From Campylobacterota bacterium (lineage in GTDB: Bacteria; Campylobacterota; Campylobacteria; Campylobacterales; Sulfurovaceae): a stretch of DNA of 57,735 nt. The first letter of the stretch is position 1. Each line of letters starts with the position of its first letter. Of the stretch, positions 1 through 57,735 are shown in pieces. Location of the stretch: NCBI GenBank assembly GCA_003252535.1, contig QKDN01000057.1:1-57735 (forward strand), given 5' to 3'. The translations under genes and the position numbers were made by a program. Below the pieces are notes generated by a model, which searched no databases, was not told where the DNA came from, and saw only the letters and a program-made list of their open reading frames with translations.

Positions 1-82
1 TTTCCGAACCTGGAAGTCAAGCCTCCCATCGCCGATGATACTGCCGGCTACGCTGGTGGGAACGTAGGTCGCTGCCGCGTTG
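1..82 (+). rRNA. rrf: 5S ribosomal RNA, 3' part
   Basis: This is the 3' two thirds of a 5S rRNA; the 5' end lies outside the window. The sequence carries the conserved CCGAACCTGGAAGTCAAG segment of loops B and C. The helix IV-V region follows, and then the GTAGGTCGCTGCC tail typical of Campylobacterota 5S. The 3' end is placed near 82 by comparison with remembered family members and may be off by a few bases. AT-rich DNA with T runs follows (about 95-150) and could hold the operon's terminator, but I see no clear hairpin there. Confidence 0.9.
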
Positions 83-264
83 AGATTTAACTCACTTCTT
101 ATCCTTTTTCCCCTTATTAGCTTTTTTATTATTTTTTTTCTTTATTCAATCTTTTATTTATCTTTTAATACACTTACATAATATCTCATATTTACCCTTC
201 TGCCCTATATCAAGCAGCTTCTAACACTACTCTATGATACAATACAGTATGCAAAGGAGTGTAT

Positions 265-1677
265 ATGGGCAGTATTGAAATAGAGCGCAAATATCTCATG
301 GTACCTTTTATGGCAGAGAAGCTGTTGGGAGAACAGGAAATCGAATATAAGAAAGAACGTGTCCAGCAATACTATATATCGAGCCCTGAGGAACCCTATA
401 CCAGGTATCGTCACAAAGGTGATCATTACTACCGTACAGTCAAGCGTGGCGAGGGGATTATACGTGAAGAGCGCGAAGAGGAGATAGACAGGAATCTGTT
501 TGAAGCGAATCTCACTTTTATCGTCGGTCGTCCTGTCGACAAGATTCGTTATACGTTCGATTATCTTGGTGATACATATGAACTCGATATATTTGCAGGA
601 ACACTACGCGGACTGGTGTATCTTGAGATAGAATTTGATTCGTTTGAATGTGCTCACGACTTCATACTCCCGGAGCTGTTTTTGACTTTGTGTTATCGTG
701 ATGTGAGTGAAGAAGGTATGCTGAGCAATTATGCCCTGAGTACTACTGAGCATATTGTGATCGAGCCATACGGTGATAATCCGATACAATACTTCACACC
801 GGTTCGTTATGTGCTGCAACGTGCTCTATATGATTGGGCTCATGAGATATATAACGTATCGATACAGATGGGAAGTGAGCCGAATGATGTCGAAGCATTG
901 CACCGTTTTCGTGTGCACATGCGTAAGTGCCGTGCACTGCTGAGTATTTTCAAAGATTACTTTTCGCAAACAGAGCGTAAGAATCTTATGGCTGAGCTTG
1001 CCGGTATGATGCAGGCGACCAATACAAAGCGTGACAATGATGTAGCTATTATTACCTTCAATGAACTGAAAAAAGAGCTTTCCGGTTCACTCAGGGAGGC
1101 GGTCCGGGAACTTTTGGATGTATTCATGCAAAAAGACCAAAGCCTCAGCAGTGATCTAATGATATTTATGCATTCTCAGACGATCGAGGGGACGATATCT
1201 TCTCTTTTGCAAATAAAGGACAATCCTGACATATTCGGACCTGATGCAGCTACTCCGGTGATATTTGCTGCAAACAGGGTCCTTGATATACAGCTGACTA
1301 ACATCAAAGAGCGTGCCGGGAAATTGAAAACAGAGAGTATCACCGGGAAATACCATAAACTGCGTATCTTGTTCAAGAAACTCCGTTATACACTTGAGAT
1401 ACTTGAGTTCCTGGCAGACAGGAAGCTCTATGCTAAATTAAGCAAAAGACTCAAGGAGCTCCAGACTGTACTGGGAAAAATCCATGATATCGATGTACAA
1501 AGAGAAGATATCGCTATTCTGGTGAACCAGCTACAAAAAGGGGAAAAAGGGAGAAAGTTGCTTGAAAAAATGGATCGCGATCAAGCCAGACTCAAAGAGA
1601 AGTTCCTTGATCTCTATAAAGAGTTTGATGACAGAGCGGCCCGTTACAGCGATCTCTTCTTCCTGCATACATTTTAG
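265..1677 (+). CDS. CYTH-CHAD domain protein
   Basis: A 470-aa two-domain protein. Residues 1-150 form a CYTH (triphosphate tunnel metalloenzyme) domain with the EIERKYL signature at the N terminus. Residues 190-460 form an all-helical CHAD domain rich in conserved His, Arg and Lys (for example LHRFRVHMRKCRALL). CHAD domains bind inorganic polyphosphate and CYTH domains hydrolyse triphosphates or polyphosphate, so a cytosolic polyphosphate-linked role is likely. I chose ATG 265 because AAAGGAG ends 5 bases upstream; the in-frame GTG at 259 overlaps that ribosome site. A weak TACAAT -10 lies at 237-242. The gene converges on the DsrE-like gene with a 10-base gap. Confidence 0.85.
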   Translation: MGSIEIERKYLMVPFMAEKLLGEQEIEYKKERVQQYYISSPEEPYTRYRHKGDHYYRTVKRGEGIIREEREEEIDRNLFEANLTFIVGRPVDKIRYTFDYLGDTYELDIFAGTLRGLVYLEIEFDSFECAHDFILPELFLTLCYRDVSEEGMLSNYALSTTEHIVIEPYGDNPIQYFTPVRYVLQRALYDWAHEIYNVSIQMGSEPNDVEALHRFRVHMRKCRALLSIFKDYFSQTERKNLMAELAGMMQATNTKRDNDVAIITFNELKKELSGSLREAVRELLDVFMQKDQSLSSDLMIFMHSQTIEGTISSLLQIKDNPDIFGPDAATPVIFAANRVLDIQLTNIKERAGKLKTESITGKYHKLRILFKKLRYTLEILEFLADRKLYAKLSKRLKELQTVLGKIHDIDVQREDIAILVNQLQKGEKGRKLLEKMDRDQARLKEKFLDLYKEFDDRAARYSDLFFLHTF

Positions 1678-1687
1678 CGGGTGATCA

Positions 1688-2029
1688 TCAGATCGTCATC
1701 ACCGACCATTCGTCACCTTTGAGAGCTGTTGTGAGGAGCTCGCCTGTATGATTGCAGGCTATACCGATATTTTCGAGCGATTCGACAGCGCTATACTCTT
1801 CGGCGCATACAATACAGGAGCTGAATGTTACACCGTCCTTCTGCATCGAAACCACTTTGTCCCTGATAGTTTCATTGTGTACTACCCTTGTGATGGATGC
1901 ACCCCAGAACATTATATGTACCTCTTCCCAATAGCCTCTGGGGAGCGATACCCCACCGTAGAGAAGCGGGAACTTGAGGATTGAATCGTCATTATCGGTC
2001 GCTATCACAATAAGGAGTTTTGTTTTCAT
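1688..2029 (-). CDS. DsrE/DsrF-like small protein
   Basis: 113 aa. The start MKTKLLIVIATD, the middle FWGASI and the Cys pair in SSCIVCAEEY, followed by a Gly-rich tail, fit the DsrE/DsrF-like fold. Family members carry persulfide sulfur or act as small sulfur-metabolism accessories. Here it is only a fold-level call; a sulfur role is inferred from the two cysteines. The start has a good site (GAGAGGAA). It is the last gene after the PilJ/hybrid-kinase operon, 18 bases behind the kinase stop, so probably co-transcribed. Confidence 0.6.
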   Translation of the reverse strand: MKTKLLIVIATDNDDSILKFPLLYGGVSLPRGYWEEVHIMFWGASITRVVHNETIRDKVVSMQKDGVTFSSCIVCAEEYSAVESLENIGIACNHTGELLTTALKGDEWSVMTI

Positions 2030-2047
2030 GAATTTCCTCTCAATGAA

Positions 2048-5000
2048 TTACTGTTCTTTTTTTGCAATGTAGAACTCAAAAAGCCGTCTGTCGACGATGT
2101 TCGGCAGGAAGCCGTGGACATTCTCTTTTGTCAGCCTGAACTCACTGTCCAGTGGCCCGTCAATGAAAATGATGTTTTTGATATGTTTTCTTTCCAGTAT
2201 CGATGGGAGCTTGTCGTCATCTCTGAACAGTGATGCGTCCGCGAGGGAATATGAATATATTGTACTATTGATCGCTTTGAGATAGGCATCCTTGGTCGGT
2301 GCCATATCCACCTTGTATCCCTCATCGCCCAGTACAGCTCTAAAGAGTTTACCGCTGATGATATCCTCTTTATAGAGTATGATATCCATGCTTTCGTGTT
2401 CACTGCTGACCTTCTCGGGGAAATACTCTTTGATCATATCGAACAGCAGAGGCAGTTCGAGCGGTTTGGCGAGGAAGTTGTCCATACCTTCAGAAAGCAT
2501 CCGTTCCCTGTCCCCTTTGAGGTTGTTGGCTGTCAGTGCGATGATAGGTATATGGGGTAGATTGTTCTCCTCTTCGTATGCGAGTATCGCATGGGTCGAT
2601 TCAATACCGCTCATGACCGGCATCTGGACGTCCATCAGGATCATATCGTAGCGGTTCTTCTGACGCAGTTCGAAGGCCTCCTGACCGTTGTTTGCCAGGT
2701 CGATATCGACACCCTTGCTGCTGAGGGAGTGTTCGATAAGCCGTTGGTTGATGCGGTTGTCCTCGGCGACGAGGATATGGAGGTCTTTGAAAGCGATGAA
2801 CTCTTTTGCAGGTGAGGCTTTCGGGCTGCTCTCAGCCTCTGTCTGCATAGCATATTTGAGCGCCTTTTGGAGCTTTGTGAAATTAAATGGCTTGAGGATG
2901 ACCGAGTCGCTTCCTTCGATATTGTATCTGTTGGTATAGTGTCGGGATATATGGATCACTTTCATATTCGGCAACACGGGATAGTTATCGATCTCCTGGT
3001 CGGAGATATCCTCGAGGATAATGATATCAGGTCTCTTTGCGTCTTCCTGGGCATGGAGAGCGTCTAGGCTCTCATACTCCTGGTAGCTTGCCCCGGTAGC
3101 CAGTACATAGCGCCCCATATAGTTCTGCATTTTCTCATATTTGGCATCAGGTGCTGCTATGTAGCCGACCTTTGCATTGATCTGTTCGAATTGCAGCGGC
3201 GTACCGTTTCTGAGTGAGATAGTGAAGAAGAAAGTAGAACCCTGGCCTTTTTCGCTCTCGATATCGAGGTTGCCGCCCATCGCCTGGATGAAACGCTTGG
3301 AGATGGTGAGACCCAGACCAGTACCGCCGAACTTTCGGCTGGTGGAGATATCTTCCTGTGCAAATGCTGTAAAGATATTCTTTTTCTTCTCTTTGTCTAC
3401 CCCGATACCGGTGTCTTTGACATAGAAATAGAGGGTCGATATCTCGTCATCGATATGGACAGCTTCGATACCCATATCGATCGAGCCCTGCGGCGGTGTG
3501 AACTTGATAGCATTGCTGACAAGGTTGGTGAGGACCTGGTTGATCTTGGTCGGATCGCCGTACAGCTTGGTCCTGATGGCCGGATCGATGAAGAGCCTGA
3601 GGCTGATATTCTTCTCTCCGGCTTTCGCCCCGTAGGTCTCGACGGAGGTCTCAAAGGTCTTGAACGGATCGAAGAGTATCTCTTCGAGCTCGACGTTCTT
3701 TTCCTGTATCTTGGCCAGGTCGAGGATGTCGTTGACGATCACCAGAAGGTTTTCCGAGCTGGTATTGATGATCTGTACGAACTGCTCCTGCTCGCTGTCG
3801 AGCTTTGTCTTTTTCAACAGCTGGGCAAACCCAAGAATACCGTTCAGCGGTGTCCGTATCTCGTGTGACATATTCGCAAGGAAGAGGTCCTTGGTACGGT
3901 TGGCACTGGCGATGGTATCTGCCATGAACTGATAGATTTTCAGCTTGTCCTTTCGCTTGATGATCTCGTTGAGCTCATCCCTCTGTGCTTCGTCCAGGTT
4001 GAGACTGATGTTGTTCAGTGCGGTGATGAACCCCAGGGCATCTTCCCTGACAGCGCTGAAGATCATATGGAGGATGTAGATCGAGAGGATCAGCAGAAAG
4101 AGTATCCCAAGCTGGATATAGAAACGTTTGTCGAGAAGATTGATGTTGTCTGCGATGATCGCTTCAGCCTGTCCGCTCAGGGCCGCCTGTATCAGCTTCA
4201 GCTCTCCGATACGTTTGTCTTTGACCTTGCTCCAGTTCTCTGTCTCTGCCTTGTCGTCCAAACCCTGCATAGAATTGAAGATGATCTTGCTTCGGTTGTT
4301 TTCGAGGTCTGCACTTTGCTGGTACTTCGATACATAGCCGCCAAGCTTTTTGGCGAGCCTTTCATCGTCGATATTGACCATGGCCGGGATATACTGCTTG
4401 CTTATGAGCGTGTCCCAGTACTGGTAGTCTTTTGCGATGAGAGGCTCCGCTGCGATGATCTTGGAGGCGATGAATCCCTTCTCGATCGTCTCGACATGGT
4501 TGAGTCGGAGAATATCTACATAGAGCCTGAGGATATCCTTGTTTGATCTCGGATCATTCAGGTTGAGGATATTGTCCAGACCGATCGAACGGAGAAAAAC
4601 GAAAAGGGTACTGCTCTCTTTTTCCACGCTCAGTTTTTCCTGGAGCTTCACGATCTCACCGATAAGGGTCTTTGTGTAGGTGTTGACATATTTGTTGAAG
4701 AAGAACTGGTCGAATTCGATGGTATTGAGCTTGATCCTTGCCCTCACGAGCTTGAGGTCGTCATAGAGCTGGGAGAGGGCTTCCTGGTCTTCGGAGACTG
4801 CGATGAGCCCGCCCAGGAGCTGGTCGACCTTCTTTTGCTGCGCTTCAAGCTGTCTGAACCAGGATACTCCGTCACTGTCGAGGGTATAGCGTGTTGCCAG
4901 ATAGAACTCATCGTCAAGATTGCCGATGAGTGCTTCGAGTTCCTTCATCTGTTCAAGGTTGGTGCGCATATCGGTCGCTTTGTTTATCTCGCCATACCCC

Positions 5001-5080
5001 ATATAGGTGTAGTACGAGAGTATAAGGACCATCAGTGCGATAGGTATCTGCAACGCAGCTTCAAAGATTTTATTCTTCAT
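2048..5080 (-). CDS. hybrid sensor histidine kinase with several receiver domains
   Basis: 1010 aa. A transmembrane helix (about 8-28) and a second (about 322-342) enclose a large helical periplasmic domain of about 290 residues, distantly like NIT/four-helix sensors. Then come HisKA ([12 protein letters not shown], His406), HATPase (Asn523 in the N box, DTGIGV, GGTGLGL), a degenerate receiver (about 635-745, no acidic pair but ILKPF kept), and a canonical receiver (E773/D774, phospho-acceptor D817 in [11 protein letters not shown]872). The C-terminal 110 residues look like a third, badly eroded receiver. It follows three exported PilJ-type genes in one operon, which suggests those proteins feed its periplasmic domain. 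No DNA-binding output is present, so the partner regulator is elsewhere. Confidence 0.9.
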
Positions 5081-5092
5081 ACCGACTCCGGA

Positions 5093-5854
5093 CTATTGGT
5101 TTTTACTGTGGAATGTCTCGAGGACATGGACGCTTTTTTTGACCTCGCTGGAGACGAGCAAAATGATATTGGGCATATTGTTCCCCATTTTGTTCTCCAG
5201 GAAGCTCTTGAGCACGAGCCAGTTGGCCTTGAGCATTTCAAGATCTTTGAGCCTGTCGCCACTGTATTGGTATTCCTCACCGGCACTGTCGATATCGCTC
5301 TCCATCTGTGTCATCGCCTCGCTGAGCATCTCGTTGTAGACACTGTTGTCAGGTTCGATCATCATCGCCATATAGTATTTGGTCATCCGTTCTATCAGGT
5401 ACGCCATATCTTTCATCTTGATGAGCATTGCCTCTTCTTTGGAAGGGGTGTACTTGAGGTTCTGGCTGATCGTCTCGGCACCTTCGAGGAGCACCTCGCT
5501 GTAGTCGAGCATCAAAGCTGGGTTCTCTTTTTCGAACGGGTCTTTGAGTACTTCGAGCATCTTCCCTTTGCTGTAGTCGAGGAAGGTAAGGATATCTTTG
5601 GAATCTTCGTCTTTTGTCGATCGGGCTATGAGGCGGAACTGGGCATCGAGGTCGTCGAGCCCCTGCTTGACAAGCTCCCTGACATAGGTTTTGCCGGGGT
5701 TGTGATAGAGGAAGAGATAGTTCTTGACCACCTCCTGGCTCCCCAGCCTGATGTTTTCCGAAGCCTCAAGGAGCGATACCTGGCTACGGATGGAAGCAGC
5801 CTGGAGGAGTGAACCCGCGACGATCAAAAGCGAAAGATATCCGGAGAGCCTCAT
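5093..5854 (-). CDS. exported PilJ-like helical protein, degenerate copy
   Basis: 253 aa with an N-terminal signal peptide (MRLSGYLSLLIVAGSLLQAA). The rest is helical and about the same length as the two upstream PilJ-type proteins. Its segments NIRLGSQEVVKNYLF and MKDMAYLIERMTKYYMA align by position with their QRMLSQR boxes, but the hallmark Gly-Arg-Gln-Arg-Met residues are gone. I read it as a diverged third member of a tandem duplication that has lost the ligand-box consensus. It lies 3 bases after the previous gene and 12 before the hybrid kinase. It probably acts in the periplasm with them; the ligand is unknown. Confidence 0.65.
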   Translation of the reverse strand: MRLSGYLSLLIVAGSLLQAASIRSQVSLLEASENIRLGSQEVVKNYLFLYHNPGKTYVRELVKQGLDDLDAQFRLIARSTKDEDSKDILTFLDYSKGKMLEVLKDPFEKENPALMLDYSEVLLEGAETISQNLKYTPSKEEAMLIKMKDMAYLIERMTKYYMAMMIEPDNSVYNEMLSEAMTQMESDIDSAGEEYQYSGDRLKDLEMLKANWLVLKSFLENKMGNNMPNIILLVSSEVKKSVHVLETFHSKNQ

Positions 5855-5857
5855 GAT

Positions 5858-6631
5858 CTATTTCCCCTGGAGCGTAGCGGCATACATCCCCACTATCTCA
5901 TTCATTTTTGCAGTGATGTTGTCCGTAGTGGAGTAGACGATCTTGGGGAGACCGCCTTTTTCGATATTGAGATAGAACTTGTAGACGATCTTCCACATCT
6001 TCTCTACCTCTTTGAGCTCTGCGGTGATCTCCGGGGTGTTCTTCTCATAGCTCAGAAGCTGTTTGAGTATATCGTCGAACTCCTTGACCGTCTCTTTCAT
6101 CTGGATGATCGTGTTGTCATCTTTGACCCCAGCCTGGTAGGCGATATAGTACTTTGCGATCCTTTGTGAAAGCATCCTTGTCTTGCCTGAGATATCGAGG
6201 ATCACATTCGCCTGCTGGGACTCGGTCAGTGCTTTGACGACATAGTCGCTCCCTTCGAGCATCGATTCGCTGAGGTCGAGCATGATCGTACCGTTCTCCA
6301 CGCTGTAGGCTTCATTGGAGAGGGCTTCGAACTCCTGCAAGCTCATATCGACGAAGGCTATGAGGTTGTGTATCTCATCATCCTTGATCTCCGAGTTGAG
6401 CGTCTGTTGTGCCGTTTTGAACTCTATAAGGCTCTCTTTGAGCTGTTTGAGGGCATTCGATTTGTTGATACCCCTCCCGGCGTAGAAGTAATCCTTTGCC
6501 ATTCTCTGTGTGAGCATCCTTTGCTTGCCGGCAACATCGACGATGTGTTTGGCAGGTGCCGCATCGGCGAAGAGCATACTTGAGACCAGGAGCGTCCCGA
6601 TCGTGGCTGTTTTGATAATGGTTTGAAACAT
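5858..6631 (-). CDS. exported protein with two PilJ-type domains
   Basis: 257 aa from ATG 6631, chosen because AAGGAG lies 6 bases upstream and the signal peptide (MFQTIIKTATIGTLLVSSML, cut near AFADAA-A) then starts correctly. The longer reading from 6658 would overlap the previous gene. Two repeats each begin with a PilJ box: GKQRMLTQRMAKDY at 35-48 and GKTRMLSQRIAKYY at 149-162. Each is followed by about 80 helical residues. PilJ domains (type IV pili methyl-accepting chemotaxis transducer N-terminal) normally sit inside membrane sensors such as NarX or PilJ. Here they form a free exported protein with no membrane anchor or output. Middle gene of the sensor operon. Confidence 0.75.
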   Translation of the reverse strand: MFQTIIKTATIGTLLVSSMLFADAAPAKHIVDVAGKQRMLTQRMAKDYFYAGRGINKSNALKQLKESLIEFKTAQQTLNSEIKDDEIHNLIAFVDMSLQEFEALSNEAYSVENGTIMLDLSESMLEGSDYVVKALTESQQANVILDISGKTRMLSQRIAKYYIAYQAGVKDDNTIIQMKETVKEFDDILKQLLSYEKNTPEITAELKEVEKMWKIVYKFYLNIEKGGLPKIVYSTTDNITAKMNEIVGMYAATLQGK

Positions 6632-6641
6632 AACTCTCTCC

Positions 6642-7409
6642 TTATTTGACATCTTCATAGAGTGCGGTGATTTCGTTCATCTTCCCGGTGATCTTGTCGG
6701 AAGACTTTGCTATGAGACTGGGGATAAATTTTTTGGATTGCGAGGCACCGAGCATTTCGAAGAACATGAAATCTTTTTTGACCTGCTCAAGTCCCTGTTT
6801 GATCAGGTCTGTGTTCTTGTCGTAAGCTGCAAGCTTCTTCTGGGCGTCCTGGAACTGGGTGAGAGCGTCGATGAGCTTCTGGTCGTCTTTGGCTACTCCC
6901 CATACCTTGAGCATATAGAGGCTTCCGAGTCGCTGCGAGAGCATTCTCTGACGTCCCGAGATATTGATGATCTCACCTACGCTGTGGGTCGAGGTGGCGG
7001 TGATGGCGAGCGTCGCTTTGTGTGCGGCCGCGAGGAGCTTTTCGACCTCATCAAAGAGAGCGCTTGCCTCCTCTTTGGTCGGTGCTGCGAGGAGTTTCGC
7101 TTTGGTCGGGTCCCAGAGGGCTTTGACCTCTGCAAGGGCATCGGATGAGGCTTTGTCCTTGCCATCTGAGAATTTGATCAGGTCGTTCAGAGTCTCTTCA
7201 AAGAGCTGTGAGGACTCATCGAGTACTTTTTTGGGATCGCCGTAGAGCATATTCATCCCGACCATCGAATAGCTTTTCATCATTCTTTGCGACAGCATTC
7301 TTTGTCTACCCGCTTTGTTGATCGCTTCGTTGAGCGTGGCGATCTCGGCTTCGGCAAACGTGAGCAGTGAAAGCAATATGAGCAGTATGCCCAGAAGTCT
7401 TTTGTGCAT
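6642..7409 (-). CDS. exported protein with two PilJ-type domains
   Basis: 255 aa, first gene of the operon. The signal peptide is about 1-21 (LLGILLILLSLLTFAEA). Two PilJ boxes, GRQRMLSQRMMKSY (35-48) and GRQRMLSQRLGSLY (152-165), start two similar helical halves, so the gene is itself an internal duplication. It has the same plan as the next gene. The box is identical to the one in nitrate/nitrite-type sensors, so a small anion is a reasonable but unproven ligand. The start has GGATGGGAA upstream. The 112 bases before it hold an imperfect palindrome (about 7470-7485, TCACTGATATTCGTGA) that could be an operator. Confidence 0.75.
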   Translation of the reverse strand: MHKRLLGILLILLSLLTFAEAEIATLNEAINKAGRQRMLSQRMMKSYSMVGMNMLYGDPKKVLDESSQLFEETLNDLIKFSDGKDKASSDALAEVKALWDPTKAKLLAAPTKEEASALFDEVEKLLAAAHKATLAITATSTHSVGEIINISGRQRMLSQRLGSLYMLKVWGVAKDDQKLIDALTQFQDAQKKLAAYDKNTDLIKQGLEQVKKDFMFFEMLGASQSKKFIPSLIAKSSDKITGKMNEITALYEDVK

Positions 7410-7521
7410 TTCCCATCCTTAGTTATTGAGATATAGCTTTTATGATACTACTATCACAGTAACATTTCACTGATATTCGTGATATATTTTCTCTATATCG
7501 GCGGGATGTTTCCATGCGTCG

Positions 7522-8202
7522 CTAGAGCTGCCAGTTGATGGGAGCTTTCCCGTGTGAGCTGAGATATTCGTTGGCCCTGCTGAAGGGGCGCGAGCCGAAA
7601 AACCCCCGGTAGGCTGAGAGCGGGGAGGGGTGGGGGCTGCTGATGACGAGATGGCGGCTGCGGTCTATCGCCGCCCCTTTCTTCTGGGCGTAGCTCCCCC
7701 AGAGGATGAAGACGACATGCTTGCACTTTTCGTTGACGGCCTCGATGATACGGTCGGTGAACATCTCCCATCCCATGCTCTGGTGGGAGTTGCTCTTGCC
7801 CGCTTCCACCGTGAGGGTGGCATTGAGCAGCAGCACCCCCTGTTCGGCCCAGGGCTGGAGGTATCCTGTATGGGAGTTGTCGACGCCGAGGTCACTGAGG
7901 AGCTCCTGGTTGATATTGAGCAGCGACTTGGGGAGCGGCCTGACATCGGGCATCACCGAGAAGCACAGCCCGTGGGCATGGCCGGGGGTGGGGTAGGGGT
8001 CCTGCCCGATGATCACCACTTTGACCCTGTCCAGCGGGGTGGAGTTGAGCGCATTGAACCAGAACGGCGCCTGGGGGAGTATCTTCTTGCCGCTTTTAAG
8101 CTCGCTGAGGAGGAAGCTCTTGAGCTCCTTCATATAGGGTTTTTCGAACTCATCCCCGAGCGCTTCGAGCCATGAGGCCTCAAGATCGATCTTTTTTTCC
8201 AT
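7522..8202 (-). CDS. ung: uracil-DNA glycosylase
   Basis: 226 aa, full family-1 length. It removes uracil from DNA and starts base-excision repair. Diagnostic motifs are present: the water-activating loop [13 protein letters not shown], the uracil-binding LLLNATLTV, and the DNA-intercalating loop [13 protein letters not shown], followed by SRANEYL. The start at 8202 has AAGGAG at the right distance. It lies 9 bases downstream of the flavoprotein gene on the same strand and is likely co-transcribed with the DHH and Rrf2 genes. Confidence 0.96.
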
Positions 8203-8211
8203 TGCCGCTCC

Positions 8212-9456
8212 TTATTGCTTTTGGTTTCCCAGCTGTCCCGCGACGAAGCCGCTGGCAAAGGACCACTGGAGGTTGTACCCGCCGCACGGGCCGTCGATAT
8301 CGACCACTTCACCGCAGAAGTAGAGACCGCCGACGAGCCTGCTCTCCATGCTTTTGGGGTCGATCTCCTTGAGACTGATCCCGCCGCGGGTGATCATCGC
8401 TTTGGCGAAGCCGTCGTGTCCGGTGATGGTCAGGGGCATCGTGATGAGCAGGTCGATGAGCTGCTCTTTGAGTACACCGGGGAGCTTCGAGTACCCCTGC
8501 GCCGGTTCTGCACCGAGCATCCCGCAGATCACCGTAGCGAGGGAGCCGGGGATGAGGGAGGCGAGGATATCGGAGAGGCTAGCGCCAGGTTCTTTGGCGA
8601 GCTGTGCTTTGATATGACCGTAGAGCTCTTCGCGGTTGCGCCCCCTGACGAGATTGGACAGCAGCGGTACACGCTCCATGCTGTGGAGCAGCGGGGTGAT
8701 CTCGCGGGAGAAGTCGAGCACCACCGGCCCCCTGATCCCCTCCTTGGTGAAGATGAGGTCGCCGACCGCTTTGAGCTTCCGATATTTCTTGATATCGACC
8801 CGGAGCTCGACGCCGGGGAGGGTATCGGCGCGGCATTCACTTACCCATTTCTCCTCGGTGGAGAGGGGCATCATCGCTGGGAAGAGCTCGGTGACGGAGT
8901 GGCCGAGCATCGCCGCGAGACGGTAGCCGTCCCCCTCGGCGCCCAGCTGCGGGTACCCCATCCCGCCCGTGGCGATAAGGAGATGGTGCGCTTCGAATGC
9001 CCCTTTGGGGGTCGTGACGGTAAAATATTCTTCTTTGGAGAGAGCGGTTACGGGGGCGGCGGTGACGACGGTGATGCCGAGCCGCTCCATCTCTGCACGC
9101 AGTGCGTCGATGATGGTCTGCGAGCTATGCCCTACGGGGAAGATGCGGAACCCGTCGGGGGCGTGGGTGGCGACACCGATGGAGTCCATGAACTCCCGCA
9201 GCGCGCGGTGGTCGAATCGTTGCAGAACATCGCGCATGAACCTCCCGTCGCGGCCGAACTTCTCCATGAAGCTCTCGTTGGGGAGGGTATTGGTGAGGTT
9301 GCAGCGACCGCCGCCTGTCGCCTTGAGCTTGGCGGCGATATGGGAAAGTTTTTCCAGGAGGAGTACCTTTTTCCCCTCACGGGCAGCGCTGATGGCACCC
9401 ATGATGCCGCATGCGCCGCCGCCGATGACGATGAGGTCATACATGGGGTGATCCAT
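8212..9456 (-). CDS. HI0933/BaiN-like FAD-dependent oxidoreductase
   Basis: 414 aa. The N-terminal FAD-binding Rossmann motif is DLIVIGGGACGIMGA. KLKATGGGRCNLTN follows at about 45, then the C-terminal GGYNLQWSFASGFVAG that closes the FAD site. The KATGGGRCN box is the signature of the HI0933/YhiN (aminoacetone oxidase/BaiN-like) family, whose physiological substrate is poorly known. It is cytosolic. An internal ATG (MYDLIV, 9444) is an alternative start. It lies 9 bases after the DHH gene and is followed by ung. Confidence 0.85.
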   Translation of the reverse strand: MDHPMYDLIVIGGGACGIMGAISAAREGKKVLLLEKLSHIAAKLKATGGGRCNLTNTLPNESFMEKFGRDGRFMRDVLQRFDHRALREFMDSIGVATHAPDGFRIFPVGHSSQTIIDALRAEMERLGITVVTAAPVTALSKEEYFTVTTPKGAFEAHHLLIATGGMGYPQLGAEGDGYRLAAMLGHSVTELFPAMMPLSTEEKWVSECRADTLPGVELRVDIKKYRKLKAVGDLIFTKEGIRGPVVLDFSREITPLLHSMERVPLLSNLVRGRNREELYGHIKAQLAKEPGASLSDILASLIPGSLATVICGMLGAEPAQGYSKLPGVLKEQLIDLLITMPLTITGHDGFAKAMITRGGISLKEIDPKSMESRLVGGLYFCGEVVDIDGPCGGYNLQWSFASGFVAGQLGNQKQ

Positions 9457-9465
9457 GAGAAGCTG

Positions 9466-10512
9466 TCAGGCCTGGGTCTTCTGGTCGATGTACCCCTGGA
9501 CGAACTCCTGTACCTGGGCGTAGACGAAGGAATCTTTGTAGCCGTCGATCTTGCCGCCGCTGGCGTTGTAGTGGCCGCCGCCGCTCCCGATCTCCGCCGC
9601 CATCCTGGTGAGGTCGAGCTTGTCGTGACCGCGCAGGGAGAAGTTGCCCCTGTAGTTGACATCCATATAGAAGTCGAATTCGGGGTTGGCGATCAGGAAG
9701 GCATTGCCGATGAGCGAGCTGCTGCCGACATTGTACCCGAGGAGCCCCTTGTAGCCGCGGTAGGTGATCGTGAGCTCCTCTTTCTTGCTTGAGAGGAGCA
9801 TGGTGACATAGGAGGCGACGAGGTTGTCCTTGGTGTCGTTCTTCCCCTGGAAGAAGAAGGCTTTCTTGGCCCTGTGGAGGGCGTCGTCGAGGAGTATGTT
9901 CCCCTCCTGTGCATCGACGAACTCTTCAGCTTTGGCGATGAGGGAGAACTTGTAGTCCCTGTCCTCTCTGTCGAAGAGGGTGCGGTTGATCTCCTTGGCT
10001 CCCGAGATCATCCCCAGGCATACCTTGCCGAACTCGAAGAGCTCGTCGCCGCTGAGCCAGATATCGATTGCGTTGATCGTCTGGACGATCCGCGCGTATC
10101 TGCCTTCAGCGTCGAAGCCGTAGTACTTCCTGAGCCAGTCATAGGTGATCAGGGTAGCGCATTTTGTGCTGTCGAGGTGGTACCATGCGAAGTTCTCCGA
10201 AGCGCTTTTGCCCGTGATGTGGTGGTCGAGGAGCTCGATCTTGGCGCCGATACCCATCGCCTCCTTCTCGAGCCAGTTGGCCTCCTTGGTCGTGAGGTTG
10301 AGGTCGGTGACGAGGATGAGGTGCTCGGTATCGGCGGGGTAGAGGGGCTTGTTGCGCCTGACGCTCCCGATGATCTCCTCGAGGCGGGCGGTCACCTCGG
10401 GGCCGTAGTTGGCATTGTAGCATTCGATATCGGTGAAATGCTTCGTCGTGAGGTACTGGCAGCCGTAGCCGTCGAGGTCGATATGGGAGAGGTGGTAGAT
10501 GTACTGGCGCAT
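9466..10512 (-). CDS. DHH-family phosphoesterase
   Basis: 348 aa. The DHH-domain Asp/His motifs are HIDLDGYG near the N terminus and LLDHHITG at about 105. The C-terminal DHHA1 box is GSGGGHYNASGG. Such proteins cleave phosphodiester bonds (oligoribonucleotides, cyclic dinucleotides or short DNA) with Mn2+. The exact substrate cannot be told. I start at ATG 10512 (MRQYIYHLSHIDLDG), which overlaps the Rrf2 stop as TAATG and implies translational coupling. An upstream in-frame extension to 10620 lies wholly inside the Rrf2 gene and has no family features. Confidence 0.85.
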   Translation of the reverse strand: MRQYIYHLSHIDLDGYGCQYLTTKHFTDIECYNANYGPEVTARLEEIIGSVRRNKPLYPADTEHLILVTDLNLTTKEANWLEKEAMGIGAKIELLDHHITGKSASENFAWYHLDSTKCATLITYDWLRKYYGFDAEGRYARIVQTINAIDIWLSGDELFEFGKVCLGMISGAKEINRTLFDREDRDYKFSLIAKAEEFVDAQEGNILLDDALHRAKKAFFFQGKNDTKDNLVASYVTMLLSSKKEELTITYRGYKGLLGYNVGSSSLIGNAFLIANPEFDFYMDVNYRGNFSLRGHDKLDLTRMAAEIGSGGGHYNASGGKIDGYKDSFVYAQVQEFVQGYIDQKTQA

Positions 10513-10910
10513 TAGAGGATATCCTTGAGTGTGATATTGAGCAGGAACGAATCGACCTTCTCCTGGAAACGCATCAAAAACGGCGAGATCGTGCAGTTGC
10601 CGATAGCGCCGTTGGGGCATGAAGCGGCGTACTGCGTACAGTCGAACACCGCCGGGGGTTTCCCCTCGGATGCGTTGATGACATCGTAGATGGTGATATC
10701 TCCGAGTTCCTTCGCGAGGACGAAGCCGCCGTTGGCGCCTTTCTTGGATTCGAGTATCTCGCTGCGGGCGAGGTTCTGGAGGATCTTCGCCAAAAAGCTT
10801 TTGGGTATATTGAGTTCATTTGCCAACTGCTCTGCACCTATAGGGATATTGGACTTTCTTATTTTATCTATAGAGAGAAGTGCATACTCACTGGCTCGGG
10901 TTAATAGCAT
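10512..10910 (-). CDS. Rrf2-family transcriptional regulator, probable Fe-S type
   Basis: 132 aa. It has the Rrf2 winged helix (LTRASEYALLSIDKI, ELNIPKSFLAKILQNLARS, wing KKGANGGFVLA). Three cysteines follow at 91, 98 and 106, at spacings close to the cluster-binding cysteines of IscR and NsrR, so an Fe-S or NO/redox sensor is likely. It leads the DHH-flavoprotein-ung cluster and overlaps the DHH gene by one base. Two palindromes in its promoter region suggest autoregulation. The regulon is unknown. Confidence 0.85.
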   Translation of the reverse strand: MLLTRASEYALLSIDKIRKSNIPIGAEQLANELNIPKSFLAKILQNLARSEILESKKGANGGFVLAKELGDITIYDVINASEGKPPAVFDCTQYAASCPNGAIGNCTISPFLMRFQEKVDSFLLNITLKDIL

Positions 10911-10939
10911 TTTGATTCCTTTGCGGCACTATAATTAGG

Positions 10940-10978
10940 AGTATTTTACTCTCATTTATTTAAAATAGACTTGTCTAT
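10940..10978 (-). promoter_or_regulatory. possible Rrf2 operator region
   Basis: Two perfect short palindromes sit 30-70 bases upstream of the Rrf2 start: GAGTA-TTT-TACTC (10940-10952) and ATAGAC-TT-GTCTAT (10965-10978). Rrf2 proteins commonly bind dyads overlapping their own promoter, so these are candidates for autoregulation. I do not see a convincing -35/-10 pair for exact placement. Confidence 0.4.
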
Positions 10979-11109
10979 AGAATATAGAAATAAATTTATG
11001 AAAGAATTATGTGAACTTTTATCACATATTTAGTTTGTTTGGGTATTATTCCCTTCCCAAATCGTGACGAAAGTCCGATAAATTTACAAATACCGATCAG
11101 GAGGTCACC

Positions 11110-11379
11110 ATGGCTTTGGATAAGGCGAAAAAAGAAGAAATCGTAGCAAAATACGGTAGAGGTACAAACGACACAGGTTCAACAGAAGTACAGGTAGCGC
11201 TTCTCACAGAGAGAATCATCTACTTGACAGAGCACCTCAAAACGAACAAAAAAGACCACTCTTCAAGACTTGGTCTTCTCAAACTCGTAGGTCAGAGAAG
11301 AAGACTTATGAGATACCTCAAAAACACAGATATCGCAAGATTCAACACGATCAAAGCAGCGCTTGGTATCAGAAACTAA
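11110..11379 (+). CDS. rpsO: 30S ribosomal protein S15
   Basis: 89 aa, the usual length. The S15 signature is clear: [44 protein letters not shown]. It binds 16S rRNA helices in the central domain early in 30S assembly. AGGAGGT lies just before the ATG. No pnp gene follows, unlike in enterobacteria. It is alone on the plus strand between two minus-strand units. Confidence 0.98.
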
Positions 11380-11393
11380 TCTTTCTTCCCCCT

Positions 11394-11409
11394 GCCGCCT
11401 CCGGGCGGC
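11394..11409 (+). terminator. GC hairpin after rpsO
   Basis: GCCGCC-TCCG-GGCGGC, a 6-bp perfect stem with a UNCG-type tetraloop, starts 15 bases after the rpsO stop. No T tract follows, so it may stabilise or punctuate the mRNA rather than act as a full intrinsic terminator. Confidence 0.5.
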
Positions 11410-11537
11410 GATTCACAACCCCTATCTCTTTTAAACTACAATCAAATCACACTTTTCGTTATAGAAACTTTTTGCTGCTTTCCGGGATGCCCCAAACGAT
11501 TCTCTTCGATATACCGATATGATGCCGGTCACAGGGA

Positions 11538-12104
11538 TCAAAAAAGCCGAAAGTGATCAACGATACGGTATTGCCGCAGGACATCCTCTTCCTGTACACC
11601 CCTGCCGATATTATGGATGATGTAGGGTTCCGCTTTATCATTGAGACGATCGGAACAGATACCTATGTGATCGATCCGTCGTGGTTTGGACGCAAGCTCC
11701 CACACAACTATATCACCGGGGAGAAACTTGTCCCTGACCCTGTATCCCCTGGAGGCGAAGTAGGTCTGAATATTTCTGACACGTCTGTGATCGATATTGG
11801 GATCGAGCCTGTCGGTGTAGTAGAGCCCTTTGTATCGTTCCGGGTTTTTCTGTTTGTCTTTGTATATCTTCTCCTGCAAATCGATATTCAATGCTCTCAG
11901 CGCCCTGACGACCACATCGGTGCAGACCCCTTTGCTGCTGTTGATATCGCCTTTTGGATAGTCGAGTTTGACATATTCGGGATTGTATGTCAGTGTCCTG
12001 CCTATCTGCGATCTGGCAGCGGAGACTATCAGTGCCGTATTGTTGGCGGTATGATAGGAAACGATAGAAACCGACAGCAGGAAGAACAGTAATACCAGCC
12101 GCAT
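11538..12104 (-). CDS. exported DUF1287 protein, NlpC/P60-like
   Basis: 188 aa with a signal peptide (MRLVLLFFLLSVSIVSYHTA). The DUF1287 core is visible: Cys61 in KGVCTDVVVRALR, LPGDIVVWEL, His146 in RRIDHIGIC and His164 in YIIHNIGRG. This Cys-His-His arrangement matches papain-like NlpC/P60 hydrolases, so a cell-wall or amide-cutting role in the periplasm is plausible. The true substrate is not known for the family. GGAGGTGG precedes the start. It faces rpsO and is divergent from grpE. Confidence 0.8.
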   Translation of the reverse strand: MRLVLLFFLLSVSIVSYHTANNTALIVSAARSQIGRTLTYNPEYVKLDYPKGDINSSKGVCTDVVVRALRALNIDLQEKIYKDKQKNPERYKGLYYTDRLDPNIDHRRVRNIQTYFASRGYRVRDKFLPGDIVVWELASKPRRIDHIGICSDRLNDKAEPYIIHNIGRGVQEEDVLRQYRIVDHFRLF

Positions 12105-12366
12105 CGAACCACCTCCGAAAGATATATATGATTTCCATACTTAGAGCGTTTGGTAAGTCTATACTAACATAAACTATGACATTTTCAAAGGACAGAAAGA
12201 ATATTTTGATCAGAGCTCCTGTCGGATCAGTGGCATTATAAATCTTTCCCGCTAGTTTGTGTGGCCACAGGATGATGCTTCCCGATTTAGCCGGTACACT
12301 TTCTTCGATCCGTATTGCAGTTGTGAACAAATTTTGCTATCATAGTAGAGGTGAAGTATTTGTCAC

Positions 12367-12401
12367 TATACTTTAGTTAAATGCACTAAAGTATATTTAG
12401 T
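12367..12401 (+). promoter_or_regulatory. HAIR-like inverted repeat upstream of grpE
   Basis: A perfect 11-bp inverted repeat with a 7-base spacer: TATACTTTAGT at 12367-12377 and ACTAAAGTATA at 12385-12395. An extra half site TTTAGT follows at 12396-12401. Inner arms CTTTAGT-N7-ACTAAAG have the same length and spacer as the HspR box (HAIR, CTTGAGT-N7-ACTCAAG) and differ by one base per arm. It lies about 28 bases upstream of the -35. No CIRCE (TTAGCACTC-N9-GAGTGCTAA) is present. Binding by HspR is an inference. Confidence 0.6.
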
Positions 12402-12422
12402 CAATATTTAATATGTATGAAC

Positions 12423-12451
12423 TTGACAAACTTGACTCAATGTTGTATAAT
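12423..12451 (+). promoter_or_regulatory. consensus sigma-70 promoter of grpE-dnaK
   Basis: TTGACA at 12423-12428, 17 bases, then TATAAT at 12446-12451: a perfect vegetative promoter. Transcription should start near 12458, giving a leader of about 47 bases before the TTG start of grpE. Such a strong promoter implies control by a repressor, fitting the inverted repeat upstream. Confidence 0.85.
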
Positions 12452-12504
12452 TCTCCTAAGCATTTACAAATGCAGCAAATCTATACCAAATAAAAGGAGA
12501 AGCT

Positions 12505-13050
12505 TTGAAGAGTGAGACGAAAGATGAAGAGCAATCCGTAGAGCAGGAAGTGACTCAGCAAGAGGAGCAGAACGACGCTCAGACGGTTGATCCCCTCACA
12601 CAAGCCCAGGAAGAAGCGGCAGAGTGGAAGGATAAATACCTCAGGGCTCACGCAGACTTTGAGAACACGAAAAAGCGTTTGGAAAGAGATAAATATACAG
12701 CTATAAGTTACGCGAACGAAAGTTTCTCCAAAGATATCCTGGCGGTCATGGACTCCTTCGATCAGGCGCTGCTCGCCATCGAATCGGCAGACAACGAGAG
12801 CTCGTCCGAGATCATCGAAAAGATGAAAGAGGGGATCAACCTCACCTACGGACAGCTCAAAAAGATACTTGAAAAGAACTCGATCACCGAGATCGGCAAC
12901 GAAGGTCAGTTTGACCCCAACTGCCACCAGGTGATCATGCAGGTCGACAGTGACGATCACGAAAGCGGTGATATCGTCCAGGTGATGCAGAAGGGTTATA
13001 TGATCAAAGACAGAGTGCTCAGACCGTCAATGGTAAGTACAAAAAAATAA
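12505..13050 (+). CDS. grpE: GrpE nucleotide-exchange factor
   Basis: 181 aa. GrpE releases ADP from DnaK. The acidic, Gln/Glu-rich N terminus is followed by the long coiled coil (WKDKYLRAHADFENTKKRLE) and the C-terminal beta domain (FDPNCHQVIMQV, VMQKGYMIKDRVLRPSMV). The start is TTG at 12505, supported by AAAGGAGA at 12493-12500; no better start exists. It is followed 22 bases later by dnaK. The usual Campylobacterota partner hrcA is not upstream, so this operon is grpE-dnaK only. Confidence 0.96.
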   Translation: MKSETKDEEQSVEQEVTQQEEQNDAQTVDPLTQAQEEAAEWKDKYLRAHADFENTKKRLERDKYTAISYANESFSKDILAVMDSFDQALLAIESADNESSSEIIEKMKEGINLTYGQLKKILEKNSITEIGNEGQFDPNCHQVIMQVDSDDHESGDIVQVMQKGYMIKDRVLRPSMVSTKK

Positions 13051-13072
13051 AGAAAAATCTAAAGGATAATAA

Positions 13073-14944
<1,872 letters not shown>

Positions 14945-14956
14945 TCGCTTCATATC

Positions 14957-14983
14957 CCTTTCCCCTCGTCGGAGGGGAAAAGG
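14957..14983 (+). terminator. hairpin after dnaK
   Basis: TTTCCCCTC (14959-14967), loop GTCG, GAGGGGAAA (14972-14980), extendable by CC/GG around one bulged A. It starts 13 bases after the dnaK stop. The downstream T content is modest, so it is a probable rather than certain intrinsic terminator. Confidence 0.65.
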
Positions 14984-15105
14984 CACTTCTGTATTGTTAA
15001 TTTCTCTCGAACATTTCCCCATTTTTTTACTATTTTCGACCCGGTTTTGCTAAAATAAACTATTAACTCTCTATCATACGAAAAACAATTATCCAAAGAG
15101 TTTTT

Positions 15106-17079
15106 ATGCGTAATTACAATCATACCTACAGCAACAAAGAGCAACTCCAGGCTTTTATCAACGAACACAATATTGCAGCCTGCTCCTCTATCCTCTTACA
15201 GGTCTTTATCGGACGTACCGACGAATCGCTGATCCGTACCATCATCGATGAATGTACCGGGATTATCCCCCACATAGAGATCATCGGCACCACGACCGAC
15301 GGTGCGATCGTCGGCGACAGCGTCACTGAAGTGGAGAGCGTCCTTTCGTTCATGCTCTTCGATGCGACACGCATCAGGATATACTCCCAGCCCAATGAAG
15401 ACGATGACAGCTACAGCCTCAGCAGAAAGCTCATCTCGCAGTTCGAAAAGGGGGAGAAAGCAGCTGTCGCCATCACCTTCACCGACGGTCTCACGACCAA
15501 CGGTGACGACTACCTCAAGGGGTTCGGCGAATACGACAGGGAACTTGTCGTCGCAGGGGGGATGGCGGGGGACAATTCTGCTTTCGAACAGACCTTTGTC
15601 TTCACCCGCGATATCGTCCTCTCACGCGGCGCGGTCGTAGCGCTCCTTTACAACCCCGACCTGATCGTCGGTACCCATGCCCAGTACGGATGGATCAGTA
15701 TCGGAAAGAAGATGAGGATCACCAGGGCGGTGGAGAACCGTGTCTATGAGATCGACGGTATCAGCGCGGTCGATATCTTCGCCAAATACCTCGGCAGGGA
15801 CACGATAGCACAGCTGCCCCTCTCGAGCGTCGCTTTCCCCCTCATCAAGGTTAACGAGAATATCACCAGGGCCGTCGTAGGGATGGATGAGGACGGCTCA
15901 CTGATCTTCGGGGGGAACCTTGAGGTGGGTGAGGAGGTGACCTTCGGCTACGGCAATGTCGAGATCATACTCAAAGAGCACGAGAGGCTTGCCGGGAGGA
16001 GCGATGTGTCGTGCAGCGAATCGATCTTCGTCTACTCATGTATGGCGCGCAAGGCCCTGATGGGGCAGAATATCGCCATGGAGCTCAAGCCTCTCCACAC
16101 CATAGCGCCGGTGAGCGGGTTCTTCACCTATGGGGAGTTCTATACCAATCCCGACCGCAACTACAGACTGCTCAACCAGACGATGACGATACTCAGTCTC
16201 AGTGAATATCCTGTAGAGAAGCAGCATTGCCCCGACTGGGTCTCCCTGGAGCCGAGCAGGCAGAACAATATCCTCAAGTCGCTCGCCAACCTCATCACCC
16301 AGACGACCCTGGAGCTCGAGGAGAAGAACAGCGAGCTCCAGGCAGAGATGGAGAAGAACAAGGTCAAGGACCATCAGCTCGTGCAGCAGTCGCGTCTTGC
16401 CCAGATGGGGGAGATGCTCGCCATGATAGCGCATCAGTGGCGGCAGCCCCTCGCGGCGATCTCGTCGGCTGCCATCACCCTCAAGATGAAGGCGGAGCTC
16501 GGGAAGATCAGCGACGAGATCATCCAGAAAAAGTGCAACGACATCCTGGACTATTCCCAGCATCTCAGCACCACGATCAATGATTTCCGCAATTTCTTCA
16601 AACCGACAAGATCGAAGAACGAGACCGATTTCAATTCACTCATAGAGAGCACGCTCAATATCATCGGTACGAGCCTTGCGAACCACAGTATCAGGCTGAT
16701 CAGGGAGTTCGAATGCACCGAGCAGTTCGTCTCCTACCCCAACGAGATCATGCAGGTGCTCCTCAACCTCATCAAGAATGCCGAAGACGCCCTGATCGAA
16801 CAGCAGAGCGCCAATCCACTTATCATCATCAGGACATATTGTGGCGGGGGGAGCTTCACGATCGAGGTGGAGGACAATGCAGGTGGTATCAGGGAGGAGA
16901 TCATCGATTCGATCTTCGATCCCTACTTCAGTACCAAGATCAATAAGAACGGCACGGGCCTCGGCCTCTATATGAGCCGGACTATCATCGAAGAACATTG
17001 CCGTGGGACGATAGAGCCGATCAATACCGGCGAGGGTGTGATCTTCCGGGTGACGCTGGTCTCCCTCGACAGCAACTAA
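15106..17079 (+). CDS. FIST-domain sensor histidine kinase
   Basis: 657 aa, no membrane segments, so a soluble kinase. Residues about 30-220 are a FIST_N domain (IIGTTTDGAIVGD, AGGMAGDNSAF) and about 230-385 FIST_C. These are predicted small-ligand (amino-acid-like) sensors. A coiled coil (390-430) leads to the HisKA box AMIAHQWRQPLAAIS with His443. The HATPase has NLIKNAEDAL, DNAGGI and GTGLGLYMS. The WRQPL form of the H box is common in Campylobacterota. No response regulator is adjacent. Its stop overlaps the convergent cytochrome stop (CTAATAG). Confidence 0.92.
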   Translation: MRNYNHTYSNKEQLQAFINEHNIAACSSILLQVFIGRTDESLIRTIIDECTGIIPHIEIIGTTTDGAIVGDSVTEVESVLSFMLFDATRIRIYSQPNEDDDSYSLSRKLISQFEKGEKAAVAITFTDGLTTNGDDYLKGFGEYDRELVVAGGMAGDNSAFEQTFVFTRDIVLSRGAVVALLYNPDLIVGTHAQYGWISIGKKMRITRAVENRVYEIDGISAVDIFAKYLGRDTIAQLPLSSVAFPLIKVNENITRAVVGMDEDGSLIFGGNLEVGEEVTFGYGNVEIILKEHERLAGRSDVSCSESIFVYSCMARKALMGQNIAMELKPLHTIAPVSGFFTYGEFYTNPDRNYRLLNQTMTILSLSEYPVEKQHCPDWVSLEPSRQNNILKSLANLITQTTLELEEKNSELQAEMEKNKVKDHQLVQQSRLAQMGEMLAMIAHQWRQPLAAISSAAITLKMKAELGKISDEIIQKKCNDILDYSQHLSTTINDFRNFFKPTRSKNETDFNSLIESTLNIIGTSLANHSIRLIREFECTEQFVSYPNEIMQVLLNLIKNAEDALIEQQSANPLIIIRTYCGGGSFTIEVEDNAGGIREEIIDSIFDPYFSTKINKNGTGLGLYMSRTIIEEHCRGTIEPINTGEGVIFRVTLVSLDSN

Positions 17080-18779
17080 TAGACTGCTGCTTTGATCATC
17101 GTAGAGGCTTTGGGGGTGACCTCCGTGTGGACATTGACCAGCGGCTTGACATGGGGATCCCTCCCGTGGATGAAACTCTGCTCATCGACGATGACCTTAT
17201 AGGCTTTGTTGAGTTCGAGGGCTCTTTTGACGGAGGGGTAGAGGAGATAGGAGATATCGGTGCGTATCTTCTCTGCCTCGCTTTCGAGCAGCTTCCCCTC
17301 CTGATCGAAGAACTTCTGCATGATCTCTTCGTTGCCGCGGAACTCATCGCCGGCACCGTTCGCCTGCAGGTAGGTGGTGTATTCGTAGGCACCGCCGGGT
17401 GTGAGGGGCTCTGCGATATCTTTCAGCCCGTTATTCTTCTGGCTCCAGTGGTACCACCCTTTGCGGAAATGGTCGGTGCCGAACTTCCTGGCAAAGACGA
17501 ATGTGCCGTCCCTGATCGCCCCGATACCGCTGTGGCAGCCGATGCAGTAGAGCGTCTCTTCGTAGTTCTGGGGGCGCAGCTCCCCGCTGCCATCCTCTAT
17601 GAATCCCTGGAAGACCCATCCCAGACCGTTCTGCAGTCCGTGTTCGGTATCACCGACGATGGTGCGGAGGCGGTCGGGGAAGCCGTTCTTCTCCTTGATC
17701 TCGCTCAGAGCGGCGTTCTGGAGCTGCGAGTAGCTGTTCCATGAGACCTTCCTGGCATAGCGGAGTTCTTTCATCCGGGGAGCCATCCTGATCGTCGTAT
17801 TGGTCTCGTCGATATCGATATAGCGTACGGTGTGGAGGAACTCCGTCCCCTGCGGGTAGAGTCCAGGGGCGATGAGGAGTTCGTTGCTCTCAAGGAGCTC
17901 TTTCGCTCTCCCTACATAGCTCATCGAAAAATTCCCAAGCTTGCCCGTAGCAGTATCGAAGTCGGGCTTCTCCCATACGAAAACGATCTTGCCGGCAGTC
18001 CCCAGGATACCGTCATGGTCGAGGTCGACGCCGTATTGTGTCTCGTCGACACTCTCTTCGAGGATGACATCAGACTCCTTGATAAGCGATTCGACGATGG
18101 CGAGATTGATCCTGTAGACCGACCTCGATGTATTGCCGCCCGCATCTTCCCTCAGCGGGTCGGGCAGACGGATCAGCACATCGTCGGTGCTGCCGTTGGC
18201 AGGCCAGAAGGTCCCGGGGAACGGGTAGTAGCCGAACGCCCTCCACCCGGTATCCTCTCCGTCGGGGTTTCTGTCAAAGCCTTCGGCATCGAAGTCGAAA
18301 TAGCAGTCGGGGAGATAGCCGTCCCATTTGCCGTTGCCGTTGCTATCCCACGCATCCGGGACGGAAGAGAGGCTGGCGGCGAGGGTGATCAGCCCATCCT
18401 TCCTGTAGTTGTCCTCCCTGATATAGGAGAGGATCGCCGCGTCGGAGATCCCGGCGACCGCATCGCTCCTGTCCCTGAAGAGATTGTCGAAGCGGTTGCT
18501 CCTGGAGTATTCGCCCATATCGTAAGACTCCTGGAGCGCATAGTCGTTGATATAATTGGGTGGAGCGGATGCAGTATGACAGGTATAACAGGGGTTGTGA
18601 ACAGTGCTGTTCTCATCCACCGTTTTGGTGTAGCACTGGGAGGTGATGTAGGCTGCGCGGTTGTTCCTGGCGACAGTGGCTTTGAAATCCGTCTGTGCGT
18701 TCTTGTATCCGGTCGTGTCGCAGCTTACGAGGCTCAGGATAGCGGTGAGTATGGTCAGAAGCAGTATGATGTAAGGCAT
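17076..18779 (-). CDS. dihaem c-type cytochrome lipoprotein
   Basis: 567 aa. The N terminus is a lipoprotein signal (LLLTILTAILSLVSC, lipid Cys20). Two haem-c sites are visible: CYTCH at 64-68 and CIGCH at 412-416. Between them are acidic Asp-rich loops (DSNGNGKWDG, DLDHDGILG) that look like Ca2+ sites. I know no precise family name; two distant CxxCH motifs in a large protein resemble cytochrome-like peroxidase or hydrolase relatives. It should sit in the periplasm tethered to a membrane. It follows the PhoX-like gene by 48 bases, with a strong hairpin between them, so both are probably one operon. Confidence 0.75.
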   Translation of the reverse strand: MPYIILLLTILTAILSLVSCDTTGYKNAQTDFKATVARNNRAAYITSQCYTKTVDENSTVHNPCYTCHTASAPPNYINDYALQESYDMGEYSRSNRFDNLFRDRSDAVAGISDAAILSYIREDNYRKDGLITLAASLSSVPDAWDSNGNGKWDGYLPDCYFDFDAEGFDRNPDGEDTGWRAFGYYPFPGTFWPANGSTDDVLIRLPDPLREDAGGNTSRSVYRINLAIVESLIKESDVILEESVDETQYGVDLDHDGILGTAGKIVFVWEKPDFDTATGKLGNFSMSYVGRAKELLESNELLIAPGLYPQGTEFLHTVRYIDIDETNTTIRMAPRMKELRYARKVSWNSYSQLQNAALSEIKEKNGFPDRLRTIVGDTEHGLQNGLGWVFQGFIEDGSGELRPQNYEETLYCIGCHSGIGAIRDGTFVFARKFGTDHFRKGWYHWSQKNNGLKDIAEPLTPGGAYEYTTYLQANGAGDEFRGNEEIMQKFFDQEGKLLESEAEKIRTDISYLLYPSVKRALELNKAYKVIVDEQSFIHGRDPHVKPLVNVHTEVTPKASTMIKAAVY

Positions 18780-18795
18780 GGAGGGCTCGGGGATG

Positions 18796-18822
18796 CTGCA
18801 AAAGGGAGAGACCCTTTTGCAG
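18796..18822 (-). other. intercistronic hairpin between phoX-like and cytochrome genes
   Basis: CTGCAAAAGGG and CCCTTTTGCAG form a perfect 11-bp stem with a 5-base loop, exactly between the two genes. No T tract follows in the reading direction. It probably sets relative expression through mRNA processing or partial termination. Confidence 0.6.
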
Positions 18823-18827
18823 AGGGA

Positions 18828-20663
18828 TTATTTGATCCCGGTGATCGGACCGAGTACGCCGACGAAAGACTCTTTCTCATCGTTGCTGGCGCCTTCGACC
18901 TTCTCCATCGGGTGCTGGGTGACAGCGGTCATATAGGAGTAGCCGTTGATATTCTTGTGCCAGAATATCGAAGTGGTCTCGGCATCGAGCGGCGTGGTAA
19001 GGAGCCTTGTGAGCTCTTGGGTCTTGACGTTATAGCTCCAGACCATATTGTTCTTGTGCATGGAGCTGTCCTCGCCGATGAAGAGGAGATCGGTCCCTTC
19101 GAGGAAGGTGAGGTTGTCCGGGTTGGAGATGTTCTCGAGATCACAGGTGTTGCCGTCGCTGTCTTCGTCGATGGCTTTGCCGTTGAGGACGGCGCTCATC
19201 GTCGTAGCAGTATAGTTGCCGTCGACATCGAGGGCATAGAGGGCACCGCATGGGTTGTAATCAAGCTTCACGTCGTTGTTGCCACCGATATCGTACTTGC
19301 TGTTGGCCTCGCCATTTTTCTTGTGATCCTCCATGCCGCGTGCTACCTCGCTCATGGCGATATAGAGCTTATTGTTGGCCGCGTCGTAAGTGATCCCTTC
19401 TTCTTTTCTGAACTCGGTCGTAGCTCCCACAAGCGCCGCATATCTTCTGGTCTCGAGGAGCGCGGCAGCTTGCTCCATACCGCTTTTGACCTTCAGACAT
19501 TCGAAATAGGCACTTGCATTGACCGCAGTGTATCCGCTCGGGCATTCGCCTGTCGTAGAGTTCCCATCGGCACTGTCGAAGAGGTCGCTGAAGAGCGGAG
19601 CGTCGTTCGTCTCGACATCACCGTCGGGGTCAAGGATCGCTTTGATCTCGCTGTCGGTCGCATGGGCGAGCTTGATCCATGAGATGTTCGCGCTGCCGCC
19701 GTTCGCCTGGCTGGTCTGTGTCCACTTGGCGGCATAGAGGGTCCCTGCACCGAGCTCTTCCGCATTGTCCGCTTTGAACATGAAGAGTCCCACGTTCGTA
19801 CCGTCATCGCTCATATAGACAGTCTTCTTATCCGGCATTACGAATGAAAGCTCGTGTGAGAATCTCCCCATCGCATAATGCTTGGCATAGAGGGCGTTGC
19901 CGTTGGCGTCGATCGTTACCTCAGGTGTCCACCCGTAATAGTACGGGGACATCCTGGTAGCGTCGTTGCCCCAGAACTTCGCTACTTCGTTGTAGTAGAC
20001 CTCTTCGCCGTCCCATGCGCCACTGACTACGAGACCCGTCGAGGCATTGATATCCTTTTCTACCGCTCTCGCATCGATCTCGTACTCCTCGCTGCCGAGG
20101 TGTGAGTTCCACGGTGTGGTCTGACCTGCACAGTGGACGAAACCGCCGAACCCTTCTTTCTGCGAGACGAACTCCATCGAGTTCTCCTTGACGCTGAGCG
20201 TGCCGGTGGCTGCATCCTGCTCGAGCTCTACCTTGTACATCGCGCCGACCTGGCATTCGAACTGCGACACCATATAGAGTTTGCCGTTCTTCTGAAGGAT
20301 GGAGCTGTGATCAAGTCCTGAACCCACACCTGAGTTGGTCCCGTTGCATATATAGGGCGAGCCGTCATCGAAAGTGATGGGAGTGTCGTGATGGTCTTTG
20401 ACCAGGCCGAATATCTCGTTGTTGTTGCTGTCGCCCGTAGCCAGGAGCTTTGTGAACGATATCGCCTGTGTCTCTCCGCCTACGCTCACTTCAGTCGTGG
20501 AACGGAGCTCTTTTTGCGAGTCCCCCTCGGGAACGGCTATACCTGTAAATGATACATCCGATGATACGTTTGATACACTGCTTCCATTGGAGCTTCCGCA
20601 GCCGACCGCTATCATCGATATGACAGCGATAGAGGCACCCATGCCGATATATGTCGTTCTCAT
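18828..20663 (-). CDS. PhoX-like (DUF839) lipoprotein phosphatase
   Basis: 611 aa from the second ATG (20663), which has AAAGGA 5-6 bases upstream; the first ATG (20669) is too close to that site. The lipobox is SMIAVGC (Cys about 22). The body matches the PhoX/DUF839 beta-propeller: DHSSILQKNGKLYMVSQFEC, WTPEV, KHYAMGRFSHE, VYMSDDGTNVGLFMF, PDNLTFLEGTDLLFIGED. PhoX enzymes are Ca/Fe-dependent alkaline phosphatases that free phosphate from organic esters. Most are Tat-exported; this one uses a lipoprotein-type signal without an RR motif. Its pairing with a dihaem lipoprotein is unusual. Confidence 0.75.
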   Translation of the reverse strand: MRTTYIGMGASIAVISMIAVGCGSSNGSSVSNVSSDVSFTGIAVPEGDSQKELRSTTEVSVGGETQAISFTKLLATGDSNNNEIFGLVKDHHDTPITFDDGSPYICNGTNSGVGSGLDHSSILQKNGKLYMVSQFECQVGAMYKVELEQDAATGTLSVKENSMEFVSQKEGFGGFVHCAGQTTPWNSHLGSEEYEIDARAVEKDINASTGLVVSGAWDGEEVYYNEVAKFWGNDATRMSPYYYGWTPEVTIDANGNALYAKHYAMGRFSHELSFVMPDKKTVYMSDDGTNVGLFMFKADNAEELGAGTLYAAKWTQTSQANGGSANISWIKLAHATDSEIKAILDPDGDVETNDAPLFSDLFDSADGNSTTGECPSGYTAVNASAYFECLKVKSGMEQAAALLETRRYAALVGATTEFRKEEGITYDAANNKLYIAMSEVARGMEDHKKNGEANSKYDIGGNNDVKLDYNPCGALYALDVDGNYTATTMSAVLNGKAIDEDSDGNTCDLENISNPDNLTFLEGTDLLFIGEDSSMHKNNMVWSYNVKTQELTRLLTTPLDAETTSIFWHKNINGYSYMTAVTQHPMEKVEGASNDEKESFVGVLGPITGIK

Positions 20664-20702
20664 AGTCATCCTTTTGTGTTGTGGTTTACGCTCGGCATGG
20701 TA

Positions 20703-20738
20703 GTGACAAAGTATAACAATACCATTACATCCGGTTAC
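20703..20738 (-). promoter_or_regulatory. helically phased direct repeats upstream of phoX-like gene
   Basis: On the minus strand four copies of a TGTNAY-like half site (GTAAC, GTAAT, GTTAT, GTCAC) occur at steps of 10, 11 and 10 bases. Pho boxes are tandem CTGTNAN units with an 11-base period, so this may be a PhoB-type activator site. The match to the known C. jejuni pho box is poor. An overlapping inverted repeat GGTTACAA-N10-TTGTAACC lies at 20733-20758. Confidence 0.4.
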
Positions 20739-20865
20739 AAAACGGCAGCATTGTAACCATATCCATCCTATGGTTTTGCTGCCAAAAACTATATAAACTT
20801 GCTTTAACGGTTTTGATAGTATAGTTTGTCTTGACTAGAAATACCCTCAATACAAAGGAACCGAT

Positions 20866-21165
20866 ATGGAGATCAAACAATGTACTACTTTGCAAGAGGC
20901 AAGAGAGGAGATCGACAAGCTCGATGAGGAGATCGTCACGCTGATCGCCAGGAGAAATGCCTATATCAAGCAGATAGCCCACTTCAAGAACTCCATCGAT
21001 GAGGTCAAGGCCCAGGACCGTATCGGTGATGTCATCTCCCGTGTCAGGGAGCAGGCGATCGCACAGGGGCTCTCCCCCAATCTCATTACCGATCTCTATG
21101 TGAGGATGATCGATTCGATGGTGGAGAGCGAAGTCGCCGAGTTCAAGAACGCCAAAACCTACTGA
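20866..21165 (+). CDS. AroQ-class chorismate mutase / PchB-like protein
   Basis: 99 aa, all helical. The AroQ fold is shown by REEIDKLDEEIVTLIARRN, YIKQIAHFK and the C-terminal helix. The N-terminal CTTLQEAREEID and the overall length are closer to PchB (isochorismate-pyruvate lyase) than to enteric chorismate mutase. No salicylate or aromatic genes are nearby, so the reaction, chorismate to prephenate or isochorismate lysis, stays open. AAAGGAA precedes the start. The 3' end overlaps the convergent membrane-protein gene by 7 bases. Confidence 0.8.
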   Translation: MEIKQCTTLQEAREEIDKLDEEIVTLIARRNAYIKQIAHFKNSIDEVKAQDRIGDVISRVREQAIAQGLSPNLITDLYVRMIDSMVESEVAEFKNAKTY

Positions 21166-21815
21166 TCCCCTCTCCATAGCGCCACACCCAGATATTCGGC
21201 GAGTATCCGGGCCTCTTCCTGGAGTTTGTCCGCCCCGTTGTGATCTACGATATTGATCCGCGCTCCGTCCTTGAGGACGAGATTGAGCTCATAGCTGTAG
21301 TAGGAGCTGTTCTTTGTACGGACATACTCCCTGACCAGCTGCAGGGCATGGATCTTCTCCAGCCTTACGAAGTCTTTGAGCTGACTTTTGTCGAGATATT
21401 CGTCGGGCGAATCGGTCCCGAGGTAGTAGTAGCCCCTCCGCCTGTCAAAGACGATGGGCCTGCTCCCCGTCCGCATCATATATCCCCCTCCCGATGTAAA
21501 GATCACTCCCATGAGCAGCAGCACATAGTCGTCTTCGTCCATCTGGGCAAAGTCTCCCGGTGCAGTGGGAAAATCGAAAAAATAGAGCATCCCGACTCCC
21601 GCCAGGAAGAAGACGGAGTAGAAGAGGAGCGCCCCGACGGTAGGTTTGAACAGGTATTTGTCCCCCGAGCGTACCAGCCGGTGGGTGACGAAGTTCGCGC
21701 CGCCGCTTTTGAGCGGGTGCCATTCTGTCCTGCGCGCTACGGGATCGTCCCTGTATTCGGAAGGGACGGGATAGGAGTCCGAAGGGGTAAAGAAACTCTG
21801 GATACTGTCGAACAT
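21159..21815 (-). CDS. membrane protein of unknown function
   Basis: 218 aa, not recognised. Two adjacent transmembrane helices (about 60-80 and 94-112) are flanked by a basic N-terminal cytosolic part and a C-terminal beta-rich part (RGYYYLG, SYYSYELNLVLKDGARINIVDH). The layout resembles small bacterial PH-like membrane proteins that read a two-helix hairpin plus beta domain, but I cannot assign a family. A strong GGAGGT site supports the start at 21815. It is divergent from the DUF2231 gene. Confidence 0.65.
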   Translation of the reverse strand: MFDSIQSFFTPSDSYPVPSEYRDDPVARRTEWHPLKSGGANFVTHRLVRSGDKYLFKPTVGALLFYSVFFLAGVGMLYFFDFPTAPGDFAQMDEDDYVLLLMGVIFTSGGGYMMRTGSRPIVFDRRRGYYYLGTDSPDEYLDKSQLKDFVRLEKIHALQLVREYVRTKNSSYYSYELNLVLKDGARINIVDHNGADKLQEEARILAEYLGVALWRGDQ

Positions 21816-21894
21816 GACTGAACCTCCATATTATCGATCAAAAAGCTACAAAAATACTCATATCTTGACGAAGTTTCGATAAATGTAATTGATT

Positions 21895-21924
21895 TTGTAA
21901 GCTTAACAAATGCTATGATATAAT
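21895..21924 (+). promoter_or_regulatory. promoter of the DUF2231 gene
   Basis: TTGTAA at 21895-21900, 18 bases, TATAAT at 21919-21924. The start of transcription should be near 21931, directly before a leader hairpin. Confidence 0.55.
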
Positions 21925-21940
21925 TTTCTCTATTAATTCC

Positions 21941-21968
21941 GAGGCACTTGCACGAGTGCAGGTACCTC
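21941..21968 (+). other. 5' leader stem-loop before the DUF2231 gene
   Basis: GAGGCACTTGCAC and GTGCAGGTACCTC pair at 11 of 13 positions around a 2-base loop. It lies at the very 5' end of the predicted mRNA and 8 bases before the ribosome site, so it could stabilise the message or modulate translation. Confidence 0.5.
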
Positions 21969-21988
21969 AAGCCAAAAAGGAGACAACT

Positions 21989-22927
21989 GTGGATTTTTCG
22001 TCGATCAATCTAGCTAATCTACCCATCACTTCCGAGCTGACCGAACTCATAGGCAATCTTGTCAAACAGATACCGGTTGAAGTCCCGACCATGCTGCACC
22101 CGCCGCTTGTACACTTCGCCATCGTACTTCCGGTGATCATCGTACTGCTTGAGATATTCAATGTCTTTGCGAAGATGACAAGTGACAGCGAAGCTCCGAG
22201 AGGTAAGACCGTCAGTGCGCTTTCGTTCTTCCTGATCATTCTGCTCGTGATCGTAGCGATAGGCGCATATGCGACTGGATCGGTCGACGGTGCGAATGTA
22301 GTCGAAGACCTCAGTAAAGAAGGACAGACAGACCTGCATGACCACAAGATCATCGGCGCTTATATTGTCCTTTCATCGATTCTTCTCCTTATCTTCAAGT
22401 TCATATCGTTCGTAGGTACGAAGACGAGAGTGCTTTTCCTGGTTCTCGCGATCGGGTTCACGGCGCTTGTCATGAAGCAGGGCAAAATGGGCGGCGAGCT
22501 GGTCTATGAACACGGAGCCAATGTCAAGAAGGTGCAAGAGCTTGGTGAACAGCTTTTCGATACCCAGGAAGAGCTCGAGACGCTCAAGAGCGAAAAGAGC
22601 GCGGCAAGCCAGAGCTCAACAGACCTCGAAGGGAAAGTAAAAGAGCTCGAAACGCAGAAGAAAGCTCTCGAAGATGAGGTAACAACCCTCAAGACGAAGC
22701 TGGACGATACGACGAAATCTCTCGAAGAGAAGGCGGCTGCATCGCTCAAAGAGGCTGAGGAGAAAGCTGCGAACGCTCTCAGGGCCGCAGAGGACAAAGC
22801 CAACGCTACGATCGACAGGATCAAAGCTGAGGCCGCCAAGGCTGTCGAAGCTGCCAAAAAAGCAGCGACCCCTGAGCCTGAACCGGATACAGCCCCAGCA
22901 TCTGCGGGCGGTATGCAGGCGGAGTAA
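21989..22927 (+). CDS. DUF2231 membrane protein with C-terminal coiled coil
   Basis: 312 aa from GTG 21989, chosen for AAGGAG at 21977-21982; the upstream ATG at 21956 has no site. After a short N terminus comes a DUF2231-like four-helix membrane unit (HPPLVHFAIVLPVIIVLLEI, two helices, DHKIIGAYIVLSSILLLIF). A long coiled coil of about 110 residues follows, with Ala/Lys/Glu repeats (EEKAANALRAAEDKAN) and a Pro/Glu tail. DUF2231 proteins are inner-membrane proteins of unknown job. The coiled coil probably spans the periplasm or docks partners. A terminator follows, so the gene stands alone. Confidence 0.75.
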   Translation: MDFSSINLANLPITSELTELIGNLVKQIPVEVPTMLHPPLVHFAIVLPVIIVLLEIFNVFAKMTSDSEAPRGKTVSALSFFLIILLVIVAIGAYATGSVDGANVVEDLSKEGQTDLHDHKIIGAYIVLSSILLLIFKFISFVGTKTRVLFLVLAIGFTALVMKQGKMGGELVYEHGANVKKVQELGEQLFDTQEELETLKSEKSAASQSSTDLEGKVKELETQKKALEDEVTTLKTKLDDTTKSLEEKAAASLKEAEEKAANALRAAEDKANATIDRIKAEAAKAVEAAKKAATPEPEPDTAPASAGGMQAE

Positions 22928-22939
22928 TCCTGCCTCTCC

Positions 22940-22964
22940 CGCAGCTCTCTTCCCGGGAGCTGCG
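22940..22964 (+). terminator. hairpin after the DUF2231 gene
   Basis: CGCAGCTC and GAGCTGCG form an 8-bp stem with a 9-base loop, 13 bases after the stop. A second small hairpin (ACAGGA-N5-TCCTGT) followed by TTCTTC comes just after and may complete termination. Confidence 0.65.
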
Positions 22965-23062
22965 AACTCTTCACAGGAATTACTCCTGTTTCTTCAAAAA
23001 TCTGTTTTCATTAGCTTCAAATAAAAAGTATGGATGACTCTATGATCTAGAAGTCGCTTACA

Positions 23063-23407
23063 TTGAAGGAATTACTGGATCGTGATCGATTTGACATTGA
23101 GAAGCACTTATTTGTAGGACATAGAAAATGTGAAAATTATTCCTTCAGTCCACATATTTGAGCCGAATATTATTTTGATGACACAAGGGATATTTTTACC
23201 GCTATTCCCGATAAAGATAGTCTTTCCAGTGGTAATATCGATTTGGAGAATTTTTTACAAAATATGATTTCTGTATTTGAAAGTAGCTATTTTTTTGTAT
23301 TTGCCGATAAAGCAAATATCAGTGTTGAAAGTAGAAAATATCTAAATTTGATTTTTCAAGGCAATTATGACAAATTGAAAAACCATGGTATTCAATATCT
23401 ATCATAA
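23063..23407 (+). pseudogene. gene remnant broken by an in-frame TGA
   Basis: One continuous frame runs from a TTG at 23063 to TAA at 23405-23407 (115 codons) with a single internal TGA at 23159-23161. The part after it reads as a normal AT-rich protein (AEYYFDDTRDIFTAIPDKDS, then a helical stretch ending HGIQYLS). The part before it (KELLDRDRFDIEKHLFVGH) is in the same frame. I do not recognise the family. There is no good ribosome site, and an in-frame TAG lies just upstream, so this looks like the 3' half of a lost gene. A sequence error at the TGA is the alternative. Confidence 0.5.
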
Positions 23408-23457
23408 GTTGAGACAATGAAGATTGGGTTCGGTTTATTGCATTGGGATAGGTATAT

Positions 23458-23895
23458 CTAGTATCGAGTGACTTGAGGTACCACACATCTACCACACATA
23501 TTGGCAGCATGTCCACGATAACCAAACTTCTCTTCACCGCTTACTATATCGATTGCCAATCCATCCTGAGTGTTTTGTCCTGTTTCTTCAGATGTCCAGT
23601 AATATCGACAGTAAGTTTTGGAATCGATAGTTTCATATTGAAGTAAATTGTGAACTTCGGTTCTGGTTGGTAACCTCCAATTTGTATAACCAAATTTTGT
23701 AAGCTGCGCACATCTTTTCTTGGCTGCATCCAGACCATCGCCTTCTACCCATTTATAAGCTCGGTAGCTATACTCATGTTGAAATGGATCTTGATCTTCC
23801 CATACAATTTTCTCCGAGACATTGTTATTATGCTTTATTTCAGGCTTCGTACATCCAAGTATAAAAATTGAAAAGATCGTTAGAATGTATTTCAT
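23458..23895 (-). CDS. DUF1566-type lipoprotein
   Basis: 145 aa. The lipoprotein signal is MKYILTIFSIFILGC. The core has the DUF1566/Lcl-like pattern: AKKRCAQLTKFGYTNWRLPT, RTEVHNLL, YCRYYWTSEE, and a C-terminal GHAANMCGRCVV with paired cysteines. This fold resembles FGE-sulfatase/C-type lectin modules and is common in exported proteins of unknown job. It lies 9 bases after the broken Sel1-type gene and was probably co-transcribed with it. It is AT-rich compared with neighbours. Confidence 0.7.
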   Translation of the reverse strand: MKYILTIFSIFILGCTKPEIKHNNNVSEKIVWEDQDPFQHEYSYRAYKWVEGDGLDAAKKRCAQLTKFGYTNWRLPTRTEVHNLLQYETIDSKTYCRYYWTSEETGQNTQDGLAIDIVSGEEKFGYRGHAANMCGRCVVPQVTRY

Positions 23896-23904
23896 GGTAA
23901 CCCG

Positions 23905-24711
23905 TTAGTATTCTATAAAAATTATACGCTTTGCAATGAGATGATTTTGTTTTCTTTCATCAAAGAGATCACTTTCAACACATGCATCGGTATAGCGTAT
24001 ATTGTGTAGACAGGAGATAACAGAATATTTTTTATACTCTTTCATACTCTTTTGCACAACATACCCTTCTCTATAGAGCTCTCTTAGAAGATCACATGCT
24101 TCGTACTCTTTGCCACTACAAGCTTTTTTCAGTAGATCGATACCATTTTTCTTGATTTCAACGGGATAAAATCCCTAGACATACTCTTTACCCAGATGAT
24201 AGCATCCTGCACCGTTCTTATTGTTTTCACATGCTTTTTTCTTCAGCACTATCGACTCTTCTCCCTCATAAAACTGCGACAAGAGTCCACAGGTAGAAGC
24301 ATCATGCCTACATGCTATGGCAAAATATTTTTTGCTCAACTTCTTATCTTTTTTATTGATAGAGAACCCTTTGCTGTCTCGAAATATCGTTTGAAACTCA
24401 AGGCTATAGAGTCGTCCTAATGAGAGACATGATTTGATATGTCCTTTATCACAAAGTCCTTCAAGCATATCGATCGCTTCATGATAATCGGTTTTTGGAG
24501 TATCCTGGACAATGTATGTAATAGCCTTTTGTCTGCAACTCTCCAGATCACCGCTCTCACAATATGCCTGAAGATGCATATCCTTTCGCTCTCTTATTTG
24601 ATGTGATTTTACTTCGCACATTTTGCTGTCATAAGTGTTGCAGATTGCAGGAATCGATTCTCTACCAGATAATAAAGTAATCATCGTAATCCAAAACATC
24701 AGTTGTTTCAT
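23905..24711 (-). pseudogene. Sel1/Hcp-like cysteine-rich repeat protein, broken by a TAG
   Basis: Starts at ATG 24711 with a signal-like MKQLMFWITMITLLSG. Cys-containing helical repeats follow (CDKGHIKSCLSLGRLYSL, ACENNKNGAGCYHLGKEY), as in Sel1-like and Helicobacter cysteine-rich (Hcp) proteins. A TAG at 24175-24177 stops translation at about residue 178. The same frame continues for 89 more codons with further repeat sequence (LLKKACSGKEYEACDLLREL) to TAA at 23905-23907. The reading frame and family pattern persist through the stop, so the gene was recently intact. Upstream in-frame codons to 25068 run into the zinc-ribbon gene and are not real. Confidence 0.75.
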
Positions 24712-24808
24712 TCGTACCTTTCCATGTAAGTGATTATTGCATTGTTTGTTATAGTTGCAGTGCGCCTTCATGTTAAACGGCGTACGCTTCATCGACACAG
24801 CGACAGAG

Positions 24809-24828
24809 ATTCCCGTTTTCACGGGAAT
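24809..24828. repeat. dRS3-like palindrome
   Basis: ATTCCC-N8-GGGAAT, exactly the form of the 20-bp dRS3 element known from Neisseria. It lies in a 206-base gap (24712-24917) that also holds a second perfect palindrome, AATCTAC-G-GTAGATT at 24851-24865. No gene is visible in the gap. Confidence 0.6.
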
Positions 24829-24887
24829 GACAAAGCGGGTTTCGAGACGCAATCTACGGTAGATTTCTACTGCATGGATAGCAGCCA

Positions 24888-24902
24888 GCGGGGCAGACCC
24901 GC
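24888..24902 (-). terminator. hairpin after the TelA operon
   Basis: GCGGG-GCAGA-CCCGC lies 15 bases past the stop of the last gene of the leftward operon. The stem is short and lacks a T tract, so termination is only possible. Confidence 0.35.
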
Positions 24903-24917
24903 AAACAACAGAACTTT

Positions 24918-26000
24918 TTAGTGCTGGTTGCTGAAGTAGCTGATGGCTGCGATGGCGAGGATGATGCCGATGACGAGTGCGGCGATCTTGAAGTAGCTGT
25001 AGGGTCTCTCCCCCACCACTTTGCCGGTTGCGCCGTTGATGGCGTATTCGTAGAGCTTGCCGTTCCATTTGAACGATGCGGTCCAGACGGGGTAGAGGGT
25101 CGATTTGTAGGCGATATTGTAGTAACGGGTATCTTTGCCGTCGATCCTCTGCTCATCCCCGCCGATATCGGCGCGGATCTTCTGATCGATCGTGAAGCCC
25201 ATGATGTTCTTGGCATTCTCGAAACAGCTGTCGATATCGATGGTGTGCTCCTGGGACTCGAAGCCGCTGAGATACCCCTCTTTGAACAGCTTGAGGGAGC
25301 CGGTGCTCCAGGGGCCGAGGCTGTCGAGGAGCGACCTGTTGTAGAGTTTGGTGGCGGTGACGACGACATCTTTGAAGTCCGCGCTTACCGTGCCGCTGGC
25401 ATACGACCACTCGGTGCGCCGTTCCTGGGTCTGTACATCCCTGCTCTGGCCGTTCTCCACGACCGTTTTGGTGACGGTGACATAGTAATAATCCCCACGC
25501 TGACCGCTGTAGGAGGTGGTGGTGTCGCTGTCGTAGTTCCAGTGGGGGAAGTAGTACCCCTCGAGCTTCTTCCCTTCATCGAGGTATTTGGCAAATGCGC
25601 TGGGGGCGAACCATCTCGAGCCTGCCCAGTTGCGGAAGAGCTCCGAGGCTCTTTTCTGCCCTATGGAGAACGGGATGATGCTGTCGGGTTCGATCGCCTT
25701 GATCGGTTCGGTGACGATGGGGGTAGCGCAGTGGGTACAGTGGGAAGAGAGCTGATACGCTTCGAAGCTCATCCCTACGCCGCATTTTTTGCATGAGAGC
25801 TCTTTTTTGACAGATGGATCAACGCTCTCGTTGTCTTCGTTCCTGGGGGCTCGCTGGAAGTCGAAAGAGTGAACCTCCCCTTCGTTCTCGATCGTGCTCT
25901 GGGTTTGACAGAAAGGGCACTCCAAAGCCCCCTCATTGGGGCTGTAGAGCTGGGATGCCCCGCAGCTCGGACATGGGAAATAGACTGCGTTCGGGGTCAT
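24918..26000 (-). CDS. zinc-ribbon membrane protein of the TelA operon
   Basis: 360 aa. Two Cys4 zinc ribbons lie at the N terminus: CPSCG with CPFC (about 10-35) and CKKCG with CTHC (about 74-98). A beta-rich middle follows (GYYFPHWNYDSDTTTSYSG, PVWTASFKWNGKLYEYAING). One C-terminal transmembrane helix (IAALVIGIILAIAAISYF) anchors it with the ribbons in the cytosol. It is the third gene of a TelA-SPFH-zinc-ribbon operon. This grouping is known from comparative work on tellurite/toxic-anion-type stress islands. No enzymatic motif is seen, so it is probably a scaffold or sensor. Confidence 0.75.
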   Translation of the reverse strand: MTPNAVYFPCPSCGASQLYSPNEGALECPFCQTQSTIENEGEVHSFDFQRAPRNEDNESVDPSVKKELSCKKCGVGMSFEAYQLSSHCTHCATPIVTEPIKAIEPDSIIPFSIGQKRASELFRNWAGSRWFAPSAFAKYLDEGKKLEGYYFPHWNYDSDTTTSYSGQRGDYYYVTVTKTVVENGQSRDVQTQERRTEWSYASGTVSADFKDVVVTATKLYNRSLLDSLGPWSTGSLKLFKEGYLSGFESQEHTIDIDSCFENAKNIMGFTIDQKIRADIGGDEQRIDGKDTRYYNIAYKSTLYPVWTASFKWNGKLYEYAINGATGKVVGERPYSYFKIAALVIGIILAIAAISYFSNQH

Positions 26001-26009
26001 GGGAAACCT

Positions 26010-27107
26010 TTACTGCGGGGGGAGTGGCGGCGGTGTCTGGGCAAAGAGGTTCGAGAGCGCTTCGCCTGCCGCTGTCCATCCGGCCATCCCTTCGCACCAT
26101 ACGAGGGTCTCTTTGGTCATCGAGCCGCCTGCGATCTGCCCTTTGAGCTGGGCAGTAGAGAACGGCCCCTGCGTTGCGCCGTTCACGGCTACATGGTAGA
26201 GCTTCTCCTGCGGCGGCGGAGGTGGTGGGGGAGGGGTCGCCGCTGTGTTCTGGTGGGTGGAGGCATTGTTCATCATATTGGCCATCTGCTGCCCCATCGC
26301 AAGCCCGGCACCTATCCCTGCCATCTCACCCATGCCGCCGTTCTGGTTCCCCAGTGCCTCGGCCGCCTTGTACTTGAGGTGTTCGTCGAGGTTGCCGCTG
26401 ATCGCACGGCTGGATCGGGTATCCATAGCCTTCTCGACCTCTTCGGGCAGAGAGATGTTCTCGATGAGCATCTTGGTCAGTTCGATACCGTACTCCTCGA
26501 AGAACGGCGCGATCTTCTGGGTGAGGAAGTCGCCGAAGACCTCATAGTTGCCTGCCATGTCGAGGACGGCGACATCGCTTTTGCCGAGCACCGTGGCGAG
26601 CTTGGAGACGATGAGGTTGGTCAGCTGCTTGTCGATCTCATCGGTGGTGAAGTGGCTGTCGGTACCGACGATCTCTACCATGAAGGTCTTGGGGTCCTTG
26701 ATCCGTATCTCATAGGTACCGAAGGCTCTGAGTCTCACCATCGCGAATTCGGGGTCCCTGACCATGATCGGGTTCTTCGTGCCCCATTTGAGGTCGATGA
26801 AACGTTTGGTATTGAGGAAGTAGACCTCTGCCTTGAACGGCGAGTTGAAGCCGTGGTCCCAGTGCTTGAGCGAGGTGAGGATCGGGATGTTCTTGGTCTC
26901 GAGCTCGTAGGTGCCCGGTTCGAGGATATCGGCTACGACCCCTTCGTTGACGAATACGGCTACCTGAGATGCCCTGACGATGAGCTTCGCCCCGTACTTG
27001 ATCTCGTTGCCCTGGCGGTTGAACCTGTAGACCATCGTATCGTTGCTGTCGTCCGTCCAGTCGATGACATCGATAAATTGCCCTTTTGCCCAGTCAAATA
27101 AACCCAT
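26010..27107 (-). CDS. SPFH-domain protein with GYF_2 tail
   Basis: 365 aa. Residues about 30-250 form an SPFH/band-7 domain of the YdjI/virion-core-like type (FVNEGVVADILEPGTYELET, RDPEFAMVRLRAFGTYEIRI). A Gly/Met-rich linker (GAGLAMGQQMANMM), a run of prolines, and a C-terminal GYF_2/DUF4339 module (VNGATQGPFSTAQLKGQI, LVWCEGMAGWTAAGE) follow. There is no transmembrane segment, so it is a cytosolic scaffold that may gather at the membrane through the zinc-ribbon partner. AAGGAG precedes the start. Middle gene of the operon. Confidence 0.82.
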   Translation of the reverse strand: MGLFDWAKGQFIDVIDWTDDSNDTMVYRFNRQGNEIKYGAKLIVRASQVAVFVNEGVVADILEPGTYELETKNIPILTSLKHWDHGFNSPFKAEVYFLNTKRFIDLKWGTKNPIMVRDPEFAMVRLRAFGTYEIRIKDPKTFMVEIVGTDSHFTTDEIDKQLTNLIVSKLATVLGKSDVAVLDMAGNYEVFGDFLTQKIAPFFEEYGIELTKMLIENISLPEEVEKAMDTRSSRAISGNLDEHLKYKAAEALGNQNGGMGEMAGIGAGLAMGQQMANMMNNASTHQNTAATPPPPPPPPQEKLYHVAVNGATQGPFSTAQLKGQIAGGSMTKETLVWCEGMAGWTAAGEALSNLFAQTPPPLPPQ

Positions 27108-27122
27108 TGTAAACTCCTTTTC

Positions 27123-28319
27123 CTAGTTTTGTTTCTGTTGTGCATCCGGAGACTCTACGATCTCCGCTATCGTTTCGCTCCCTGCCGTCGCTTCTGCGGG
27201 GAGTTCGTTGCTGTGTGACTTGACCTGCATCAGCGCGGTCTTGAGCTCGCTCTCTGTCTTCTCAAGCTCGATGAGGGCGGCTGCTCTTGCCTTCTTCCCT
27301 TCATCGGCGATCTTGAGCGAATCGTTGAGGGTCTCGATGAGGGTCTGGTTCGCTTTTTTGATGCTTTCGATATCGTACACGCCTCTCTCCATCTGTTTTC
27401 TGACTTCGCTGTTGGCCTCCCTGAGCCCCTCTGCGTTCTTTTCGAGGAGTTCGTTGGTAAGGTCGGTCGCATCCTTGAGGGTTCCGGCCGCTTTGTGAGA
27501 GCGGAAGATCGTGACCGCCTGGGCGAGCTGGTTTCTCCAGAGCGGCACGGTATTGACCAGGGTCGAGTTGATCTTGTTGACCAGTGATTTGTCGTTCTCC
27601 TGTACGAGGCGGATGCTCGGGAGCGACTGCATGGCGACCTGCCGGGAGAGCTGGAGGTCGTGGACGCGGCGCTCGAGGTCGAGGATGAAGCCCCGAAGCT
27701 CTTTGAGCTCCTGTATAGCCAGCATCTCCTGGGATGCGGCTTTGGTCTCGTACTCGGGCACAGTCTCCGCTTCGAGCTCTCTGAGCTTCGCTTCGCCCGC
27801 GGCGATATAGAGCTCGAGACCCCTGAAGTAATCGAGATTGGCCTCGTAGAGCTTGTCGAGAGAAATGATATCGCTCATCAGCTGGCTCTTTTGTTTTTCG
27901 AGGTTGTTTGCGGCGATATCGATCTGGTCGCGCACCTCTTCGTACCCCTGGATGAACTTGGCGATCGGTTCTGCGCCGCCGAATATCTTTTTGTACCAGG
28001 GTACCTCTTTGTTGGGATCGAGCGACTCAATGTCGAAGCCCCGGATAGCTCCCACCAGGGAATTGAGCGGTTCGCTCGCTTTGCCCAGGTCCTTGTTCTT
28101 GACCCCTTCGATCATGCGGTTGGATATCTCGTCGAGCTTCTCCTGTGCCGATGCGCCGAAACTGATCACCGATGTTCTGTCTTTGAAGTTGAGTTCAGCC
28201 AAAGCACTGGAGACTTTGTTCTCTTCTTCGGGCAGCACCTCTATGCTTACAAGTGCCGTATTTTCAGTCCCGGTTTCTACCGGGGCGGCCTCAAGAGCTT
28301 CTTTCTGAATGGTTTGCAT
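27123..28319 (-). CDS. TelA/KlaA-like toxic anion resistance protein
   Basis: 398 aa, highly helical with long coiled coils and no membrane segment. It carries the TelA pattern: FGASAQEKLDEISNRMIEGV, YEEVRDQIDIAANNLEKQK, VPLWRNQLAQAVTIF, GVYDIESIKKANQTLIETLN. Family members protect against tellurite, colicin or cell-envelope stress; the mechanism is unknown. First gene of a three-gene operon with the SPFH and zinc-ribbon genes (15- and 9-base gaps). AAAGGA precedes the ATG. Confidence 0.85.
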   Translation of the reverse strand: MQTIQKEALEAAPVETGTENTALVSIEVLPEEENKVSSALAELNFKDRTSVISFGASAQEKLDEISNRMIEGVKNKDLGKASEPLNSLVGAIRGFDIESLDPNKEVPWYKKIFGGAEPIAKFIQGYEEVRDQIDIAANNLEKQKSQLMSDIISLDKLYEANLDYFRGLELYIAAGEAKLRELEAETVPEYETKAASQEMLAIQELKELRGFILDLERRVHDLQLSRQVAMQSLPSIRLVQENDKSLVNKINSTLVNTVPLWRNQLAQAVTIFRSHKAAGTLKDATDLTNELLEKNAEGLREANSEVRKQMERGVYDIESIKKANQTLIETLNDSLKIADEGKKARAAALIELEKTESELKTALMQVKSHSNELPAEATAGSETIAEIVESPDAQQKQN

Positions 28320-28436
28320 GTCGATCCTTTGGTGATTAAATCGTTGGTCCCCAATTATACATTATTCATATAAAAATTCATAATATGAATGAGCATATCG
28401 TTACCGTTTTGGTATCTGCGACAAACATTCTGGAAC

Positions 28437-28492
28437 ACCATAGATGCAGTGGAAAATCCTCCCGTCTCTCTGAGTGTTTCACTTATAGTTTT
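28437..28492. repeat. 56-bp palindromic element, copy 1
   Basis: Begins ACCATAGA, contains ATCCTCCCGT and CTGAG, and ends CTTATAGTTTT. It matches 37822-37877 at 44 of 56 positions with no gaps. It lies 80 bases upstream of the ilvB start, between the divergent telA and ilvB genes. Confidence 0.6.
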
Positions 28493-28531
28493 CAGGGAAG
28501 CCAGGTAATAAAGATAGCTCTAATAATCTTT

Positions 28532-28540
28532 TGATATAAT
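28532..28540 (+). promoter_or_regulatory. extended -10 promoter of ilvB
   Basis: TGATATAAT gives a TGN-TATAAT extended -10 ending 31 bases before the ilvB ATG. No good -35 is seen, which is usual with extended -10 sites. No branched-chain leader peptide or attenuator is visible. Confidence 0.55.
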
Positions 28541-28571
28541 CGGGAAAATTTTAAACAATGGAGTGTAAACC

Positions 28572-30260
28572 ATGCAGATGAATGGTGCACAAATGGTTTG
28601 TGAAGCATTGATCGCTGAGGGCGTCAAGACAGTCTTTGGCTACCCCGGCGGTGCTATCATGAACGTCTACGATGAGATTTACAAACAGAACTCTTTTGAG
28701 CATATACTCACGAGACATGAACAGGCAGCCGTCCATGCAGCCGACGGCTATGCAAGAGCCACCGGCGAGGTCGGTGTAGCGATGGTGACGAGCGGTCCCG
28801 GGTTTACCAACGCGGTGACGGGACTGGCGACCGCTTATATGGATTCGATCCCTATGGTCGTCATCTCGGGGCAGGTGCCCCTTTCGCTCATCGGTACCGA
28901 CGGATTCCAGGAGATCGATGCGGTGGGGATCAGCCGACCCTGTACCAAGCACAACTATCTCGTAAGCGATCTTGCCGATCTTCCGAGGATCATCAAAGAG
29001 GCGTTCCATATTGCCAGCAGCGGCAGACCGGGTCCTGTCCTCGTCGATGTCCCCAAGGATATCACGGCAGAGTACGGCGAGTTCGTCTACCCAAGCGATG
29101 TCAACATCCCGACCTACAAGCCAAACTGCAAGGGCAATGACCGCCAGATCAAGAAAGCCGCAGAGGCGATCAAAGCAGCCAAAAAGCCTCTCCTCTATGT
29201 AGGGGGCGGTGCAGTGCTCAGCGATGCCTACACGTACATCAGGGAGCTTGCCGCATTGGGACAGATACCGGCCGTCGAGACACTGATGGCCAGAGGTGTC
29301 ATGGGTGCGGAGAACCCGCTCCTTCTCGGCATGCTCGGTATGCACGGGAACTATGCCTCGAACATGGCGATGAGCGAGACCGATCTCGTCATCTCGCTCG
29401 GTGCGAGGTTTGACGACCGCGTTACCGGGAAGCTCAGCGAGTTCGCCCGCTATGCCGATATCATCCATGTCGATATCGACCCTGCCAATATCGGCAAGCT
29501 CGTAGATGTAGACTACCCTATCGTCGGGGATGTCACCAATGTCGTCAAAAAGCTCCTCGAAGAGCTCAAAGACATCAACCCTGAGAACTATGCGTCATGG
29601 AGAGCGACGCTCAAGCGCTACGATGATCTCCACCCGCAGGCGTTCAGGGACAGCGATGAGGTGATCAAGCCGCAGTGGGTCATCGAACGTATCGGTCAGC
29701 TCGTCGGCGAGCAGGCGATCATCACTTCCGATGTCGGGCAGCACCAGATGTGGGCGGCACAGCACTATCCGTTCGACAGACCGCGCCAGTGGATCAACTC
29801 GGGCGGTCTGGGGACGATGGGATTCGGCTTCCCGGCAGCTATCGGCGCCAAGAGAGGAGTCCCTGAGAAGACGGTCATCAATATCACCGGCGACGGTTCG
29901 ATCCTGATGAACGTCCAGGAGCTCGTCACGGCGGCAGAGTACCAGATACCGGTCATCAACGTCATCCTCAATAACAACTACCTGGGGATGGTACGCCAGT
30001 GGCAGACCTTCTTCTATGACAAGAGATACTCCGAGACCGATCTCAGCTTCCAGCCCAACTTCAAGGCGCTGGCAGAAGCGTGCGGCGGCCTGGGGTATGA
30101 TGTCACGACCAAAGAGGAGTTCGATGCGGCGCTGAAAGATGCGATCGAGCAGAACAAGGTCTGCTTCATCAACGTATCGGTCAACAGGCTCGAGAACGTT
30201 CTACCGATGGTACCGGCAGGCGGGGCGCTTTATAATATGTTACTAGATCACAAGGAGTAG
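28572..30260 (+). CDS. ilvB: acetolactate synthase, large subunit
   Basis: 562 aa, full length. Condenses pyruvate with pyruvate or 2-oxobutyrate in valine, leucine and isoleucine synthesis. ThDP-enzyme motifs are [14 protein letters not shown], the catalytic Glu in [16 protein letters not shown], the FAD region [16 protein letters not shown], and the ThDP-Mg box [15 protein letters not shown]...[12 protein letters not shown]. Two bases separate it from the small subunit, whose ribosome site lies in the ilvB tail, so the two are coupled. Confidence 0.97.
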
Positions 30261-30262
30261 AG

Positions 30263-30733
30263 ATGGAGATCGTCAGAAGAGTTATTTCAGTTATCGTAAT
30301 GAATGAGAGCTCTGTACTCGCGCGTGTCTCGGGACTCTTTGCCGGGAGAGGATACAATATCGATTCGCTCACCGTAGCCCCTATCCCTGGCTCTGAGCTT
30401 TCGCATATCACGATCGTCACCTACGGCAACCAGAAAGTGATCGAGCAGATCACCAAGCAGCTCAACAAGCTCATCCCGACCCTCAAGGTCATCGAGCACG
30501 AAGAGATGGTCGAAAAAGAGATGGTACTGGTGAAGTTCCCTATCGAATCGAACCTCAGCGATATCCAGGCGCTCAGCAGTGCCTACAACGGCGGTATCGT
30601 CAACGTAGGGATCGATATGGTCATCACGATGGTGGCTGACGAGCCTGTAAGGATCAGGCACTATATCGAAGCGGCACAACGCTACAACCCTATCGAGATC
30701 GTCCGCGGCGGTGTCGTCGCTATCGAGAGATAA
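30263..30733 (+). CDS. ilvN: acetolactate synthase, regulatory small subunit
   Basis: 156 aa. The N-terminal ACT domain (VISVIVMNESSVLARVSGLF, GRGYNIDSLTVAPI) binds valine for feedback control. The C-terminal half (MVLVKFPIESNLSDI, YIEAAQRYNPIEIVRGGVVAI) completes the type III small-subunit fold. The long form resembles ilvH/ilvN of most bacteria; the symbol choice is conventional. AAGGAG lies across the ilvB stop. Confidence 0.95.
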   Translation: MEIVRRVISVIVMNESSVLARVSGLFAGRGYNIDSLTVAPIPGSELSHITIVTYGNQKVIEQITKQLNKLIPTLKVIEHEEMVEKEMVLVKFPIESNLSDIQALSSAYNGGIVNVGIDMVITMVADEPVRIRHYIEAAQRYNPIEIVRGGVVAIER

Positions 30734-30757
30734 ACCCTCCGCAATATCTTCCTGATT

Positions 30758-30783
30758 CCCGGGCGGCGACTGCCGCTGCCGGG
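30758..30783 (+). terminator. GC-rich hairpin after ilvN
   Basis: CCCGG-GCGGC pairs with GCCGC-CCGGG around a GACT loop, with a two-base bulge. It begins 24 bases past the ilvN stop. No strong T tract follows, so it may be a weak terminator. Confidence 0.5.
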
Positions 30784-30879
30784 TCATCATATCACTTCGC
30801 AATTCATATACCGTACGCATCAGAGAATAAAGAGTACAATATCCATACGAGTCAAACCTACCCCACGAAAAGGACTATC

Positions 30880-31137
30880 ATGAAATCTATGACATTCAAA
30901 GCAACACTCCTCTCTATCTTGGCTGTATCCGCTCTGATGGTGAACGGCTGTGGCGAGAGTACCGATACGGCAACCACCCCGCCGGAAAAAACAGAAGGGG
31001 TACAGAATCCCGTCAATACCTACATGGATACACGCGTGGAGAATGTCGATATGGCCAAAGCCGCTATCCAGAAGAACGCAGAGCAGATGAAGGTCGAAGA
31101 AAAAGCGCTCGACGGGCTGACAGGAAACAATCAGTAA
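30880..31137 (+). CDS. small lipoprotein
   Basis: 85 aa. Signal peptide with a lipobox (LMVNGC, Cys24), then a short Thr/Pro-rich linker and a charged helix. Function unknown. Ends in KALDGLTGNNQ. AAAAGGA precedes the ATG. It stands alone after ilvBN. A similar pattern (lipobox, linker, single amphipathic helix with DMAKAAIQKNAEQM) is seen in small envelope lipoproteins, but I cannot name a family. Confidence 0.75.
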   Translation: MKSMTFKATLLSILAVSALMVNGCGESTDTATTPPEKTEGVQNPVNTYMDTRVENVDMAKAAIQKNAEQMKVEEKALDGLTGNNQ

Positions 31138-31225
31138 CAAAAAAGCGATGAGATATTCCCGGAATCAGCATAATAAAATAAGAAGTAGTGATATAATTGA
31201 ACGAAATAATCCAAAGGAGTAAACG

Positions 31226-31444
31226 ATGAAAATAGTTGAAGAGATCGCATTGAGCGGTACGAACGAAGGGACGATCACTGTGGCGGTTCTGGAGGAGCCA
31301 TACGGTGCGGGAAGTGCAAGCGTAGCAAGTATCGCAGTATCGCTTCAGAAAAATGCCAGTGAGCCGGATTGGAAGGTTCATATCCCTGCGGACAATATCG
31401 ATGCGCTTATCGCAGCATTGACCGAGGCAAAAGAGAGTCTCTGA
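31226..31444 (+). CDS. small conserved-looking protein, unknown function
   Basis: 72 aa, no signal or membrane segment. Beta-rich start (TITVAVLEEPYGAGSASVASIAV) and helical end (NIDALIAALTEAKESL). A good AAAGGAG site and a TATAAT-like -10 at 31191-31196 indicate it is a real expressed gene. I do not recognise the family. It could be a small DNA- or RNA-binding protein, but no motif proves this. Confidence 0.65.
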   Translation: MKIVEEIALSGTNEGTITVAVLEEPYGAGSASVASIAVSLQKNASEPDWKVHIPADNIDALIAALTEAKESL

Positions 31445-31476
31445 GACTCCCTTTTGTGTGAAATGGAGAGTGGAGA

Positions 31477-31932
31477 CTAGTTGTCTTCTGCAGCCCTGAG
31501 CGCTGCGTACTGCTTGAGCGCCCTGTTCATAGCGTCTTTGTCGGGTATCTTACGGCTGGCGATATAGCCGACGATATTTCCTTTGTCGTCGAATTTCGGT
31601 TTGACCGAAACGATGACCAGGTAGTACCTGCCGTTTTTGGCCATGTTCTTGACAAGCCCTTCCCAGTAGTTCCCCTGCTTGATCGTGTTCCACATCCCTT
31701 CGAATGCGACCTTCGGCATATCCGGGTGGCGGTTGAGACTGTGGGGAGAGCCGATGGTCTCCTCTTTCGTATACCCGGTCATCTCCCTGAACTTGCGGTT
31801 GGCATAGGTGATGATCCCCGCCGTATCGGTCTCCGTGATCATCACGCCACCGTCAAAAGGTATCTCCTCATCGATCGGATCAGGTTTGATGATCTCTTTA
31901 CCGGTTATGAGATTTTTTATTATTTTACCCAC
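31477..31932 (-). CDS. standalone PAS-domain protein
   Basis: 151 aa. A single PAS fold: DTAGIITYANRKFREMTGYT, then RHPDMPKVAFEGMWNTIKQG, then KNGRYYLVIVSVKPKF. The RHPDMP box is typical of Aer-type redox-sensing PAS domains that bind FAD or haem. There is no kinase, methyl-accepting or GGDEF output, so it must act through a partner. GTG start with GGAG upstream. It is a close paralogue of the next gene and of 47148-47708. Confidence 0.85.
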   Translation of the reverse strand: MGKIIKNLITGKEIIKPDPIDEEIPFDGGVMITETDTAGIITYANRKFREMTGYTKEETIGSPHSLNRHPDMPKVAFEGMWNTIKQGNYWEGLVKNMAKNGRYYLVIVSVKPKFDDKGNIVGYIASRKIPDKDAMNRALKQYAALRAAEDN

Positions 31933-32063
31933 CGTGCACTCCTAAAATGTGATAGTCTATACAGGCTGTTGAATTTATGATGACTACATTTATACCAGAT
32001 AGTAAACAAATATCTGCTGAAAGCGGCGAAAATATTAAAACTAATTAATATCAAATGCACTTT

Positions 32064-32522
32064 TTAACTCTTTTTTTCGTCATCGACCATTTTTTTGTAT
32101 TTGTCCATCGCAAGTTTGACCGCCTGTGGGTCTGCGATCTTCCTGCCGGCGATATAGCCGACGATATTGTTCTTCTCGTCGAACTTTGGCTTGACCCAGA
32201 CGGTGACGACATAGTACCTGCCGTCCGCATTGAGGTTCTTGACGATACCCTCCCAGTAGTTTCCATCCTTGATGGTATGCCACATATCCTTGAAAGCGGC
32301 TTTTGGCATATCGGGGTGGCGGTTGATGTTGTGCGGGGAGCCTACGGTCTGCTCCTTGGTGTATCCTGTGAGTTCGATGAACTTGCGGTTGGCATAGGTG
32401 ATGATCCCGGCCGTATCTGTCTCGGTGATCATCACTTTACCGTCATAAAGTACCTCTTCATCAAGTGGATCGGGTACATGAATAGCTTCTGAAGTTATTA
32501 GATTTTTTACAATTCTGGCCAT
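32064..32522 (-). CDS. standalone PAS-domain protein, paralogue
   Basis: 152 aa, the same plan as the preceding PAS protein: DTAGIITYANRKFIELTGYT, RHPDMPKAAFKDMWHTIKDG, NADGRYYVVTVWVKPKF and a charged C-terminal helix. The two genes are tandem duplicates separated by 131 bases and share about two thirds of their residues by eye. No output domain. The separate start at 32522 has AAGAGA upstream. Confidence 0.85.
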   Translation of the reverse strand: MARIVKNLITSEAIHVPDPLDEEVLYDGKVMITETDTAGIITYANRKFIELTGYTKEQTVGSPHNINRHPDMPKAAFKDMWHTIKDGNYWEGIVKNLNADGRYYVVTVWVKPKFDEKNNIVGYIAGRKIADPQAVKLAMDKYKKMVDDEKKS

Positions 32523-32636
32523 TATTTCTCTTTGTTTAAGTTTGGCTACTATTATAGGGCATTTTAGATAAAACTATGAACTTATGGGCTTTAAACCGTC
32601 TGGACATAAGAGTTTGATACAATTATATGACATAAG

Positions 32637-32765
32637 GGCACCTCTAAAATAGAGTTCCAAAAGCGAGTACTCCTGCACCATGCGAACGCAAGCGCCCTTT
32701 TCAAGGGTCAGGCGCATGGTTTGTCGCACTCACTTTTGGAACACGTATGGTTTTTTGAGATACCT
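32637..32765. repeat. 129-bp palindromic element, copy A
   Basis: A nested hairpin element. The core (32656-32740, 85 bp) has termini TCCAAAAG/CTTTTGGA, a middle stem CCATGCG/CGCATGG and an apical CCCTT-TTC-AAGGG. Outer arms are GGCACCTCT/AGATACCT. Copy B at 43993-44121 has the same length and 85% core identity, in the opposite sense by its outer arms. It ends 31 bases before the metH start and supplies the false N-terminal reading frame of metH. Confidence 0.75.
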
Positions 32766-32795
32766 ATAGAATTCATGTACAAAAAAGGAAACAGT

Positions 32796-35700
32796 GTGCC
32801 GATAGCCCAAACCATTCAGAAGATATTACAGGAAAGGTTCCTCGTCATCGACGGGGCGATGGGGACACAGATACAGAGCCTTGAGATACCCGACGAAGCA
32901 TGGATAGACGGCAATGGGAATAATCAAGAGGGGTGCAACGAGCTCCTCAACGATACTGCCCCTGAGCTGATAGAGAAGATACACAACCGCTACGCCCTCG
33001 CAGGCGCCGATATGATCAAGACCAATACCTTCGGGTGTATGCCGTGGGTGCTCGACGAGTACGGGATCGGGGAGCGGGCCTATGAGCTGAGCCTCAAGGG
33101 GGCACAGATCGTCAGGAAGGTCGCCGACGAGTACGCCACCCCTGATGCGCCGCGATTCGTCCTCGGGTCGCTCGGGCCGGGGACGAAGCTCCCTTCGCTC
33201 GGACACATCGCCTATGATGAGATGTATGAGGGGTATGTCAAGTGTGCGCTCGGTCTCATCGACGGCGGGTGCGATGTCTACCTCCTCGAGACCTGCCAGG
33301 ACCCGCTGCAGATCAAGGCGGCGATCCACGGGTGCCAGGATGCCAACAAAGAGCGCGGCGTGGAGCTCCCCATCATGGTCTCGGTGACGATGGAGCTCAG
33401 CGGCTCGATGCTGATCGGTACCGATACGCCGACCATCGCGACCATCCTGGAGCCCTTCGATATCTTCTCGCTGGGGTTCAACTGCGGTACGGGTCCAGAC
33501 CAGGTCAAGAAACATATCAAGCGTCTCTCCGAGCTCTGCTCCAAACCCCTCTCCGTCCACTCCAACGCAGGTCTGCCGCAGAACCGTGGCGGCTACACCT
33601 ACTACCCGATGGGGCCAGAGGAGTTCGCGGCGAAGCAGCTGGAGTTCGCGGAGTATGACGGGGTGAGCTTCCTCGGCGGGTGCTGCGGTACGACCCCGCA
33701 GCATATCCTGGGGCTCAAGAAAGCCCTCGAAGGGAAGAAGCCCAAAGCCTCCACGGGCTCGATGCCCCCCTCTATCGCCTCGCTCTTCAACACCGTCGAG
33801 CTCTTCCAGAAGCCCGCACCCCTGCTGATAGGTGAGCGGAGCAACGCCACGGGATCGAAGGCGTTCCGTGAGATCATCCTCGCGGGCGACTACGAGGGGA
33901 CGCTGACTGTAGGGCAGGCGCAGGTGCGCGACGGCGCCCATGTGCTCGATGTCAATGTCGAGTTCGCAGGACGGGACGGCAGCGCCGATATGGCGGAGGT
34001 GATGAAGCTCTACAACCAGAAGATCCCCATCCCCATCATGCCCGACGCCACCAAGGTAGGGACGATAGAGGCCGCCCTCAAAGCAATAGGCGGCAAGCCG
34101 ATCATCAATTCGGTCAACCTCGAGGACGGTGAAGAGAAGCTCGACGAGATATGCTCGCTTGCCAAAAAGTACGGCGCGGCGCTGGTGTGTCTGACGATCG
34201 ACGAGACGGGGATGGCGAAGAGCACCGGGCGGAAGCTCGAAGTGGCCGAACGCATCTACGACCTCTGTGTCAACCGCCACGGTATTCATCCGAGCGATCT
34301 CATCTTCGATATGCTCACCTTCACGGTAGGATCGGGGGATATCGAGTACCGCGATGCGGCGATCCAGACGATAGGGGCGATACGGGAGCTCCACCGCAGA
34401 CACCCAGAGGTGGGGAGCACGCTGGGACTTTCGAATATCTCCTTCGGTCTGAGCGCCAACGCGAGGGTCTTCCTCAACTCGGTCTTCCTCCACCACTGCA
34501 TCGAGGCGGGTCTCACATCGGTGATCATCAATGTCAAGCATATCGTTCCGCTGGCGAAGATGAGCGAAGAGGACAGGGCGGTGTGCGAGGAGCTCCTCTT
34601 CACCCCGGACGAGAACTCCCTCTTCAAGTTCATCGAGCACTTCAGTGACAAGAAGGTCGAGGATAGCGGCGCTGACGAAGCCTACGAGGCGATGAGCAGC
34701 GAAGAGAAGATCGCCAGGCTCCTCCTCGACGGGGACAAGGAGCGGATGCTCCCTCTCGTCATGGAGGCCAAAGAGGAGCTCGGGGCCGACCGTATCGTCA
34801 ACGAGATACTGATCGATGCGATGAAGGTGGTCGGAGAGCTCTTCGGGAGCGGGCAGATGCAGCTGCCGTTCGTCCTCCAGTCGGCAGAGACGATGAAGGC
34901 GACGGTCGACCATCTCAACCCCTACCTCACCAAGCAGGAGAAGGATACCGACACCACCCTCGTGATCGGCACGGTCAAGGGGGATGTCCACGATGTAGGA
35001 AAGAACCTCGTCGATATCATCCTCTCCAACAACGGATTCAAGGTGGTCAATGTCGGGATCAAGACCGAGCTCGACACCTATGTCGATGCATACAAAGAGC
35101 ACAGCGCACAGGCGATAGGGATGAGCGGTCTGCTGGTCAAATCGACAGCAGTCATGAAAGATAACCTCGAAGCGATGGCGGCGCAGGGGATCGATACCCC
35201 GGTGCTCCTCGGCGGCGCGGCGCTTACGCGAAGCTTCGTCGACGACTTCTGCCGTCCGGTCTACAACGGCCCGATCTTCTATTGCCGCGATGCCTTCGAC
35301 GGCGTGGTGGCGATGAGCCGGATCGAGAAGTACAACGCCGACCCGAGCGTGGGTCTCGATACGAGGCTTGTGGGCGATATGGTAGAGCGCGACAAGCCGG
35401 AGCAGAAAGAGGAGGCGGTGATCCCGCCGTTCGAGGAGCTCAAGATGCCGAGCCTCCAGCCGATCCCCACGCCGCCGTTCTGGGGGCGCAGGGTACTGCG
35501 CAAAGAGCAGCTCGACTTCGATATGGTCTTCGGGTGGGTCAACCTGCGCACCGTCATCAAGATGCACTGGGGCTACACCAGCAAGGGGATGGGCAAGGAG
35601 GAGTACCAGAAGCTCCTCGATACCAGGGTCTACCCCGCGCTCGACGAGCTCAAGCGGCTCATCGTCGAGAAAGACCTCTTCGACCCGACGATCATCTACG

Positions 35701-36305
35701 GCTACTACCCGTGCCGAAGCCACGACAACGAACTCCTCCTCTTCGATGAGAGCGAGGGGTGGAATGTCGACGAGAACGCCAGCCGCGAGCCGTTCGCCGA
35801 GGCGGAGAAGCGAGCCTGCTACCACTTCGAGTTCCCGCGCCAGAGACGCAAGCCCCACCGTGCGCTCAGCGACTACTTCGCCCACGACCGCCACGATGTG
35901 ATCGCCCTCTCGTGCGTCAGCGCTGGGGCGAGGTTCAGCGAGTACGAGAAGGAGCTCTACGACGCGGGCGAATACCTCAAGTACAATATGCTCCACGGTC
36001 TCGGTGTCGAGCTTGCCGAAGCCCTCGCCGAGGTGGTGCACAAGCAGATCAGGCTCGACCTGGGGATAGCGAGCGAGGACGAGGGGTACAGCCTCCGCGA
36101 TGTGCGGATGAACCGCTACCAGGGTGCCCGGTACTCCTTCGGCTACCCTGCCTGCCCCGACATGGAGCCGAGCCGCATCCTCTTCGATCTGCTACGACCC
36201 GAAGAGTTCGGCATAGAGCTCACCGAGAGCTTCCTCATCACCCCCGAACAGAGCACGAGCGCGCTGGTGGTGCATCATCGGGAAGCACATTATTATTCGG
36301 TGTAG
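32796..36305 (+). CDS. metH: cobalamin-dependent methionine synthase
   Basis: 1169 aa, the length of full MetH. It transfers a methyl group from methyl-tetrahydrofolate to homocysteine through B12. Domains in order: homocysteine binding (DGAMGTQIQ, zinc ligands in GFNCGTGPDQ and GGCCGTTPQH), pterin (GERSNATGSKAF, DVNVEF), B12 cap and binding (GTVKGDVHDVGKNLVDI with the His ligand; SGLLVKST, LLGGAALT) and AdoMet activation (RYSFGYPACPDMEPS). The start is GTG 32796 with AAAAAGGA six bases upstream; the upstream in-frame ATGs fall in a repeat element. No SAM or cobalamin riboswitch is visible. Confidence 0.96.
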   Translation: MPIAQTIQKILQERFLVIDGAMGTQIQSLEIPDEAWIDGNGNNQEGCNELLNDTAPELIEKIHNRYALAGADMIKTNTFGCMPWVLDEYGIGERAYELSLKGAQIVRKVADEYATPDAPRFVLGSLGPGTKLPSLGHIAYDEMYEGYVKCALGLIDGGCDVYLLETCQDPLQIKAAIHGCQDANKERGVELPIMVSVTMELSGSMLIGTDTPTIATILEPFDIFSLGFNCGTGPDQVKKHIKRLSELCSKPLSVHSNAGLPQNRGGYTYYPMGPEEFAAKQLEFAEYDGVSFLGGCCGTTPQHILGLKKALEGKKPKASTGSMPPSIASLFNTVELFQKPAPLLIGERSNATGSKAFREIILAGDYEGTLTVGQAQVRDGAHVLDVNVEFAGRDGSADMAEVMKLYNQKIPIPIMPDATKVGTIEAALKAIGGKPIINSVNLEDGEEKLDEICSLAKKYGAALVCLTIDETGMAKSTGRKLEVAERIYDLCVNRHGIHPSDLIFDMLTFTVGSGDIEYRDAAIQTIGAIRELHRRHPEVGSTLGLSNISFGLSANARVFLNSVFLHHCIEAGLTSVIINVKHIVPLAKMSEEDRAVCEELLFTPDENSLFKFIEHFSDKKVEDSGADEAYEAMSSEEKIARLLLDGDKERMLPLVMEAKEELGADRIVNEILIDAMKVVGELFGSGQMQLPFVLQSAETMKATVDHLNPYLTKQEKDTDTTLVIGTVKGDVHDVGKNLVDIILSNNGFKVVNVGIKTELDTYVDAYKEHSAQAIGMSGLLVKSTAVMKDNLEAMAAQGIDTPVLLGGAALTRSFVDDFCRPVYNGPIFYCRDAFDGVVAMSRIEKYNADPSVGLDTRLVGDMVERDKPEQKEEAVIPPFEELKMPSLQPIPTPPFWGRRVLRKEQLDFDMVFGWVNLRTVIKMHWGYTSKGMGKEEYQKLLDTRVYPALDELKRLIVEKDLFDPTIIYGYYPCRSHDNELLLFDESEGWNVDENASREPFAEAEKRACYHFEFPRQRRKPHRALSDYFAHDRHDVIALSCVSAGARFSEYEKELYDAGEYLKYNMLHGLGVELAEALAEVVHKQIRLDLGIASEDEGYSLRDVRMNRYQGARYSFGYPACPDMEPSRILFDLLRPEEFGIELTESFLITPEQSTSALVVHHREAHYYSV

Positions 36306-36307
36306 AA

Positions 36308-36337
36308 TTGACTTTTATTATGTTTTTTTGATAGAAT
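36308..36337 (+). promoter_or_regulatory. promoter of the small HTH gene
   Basis: TTGACT at 36308-36313, 18 bases, TAGAAT at 36332-36337. The start of transcription should be near 36344, immediately upstream of the inverted repeat at 36348. Confidence 0.6.
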
Positions 36338-36347
36338 CCAGATAGGG

Positions 36348-36390
36348 TTTAGTTATATTGACTAAATTTTAGTAATAAATATTGACTAAA
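36348..36390 (+). promoter_or_regulatory. operator-like TTTAGT/ACTAAA cluster
   Basis: TTTAGT (36348-36353), 7 bases, ACTAAA (36361-36366), then TTTAGT (36368-36373), 11 bases, ACTAAA (36385-36390). The first pair has the same arms and spacer as the inner part of the grpE repeat at 12372-12390. It covers about +5 to +45 of the predicted transcript, a classic repressor position. Confidence 0.55.
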
Positions 36391-36399
36391 GGATTGTAT

Positions 36400-36684
36400 G
36401 TGGAAGATAATAATGTTGAATTAACAGTTGAGATGGCTCTATTTAAGACAATGGAGCTTATTGCTAATAAAGTAGCAGAAAATAAAGAAGAAACAGATAA
36501 GCAATTCGAGCAACTTGAGTCAAGAATTGAAAGTTTAGAAGTGACTGTAAAAAGTATGAGGAATAGTGCAATTAGAGGAGAAATTGCAAGTGGTCAAAAG
36601 ACAAAGGATGTTGCAACAAGATATGGGATTAGCTCTGCTAGAGTTTCTAAAATAGCTCCAAGAAGAAAATATAATAATGGATAA
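36400..36684 (+). CDS. small coiled-coil protein with C-terminal HTH
   Basis: 94 aa from GTG 36400 (AAAGGA six bases upstream). Residues about 10-60 form an amphipathic coiled coil (NKVAENKEETDKQFEQLESR). The C-terminal third reads as a resolvase-type helix-turn-helix (KTKDVATRYGISSARVSKIA) with a basic end. This suggests a small dimeric DNA-binding protein. AT-rich, unlike metH before it, and followed by a repeat cluster, so probably acquired. It may bind the TTTAGT/ACTAAA cluster in its own leader; that is inference. A longer reading from TTG 36382 is less likely. Confidence 0.6.
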   Translation: MEDNNVELTVEMALFKTMELIANKVAENKEETDKQFEQLESRIESLEVTVKSMRNSAIRGEIASGQKTKDVATRYGISSARVSKIAPRRKYNNG

Positions 36685-36738
36685 CTTTTGTTAGTTTTAT
36701 GATATTCATAGATACAAAAGTGAAAAATCGTTTGTTAG

Positions 36739-36816
36739 TTCCCACGATCTTCGTGGGAATTCATATTTGATCTACGATTGCAAGTGCCGTATGCATGCCC
36801 ACGAATATCGTGGGCA
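36739..36816. repeat. twin CCCACGA hairpins
   Basis: Two like hairpins 36 bases apart: TTCCCACGA-TCT-TCGTGGGAA (36739-36759) and TGCCCACGA-ATA-TCGTGGGCA (36796-36816). They open a 330-base gene-free stretch (36739-37074) made almost wholly of palindromes. Confidence 0.65.
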
Positions 36817-36844
36817 CGAAGAAGTCTATATGAGTGTTTTGCTC

Positions 36845-36936
36845 GTAGGTCGGGGTGCTTGACCCCGACACGAACTTCGCAAACTGTAACACATCTGTAT
36901 GTGGAATAAATGTCGGGGTCAAGCACCCCGACCTAC
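36845..36936. repeat. REP pair (BIME), 92 bp, copy 1
   Basis: A GTAG head and palindrome (GTCGGGGT-GCTTG-ACCCCGAC) at 36845-36869 face an inverted partner ending CTAC at 36912-36936. GTAG heads followed by a hairpin are the hallmark of REP elements moved by RAYT transposases. The copy at 40094-40185 has exactly the same length, and its linker matches the reverse complement of this one (GTTTGCGAAGTT). Confidence 0.8.
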
Positions 36937-36970
36937 GGTATTTTGTTATATCCAAAATATTGGATCATCC

Positions 36971-37074
36971 GTAGGGTGCGCTTGCCAGCGCACCAAAAAT
37001 TACACATACATTTATTTTCCGGATACAAGGTTTTTGTATCCGAAGTAATCGGTGGGTTGGGAAACCCACCCTAC
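36971..37074. repeat. REP pair (BIME), 104 bp, second type
   Basis: GTAG plus GGTGCGCTTGCCAGCGCACC on the left and the inverted GGTGGGTTGGGAAACCCACC plus CTAC on the right. A third hairpin lies between (CGGATACAA-N5-TTGTATCCG, 37020-37042). It ends 32 bases from the stop of the leftward cytochrome b gene and could double as its terminator. Confidence 0.75.
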
Positions 37075-37106
37075 GCGCGGCGTGCGTGTTGTTCCGATCA
37101 TCAACC

Positions 37107-37673
37107 TCACCCCGACACCATCTTCGAGGCGAGCCCTTTTTGGGTCGTGTTGTCGGCGATGATGATCCCGATGAGGTGGGCGGGGATGAAGAAGATGATC
37201 GCCCATGCGAAGAACTGATGTATCTCTTCGAGGGTGTGGGCGAAGTCACGGCCGATACCCAGCGCATCATGATACTCCATCACCAGACCGCTGAGAACCA
37301 TATAGGCGATGATGAGGTAGAGGACTTTGTATCCGAGGTGCACCATCTTCGAATGGATCGTGCCGTCGTTCTCGTAGTTGAACCCCTTCTCGATGATGAG
37401 GATCAGCAGGCGCAGCAGCAGGAGTCCGCCCAGCACGAAGCCGAGGATGATGTGCCACTCCCACATCGGGGCGCGGATCGCCTTGGCTATCGTGCGTGCC
37501 TGCTCGGAGGTGATATCGATATGCATCGAAGCGAGCTTGGCGGTGATGAGCTTGGCGTTGGCATTCCAGCTGAGGAAGGTCTCACGGAGGAAGAATGTCC
37601 CGATGAGTCCGAAGATCGTGATGGCATTGAGCCAGTGCCAGAGTCGGAGGAGTCTGGAGTGTTGTGTGTTCAT
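37107..37673 (-). CDS. b-type cytochrome membrane protein
   Basis: 188 aa with four transmembrane helices. His-bearing helices (LRLWHWLNAITIFGLIG, WEWHIILGFVLGGLLLL, IHQFFAWAIIFFIPAHLIG) match the cytochrome b561 / NiFe-hydrogenase b-subunit family, which pass electrons between quinones and periplasmic redox enzymes. The partner enzyme is not next to it. AAAGGA precedes the start. Downstream (left) lies the repeat cluster. Confidence 0.85.
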   Translation of the reverse strand: MNTQHSRLLRLWHWLNAITIFGLIGTFFLRETFLSWNANAKLITAKLASMHIDITSEQARTIAKAIRAPMWEWHIILGFVLGGLLLLRLLILIIEKGFNYENDGTIHSKMVHLGYKVLYLIIAYMVLSGLVMEYHDALGIGRDFAHTLEEIHQFFAWAIIFFIPAHLIGIIIADNTTQKGLASKMVSG

Positions 37674-37807
37674 AAGTGTCCTTTCGGGTAGGATATGTTT
37701 TGTGATTGTACTCCTGTTTTGTTAAGAGAATTTTAAACAGCGACTCTAAGGGGAGAGGCAAGTAGCTCTTTACGACTTATAGTGTAAAATCTTATGAAAA
37801 TAATCAC

Positions 37808-37887
37808 GGACACTTTGCAAAACCATAGACTCAGCGGCGAATCCTCCCGTTGATCTGAGCGCTTCGCTTATGGTTTTGCAAAAGTCC
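37808..37887. repeat. 80-bp palindromic element, copy 2
   Basis: Outer arms GGAC-CTTTGCAAAACCATA and TATGGTTTTGCAAAAGTCC are almost perfect inverted repeats. The inner 56 bases (37822-37877) match 28437-28492 at 44 positions. It ends 18 bases before the chosen start of the U32 peptidase gene and supplies its false upstream ATG. Confidence 0.65.
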
Positions 37888-37905
37888 GGTCACAAAAGGT
37901 CACTA

Positions 37906-39243
37906 TTGCAAAAGGTCGAACTACTCTCTCCGGCAGGAAATCTCGAAAAGCTCAAGATCGCGCTCGGCTACGGAGCCGATGCGGTCTATGGCGGGACGAG
38001 CACATTCTCGCTGCGTATCCGCTCGGGCAAGGAATTCGACATGGAATCCTACGCCGAGGGGATCGAGTATGCTCACAGCCTCGGCAAGAAGGTCTACTGC
38101 ACGATCAACAGTTTCCCGTTCAATTCGCAGCTCAAGCTCTACGAGAACCATATCGCCAAGATGGCGGAGCTCCGCCCCGACGCGCTGATAGTCTCAAGCC
38201 CCGGCGTGGTCAAGATGGCTGCCCGCATCGCCCCCGATATCCCGATCCACCTCTCGACCCAGGCCAATGTCATGAACGCCCTCGATGCCGAGGTCTACTA
38301 CGATATGGGGGTCACCCGCATCATCGCCGCGCGCGAGATCAGTCTCAAGGACTGCGAAGCTATCAAGAGCGTCCTGCCCGATCTTGAGATAGAGGTGTTC
38401 GTCCACGGCTCTATGTGCTTCGCCTACAGCGGTCGGTGCCTCGTCTCCGCGCTCCAGATGGGGCGTGTCCCCAACCGAGGGAGCTGTGCCAACGACTGCC
38501 GTTTCCCCTACGAGGTCTATGCCCACAACCCCGAGACGGGGACGACCTTCCGCCTCGACGAGGAGAGCGAAGTGGGCACCTATATCATGAACGCCAAGGA
38601 TATGAACCTCGCTTCCCACATCGATGAGATCATAGCCTCGGGTGTCATCGACTCGCTCAAGATCGAGGGGCGCACCAAGTCCCCGTACTACGCCGGGGTC
38701 GTCACCAAGGCATACCGCCACGCGATCGATGACTACTACGCGGGGGACTTCCATGCCGAGCGGTACCAGGCGGAGCTGAACACGACCCAGAATCGCGGCT
38801 TCACCGATGCCTACCTCGTCTCGCGCCCGTTCGAGAAGCACGACACCCAGTCGCACGATTTCACGATCCAGAACGGCACCCACCAGGTCGCCGCGCTGGT
38901 GAGCGAGGACGGGCTCAGCTGGAGATGCAAGGACAAGACCTGCATCGGCGACACCGTCGAGATCGTCCTCCCGGTAGGTGCGAGCGTGGAGCTGGTCGAC
39001 AACGAGTACGGCATGATCGAGGAGCGCGACGGTGGCTACTGGCTGACATTCCGTAGGATCGTCTCGAAGGAGGGGAAAGAGTTCGAGTGTATCCACAGCG
39101 GCGATCTCAACGACATCCTCCTCCCCACCAGGCTCCCGAGCTACGCGATCCTGCGCCGTGGGATAGCCGAAGCGCTGGACAAGAAGGGTCTCACCGAGGA
39201 CTCCACGCCGATGAAGATGACACCCCGCCCGTCGTGCGACTAG
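37906..39243 (+). CDS. U32-family peptidase / tRNA hydroxylation protein
   Basis: 445 aa from TTG 37906 (KVELLSPAGNLEKL follows, the normal family start, with AAAGGT upstream). The ATG at 37870 lies in a repeat element. The U32 signature is complete: YGADAVYGGTSTFSLR, VHGSMCFAYSGRCLVS, the four Cys region including GSCANDCRFPYEV, and IEGRTKSPYYAG. Relatives include YegQ/TrhP, which with prephenate form hydroxyuridine in tRNA, and collagenase-like proteases. The tRNA role is more likely for this bacterial size class. Cytosolic. Confidence 0.88.
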   Translation: MQKVELLSPAGNLEKLKIALGYGADAVYGGTSTFSLRIRSGKEFDMESYAEGIEYAHSLGKKVYCTINSFPFNSQLKLYENHIAKMAELRPDALIVSSPGVVKMAARIAPDIPIHLSTQANVMNALDAEVYYDMGVTRIIAAREISLKDCEAIKSVLPDLEIEVFVHGSMCFAYSGRCLVSALQMGRVPNRGSCANDCRFPYEVYAHNPETGTTFRLDEESEVGTYIMNAKDMNLASHIDEIIASGVIDSLKIEGRTKSPYYAGVVTKAYRHAIDDYYAGDFHAERYQAELNTTQNRGFTDAYLVSRPFEKHDTQSHDFTIQNGTHQVAALVSEDGLSWRCKDKTCIGDTVEIVLPVGASVELVDNEYGMIEERDGGYWLTFRRIVSKEGKEFECIHSGDLNDILLPTRLPSYAILRRGIAEALDKKGLTEDSTPMKMTPRPSCD

Positions 39244-39327
39244 GGGCAGGGAGAGTGTATATTTGAGTCTGACAGCCGTTCGATTGAAATATGCATTTAT
39301 TAGCAAAACAACAACAAAGGAATCAAA

Positions 39328-39822
39328 ATGAAATTCGTATCGATCATTATCGGAAGCAAGAGCGACTATGATGTCATGAAAGAGTGCTCAAGCACACTTG
39401 AGAAGTTCGGCGTGCCGTTCGAGCTCATCATCTCTTCAGCGCACAGAAGCCCTGAGAGGACCAAGAACTACATCCAGCAGGCAGAGGCGAAGGGCGCTCA
39501 GATATTCATCGCGGCAGCGGGTATGGCGGCTCACCTCGCAGGTGCCCTTGCGGGTACTACCACAAGACCTGTCATCGGCGTCCCTATGGCGAGCGGCGAG
39601 CTCAGAGGCGAGGATGCGCTGCTGAGTACCGTCATGATGCCTGCGGGTATGCCTGTAGCGACCGTGGCGATCGGCAAAGCGGGTGCGATCAACTCGGCGT
39701 ACCTCGCGATGCAGATCCTCGCGCTGAACGATGAGGAGCTCCGTGTCAAGCTCCTCGAGGACAGGATCTCCAAAGCGAAGAAAGTAGAGCTCGACTCCAG
39801 CGAGATCGAAGTGATCCTCTAA
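39328..39822 (+). CDS. purE: N5-carboxyaminoimidazole ribonucleotide mutase
   Basis: 164 aa, class I length. It moves the carboxyl group from N5-CAIR to CAIR in purine synthesis. Motifs: [14 protein letters not shown] (phosphate loop), SAHRSPER (catalytic His), [19 protein letters not shown] and GINSAYLA-like [20 protein letters not shown] precedes the ATG. purK is not nearby. The glutaredoxin gene follows after 13 bases. Confidence 0.97.
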
Positions 39823-39835
39823 GAGAGCAGCGCCG

Positions 39836-40090
39836 ATGGAAACTGCAAAGCCGAGACAAAGATCTGTCGTCCTTTTCACTTCGCCATCGTGCGTGTGGTG
39901 CACCAGAGCCAAGAACTACTTCCGCCAGAACGGTATCAAGTTCAAGACCATCGATGTCTCCGAGGACAAAAAGGCCGCCAAGGACTGCCAGGATCACGGC
40001 TGCCGTGGCGTCCCGGTCGTCCTCATCGGCGGGACGAGCTGGATATGCGACTTCGACCAGGCGAAGATAGAGAAGGCGTTGGGTATCTGA
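39836..40090 (+). CDS. glutaredoxin-like protein
   Basis: 84 aa thioredoxin-fold protein. The active site is CVWC at about 20-23, and the cis-Pro is in GCRGVPVVLIGG. Extra cysteines occur in KDCQDHGC and WICDFDQ, unusual for such a short glutaredoxin. Likely a dithiol reductase of small disulfides or of a specific enzyme. It is co-directional with purE and probably co-transcribed. A REP pair begins 4 bases after the stop. Confidence 0.85.
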   Translation: METAKPRQRSVVLFTSPSCVWCTRAKNYFRQNGIKFKTIDVSEDKKAAKDCQDHGCRGVPVVLIGGTSWICDFDQAKIEKALGI

Positions 40091-40093
40091 CCC

Positions 40094-40185
40094 GTAGGTC
40101 GGGGTGCTTGACCCCGACGCCCATTGCATGTACCGGGATATCACGGTTTGCGAAGTTTTTGTCGGGATCGAGTATCCCGACCTAC
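40094..40185. repeat. REP pair (BIME), 92 bp, copy 2
   Basis: GTAG plus GTCGGGGTGCTTGACCCCGAC at 40094-40118 and the inverted partner GTCGGGATCGAGTATCCCGAC plus CTAC at 40161-40185. It has the same length as 36845-36936 and lies in the opposite sense by its linker. It starts directly behind the glutaredoxin stop and precedes the ATPase-nuclease pair. Confidence 0.8.
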
Positions 40186-40262
40186 GAATAGGGAGCAGAT
40201 ATGAGAGTCTATGTTTTATAGGTTCTTGTATTTGCTTTGAATGTAAAAGATCAGGAAAAGAG

Positions 40263-41267
40263 ATGGAACTCCAGCTAAAAAATATCGGTATGATCAAAGA
40301 GGCCAATGTCAGGATAGACGGGCTTACCGTTATTGCCGGGGAGAATGATACGGGGAAGAGTACGGTTGGGAAGGCTCTTTATTTGCAGATGAAAATTTCT
40401 TTTCATCAACTCAAGGATGAGCCATTAGCTTTGAGTAAAACCTTTTACCGATTTGAGTCATTACTATTTCATAATACATTAAATACAAAAGATGGTTTAA
40501 TTAAACTTGTGTATGAAAATGATTCGGATGAAACTAGTGTCCATGCAAGTGGTGTAGTTACACTTAGTGCGAGTCCACGAGCTAAATCTTTTGAAATATC
40601 TCCTTTAGTAATCGAATCACCACTGGTTTGGAATTTACAAGAATTATTTCGTAGTTCAACAGATATTGAGTCGCATTTAAAACTAATAGGTGAAAATGTT
40701 GAAATTCCATATCCATTTTTAATGAAAGACTTATATTTTAAATTAGTTACGAAGCTTGAAAAAGTACACGAATTAGAGAATCTGAAAGATCAATTGAAAA
40801 ATATTATGAAGGGTGAGTTTAAAAAAGATGAAGATGGAATTGTTCGTTTTTATCGAGAAAGTGATAGGTATGACCTAATTAATGTTGCAACAGGAATTAA
40901 ATCTTTCGGAATAATACAAGTTCTATTGGATAATAATCGTTTGACGGAAAATACAATTTTAATACTCGACGAACCCGAAGTCCACCTCCACCCCAAATGG
41001 CAACTGGAAATGGCAAAGGTGATCGTGGAGTTGGCGAGAAACGGTGTAAAAATTGTCGTAAACTCCCACAGTCCATATATGATAGAAGCACTTCAAAGGT
41101 ACAGTGAAAGAGAGAAGGTAACTTCTGATTTTTATTTGGCTGAGAATGGCTATATCCATAAGATAGAGGATAGCAACTCTCAAACACTGGCTCAAATATT
41201 TGAAAAGTTATCTGAGCCGTTTGATGTATTCGAAGAAATGGAGAGTGAAAGATTTCAAAATGTCTGA
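40263..41267 (+). CDS. AAA/ABC-type ATPase of a two-gene module
   Basis: 334 aa from ATG 40263; longer readings run into the REP element. Walker A is GENDTGKST (26-34). A signature-like ATGIKSFG lies at 209-216. Walker B ILILDEPE (232-239) is followed by VHLHPKWQ and the switch His269 in VNSHSPY. This is the AAA_15/AAA_21 (SMC/OLD-like) plan with a short helical insert (40-205) in place of a long coiled coil. The middle is AT-rich while both nucleotide-binding ends use host-like GC-richer codons. It overlaps the nuclease gene by 8 bases. Relatives act in phage-defence pairs (for example ATPases of Septu or PARIS type), but this pair matches none I can name. Confidence 0.8.
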   Translation: MELQLKNIGMIKEANVRIDGLTVIAGENDTGKSTVGKALYLQMKISFHQLKDEPLALSKTFYRFESLLFHNTLNTKDGLIKLVYENDSDETSVHASGVVTLSASPRAKSFEISPLVIESPLVWNLQELFRSSTDIESHLKLIGENVEIPYPFLMKDLYFKLVTKLEKVHELENLKDQLKNIMKGEFKKDEDGIVRFYRESDRYDLINVATGIKSFGIIQVLLDNNRLTENTILILDEPEVHLHPKWQLEMAKVIVELARNGVKIVVNSHSPYMIEALQRYSEREKVTSDFYLAENGYIHKIEDSNSQTLAQIFEKLSEPFDVFEEMESERFQNV

Positions 41268-41805
41268 TATTCACTATGCCTTAAAACAAAACTATTCATC
41301 TTATGTAACAACATTTAAAGAAACAAGCAAAGACAATCGACATAAAGATTTGCCACCTTATTATTTATGTCAAGATGAAACGCAAAGTGTTATAAATTTT
41401 GACAAAATTATCGAGGATAAATATCCTGATCCGTATACTAGACCACAAGCATTTGATGCCATTTATATTCATGAAAAAAATATTTATTGTGTTGAATTTA
41501 AAAATCAGAAAAAACCTGACGGTCACGAAGTTGTTGGAAAATTAATTGATGGAAAGAATGAATTAGATAAAATTCTCGGTGAACTCAATGTGAGGAAAAG
41601 TGACTATAAGTTCATTTATTGTGTAGTTCATCAAAACTGCAAACCACATTTTAATAGATTTAAATGTGGTATCGAGAAAGAAGTACCTCGATTTTCTCTC
41701 GATAAATATAAGGAAAATGGTTTTGTTGATGATATATATACAGAGGGTGTTGACTTTTTTACCAAACAATTCAAAATCAAGACATTAAAGGATTTAGCAT
41801 GCTAA
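41260..41805 (+). CDS. probable PD-(D/E)XK nuclease, partner of the ATPase
   Basis: 181 aa from ATG 41260, inside the ATPase gene end. Residues 60-81 ([10 protein letters not shown], then IYCVEFKNQ) give Asp66, Glu79 and Lys81: the D-x12-ExK core of PD-(D/E)XK nucleases, on two predicted strands. A helix ([19 protein letters not shown]) follows as expected. No signal or membrane segment. AT-rich. The stop overlaps the first bases of glyQ (7 bases shared). The family is not known to me; nuclease activity is inferred from the motif only. Confidence 0.6.
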
Positions 41806-42683
41806 CATTTAGCGAACTACTACTCAAACTACAGCAGTTCTGGGCGGAGCAGGGGTGCAATATCGTACAGCCCTATGATATCCCGGCGGGTGCAGGAACC
41901 TTTCACCCCGCTACGCTTCTGAGAAGCCTTGACAGCACGCCGTGGAGCAGCGCCTATGTCGCGCCGAGCCGCCGTCCGACAGACGGGAGATATGGGGAGA
42001 ACCCCAACCGTCTGGGCGCCTACTACCAGTTCCAGGTGCTCATCAAGCCGAGCCCGGACAATATCCAGGAGCTCTACCTCAAGTCGCTCGAATTCCTCGG
42101 GCTCAACCTCAAGGAGCACGATATCAGATTCGTCGAGGACAACTGGGAGTCCCCCACACTCGGCGCATGGGGTCTGGGCTGGGAAGTGTGGCTCGACGGG
42201 ATGGAGGTGACGCAGTTCACCTACTTCCAGCAGGTCGGCGGTATCGCGTGCGACCCGGTCGCAGTCGAGATCACCTATGGTACCGAGAGGCTCGCGATGT
42301 ACCTCCAGGGTGTCGAATCGGTCTTCGATATCGTGTGGAATGTCAACGAACACGGCACCACCACCTACGCCGATGTCCACAAGGAGAGCGAGTACGAGTT
42401 CAGCAAGTACCACTTCGAGGTGGCGAGCGTCGAGAAGCTATTGAGAGATTTCGACGAGGCGAGCGCGGAGTGCAGGGCAGCCCTCGAAGCGGGTCTGCCC
42501 CTCGCGGCTTACGACCAGTGTATGATCGCTTCACACTCCTTCAATATCCTCGACGCCCGCAAAGCGATCTCGCAGGCACAGAGACAGAACTACATCCTCA
42601 AGGTCAGAGAGCTCGCCACAGGGTGTGCAAGACTCTACAAAGAGCAGGAGGCAGAGCGGAACAAGAGAGTCCGGGGCGCATAA
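41799..42683 (+). CDS. glyQ: glycyl-tRNA synthetase alpha subunit
   Basis: 294 aa. Charges tRNA-Gly as an alpha2-beta2 enzyme. Motifs: [39 protein letters not shown] (motif 1/2), [25 protein letters not shown] (motif 3). The ATG overlaps the nuclease stop, so translation may be coupled to that accessory gene. glyS, the beta subunit, is not in the window. There is no visible separate promoter for glyQ inside the AT-rich nuclease gene, though one could exist. Confidence 0.97.
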
Positions 42684-42687
42684 GTTG

Positions 42688-42696
42688 TGCTATAAT
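42688..42696 (+). promoter_or_regulatory. extended -10 promoter of the antitoxin gene
   Basis: TGCTATAAT, a TGN-TATAAT extended -10, sits 5 bases after the glyQ stop and 22 before the next ATG. Confidence 0.5.
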
Positions 42697-42718
42697 ATCC
42701 TGATAAAGGAGCATAAGA

Positions 42719-42970
42719 ATGCAGACTATACAATTAGAGATAGAGGATAGTCTTTATGAGACTATCAGGGAGCAAGGGTTGGATATCAAAGAGGAAATTA
42801 TCACTTTCCTTAATAGATTGAGTGATGATGGTTATCCCTCTATTACCACAAACGAGGCAAAAAAGAGAGTAGCCGATGCAGTGGAACGATATCGCAGTGG
42901 AACCGGAATCTATACACCTGTCGATGAGAAGTTTCAGCAAGAAATGGCAGACTTTATAGAAAGCATCTAA
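42719..42970 (+). CDS. type II antitoxin-like protein
   Basis: 83 aa. Short acidic protein with an N-terminal strand (MQTIQLEIEDSLYETI), a helical middle (IKEEIITFLNRL) and a disordered C-terminal arm (GTGIYTPVDEKFQQEMADFI), as in antitoxins of the RelE/ParE-associated kind. A clear AAGGAG site. The next gene begins right after its TAA and is a broken RelE/ParE toxin. The antitoxin itself is intact. Confidence 0.75.
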   Translation: MQTIQLEIEDSLYETIREQGLDIKEEIITFLNRLSDDGYPSITTNEAKKRVADAVERYRSGTGIYTPVDEKFQQEMADFIESI

Positions 42971-43250
42971 ATGCAGATAGAAAAAGACGAGAGATTTGTC
43001 GAGAACCTAAGAACAATACTCCGTTTTATCGCATCCGATAACAAGGCTCAGGCAAGAAGATTCAACACTGCACTTTTTCAGAGCGATCTCGACGGTCTCT
43101 GCTATGCCATATCGTTTTCGACAATCGCACTACTACAATGAATACGATATCAGGGATCTGATCTTCAAGGGGTATACAATACCATTTTTGGTAGATACGG
43201 ATGGGCAGAAGATAATCCTGCTAGATATTTTCAAATGGAGCAAGAGATAA
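42971..43250 (+). pseudogene. RelE/ParE-family toxin, frameshifted
   Basis: The first frame (MQIEKDERFVENLRTILRFI) reads as the start of a RelE/ParE toxin, but runs into TGA at about 43138-43140. Shifting by one base near 43100, in the run TCTCTGC, restores the family's second half: AMPYRFRQSHYYNEYDI, RDLIFKGYTIPFLVD, ILLDIFKWSKR, stop at 43250. The total length is 93 codons plus one base, so one inserted base explains everything. The toxin is therefore inactive or the read has an error. Confidence 0.8.
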
Positions 43251-43251
43251 A

Positions 43252-43992
43252 ATGAAACTACAGGAGATTTACGAATTCCTCGATGAGAAAAGCCCCTTTA
43301 TCCTCCAGGAGAAGTGGGATAACAGCGGGATGCTGCTGGGGCGTATGGATCAGGAGGTCGCGACGGTGGTCGTGAGCCTCGATGTCGATGAGGAGCTGAT
43401 CGAGGGCAGCGAGAACGGGGCGCTTTTTGTCGTGCACCATCCGCTGATCTTCGGTGGGCTTAAAAGGCTCGATTTCACCGAATACCCCGCCAGGCTCATC
43501 GAGATGATGATCAAGAAGGACCAGGCACTCATCGCCATGCATACCAACTTCGACAAGACCCATCTCAACCGCTATGTCTTCGAGAAAGTGCTCGGATTCG
43601 AGATGGGGGCGCAGGAGGATTATTTCTGCACCGCAGAAGGGGAGTGGAGCCATGACGAGATGCTCTCCATCGTGAGCGCGAAGCTCGGACTTGACACACT
43701 GCGGGTCGTGAGCCCCAAAGAGACGATCCGTTCGGTGACGCTCACCACGGGTGCCGGAGCCTCGATGATCGATATGGTCAAAAGCGACTGCTTCCTCACC
43801 GGGGATATCAAATACCACGATGCGATGAAGGCAAAGGTACAAAATCTGATGATGATTGACATCGGACACTACGAGAGTGAGCAGTTTTTTGCTGAAGTGA
43901 TGGCTGATGAATTGAAACTTTTACCTCTTTTGGCTATAATCACGAATTCAAAGAATCCATTTGTAACACATTCATTACAAAAACAGCAGTAA
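43252..43992 (+). CDS. Nif3-like dinuclear metal protein
   Basis: 246 aa. YbgI/Nif3 family: KWDNSGMLLG, VVSLDVDEELIE, VVHHPLIFGGLKRL (metal His pair), AMHTNFDKTHLNRYVF, and a C-terminal GHYESEQFF that completes the di-metal site. Some relatives are GTP cyclohydrolase-like or hydrolases; the biological role is unsettled. It starts one base after the toxin remnant and ends exactly where repeat copy B begins. Followed by a C4 zinc-ribbon protein, as in many Campylobacterota. Confidence 0.9.
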   Translation: MKLQEIYEFLDEKSPFILQEKWDNSGMLLGRMDQEVATVVVSLDVDEELIEGSENGALFVVHHPLIFGGLKRLDFTEYPARLIEMMIKKDQALIAMHTNFDKTHLNRYVFEKVLGFEMGAQEDYFCTAEGEWSHDEMLSIVSAKLGLDTLRVVSPKETIRSVTLTTGAGASMIDMVKSDCFLTGDIKYHDAMKAKVQNLMMIDIGHYESEQFFAEVMADELKLLPLLAIITNSKNPFVTHSLQKQQ

Positions 43993-44121
43993 AGGTATCT
44001 CTAAAAACCCGCTCCAAAAGCGGGCGCTCCTGCACCATGCGAACACAAGTGCCCATTTCATGGGTTTGACGCATGGCTTGTTGCGCTCACTTTTGGAGAT
44101 TTGTCGTCTTTAGAGGTATCC
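43993..44121. repeat. 129-bp palindromic element, copy B
   Basis: Begins on the base after the Nif3 stop. The outer arms AGGTATCTCT/AGAGGTATCC enclose an 85-bp core (44013-44097) that matches copy A at 72 of 85 positions with no gaps. The apical stem is CCCAT-TTC-ATGGG where copy A has CCCTT-TTC-AAGGG, a compensatory double change. It ends 24 bases before the next gene start. Confidence 0.8.
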
Positions 44122-44145
44122 AGCAATTTTTTCAAAGGAACACGG

Positions 44146-44862
44146 GTGAATAAGTATATCGCAGAACTAGTGAAACTCTCAAAGACCGACAAACAGATCG
44201 ACAGCTACCAGCCGCAGATCGATGCAGCGAACAAAAAGATCAAAAGAGCTGAAGACAAACTGAACGATGCCAAGGGCGAATTCGAAGCGCTCAGCAGACA
44301 GATCGCGGAGAACGAAAAGAAAGTCGGATCGTTCGAAGAGCAGCTCAAACTCCTCGCTGACCAGCTTACAAGCAATGCCAAAAAAGCGAAATCTGTTTCT
44401 ACGGAAAAAGAGATCAAAGCGCTCGCCGTCGAAGAGGATATCGCAAAAGAGAAGATGAACTTCGCCAACGAAGAGATCACAAGACTTCAGGGTATCAACG
44501 AAAAACGCGCGCAGGAGCTCACAGAGGTCCAGGGCAAGATCGACCAGCTCGCACAGGAAGCGCAGAACGCAGTCAACGCGGCTCAGGGGACCAAAGACAA
44601 TATCGACAGAGCCAAGCTCGAGCTCTTCGACAGCAGAGAGCAGGTCATGCACGGTCTTGACCAGAAGATGCTTGCATTTTATGAGAAGATCAGGATATGG
44701 GCAGGCAACACTGCGGTAGCACCGGTCAAAAAACAGGCCTGCTACGGATGCTATATGAAGATCAACGACAAGACCTACGCAGACGTGATCAAGGGTGATG
44801 AGATCGTCACCTGCCCGCACTGCGGCAGAATTCTCTACATCGAGACAGACGCAGAGGCGTAA
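44146..44862 (+). CDS. C4 zinc-ribbon coiled-coil protein
   Basis: 238 aa from GTG 44146 (AAAGGA six bases upstream); an upstream in-frame start lies in the repeat. Residues 5-175 are one long coiled coil (QPQIDAANKKIKRAEDKLND). A C-terminal Cys4 zinc ribbon follows (ACYGCYMKIN and CPHCGR). This plan matches the zf-RING_7/C4 ribbon proteins next to Nif3 genes in Campylobacterota (HP0958-like), which affect RpoN stability and flagellar gene expression. The assignment is by family plan, not proof. waaA follows directly. Confidence 0.85.
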   Translation: MNKYIAELVKLSKTDKQIDSYQPQIDAANKKIKRAEDKLNDAKGEFEALSRQIAENEKKVGSFEEQLKLLADQLTSNAKKAKSVSTEKEIKALAVEEDIAKEKMNFANEEITRLQGINEKRAQELTEVQGKIDQLAQEAQNAVNAAQGTKDNIDRAKLELFDSREQVMHGLDQKMLAFYEKIRIWAGNTAVAPVKKQACYGCYMKINDKTYADVIKGDEIVTCPHCGRILYIETDAEA

Positions 44863-46038
44863 TTGGACGCGCTGTTTACGATCGTCTATACCCTTGTAGC
44901 GGTCACGCTCCATCTGGTAGCAGCACCTTTCCTGCTGCTCTACGCATTCAAAGAGAAGTACAAAGAGTCTATCCCCTCAAGATTTTTCCTCAGGAACAAC
45001 CCAACGCTTCCCGAAGACGGTATTTGGTTCCATGCATGCAGTTTCGGCGAGGTCAAGGCGCTTGCGCCGCTCCTCTCGAAGTTCGACCGTGATGCCATCC
45101 GTATCACCACGACGACGCAGACAGGTCATGCACAGGCGCTCTCCTATACACCGAACAGCAGGTACCTCCCGTTCGAGTCGCTGATCCTGCCGTGGGTCAC
45201 GAGACAGAAGGTGCTCGTGGTGATGGAGGCGGAGTTCTGGTACCTGATGTTCAGGGCGGCCAGAGGGAAGGGGGCAAGGACGATCCTCCTCAATGCCAGG
45301 ATCAGCGACAGGTCATACGCGAAATATATGCGTATGAAGTGGCTCTATAAGAGGATATTCTCCGATATCGACACCGTCTATGCACAGACGCAGCTTGATG
45401 CAGAGAGACTGGAGAGCCTCGGAGCGAGGAATGTCACCGTCCTCGGCAATATCAAGTTCGCCGATATCCAGGGGCCGACGGCACAGCTGACAAAGCCCGA
45501 CGGGCTGATCGTATGTGCCGCAAGTACCCATGAAGGGGAGGAGGCGCCTATCCTCGATGCGTTCCGTACGCTCAAGCAGAAGCAGCCCGATGCCAGGCTC
45601 TTTGTCGCCCCGAGACACCCGGAGCGTTTTGCGAAGGTGCATCAGCTGCTGGCGTACTTCTGCGAGCTGCAGCACTGGAGCTACCGGAAGTTCAGTACCG
45701 GGAGGAGCCTCAAGGCTGATGTAGTGCTCATCGACAGCCTGGGCGAGCTGATCAATCTCTACGCCATCAGCGATGTAGTGATCCTCGGCGGCGCATTCGT
45801 CGAAGCAGGCGGGCACAATGCTGCCGAAGCGGCGCAGTTCGGCTGCCGTATCATTTCAGGTGAGCACTACTTCAACCAGAGGGATATCTTCGGAGGGATC
45901 GAAGGGATCACGGTAGTCTCCCAGAGAGAGCTTGCCGAGACGCTGGAATATCCGAAGATCCTGCCGATGACGAAGATCGTGACCCAGACAGATATCTCAC
46001 CCGTCATCTCGGAGATCAGAGAGGCGGCAGCAAAGTGA
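44863..46038 (+). CDS. waaA: 3-deoxy-D-manno-octulosonic acid transferase
   Basis: 391 aa. Adds Kdo sugars to lipid IVA in lipopolysaccharide synthesis at the inner membrane. N-terminal membrane helix (FTIVYTLVAVTLHLVAAPFL). The Kdo-transferase motifs are WFHACSFGEVKALAPLL, TTTTQTGH, VCAASTHEGEEAPIL, PRHPERF, and ILGGAFVEAGGHNAAEAAQF for CMP-Kdo. The start is TTG 44863, directly after the preceding TAA, so translation is likely coupled. The 3' end overlaps the DUF167 gene by four bases. Confidence 0.94.
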   Translation: MDALFTIVYTLVAVTLHLVAAPFLLLYAFKEKYKESIPSRFFLRNNPTLPEDGIWFHACSFGEVKALAPLLSKFDRDAIRITTTTQTGHAQALSYTPNSRYLPFESLILPWVTRQKVLVVMEAEFWYLMFRAARGKGARTILLNARISDRSYAKYMRMKWLYKRIFSDIDTVYAQTQLDAERLESLGARNVTVLGNIKFADIQGPTAQLTKPDGLIVCAASTHEGEEAPILDAFRTLKQKQPDARLFVAPRHPERFAKVHQLLAYFCELQHWSYRKFSTGRSLKADVVLIDSLGELINLYAISDVVILGGAFVEAGGHNAAEAAQFGCRIISGEHYFNQRDIFGGIEGITVVSQRELAETLEYPKILPMTKIVTQTDISPVISEIREAAAK

Positions 46039-46328
46039 GCTTCTATACCCTCGACGGCTCCAGGGTGCAGATGAGGATCAAAGCACAGCCGAGTGCAAGC
46101 CGCAGCGAGTTTGCCGGGCTCTACGACGAGAACAGTATCAAGGTACGGATCAAAGCCCCCGCAGTCGAAGGTGCAGCCAACAAGGAGCTGGTCAGATTTC
46201 TCTCCAAGCAGTTCAAAGTAGCCAAAAGCGATATCGTGTTCAGGTCGGGTGCGCTTAGCAAGATCAAAGTAGTGGAGTTCCCGTTCAGCGAGAAGTTCGG
46301 AGAGTTCACACAGAATTTAAAAGGATAA
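46035..46328 (+). CDS. DUF167/YggU-family protein
   Basis: 97 aa. The DUF167 pattern is clear: MRIKAQPSASRSEFAGLY, KVRIKAPAVEGAANKELVRF, LSKQFKVAKSDIVF, SGALSKIKVVEF. Function unknown; a small conserved cytosolic protein. Starts with GTG overlapping the waaA stop (GTGA). Followed 3 bases later by an RluA-type enzyme. Confidence 0.9.
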   Translation: MSFYTLDGSRVQMRIKAQPSASRSEFAGLYDENSIKVRIKAPAVEGAANKELVRFLSKQFKVAKSDIVFRSGALSKIKVVEFPFSEKFGEFTQNLKG

Positions 46329-46331
46329 AAC

Positions 46332-47063
46332 ATGGAAAAAGCATATAAACTATTAGCCCAGCAAGAGGGTATATCCAACAAAAAAGCAAAAGAGCTCATC
46401 GACAAAGGGCTGGTCTATGTGGCCGACAAGAAGGTGAAGATCGCCAGGGCCGACCTGAACGAGAATACGAGATTCCGCGTCGAGGATATCCCCGATGTCA
46501 GGATCATCTACCAGGATGAGAACATCATCGCGGTGGACAAGCCTGCTCTCTCCGACAGCTACGATATCCAGGATGCCATCCCGGGTGCGATTCTTCTCCA
46601 CAGGCTCGACCGTGATACCAGCGGCGTGCTGCTCCTCAGTACCAACGAAGAGTTCGCCGAAAAAGCTATCGAAGAGTTCAAGCACCGACGGGTCAAAAAA
46701 GAGTATGTCGCCTGGGTCGAGGGGGTGCTCTACGAGGAGACCGAGATAGACGAGCCGATCCTTACGATCAAAAAAGGGAAAGCGTTCTCCAAGATCGATA
46801 CAGTACGGGGCAAAAAGGCCCATACGAAGGTCAAACCCATCGAGATACAGGGAAAAAAGAGCAAGGTATCGGTGGAGATCACCACCGGGCGCACGCATCA
46901 GATCAGGGTCCATCTCGCACATATCGGGCATCCTATCGTAGGGGATGAGATGTACGGCAGCAGGACGCAGAACAAAAGGATACTTCTCCATGCTGCCCAT
47001 ATCGAGATACTCGACTATGTTTTCGACTCCAAAGAACCGAAAGAGATTTTGAAATACAAATAA
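46332..47063 (+). CDS. RluA-family pseudouridine synthase
   Basis: 243 aa. An N-terminal S4-like RNA-binding part (EGISNKKAKELIDKGLVYVA) precedes the RluA catalytic domain: DENIIAVDKPA, HRLDRDTSGVLLLS with the catalytic Asp, KEYVAWVEG and TTGRTHQIRVHLAHIGHPI. It makes pseudouridine in rRNA or tRNA. The exact site cannot be told from sequence. AAGGAT site before the ATG. Likely in one transcript with the genes upstream. Confidence 0.93.
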   Translation: MEKAYKLLAQQEGISNKKAKELIDKGLVYVADKKVKIARADLNENTRFRVEDIPDVRIIYQDENIIAVDKPALSDSYDIQDAIPGAILLHRLDRDTSGVLLLSTNEEFAEKAIEEFKHRRVKKEYVAWVEGVLYEETEIDEPILTIKKGKAFSKIDTVRGKKAHTKVKPIEIQGKKSKVSVEITTGRTHQIRVHLAHIGHPIVGDEMYGSRTQNKRILLHAAHIEILDYVFDSKEPKEILKYK

Positions 47064-47147
47064 CTTTCCCTTCATGATTAATTCATAATATTAAGATATA
47101 CTCCTATATAATTATTGCTAAAAACAGTATATCAGAAGGAGTCTGAA

Positions 47148-47708
47148 ATGTTACGTCCTCATCCTACCGGCAAAGAGATCAAACTCAATCCCAATAAGAT
47201 GCTAGTAAGCAAAACCGATCCGAAGGGCGTAATAGTATTCGGCAACGAGAATTTCACCGAAGTCTCAGGCTACAAGGAGTGTGAGCTTATCGGAACACCC
47301 CACAATATCCTCAGGCATCCCGATATGCCACGGGCTATCTTCTACCTGATGTGGGAGAGTATCAAGAACGGCAGGAACATTATGGCTGTGGTCAAGAACC
47401 TCGCAAAGAACGGCGACCACTACTGGGTGACGACCGACTTTGAGATCAAACGCGACCGTGACGGGAAGATCCGTAACTATATCGCATTCCGCCAGGCCGC
47501 ACCTAGGGACGTCATCAAGACGATAGAACCCCTCTACAGCAAAATGATCGAGATCGAGAAGGCAGACGGTATGGATGCCTCGATAGAGTACCTCGAAAAG
47601 TTCCTCAATGAAAAGCATATGAGCTACAACCAGTACATAGAAGACCTTGCCAAGCCCAAAGGACTTGCCGGTACCCTCTTCGCCAAAATGAAATCTCTTT
47701 TTGAGTAG
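47148..47708 (+). CDS. PAS-domain protein with helical tail
   Basis: 186 aa from ATG 47148 (AAGGAG at 47136-47141). One Aer-type PAS: DPKGVIVFGNENFTEVSGY, RHPDMPRAIFYLMWESIKNG, KNGDHYWVTTDFEIKR. A C-terminal helix of about 60 residues follows with no known output. It is related to the two PAS proteins at 31.5-32.5 kb but is longer. Followed by a strong hairpin, so a single-gene unit. Confidence 0.85.
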   Translation: MLRPHPTGKEIKLNPNKMLVSKTDPKGVIVFGNENFTEVSGYKECELIGTPHNILRHPDMPRAIFYLMWESIKNGRNIMAVVKNLAKNGDHYWVTTDFEIKRDRDGKIRNYIAFRQAAPRDVIKTIEPLYSKMIEIEKADGMDASIEYLEKFLNEKHMSYNQYIEDLAKPKGLAGTLFAKMKSLFE

Positions 47709-47718
47709 ATTCGTACAC

Positions 47719-47761
47719 TCTGCGGCTCAAGGGTGCATGCAGGGTGCTCCACAGCCGCAGA
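47719..47761 (+). terminator. hairpin after the PAS gene
   Basis: TCTGCGGCT and AGCCGCAGA form a perfect 9-bp stem around a 25-base loop, starting 10 bases past the stop and followed by CCCATTTTTA. Likely an intrinsic terminator with a large loop. Confidence 0.6.
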
Positions 47762-47813
47762 AACTCCCCATTTTTACCAACTTTTGGATAGAATTATTAT
47801 TAAATTATTAGAG

Positions 47814-47856
47814 CACCGAGTCCGGATGGCCCCTTGCGGCGTCTTTGGACCCGGTG
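47814..47856 (+). other. leader hairpin before fabD
   Basis: CACCG-A-GTCC and GGAC-C-CGGTG pair over nine base pairs with one mismatch. The inner 23 bases can add a GATG/CGTC step. It ends 21 bases before the fabD ATG, so the fabD message starts with a stable structure. I do not match it to a known riboswitch. Confidence 0.5.
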
Positions 47857-47877
47857 ACAGAAGATGAAGGAGAAACG

Positions 47878-48825
47878 ATGTCGATCAAGTGTGCATTTTT
47901 ATTCCCGGGACAGGGGTCCCAGGCACAGGGTATGGGGAGAGATTTTTTTGAGCAGAGCGAAGTCGCCAGAGAGATGATCGCAGAGGCGACGAAAAGAACC
48001 GGGATCGATTTCGAGTACCTTCTCTTCGAAGAGGATAACAGACTTGAGAAGACTGAATTCACGCAGCCGGCGATCCTCCTGGTGAGCTCGATTGCACACA
48101 GACTCTTCGAGAACGAAATGGCGATCAGACCCTACTATGCGCTCGGCCACTCGCTCGGCGAGTTCTCTGCGCTCGTGAGCGTAGGTGCGCTCGATGTCAT
48201 CGATGCGGTGGCGCTGGTACACCTCCGGGGTATGCTGATGGCCGAAGCATGCGAAGGGCAGGATGTCGGGATGCTGGTATCGCTGGGTCTTGACGATGCA
48301 AAGGTGGAAGAGCTCTGTGCCGCGCAGAGAGAGCAGGGGGCGAAGGTCTGGCCGGTGAACTACAACTCCGAAGGGCAGATCGTCATTGCCGGGATCAAAT
48401 CGGACCTGGTCGCACTCGAGCCTGTACTCAAAGAGAACAAGGCCAAAAGGGCGATGCTCCTCAATATGTCGGTAGCGAGCCACTGCCCGCTCCTCGAGAG
48501 CGCGACGGCTCCCCTCGGTGAGAAGCTCGAAGAGATGCTCCGTGACGAGTTCATCGCCCCGGTGATCTCCAACGTCACAGCCGAGAGATATGCGACCAAG
48601 GCGGAGGCTCTCGAACTGTTGCCGAAACAGCTCGTCTCACCGGTACTTTACAAGCAGTCTATCGCGAAATACGATGATGAAGTCGACTGCTACATCGAGT
48701 TCGGCCATGGCGGCGTCCTCAAAGGGCTCAACAAAAAAGCGACGAGCAAACCGCACTTCACCGTCTCCGATATGGCATCGCTCCAGGCTGCCATCGACGG
48801 CGTGAACGAACTGGCAAGAGGCTAA
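47878..48825 (+). CDS. fabD: malonyl-CoA:ACP transacylase
   Basis: 315 aa. Loads malonate onto acyl carrier protein for fatty acid synthesis. Motifs: LFPGQGSQAQGMG, GHSLGEFSALV with the catalytic Ser, the Arg in LRGMLM, MSVASHCPLL with the catalytic His, and a C-terminal EFGHGGVLKGL. The start is ATG 47878 (AAGGAGA upstream); an in-frame ATG at 47845 lies in the leader hairpin. Standing alone, away from other fab genes. mtnN follows after 4 bases. Confidence 0.96.
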   Translation: MSIKCAFLFPGQGSQAQGMGRDFFEQSEVAREMIAEATKRTGIDFEYLLFEEDNRLEKTEFTQPAILLVSSIAHRLFENEMAIRPYYALGHSLGEFSALVSVGALDVIDAVALVHLRGMLMAEACEGQDVGMLVSLGLDDAKVEELCAAQREQGAKVWPVNYNSEGQIVIAGIKSDLVALEPVLKENKAKRAMLLNMSVASHCPLLESATAPLGEKLEEMLRDEFIAPVISNVTAERYATKAEALELLPKQLVSPVLYKQSIAKYDDEVDCYIEFGHGGVLKGLNKKATSKPHFTVSDMASLQAAIDGVNELARG

Positions 48826-48829
48826 GACG

Positions 48830-49522
48830 ATGAAGATCGCTATCATGGGGGCAATGCCCGAAGAGATCGAACCGCTCTTAAGCCGCGTGGAGAACGTCCG
48901 CGAGACAAAATACGCCGCCAATACCTTCTACGAAGCGACCTTCGAGGGGAAAGAGGTGGTGATCGCCTATTCCAAGATCGGCAAAGTCTTCGCCGCGATC
49001 ACTGCGACGATACTCATCGAGAAGTTCGGATGCGACAGGCTCCTCTTCTCGGGCGTCGCAGGGGCTATCGATCCCGATCTCAATATCGGCGATCTCGTGA
49101 TCGCGGATGGTCTGTGCCAGCACGACCTCGATATCACGGCATTCGGTCACCCGTTCGGCTATGTCCCGGAGGGTGAGGTGTGTATCTCTACCGATCCCTA
49201 TATGAGAGAGCTTGCCAAAAAGGTTGCCGACCAGAAAGGGCTGCCGCTCAAAGAGGGGATCATCGCCACAGGTGACCAGTTCATCGCCAACGAAGAGCGC
49301 AAGAGCTGGATATCGAAGATGTTCGATGCCCACGCGCTCGAGATGGAGGGGGCGAGCGTTGCAGTGGTCTGCAATGCTCTCGATGTACCGTGCTTCATCC
49401 TCCGCGCCATCAGCGACAGCGCCGATATGGATGCGGGATTCGACTTCGATACCTTCCTTCAGAGCTCTGCCAAGGTGAGCGCCGACTTCATCCTCGAAAT
49501 GGTAGCGCAGATTGAACACTGA
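48830..49522 (+). CDS. mtnN: 5'-methylthioadenosine/S-adenosylhomocysteine nucleosidase
   Basis: 230 aa. Cuts adenine from MTA, SAH and 5'-deoxyadenosine. Motifs: IMGAMPEEIEPLL, FSGVAGAID, ALEMEGASVA (Glu binding ribose) and the catalytic Asp in RAISDSAD. In Campylobacterota the same enzyme also serves the futalosine menaquinone pathway by cutting aminodeoxyfutalosine; that is family knowledge, not visible here. It overlaps the TtcA-like gene by 11 bases. Confidence 0.95.
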   Translation: MKIAIMGAMPEEIEPLLSRVENVRETKYAANTFYEATFEGKEVVIAYSKIGKVFAAITATILIEKFGCDRLLFSGVAGAIDPDLNIGDLVIADGLCQHDLDITAFGHPFGYVPEGEVCISTDPYMRELAKKVADQKGLPLKEGIIATGDQFIANEERKSWISKMFDAHALEMEGASVAVVCNALDVPCFILRAISDSADMDAGFDFDTFLQSSAKVSADFILEMVAQIEH

Positions 49523-50321
49523 GAAGAGACGCGAGAGACCGAAGATCGCCCTGAGCAAGAAACTGCTCAAGACGATCGGCAAGACCAATGTGGAGTTCCG
49601 CCTCATCGGCGAGGGTGACAGGGTGCTCGTGGGGCTCAGCGGCGGCAAGGATTCGCTCACACTGATCCACGCCCTCAAACATATCCAGCGCAATGCCCCC
49701 TTCAGCTTCGAGTTCGAGGCGGTGACGGTGAGCTACGGTATGCCCGGCGAGAGCTACGGATACCTTTCGCGCCACTGTGAGGAGCACGGTATCAAGCATA
49801 CCGTTTATGATACGGGCATCTACGATATCTCTCAGGATGCGATCCGCGAGAACAGCTCATTCTGCTCCTTTTTCTCCCGCATGAGACGCGGTGCTCTCTA
49901 CAGTTTCGCTACCGAACACGGCTTTACCAAGATCGCACTGGGGCATCATCTCGATGACGCGGTGGAGAGTTTCTTCATGAATATGTTCTACAACGGTACC
50001 ATCCGCTCTCTCGCCCCGATCTACAAGACCGCCAAGGGGGTCCATCTCATCCGCCCGCTGATCATGTGCCGCGAGCGGCAGCTGCGGGCATTTGCCGAGG
50101 AGAACGGCTTGCAGACGATCGGTGACGAGTCGTGCCCGGCGATGATGAAGAACATCAAGCTTCCTTATGCCAGGGCGAAGACCAAAGAGTGGCTTGAGGG
50201 GATGGAGAGGGAGAATTCCAATCTCTTCAAGATGGTGGAGGCGTCGTTCCGTCATGTCCATGACGATACCCTCTTTGACCCCAAGCGTTGGATACGCGAC
50301 GATATACCTGCTGAGGAGTGA
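49512..50321 (+). CDS. TtcA-like tRNA 2-thiolation ATPase
   Basis: 269 aa. PP-loop protein: the P-loop is SGGKDSLTL (43-51), and ALGHHLDDAVESFFMNMFYN matches the TtcA family, which thiolates C32 of tRNA with an Fe-S cluster. The cluster region differs: Cys118 is present in SSFCSFFSRMRRG but the second Cys of the CxxC pair is Phe121. A single Cys208 (ESCPAM) replaces the C-terminal CxxC. I believe this form is shared by Helicobacter-type relatives. Whether it keeps an Fe-S cluster is open. Start TTG 49512 overlaps mtnN. Confidence 0.8.
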   Translation: MNTEKRRERPKIALSKKLLKTIGKTNVEFRLIGEGDRVLVGLSGGKDSLTLIHALKHIQRNAPFSFEFEAVTVSYGMPGESYGYLSRHCEEHGIKHTVYDTGIYDISQDAIRENSSFCSFFSRMRRGALYSFATEHGFTKIALGHHLDDAVESFFMNMFYNGTIRSLAPIYKTAKGVHLIRPLIMCRERQLRAFAEENGLQTIGDESCPAMMKNIKLPYARAKTKEWLEGMERENSNLFKMVEASFRHVHDDTLFDPKRWIRDDIPAEE

Positions 50322-50324
50322 TCT

Positions 50325-51254
50325 ATGCGTCTTTTAGCGATATTTTTTGCGTTGGTGCAGGTTCTTTCTGCCCTGGAGAATGTGACGGCCGTACAGCCCT
50401 GCGAAGCCTTCAACAATATGAAGCATACCAAAAACACAGAGAGTGTGAAACTGACGACAGGTACGAGCTACCGTGTCATAGAGTCCAAAAGGGGACAGCA
50501 CTATATCCGTATGGAGGGTATAGCCATCCCCAACAGGTGGGTCGATGCAGCCTGCTTCGAGGGCGGCGTGAAGAGCGAACAGCCTCTCACCAGACAGACA
50601 GAAGAACCTGAGGGCAGGAACAAAGGCTCCAAAATGCTGCTGGCGCTCAGCTGGCAGAACGCCTTCTGCGAGACCCATCGCCATGTCAAAGAGTGCAAGC
50701 GCAGAGGGGTCAGCTACACCGATACGAGGTTCTCTCTCCACGGTCTCTGGCCGCAGCCGCGCGGCAACGAGTACTGCAATGTCCCCTATGAAGAGAAGGA
50801 GAAGGACAAACGCCACAAATGGAGAGAGATCGATATGCCATCGATCACCGATACGACATACGGTGAGCTCCTGCGTATCATGCCCGGCGTCGATTCCCAT
50901 CTTCATCACCACGAATGGATCAAGCATGGGACATGTTCGGGGATGAGCGCCGATGTGTATTTCACCAAAGCGGTCAAGCTCGTCCGACAGGTCAACGACT
51001 CGAAGCTCGGCGAGTTCTTCTCGCAAAATATCGGCAAGAGCGTGACGCTGGAGCAGGTGCGCTTCAAGATGAACGAGAGCTTCGGCGCAGGGAGCGGGCG
51101 CCATGTGGAATTGCGCTGCCAAAAGGGACTTATCACCGAAGTGTGGATACACCTCGGAAGCGAAGGGGACGACCTCTCACAGATGCTCCGTGACGGCGAT
51201 ATACCGCACGGTAACTGTTTCCGTGGGATGATCGACAGGGCGGGGTACGAGTGA
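50325..51254 (+). CDS. exported RNase T2-family ribonuclease
   Basis: 309 aa. Signal peptide (MRLLAIFFALVQVLSALE). Residues about 45-85 look like an SH3-type module (GTSYRVIESKRGQHYIRMEG). The RNase T2 domain follows with both catalytic boxes: FSLHGLWPQPRG and HEWIKHGTCSGMS, plus paired cysteines. It cuts single-stranded RNA in the periplasm or outside, releasing nucleotides for scavenging. The gene end overlaps the helicase gene (GTGA), so the two are translated together though they work in different compartments. GAGGAG-type site before the ATG. Confidence 0.92.
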   Translation: MRLLAIFFALVQVLSALENVTAVQPCEAFNNMKHTKNTESVKLTTGTSYRVIESKRGQHYIRMEGIAIPNRWVDAACFEGGVKSEQPLTRQTEEPEGRNKGSKMLLALSWQNAFCETHRHVKECKRRGVSYTDTRFSLHGLWPQPRGNEYCNVPYEEKEKDKRHKWREIDMPSITDTTYGELLRIMPGVDSHLHHHEWIKHGTCSGMSADVYFTKAVKLVRQVNDSKLGEFFSQNIGKSVTLEQVRFKMNESFGAGSGRHVELRCQKGLITEVWIHLGSEGDDLSQMLRDGDIPHGNCFRGMIDRAGYE

Positions 51255-52537
51255 GCGACCTCGAACGTGTCCTCGAGGCGCTTGAGCACTCCCATGTATT
51301 CCTCACCGGGGGTGCCGGGGTAGGGAAAAGCTACACCACGAACGAGCTCATCCGGCACTACCGCAGAGAGGGGGAGCAGGTGGTGCCGCTCGGCTCGACG
51401 GGTGTCAGCGCGGTCAATATCGGCGGCTTTACTCTCCACAGCTTTTTCGTATTCGGGATATCCAACTCCCTCGAAGAGCTCGCTTCCCATGACAGACGCA
51501 GCAAAGGTCGTCTGAGCGAACTTAAAAAGGTACTCAAGGTCACCGACCTGATCGTCATCGACGAGATATCGATGGTGAGCTCCAGGATGCTCGATATGAT
51601 AGCCTACAGGCTCGAGAGCAGCGGATACAGGGGCAGAGTGCTCTTCGTCGGCGATTTCTTCCAGCTCCCTCCCATCGTCAAGAAGCAGACCCACTCCCAT
51701 GCCGGGCTCTTCGATGAGCCTTTGTATGCCTTCGAGAGCGAAGCGTGGTACAGAATGAAGCCGACCGTCATCGAGCTCACCGAGATGAAGCGGACACATG
51801 ACCCGGAGTTCACCCATATCCTCCACAAGATACGCACAGGGGTCTGCGACAGCGAGGTGACGGAGTACCTCGGCGGATTGCAGGGGGCAAGGGAGTTCGA
51901 CGCGGAGCCGACCATCCTCTACGGGCGCAACCAGGAGGTGGAGATCACCAACCGGGCCAAGCTGAACCTCCTTGAAAGCGACGAAACGATCCTCTTCGCC
52001 GAGACCGAGTCTACCGGTGCGGTGAACGAAAAGAGGCTTGAGACCTGGCACAATCTCCTCCCCGTTTCAAAAATGCTCACCATCAAAGAGGGGGCGCCAG
52101 TCCTCTTCACGGTCAACAAATGGGGAAAGTTCGTCAACGGCGAGCGGGGGGTGATCCGCGCGATCCACGACGACTACCTGGTGGTGGAGAAAAAGGATGA
52201 GTATGTGCGTGTCGAGCGTCACACCTTCGAGCTGCTCGATATGGTGAGCAAGGATGACGGGACGATCGAGAATGTGAGCCTGGCGAAACTCTCACAGTTC
52301 CCCGTGCGCCTCGCCTACGCGGTGACGATCCACAAATCGCAGGGGATGAGCATCGAGAACCTCGTATGCAATATCGACAATATCTTCGCCCCCAGCCAGT
52401 TCTATGTCGCCCTCTCCCGGGCCACGGACCCAGAGAAACTTCATCTTGAATACACAAAAGGCCCGCTTGAACACTATCTGAGGCGTATTATCCATGTCCA
52501 TGAGAGGGTAAGGGACTATTACCGGGGGATCGGGTGA
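51251..52537 (+). CDS. PIF1-like superfamily 1 helicase
   Basis: 428 aa. Helicase motif I is LTGGAGVGKSYTTNEL (about 18-33). Further motifs are Ia PLGSTGVSAVNIGG, II LIVIDEISMV, III GDFFQLPPI (all PIF1/RecD2-like), and the C-terminal VI-type VTIHKSQGMSIENL with FYVALSRA. These unwind DNA, G-quadruplexes or RNA-DNA hybrids. Compact for a bacterial PIF1. It overlaps RNase T2 upstream and VanZ downstream by four bases each. Confidence 0.92.
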   Translation: MSDLERVLEALEHSHVFLTGGAGVGKSYTTNELIRHYRREGEQVVPLGSTGVSAVNIGGFTLHSFFVFGISNSLEELASHDRRSKGRLSELKKVLKVTDLIVIDEISMVSSRMLDMIAYRLESSGYRGRVLFVGDFFQLPPIVKKQTHSHAGLFDEPLYAFESEAWYRMKPTVIELTEMKRTHDPEFTHILHKIRTGVCDSEVTEYLGGLQGAREFDAEPTILYGRNQEVEITNRAKLNLLESDETILFAETESTGAVNEKRLETWHNLLPVSKMLTIKEGAPVLFTVNKWGKFVNGERGVIRAIHDDYLVVEKKDEYVRVERHTFELLDMVSKDDGTIENVSLAKLSQFPVRLAYAVTIHKSQGMSIENLVCNIDNIFAPSQFYVALSRATDPEKLHLEYTKGPLEHYLRRIIHVHERVRDYYRGIG

Positions 52538-52884
52538 AGCGGCTTTTTCAGTTCGGATTTTTCACTGCGGTTGCTGCCATAGAGTACCTGGCGACGACAC
52601 CGCTCCATTTCAAGGTACTGGAGAACACATGGGACAAGGCCAATCACTTCACCGCCTTTTTCGTCCTCTACGGACTCCTCAAACTGGGCTTCGGCAATCT
52701 CTCGGCGATCGCCGCTTCGGCGCTGCTGCTCCTCTACGGAGTACAGATAGAGGTGGTACAGTCCTTCCTCCCATACAGGGAGTTCTCGCTCCTTGATGTC
52801 GTCGCCGACAGCGTGGGGATATTTTTGGGATTCGTTGCGTTGAGGTATCTCATACCGAAGCAATGGGTAGACCAGATCAAATAA
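52534..52884 (+). CDS. VanZ-like membrane protein
   Basis: 116 aa with three or four membrane helices. VanZ-type residues: TWDKANHFTAFFVLYGLLKL, YGVQIEVVQSFLPYREFSLLDVVADSVGI. VanZ family members are small integral membrane proteins linked to antibiotic tolerance or phospholipid shuttling; the role here is unknown. GTG start overlaps the helicase stop. Followed 10 bases later by a mutarotase. Confidence 0.87.
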   Translation: MKRLFQFGFFTAVAAIEYLATTPLHFKVLENTWDKANHFTAFFVLYGLLKLGFGNLSAIAASALLLLYGVQIEVVQSFLPYREFSLLDVVADSVGIFLGFVALRYLIPKQWVDQIK

Positions 52885-52894
52885 GGAGAAACAA

Positions 52895-53731
52895 ATGAAA
52901 TACACACTGAGCAATGAAAATATCACGATCACGGTCGATAGCCTCGGCGCAGAGCTGGTGAGCCTGCACAAAGATGGAGAAGAGTTTATGTGGAGCGGCG
53001 ACTCGGCATACTGGGGGCGGGTATCGCCCGTCCTCTTCCCCATCGTCGGGGCATTGCGCGACGGGAAATATCTCTACGGTGATCAGAGCTATGTTCTACC
53101 GCAGCACGGGTTCGCCCGGGATATGGAGTTCTCGCTTGCCGAGCAGAGCGCGGATCGTCTGGTATTTGGTCTCTTCAGCGACGATGCGTCCCTGGAGGTC
53201 TACCCTTTCGAGTTCATCCTCATGATCTCCTATACCCTTGAGGGGAACAAAGTGAAGGTCGGCTACGAGGTGAGGAATATCGACGAGAAGCCGCTCTATT
53301 TCTCCATCGGCGCGCACCCTGCCTTCGCTATCGATCCCAATGGAGCGAACACCATCGAGTTCGCCGGGGATGAAAAATCAGACAGGGTTCTTCTGGATGG
53401 CCCTCTAGTTTCCAAAGAAAGCGAGCCGTGCCTGGACGGCAGGGAGCTGAAGCTCGAAAAGGGTATCTTCGACCGGGGCGCGCTGGTCTTTGACAGTGTC
53501 AATTCGCAAAGTGTCACCCTCAGAACCGGAGGCCGCTCTCTCAAAGTGGATTTCGCAGGTTTCGAGTACCTCGCTTTCTGGGCGCCCAAAGACGCCCCCT
53601 TCGTCTGTATCGAACCGTGGTTCGGGATCGCCGACAGCGTTGAGGCTACCGGAAAGCTCGAAGAGAAGCGGGGGATCAGGTCGCTCGAGGTCGATGAGAG
53701 CTTCAAGTGCGAATGGAGCGTGGAGGTCTGA
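52895..53731 (+). CDS. aldose 1-epimerase (galactose mutarotase)-like
   Basis: 278 aa. Interconverts the alpha and beta forms of sugars. The mutarotase fold is shown by SLGAELVSLHKDGEEFMW, WGRVSPVLFPIVGALRDG, QHGFARDMEF with the catalytic His, YFSIGAHPAFAI and the C-terminal CIEPWFGIADS. It resembles the YeaD/LacX class that includes hexose-6-phosphate epimerases. AAGGAG precedes the start. Last gene of the rightward run; a REP pair follows. Confidence 0.9.
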   Translation: MKYTLSNENITITVDSLGAELVSLHKDGEEFMWSGDSAYWGRVSPVLFPIVGALRDGKYLYGDQSYVLPQHGFARDMEFSLAEQSADRLVFGLFSDDASLEVYPFEFILMISYTLEGNKVKVGYEVRNIDEKPLYFSIGAHPAFAIDPNGANTIEFAGDEKSDRVLLDGPLVSKESEPCLDGRELKLEKGIFDRGALVFDSVNSQSVTLRTGGRSLKVDFAGFEYLAFWAPKDAPFVCIEPWFGIADSVEATGKLEEKRGIRSLEVDESFKCEWSVEV

Positions 53732-53763
53732 TGTTTTTGATCATCACCAGTGCTGCATAAAAA

Positions 53764-53878
53764 GTAGGGTGCTGTGCCCCACGGCACCGCAATATTACGG
53801 ACATCGAAATGTTTTGATAGGATTGAATATTTTTTTGTCTCTGTATATCATGGTGTTGTCGGGGGGACAACACCCTAC
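53764..53878. repeat. REP pair (BIME), 115 bp
   Basis: GTAG plus an imperfect GGTGCTGTGCCCCACGGCACC on the left and the inverted GGTGTTGTC...GACAACACC plus CTAC on the right. Same type as 36971-37074. It lies in the gap between the convergent mutarotase and hypothetical genes. Confidence 0.75.
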
Positions 53879-53906
53879 GCATCTCTTAACAGCACGAATC
53901 ATATAC

Positions 53907-54320
53907 CTATTCTTCCGGTTTTAGACCCACTACGATTTCCGAACTCTTGTTTCTATCATGAAAATCAAATACTTTGATGGTGACTGTATCATTTCTAAAG
54001 AGATATTTTTCTCTGGGATCACCTTTTATCCCGTCTCCGAGAGGCACGCTGGCATAGCAGTCTTTGGGCCAAAAATCCTGTCCCAGAAAGTGCTTTCTGA
54101 AGTCTGATGATCTTCCGACCCATTTGTCATGTTCATAGATGAAGTAGGGGATATCATTCCAGATAAGGAGAATATAGTTCTCTTTGACTTTATATGCTTT
54201 TGCCTTCGGATCCGATAAGGTGAGTTCTTTTGACGGTATCATTATATAAAAGTGACTGATAAAAGTAATAACAAAAAGTACAAAAACAAAAAGAAGCGAG
54301 TAGAAAACCTTTTTAATCAC
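53907..54320 (-). CDS. membrane-anchored protein of unknown function
   Basis: 137 aa, not recognised. One N-terminal transmembrane helix (YSLLFVFVLFVITFISHFYI) acts as anchor. The rest, AT-rich in codons, is beta-rich with two cysteine-free loops (YILLIWNDIPYFIYEHDKWVG). GTG start with GAGGT upstream. It is the only gene in a small AT-rich patch beside a REP pair, so it may be acquired. Confidence 0.6.
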   Translation of the reverse strand: MIKKVFYSLLFVFVLFVITFISHFYIMIPSKELTLSDPKAKAYKVKENYILLIWNDIPYFIYEHDKWVGRSSDFRKHFLGQDFWPKDCYASVPLGDGIKGDPREKYLFRNDTVTIKVFDFHDRNKSSEIVVGLKPEE

Positions 54321-54347
54321 GGTGAACCTCTACCCAATAAAATCATT

Positions 54348-54965
54348 TTACCTGAACATAAACGGCGCTACCGAGACGACGATCAGCACTGCCATCGTGA
54401 TATTGAATATCCTCAGGCTCCTGGCATCGGAGATGAACCGCTTGAGGAAGAGTCCGCCGAGCGTCCAGGTGTTGGAGCTGAGAAAGGTGATGATCACATA
54501 GACCAGCGCGATCACGCAGACCTGTGCGAAGAGATGCCCTGTTGCGGTGGTGAACGAGGAGGTGGCGGTGACAGCGATGATCCATGCCTTGGGGTTGACC
54601 CACTGGAAGAGGGCGGCCTGGATGAATGAGAAGGGTTTGTCCGCCGAGCGCGCCTTGCTAGAGAGATCGCCCGTGGTATTGGCGATATGCCATGCCATCC
54701 ACAGCAGGTATCCCATCCCGACGAATTTCAGTACCGTGTAGGCGAGCGGAAAGAGCTCGAAGAGCGTCCCCACCCCCAGCCCCACTGCGATCACCATCAG
54801 CGGGAACCCCACCACGATCCCCGCGATATGCCCCAGTGTCTTCCGATACCCGAAAGTAAGCCCTGATGAAAGGAGCATGAGATTGTTGGGACCGGGGCTG
54901 AAGAATGTAGCCGCAGCGAACGAGAAGATGGAGAGGAGCATAGGGAGAGTATAGAGCTCTGACAC
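54348..54965 (-). CDS. LysE/RhtB-family amino-acid exporter
   Basis: 205 aa from GTG 54965, where AAAGGA is six bases upstream; the ATG two codons earlier touches the site. Six membrane helices. The family signature is FSPGPNNLMLLSSGLTFGYRKT near the N terminus, with WVNPKAWIIAVTA in the middle. These proteins export amino acids or their analogues. The substrate is not predictable. Confidence 0.9.
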   Translation of the reverse strand: MSELYTLPMLLSIFSFAAATFFSPGPNNLMLLSSGLTFGYRKTLGHIAGIVVGFPLMVIAVGLGVGTLFELFPLAYTVLKFVGMGYLLWMAWHIANTTGDLSSKARSADKPFSFIQAALFQWVNPKAWIIAVTATSSFTTATGHLFAQVCVIALVYVIITFLSSNTWTLGGLFLKRFISDARSLRIFNITMAVLIVVSVAPFMFR

Positions 54966-55006
54966 GATCATCCTTTAGGGTTGTCTGGGATGATTATAGC
55001 ATAAAT

Positions 55007-55270
55007 TTAAGCTTCTGTATTATTATCTTCGTTGGTATCCTCATCGTTTTGGAGCTCTTGTTCCATCAGGTATTTTGTGGCAAATATTGCGCCGAGCGAG
55101 AGGAGGGCGACGGGTGCGACGACATACCATATCCAGGTCAGACCGGGTTTGTAGGAGGTGATGCCGATGACGGCGATGATACCGATGCTCCAGCGTATCG
55201 CCCATTTGATGAGGCTTTGTCGAATCGTATGCTCTACGGCTGTCTTGAGTTCGTTCTGTTCCTGCTGCAC
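55007..55270 (-). CDS. small two-helix membrane protein
   Basis: 87 aa. Two transmembrane helices (IRWSIGIIAVIGITSY and WIWYVVAPVALLSLGAIFA) and an acidic disordered tail (QNDEDTNEDNNTEA). Starts with GTG that shares its G with the stop of the GGDEF-EAL gene (TAGTG), so it is translationally coupled to it. Not recognised; may be a small accessory of that signalling protein. Confidence 0.65.
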   Translation of the reverse strand: MQQEQNELKTAVEHTIRQSLIKWAIRWSIGIIAVIGITSYKPGLTWIWYVVAPVALLSLGAIFATKYLMEQELQNDEDTNEDNNTEA

Positions 55271-57651
55271 TAATTATCCTTGAGTTCTAATTTATCCGAT
55301 GGAAGCGGGGCTGGGGCCGGTTTACCTATGTAATAGCCCTGGAGTTCGTCGATGTGAAGCTCTTCGCATATATCCATTACCTCTTTGCGATCGACGAACT
55401 CGGCGACGGTCCTGATGCCCAGTTCTTTGGCGAAATGAACGATGGTACGGACGATATTGACAGCCTGAGTGTCCGTATCGAGATTCCTGATCAGGGAACC
55501 GTCGATCTTGAGATAATCAGGTCTCAGGAGCATGATATAAGTGAAGTTGGAATACCCTACGCCGAAATCATCGATAGCGATCTTCGCGCCGGCTTTGCGT
55601 ATCCTCTCGACGAATGTATCAAGCGTTGCAGAGTTGTAGAGTTCGTTGCTCTCGGTGAACTCGATGACCACCCTGCCTGTTTCGGCGAACTCGGAGAGAG
55701 CATCGATCAGGAACTCCGTCGTGAGGTCATCATAGATATCGAGCGCATCGATATTGATCGAGAACATCTCATCCCTGTTGCGGAATGTGTTCAGTGTCTG
55801 TTCGATCATCTTCTGGGATATCTGGTGGTAGAAGTGTGTCTGTTTGGCGACCTCGAGGAATGCCCCGGGGTAGATCAGCATCCCCTGGTGTTCTATACGG
55901 ACGAGCGATTCGTATTTGTGGATCCTGTGGCTTTGGACTGAAGCGATCGGCTGGTAGTGGGTGACGATACGATCATCTTCGAGCGCTTCCTTGATGATCT
56001 CTATCATTTCGATATTTCGTTTGTGCTTTTGCTTCGTGTCGCTCTGCTCGGTGTAGATCGAGAAGTCGAGGAGCTTCTCTTTGGCCTCTGTGAGCGCCAT
56101 GTCGGCTTTGATCAGCATATCGCTCTGCTCGAGACATATCCCCGCATAGATCGAGATAGTGATCTCGAAACCGTTCTTTGTATGGATCGGGGTGCTGTTG
56201 ACCATATGGATGATCGCTATGACCTTGGCGATGATCTGTTCCTCTTCAAGGTCACCCTTGTCGACGATCAGACCGAACTCATCGCTGCCGATACGATAAA
56301 AATGGTATTTGATATCGTTGGCGTAGTCCTGGAGCATGAGGGCAAGGTTCCTGAGCACTTCATTACCGGTCTCGAACCCGAAGACGTCGTTGATCTGCTT
56401 GAATGAGCGGATATTGATAAGGACGAAGATACTGTCGTGTTCTTCGACGAGGTCCCGCATGATCGCATTGCGGTTGGGAAGGCTGGTGAGATCATCGATA
56501 AAGAGCTGGTTGAGGAGCTTGGCTTCGAGATCGATGTATCTTTTTTCTATCGTCTTCCCGAGGTCGATCACCTCGCTGCGGATATGGGTCAGCACCTCCC
56601 TCGGGGTGAAGAGATCATTCTGTTTCTGCCCGAGTATGCCGAACTCTCCGAGCTTGATGCCCCTCGTGATCCTTGAGATGGAGTTGGCCTGTGCGATCAT
56701 CCTCCCCAGTCTTCGGTTGGCGATGAAGTAGATGAGCAGCGAGATGATCAGGACGATGACAAGGCTGCTTGTGAACCTCTTGCGTACAAGGTCGAAATAA
56801 TAATCGAAATCATTGAGCGTGAAGATATACCCCATCGTTTTACCGTTGAAGTCGATGATGGGATAGGAGAAGAGGGTATACTCTTTCCCCTTGATCGTGA
56901 TGGTGGATATGGGCTTCGTGACATTGACGTCTTTGAGGTTTGAGACGTTCATCGGGAGGGTATGCTCGGCAAAGATGTAATCGCCGGTGATCTGTTTGTC
57001 CTTCATGAACTCATCGTAGTAGTGCTTGCTCAGTGAGCTTGCAGATTCTTTGGTGTAGATCAGGAATGATTCGTCACCCGTACGGTTTTTGAGTATCTCA
57101 GGGAGCCAGTCGATCTTCTTGCCCATGGAGAGACCTCCGAGCATCTTGCCGTTCGTATCGATGATGGGATAGGTGGCACGGATACCTGCATAGGTCTTGC
57201 ACATCATCAGGTGGAGACTCGGTTTGAACGAAGAAGTGACCCACTGGATATCTTTGCGTACGTCCGATACGTCCTTACCAATCGATGAGAAATTGGAGAA
57301 ATTGACGAAAGAGATGGCCGGAGGCTTGAAAAAATGTATCTCGTAGACAAGCTTCTCGTGCCTGAGCCGGTTCCATATCGGGAGGACATGCTGTTTGAGT
57401 ATGGAAGGATCATCCTTCTGGTAGGCTTCGATGACGGCAGGGTCAAGGGCCAGTGCTGCCGAGAGTATATTGACGTTTTGTTTATGGTCATAGGAGAGGT
57501 TGTCAAAGATGCGTTTGTTGGTCTTGTAGTGCAGCTCTTTCTCAAGGGAATAGGAAAAACGGAAATTACCCACTTCATATACAGTGAAAAAGAGCACTAT
57601 GACAGTAATGATGAAAAATGAGATATCGGGTTTGACTACGGCTCGCTTCAT
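55270..57651 (-). CDS. dCache-GGDEF-EAL cyclic-di-GMP protein
   Basis: 793 aa from ATG 57651 (AAAGGAAG just upstream). Membrane helices at about 10-27 and 295-312 enclose a periplasmic double-Cache sensor (YPIIDTNGKMLGGLS, YPIIDFNGKTMGYI). The GGDEF domain has GSDEF (455-459), but the metal loop reads NIRSFKQIND, with Asn for the first Asp, so it is probably a poor cyclase. The EAL domain has YESLVR (EAL to ESL), EFTESNEL, IDDFGVGYSNF and LKIDGSLI. It keeps most catalytic acids and may be the active part, breaking down c-di-GMP in response to an external ligand. Confidence 0.9.
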   Translation of the reverse strand: MKRAVVKPDISFFIITVIVLFFTVYEVGNFRFSYSLEKELHYKTNKRIFDNLSYDHKQNVNILSAALALDPAVIEAYQKDDPSILKQHVLPIWNRLRHEKLVYEIHFFKPPAISFVNFSNFSSIGKDVSDVRKDIQWVTSSFKPSLHLMMCKTYAGIRATYPIIDTNGKMLGGLSMGKKIDWLPEILKNRTGDESFLIYTKESASSLSKHYYDEFMKDKQITGDYIFAEHTLPMNVSNLKDVNVTKPISTITIKGKEYTLFSYPIIDFNGKTMGYIFTLNDFDYYFDLVRKRFTSSLVIVLIISLLIYFIANRRLGRMIAQANSISRITRGIKLGEFGILGQKQNDLFTPREVLTHIRSEVIDLGKTIEKRYIDLEAKLLNQLFIDDLTSLPNRNAIMRDLVEEHDSIFVLINIRSFKQINDVFGFETGNEVLRNLALMLQDYANDIKYHFYRIGSDEFGLIVDKGDLEEEQIIAKVIAIIHMVNSTPIHTKNGFEITISIYAGICLEQSDMLIKADMALTEAKEKLLDFSIYTEQSDTKQKHKRNIEMIEIIKEALEDDRIVTHYQPIASVQSHRIHKYESLVRIEHQGMLIYPGAFLEVAKQTHFYHQISQKMIEQTLNTFRNRDEMFSINIDALDIYDDLTTEFLIDALSEFAETGRVVIEFTESNELYNSATLDTFVERIRKAGAKIAIDDFGVGYSNFTYIMLLRPDYLKIDGSLIRNLDTDTQAVNIVRTIVHFAKELGIRTVAEFVDRKEVMDICEELHIDELQGYYIGKPAPAPLPSDKLELKDN

Positions 57652-57735
57652 GTTCTTCCTTTCCAAAAATATTATATACAATTATAAAATATACTTAAAT
57701 ATCTGATCCTTCCGTTTAGTATATCACAAATATGT

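Follow-up and report, generated by a model that had tools for sequence, protein, structure and literature searches.

The window is a 57,735-nucleotide stretch of contig QKDN01000057.1 from a Campylobacterota bacterium of the Sulfurovaceae. It carries four head-to-tail genes, all on the minus strand, which we refer to here as A, B, C and K; their coordinates agree with those of the original prediction:

6642..7409, minus strand: A, exported tandem-PilJ protein, 255 aa, with two boxes
5858..6658, minus strand: B, exported tandem-PilJ protein, 266 aa, with two boxes
5093..5854, minus strand: C, exported paralogue of B lacking the boxes, 253 aa
2048..5080, minus strand: K, hybrid histidine kinase with a NIT domain, 1010 aa

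In the window, the reading frames of A and B share 17 bp, and spacings of 3 bp and 12 bp separate B from C and C from K. Each of A, B and C begins with a hydrophobic signal-like segment and contains neither a lipobox nor a later membrane segment; these features, and export with them, were judged by eye and with a crude hydropathy scan.

The order A-B-C-K is found in 59 strings among 79 fetched loci and the window, the window included, with median spacings of 9–12 bp. Nearly all loci of this survey (about 80) belong to vent Campylobacterota, sulfur bacteria of the deep sea, spread outside Campylobacterota being judged from the fetched loci alone, gammaproteobacterial ones included. Recurrence in 59 strings indicates that the arrangement is not due to chance, and the failure of gene-order conservation that the original prediction had named as grounds for its refutation did not occur. 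In all 59, a soluble partner, exported as judged by eye, is encoded with a kinase, as in systems of the TorT/TorS type. A DsrE-like gene of the window, which had been linked to the module, matches PF02635 at an E-value of 0.11 only, and no counterpart was found at the other fetched loci; it is therefore a local neighbour and was ruled out as part of the module, which leaves the hint at a sulfur ligand without basis.

Tandem-PilJ proteins A and B and their box-less paralogue

Pfam PilJ is matched twice in A (E-value 3e-23) and twice in B (2e-19), and profile comparison shows the two halves of A to be homologous to each other, as are those of B. Each half carries a box comparable with the published nitrate N-box, [IVL]-[ND]-x-A-G-x-Q-R-M-L-[ST]-Q, and a modified version occurs in C:

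7287..7322, minus strand: A box 1, INKAGRQRMLSQ, residues 30–41, exact fit to the published N-box
6933..6968, minus strand: A box 2, INISGRQRMLSQ, residues 148–159
6506..6541, minus strand: B box 1, VDVAGKQRMLTQ, residues 40–51, exact fit to the published N-box, conserved
6164..6199, minus strand: B box 2, LDISGKTRMLSQ, residues 154–165, GxxRM kept, R 93% conserved in the B family
5735..5770, minus strand: C altered box 1, LEASENIRLGSQ, residues 29–40, anion-site Gly replaced by Glu, Arg retained

Across 64 sequences, G34, R37, M38 and Q41 of A box 1 and R155, M156 and Q159 of A box 2 are invariant. Relative to the N-box, box 2 of both proteins has an A-to-S substitution, and that of B also a Q-to-T substitution, with GxxRM kept. 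A and B are distinct families, each conserved separately; two GxxR[ML] boxes are present in 85 of 93 A proteins and 70 of 86 B proteins, the box arginines of the two families are 93–97% conserved, and the box G and R rank with the best-conserved positions of both. The profile of A has its best match among solved structures in the nitrate domain of McpN (E-value 8e-6). A confident AF2 model of A (pLDDT 93.5) comprises eight helices in one compact chain and superposes more closely with NasR than with PilJ. The description of A and B as signal-bearing, anchor-free proteins with two boxes each is borne out.

Protein C has no match in Pfam and is a full-length paralogue of B (hhalign 99.9 over 220 columns). 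The original prediction held that C had lost the box. This is correct in that no N-box was found in the 65 C-family members searched, but another conserved motif stands in its place: in box 1 the glycine is replaced by glutamate in 95% of the family and the arginine kept in 85%, and in box 2 the glycine is replaced by lysine in 91%. As C is a member of the same protein family and has no boxes, the fold does not depend on them.

The kinase and its NIT domain

Kinase K comprises a periplasmic sensor region, a kinase core and three receivers, of which one is intact:

4121..4996, minus strand: periplasmic NIT-like domain, about residues 29–320
4904..4915, minus strand: first NIT ligand motif, eroded to DDEF, residues 56–59
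4478..4489, minus strand: second NIT ligand motif, eroded to TIEK, residues 198–201
3701..3892, minus strand: HisKA, residues 397–460 (PF00512, E-value 1e-22)
3209..3559, minus strand: HATPase, residues 508–624 (PF02518, E-value 1e-27)
2852..3121, minus strand: eroded receiver 1, about residues 654–743 (hhalign 86.8 to the good receiver)
2432..2776, minus strand: intact receiver, residues 769–883 (PF00072, E-value 6e-27)
2060..2386, minus strand: eroded receiver 3, about residues 899–1007 (hhalign 88.6 to the good receiver)

The periplasmic region belongs to the NIT (nitrate/nitrite-sensing) domain family. PF08376 (NIT) is matched in 35 of 47 relatives of K (best E-value 1e-15); K of the window itself falls below threshold, and its nearest relatives, L012 and L014, match NIT at 3e-15 and 4e-15. 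The best fold match of an AF2 model of the sensor is NasR (4akk; probability 1.00, TM 0.47–0.54, E-value 0.01, Foldseek E-values of 0.01 or more being weak, as is usual with helical bundles), and as in NasR the model has two adjacent four-helix bundles. K is also 34% identical over 952 aa to L168, a solo NIT hybrid kinase of the same genome. A PilJ match was sought in K with Pfam and none was found; a relationship of the sensor to A, B or C was ruled out (hhalign under 4%). The large periplasmic domain of the original prediction is helical as proposed, but it is not anonymous, being a NIT domain that lacks the ligand motif. The count of one good and two eroded receivers holds: PF00072 is matched once, and the other two align to the good receiver by hhalign as degraded copies only, at rounded probabilities of 87 and 89. 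No HPt domain is present within K. Its DHp matches HisKA (PF00512), whereas the NarX-type DHp is HisKA_3 (PMC8199190); with neither HisKA_3 nor a P-box in its periplasmic region, K does not group with NarX/NarQ.

We defined the NIT ligand motif as a paired G/Q-x-x-R, with S/A also accepted at the first position. Of 37 NIT proteins that have no PilJ genes beside them, 31 carry the full pair; among the 54 operon kinases, which do have such neighbours, 0 carry it. This contrast is clade-level and amounts to three label changes on the tree; Fisher tests treating these as independent counts were rejected because of that structure. In 13 of the 54 operon kinases both NIT arginines are retained without the glycines, so some may still bind ligand. 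With DDEF and TIEK at the paired positions, K of the window has no G/Q-x-x-R at either, and, as judged from its sequence, its NIT domain has lost its ligand motif.

Protein C follows the divergence of the kinase sensor better than A or B do: distances within C and within the K sensor correlate at r=0.92, with a partial correlation of 0.76 given the kinase core, as against 0.49 in the case of B and 0.32 in that of A. The proposal of a sensor split into soluble binding parts and a kinase is well supported, on comparative grounds, by the gene order, the intact boxes of A and B and the eroded pocket of K, but must be amended in that C, and not A or B, tracks the kinase sensor.

A candidate periplasmic sensor and its alternatives

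Together, the four proteins probably, though far from certainly, form a sensor in the periplasm that responds to nitrate or to a small anion much like it, in which A and B bind, C couples and K reads. Each A or B would present two homologous PilJ four-helix bundles in a single exported, anchor-free chain, and its two GxxR-M boxes may join as one binding site. McpN and NarX, where boxes from separate subunits meet, and NasR, where the two halves of a single chain do so, offer precedents for such a pseudo-dimer. Co-divergence and gene adjacency suggest that C may dock to the NIT region of K in the periplasm; the site of C, predicted to be occupied by its own Glu/Arg and Lys, would keep it permanently ligand-free. 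Owing to the loss of its NIT ligand motif, K would answer to ligand-loaded A or B, sensed through C or jointly with it. K would then autophosphorylate and pass the phosphate to its single intact receiver, and, as it has no HPt of its own, the signal would have to be relayed onward by an HPt protein and a response regulator encoded apart from it. With the K pocket decayed and a putatively complete nitrate-type pocket in each of soluble A and B, nitrate detection seems to have shifted from the receptor to diffusible proteins. That a NIT kinase with a decayed pocket is served by diffusible single-chain nitrate receptors, A and B, through a permanently ligand-free C is put forward tentatively, as a slightly less than even proposition.

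It is rather unlikely that A and B bind another small anion or anions, such as nitrite, sulfite, thiosulfate or another oxyanion, the two proteins serving several ligands or a ratio. This would suit two distinct, separately conserved families and the common duplication of A genes among the surveyed loci, and nitrite and sulfite are further ligands of NarX and NarQ (PMC6381276); against it, box 1 of both proteins is an exact nitrate N-box, and domain relatives of known ligand bind nitrate. As a point against nitrate as the ligand, the NIT domain of PA4520 and the tandem PilJ of Pseudomonas aeruginosa do not bind it. Co-occurrence with NapA is uninformative as a ligand test, NapA being near-universal in the order; its absence above the cut-off from three near-complete genomes that carry the system would favour another ligand.

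Uptake, buffering or delivery of nitrate to the periplasmic nitrate reductase by A and B, with a co-regulated kinase sensing something else through C, is improbable. Kinase-free A-B pairs (L009, plus 13 strings of A-B, of which some lie on truncated contigs), C-K pairs without A-B (L133 and L137) and the looser tracking of K by A and B than by C are all in keeping with such a division, but the order is fixed with gaps near zero, the NIT motif is gone from K exactly where A and B occur, and at L139 a full phosphorelay lies behind A. Least probable is that A, B and C are envelope-stress or structural accessories of the kinase whose inherited boxes are unimportant for ligand binding. Modulation of kinases by accessory proteins in the periplasm has precedents such as QseG-QseE, and C is tightly tied to K despite having no box; the same box-less C, however, indicates that the fold can do without boxes, whose G and R are nevertheless so strongly conserved in A and B.

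The sensor proposed here, with its four parts, resembles TorT-TorS, LuxP-LuxQ and ChvE-VirA in that a soluble periplasmic protein, thought to be the ligand binder, is read by a hybrid kinase with a helical domain. TorT, LuxP and ChvE are sugar-binding-type periplasmic proteins, whereas here three tandem PilJ four-helix proteins accompany a NIT kinase. McpN of P. aeruginosa shares its domain family and N-box with A and B, but is a chemoreceptor anchored in the membrane, whose single PilJ domain binds nitrate at the interface of two subunits; A and B, by contrast, are soluble, have two domains per chain and carry no signalling domain. NarX/NarQ likewise combine GxxR nitrate boxes with kinase output, with the box inside the kinase; in the present system the boxes lie on other polypeptides, and K combines HisKA with hybrid receivers and NIT. 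Among NIT proteins, K is homologous end to end with L168 and shares its fold with NasR, and differs from both in the loss of the paired G/Q-x-x-R and in being encoded with A, B and C. In the staphylococcal NreA-NreB-NreC system, a kinase is controlled by a separate soluble nitrate receptor, as proposed here (PMC8199190), but NreA has a GAF fold, unlike the PilJ of A and B, and controls an oxygen-sensing system.

PilJ normally lies inside membrane receptors; here it forms free periplasmic proteins beside a pocket-less receptor. Vent Campylobacterota are major nitrate-reducing sulfur oxidisers, and the A-B-C-K module is a concrete candidate for extracellular nitrate sensing in them, with residue-level predictions. 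For nitrate sensing in Wolinella, a review names Nss regulators of the Crp/Fnr type (PMC6682613). In the literature covered, mainly its open-access part, we found no description of soluble PilJ proteins paired with a kinase. If the proposal is correct, A and B would be the first soluble single-chain PilJ receptors, and K the first nitrate kinase dependent on binding proteins, widespread in vent Campylobacterota. A scan of a viral collection with B as query returned no relatives. In favour of nitrate as the ligand, membrane-bound tandem-PilJ relatives are encoded directly upstream of napA in five genomes.

Organization and conservation of the A–B–C–K genes

Four minus-strand genes, A–B–C–K, lie head to tail at 7409–2048, followed by a DsrE-like gene.

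6642–7409, minus strand: A (255 aa), PilJ matched twice by Pfam
5858–6658, minus strand: B (266 aa), PilJ matched twice by Pfam
5093–5854, minus strand: C (253 aa), no Pfam match
2048–5080, minus strand: K (1010 aa), hybrid kinase with HisKA, HATPase and a single receiver above the Pfam cut-off
1688–2029: DsrE-like gene (Pfam DsrE match at E 0.11), for which no relatives were found at other loci

The A and B genes share 17 bp, and 3 bp and 12 bp separate B from C and C from K. By inspection, the N termini of A, B and C resemble signal peptides, and no lipobox or additional membrane helix was seen in the three proteins. K carries two further, eroded receivers detected with hhalign (probabilities 87 and 89), as anticipated in the original prediction of one good and two eroded receivers.

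With B as query, a single search across 84,980 species genomes yielded 79 loci, nearly all in vent- or seep-type Campylobacterota MAGs (Sulfurovum, Nitratifractor and related taxa), plus a gammaproteobacterial minority (Sedimenticola, Thiolapillus). The gene order, whose conservation in other genomes had been proposed as a check, recurs: neighbour analysis gave, window included, 45 A–B–C–K strings, 11 A–A–B–C–K strings and 3 longer repeats in the same order, counts that describe linkage given B rather than frequency of the system, as the loci were picked by their match to B. Median intergenic gaps across the conserved strings are 9–12 bp, and many of the loci outside them are truncated contigs. 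Among 299 genomes drawn from the order, strong B matches (E <1e-45) occurred only in families f1 and f6. C–K pairs lacking A–B occur (L133, L137), as do A–B pairs with no kinase (L009). A–B–C–K is a real, conserved module; it is apparently undescribed so far, no description of it having been found in the open-access literature searched.

The PilJ proteins and the box-less paralogue C

By hhalign, A and B each consist of two mutually homologous halves, and the two proteins are also homologues along their length. Exactly two GxxR[ML] boxes are present in 85 of 93 A proteins and 70 of 86 B proteins; once the sets are deduplicated, the box arginine is kept in 93–97% and the glycine in 86–97%. Box 1 of both A and B exactly matches the N-box, the published motif of nitrate-binding PilJ domains (PMC6381276). 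The top match of the A profile is the structure of McpN (E 8e-6), in which one nitrate on the dimer axis contacts G58, A59, R61 and M62 from both subunits. The AF2 model of A is confident (pLDDT 93.5, pTM 0.87), with eight helices after the signal segment, and superposes better on NasR, which has two adjacent bundles within one chain (TM 0.42–0.49), than on the P. aeruginosa tandem PilJ (0.26–0.27), all Foldseek E values being >0.01. From these results we infer that a single A chain would form the counterpart of a McpN or NarX dimer.

C and B are paralogues along their full length (hhalign 99.9, 220 columns), and none of the 65 members of the C family has a strict N-box. In box 1, Gly is replaced by Glu in 95% and Arg is kept in 85%; in box 2, Gly becomes Lys in 91% and Arg becomes Glu in 52%. 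As these replacements are non-random and charged, the site is probably closed by its own charges and ligand-independent. Distances compared over 48 loci tie C to the K sensor (r 0.92; partial 0.76 given the kinase core) more closely than B (0.49) or A (0.32), and more closely than the sensor is tied to its own kinase core (0.80). This supports, without proving, C–K contact, since gene adjacency and occasional A/B exchange feed into the correlation.

The NIT sensor of K

Pfam recognizes no sensor domain in the window K; NIT (PF08376) is matched in 35 of 47 K relatives (best E 1e-15), including the two nearest (L012, L014). The best fold match of the K sensor model is NasR (4akk; probability 1.00, TM 0.47–0.54, E 0.01), and contig C31 of the same genome encodes a solo NIT hybrid kinase with 34% identity to K over 952 aa.

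Each bundle of a NIT protein has a G/Q-x-x-R motif. NasR retains both arginines, with one Gly changed to Gln (PMC8199190), and its chain reads QCER and GQER in our alignment, fitting that description; we assign these sites as its probable ligand residues. Window K has DDEF and TIEK, and the C31 kinase GKER and GLER. Of 37 NIT proteins without PilJ genes, 32 retain both arginines, versus 13 of 54 NIT kinases encoded beside such genes; the full pair (first position G, Q, S or A) is retained in 31 of 37 versus 0 of 54 (Fisher p 3e-9 and 1e-18, statistics that ignore kinship). The operon label needs to change only three times on the kinase-core tree, so the contrast separates a small number of deep lineages. 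Outside this tree, distant NIT proteins mostly retain the pair, making motif loss in the operon kinases the simpler direction.

Beside the C31 kinase (L168:3938–7160), an E-rich, low-complexity 945-aa ORF overlaps a second, 227-aa frame with an HPt domain at its end; this would be either a frameshift or an artefact of assembly in the repeat.

Ligand, output and related systems

The sequences themselves show the order of the genes, the conserved boxes of A and B, the replaced boxes of C, and the NIT identity and motif erosion of K. In the mechanism we propose, nitrate or a similar anion would bind to A and B, C would dock on K, ligand-loaded A or B would alter the C–K state, and phosphate would pass from the receiver of K to a separate HPt protein; four HPt-containing proteins were found in the genome. 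A related locus (L139:4753–9404), where one operon encodes an A-type protein and, directly downstream, a hybrid kinase, an HPt protein and a REC-EAL protein, exemplifies such a chain and is a complete phosphorelay towards cyclic-di-GMP.

Nitrate is favoured by the N-box in A and B, by the union in one operon of NIT and PilJ, both nitrate-associated families, and, in five genomes from two families (G090, G149, G232, G250, G265), by a related, membrane-bound tandem-PilJ protein whose gene lies immediately upstream of napA. Against it, NapA is near-universal in the order, and a full-strength NapA match is absent from three near-complete genomes that have the system (G026, G056, G206); moreover, the P. 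aeruginosa tandem PilJ, which lacks an N-box, and the PA4520 NIT domain bind no nitrate.

The napA-upstream protein has ~456 aa and no recognised output domain (L155:10053–12088; L160; G090, G149, G250); at L155 a Crp-type regulator lies just upstream of it. Elsewhere (L125:7641–12142; similarly L126–L129, L134), ~555-aa proteins combine a signal peptide and four PilJ domains without an output domain, followed at L125 by rhodanese, LysM and M23 peptidase genes.

The closest working likeness is TorT–TorS, in which a soluble periplasmic protein is read by a hybrid kinase; what sets A–B–C–K apart is the kind of soluble protein, how many of them there are, and the NIT domain. Unlike NarX/NarQ, K has no P-box and a DHp of another type, and so A–B–C–K is not a member of that group. 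We consider it a variant among binding-protein-dependent sensor kinases, with putative ligand and contacts.

The window's genome holds a second A–B pair (L009:9349–10894, contig C33; 73% and 83% identity to A and B) with no adjoining kinase, which could serve K in trans. A third, diverged set (L010:3401–8623, contig C21) comprises a B-like protein, a protein without boxes and a hybrid kinase of 1150 aa whose sensor matched no Pfam family, and adjoins porin-like and MobA-like genes. In a short variant (L066:4072–5700, L055:2256–4010; similarly L049, L059, L065, L072), C has only 217–226 aa and the NIT protein 514–584 aa, with no receiver and a kinase core little or not recognisable by Pfam. In Sedimenticola and Thiolapillus (L084–L090), A–B pairs lie near phosphonate-binding-type domains, an Lcl_C protein replaces C after B, and at L089 the phosphonate-binding-type domain is inside a hybrid kinase, after which comes a LuxR-type regulator.
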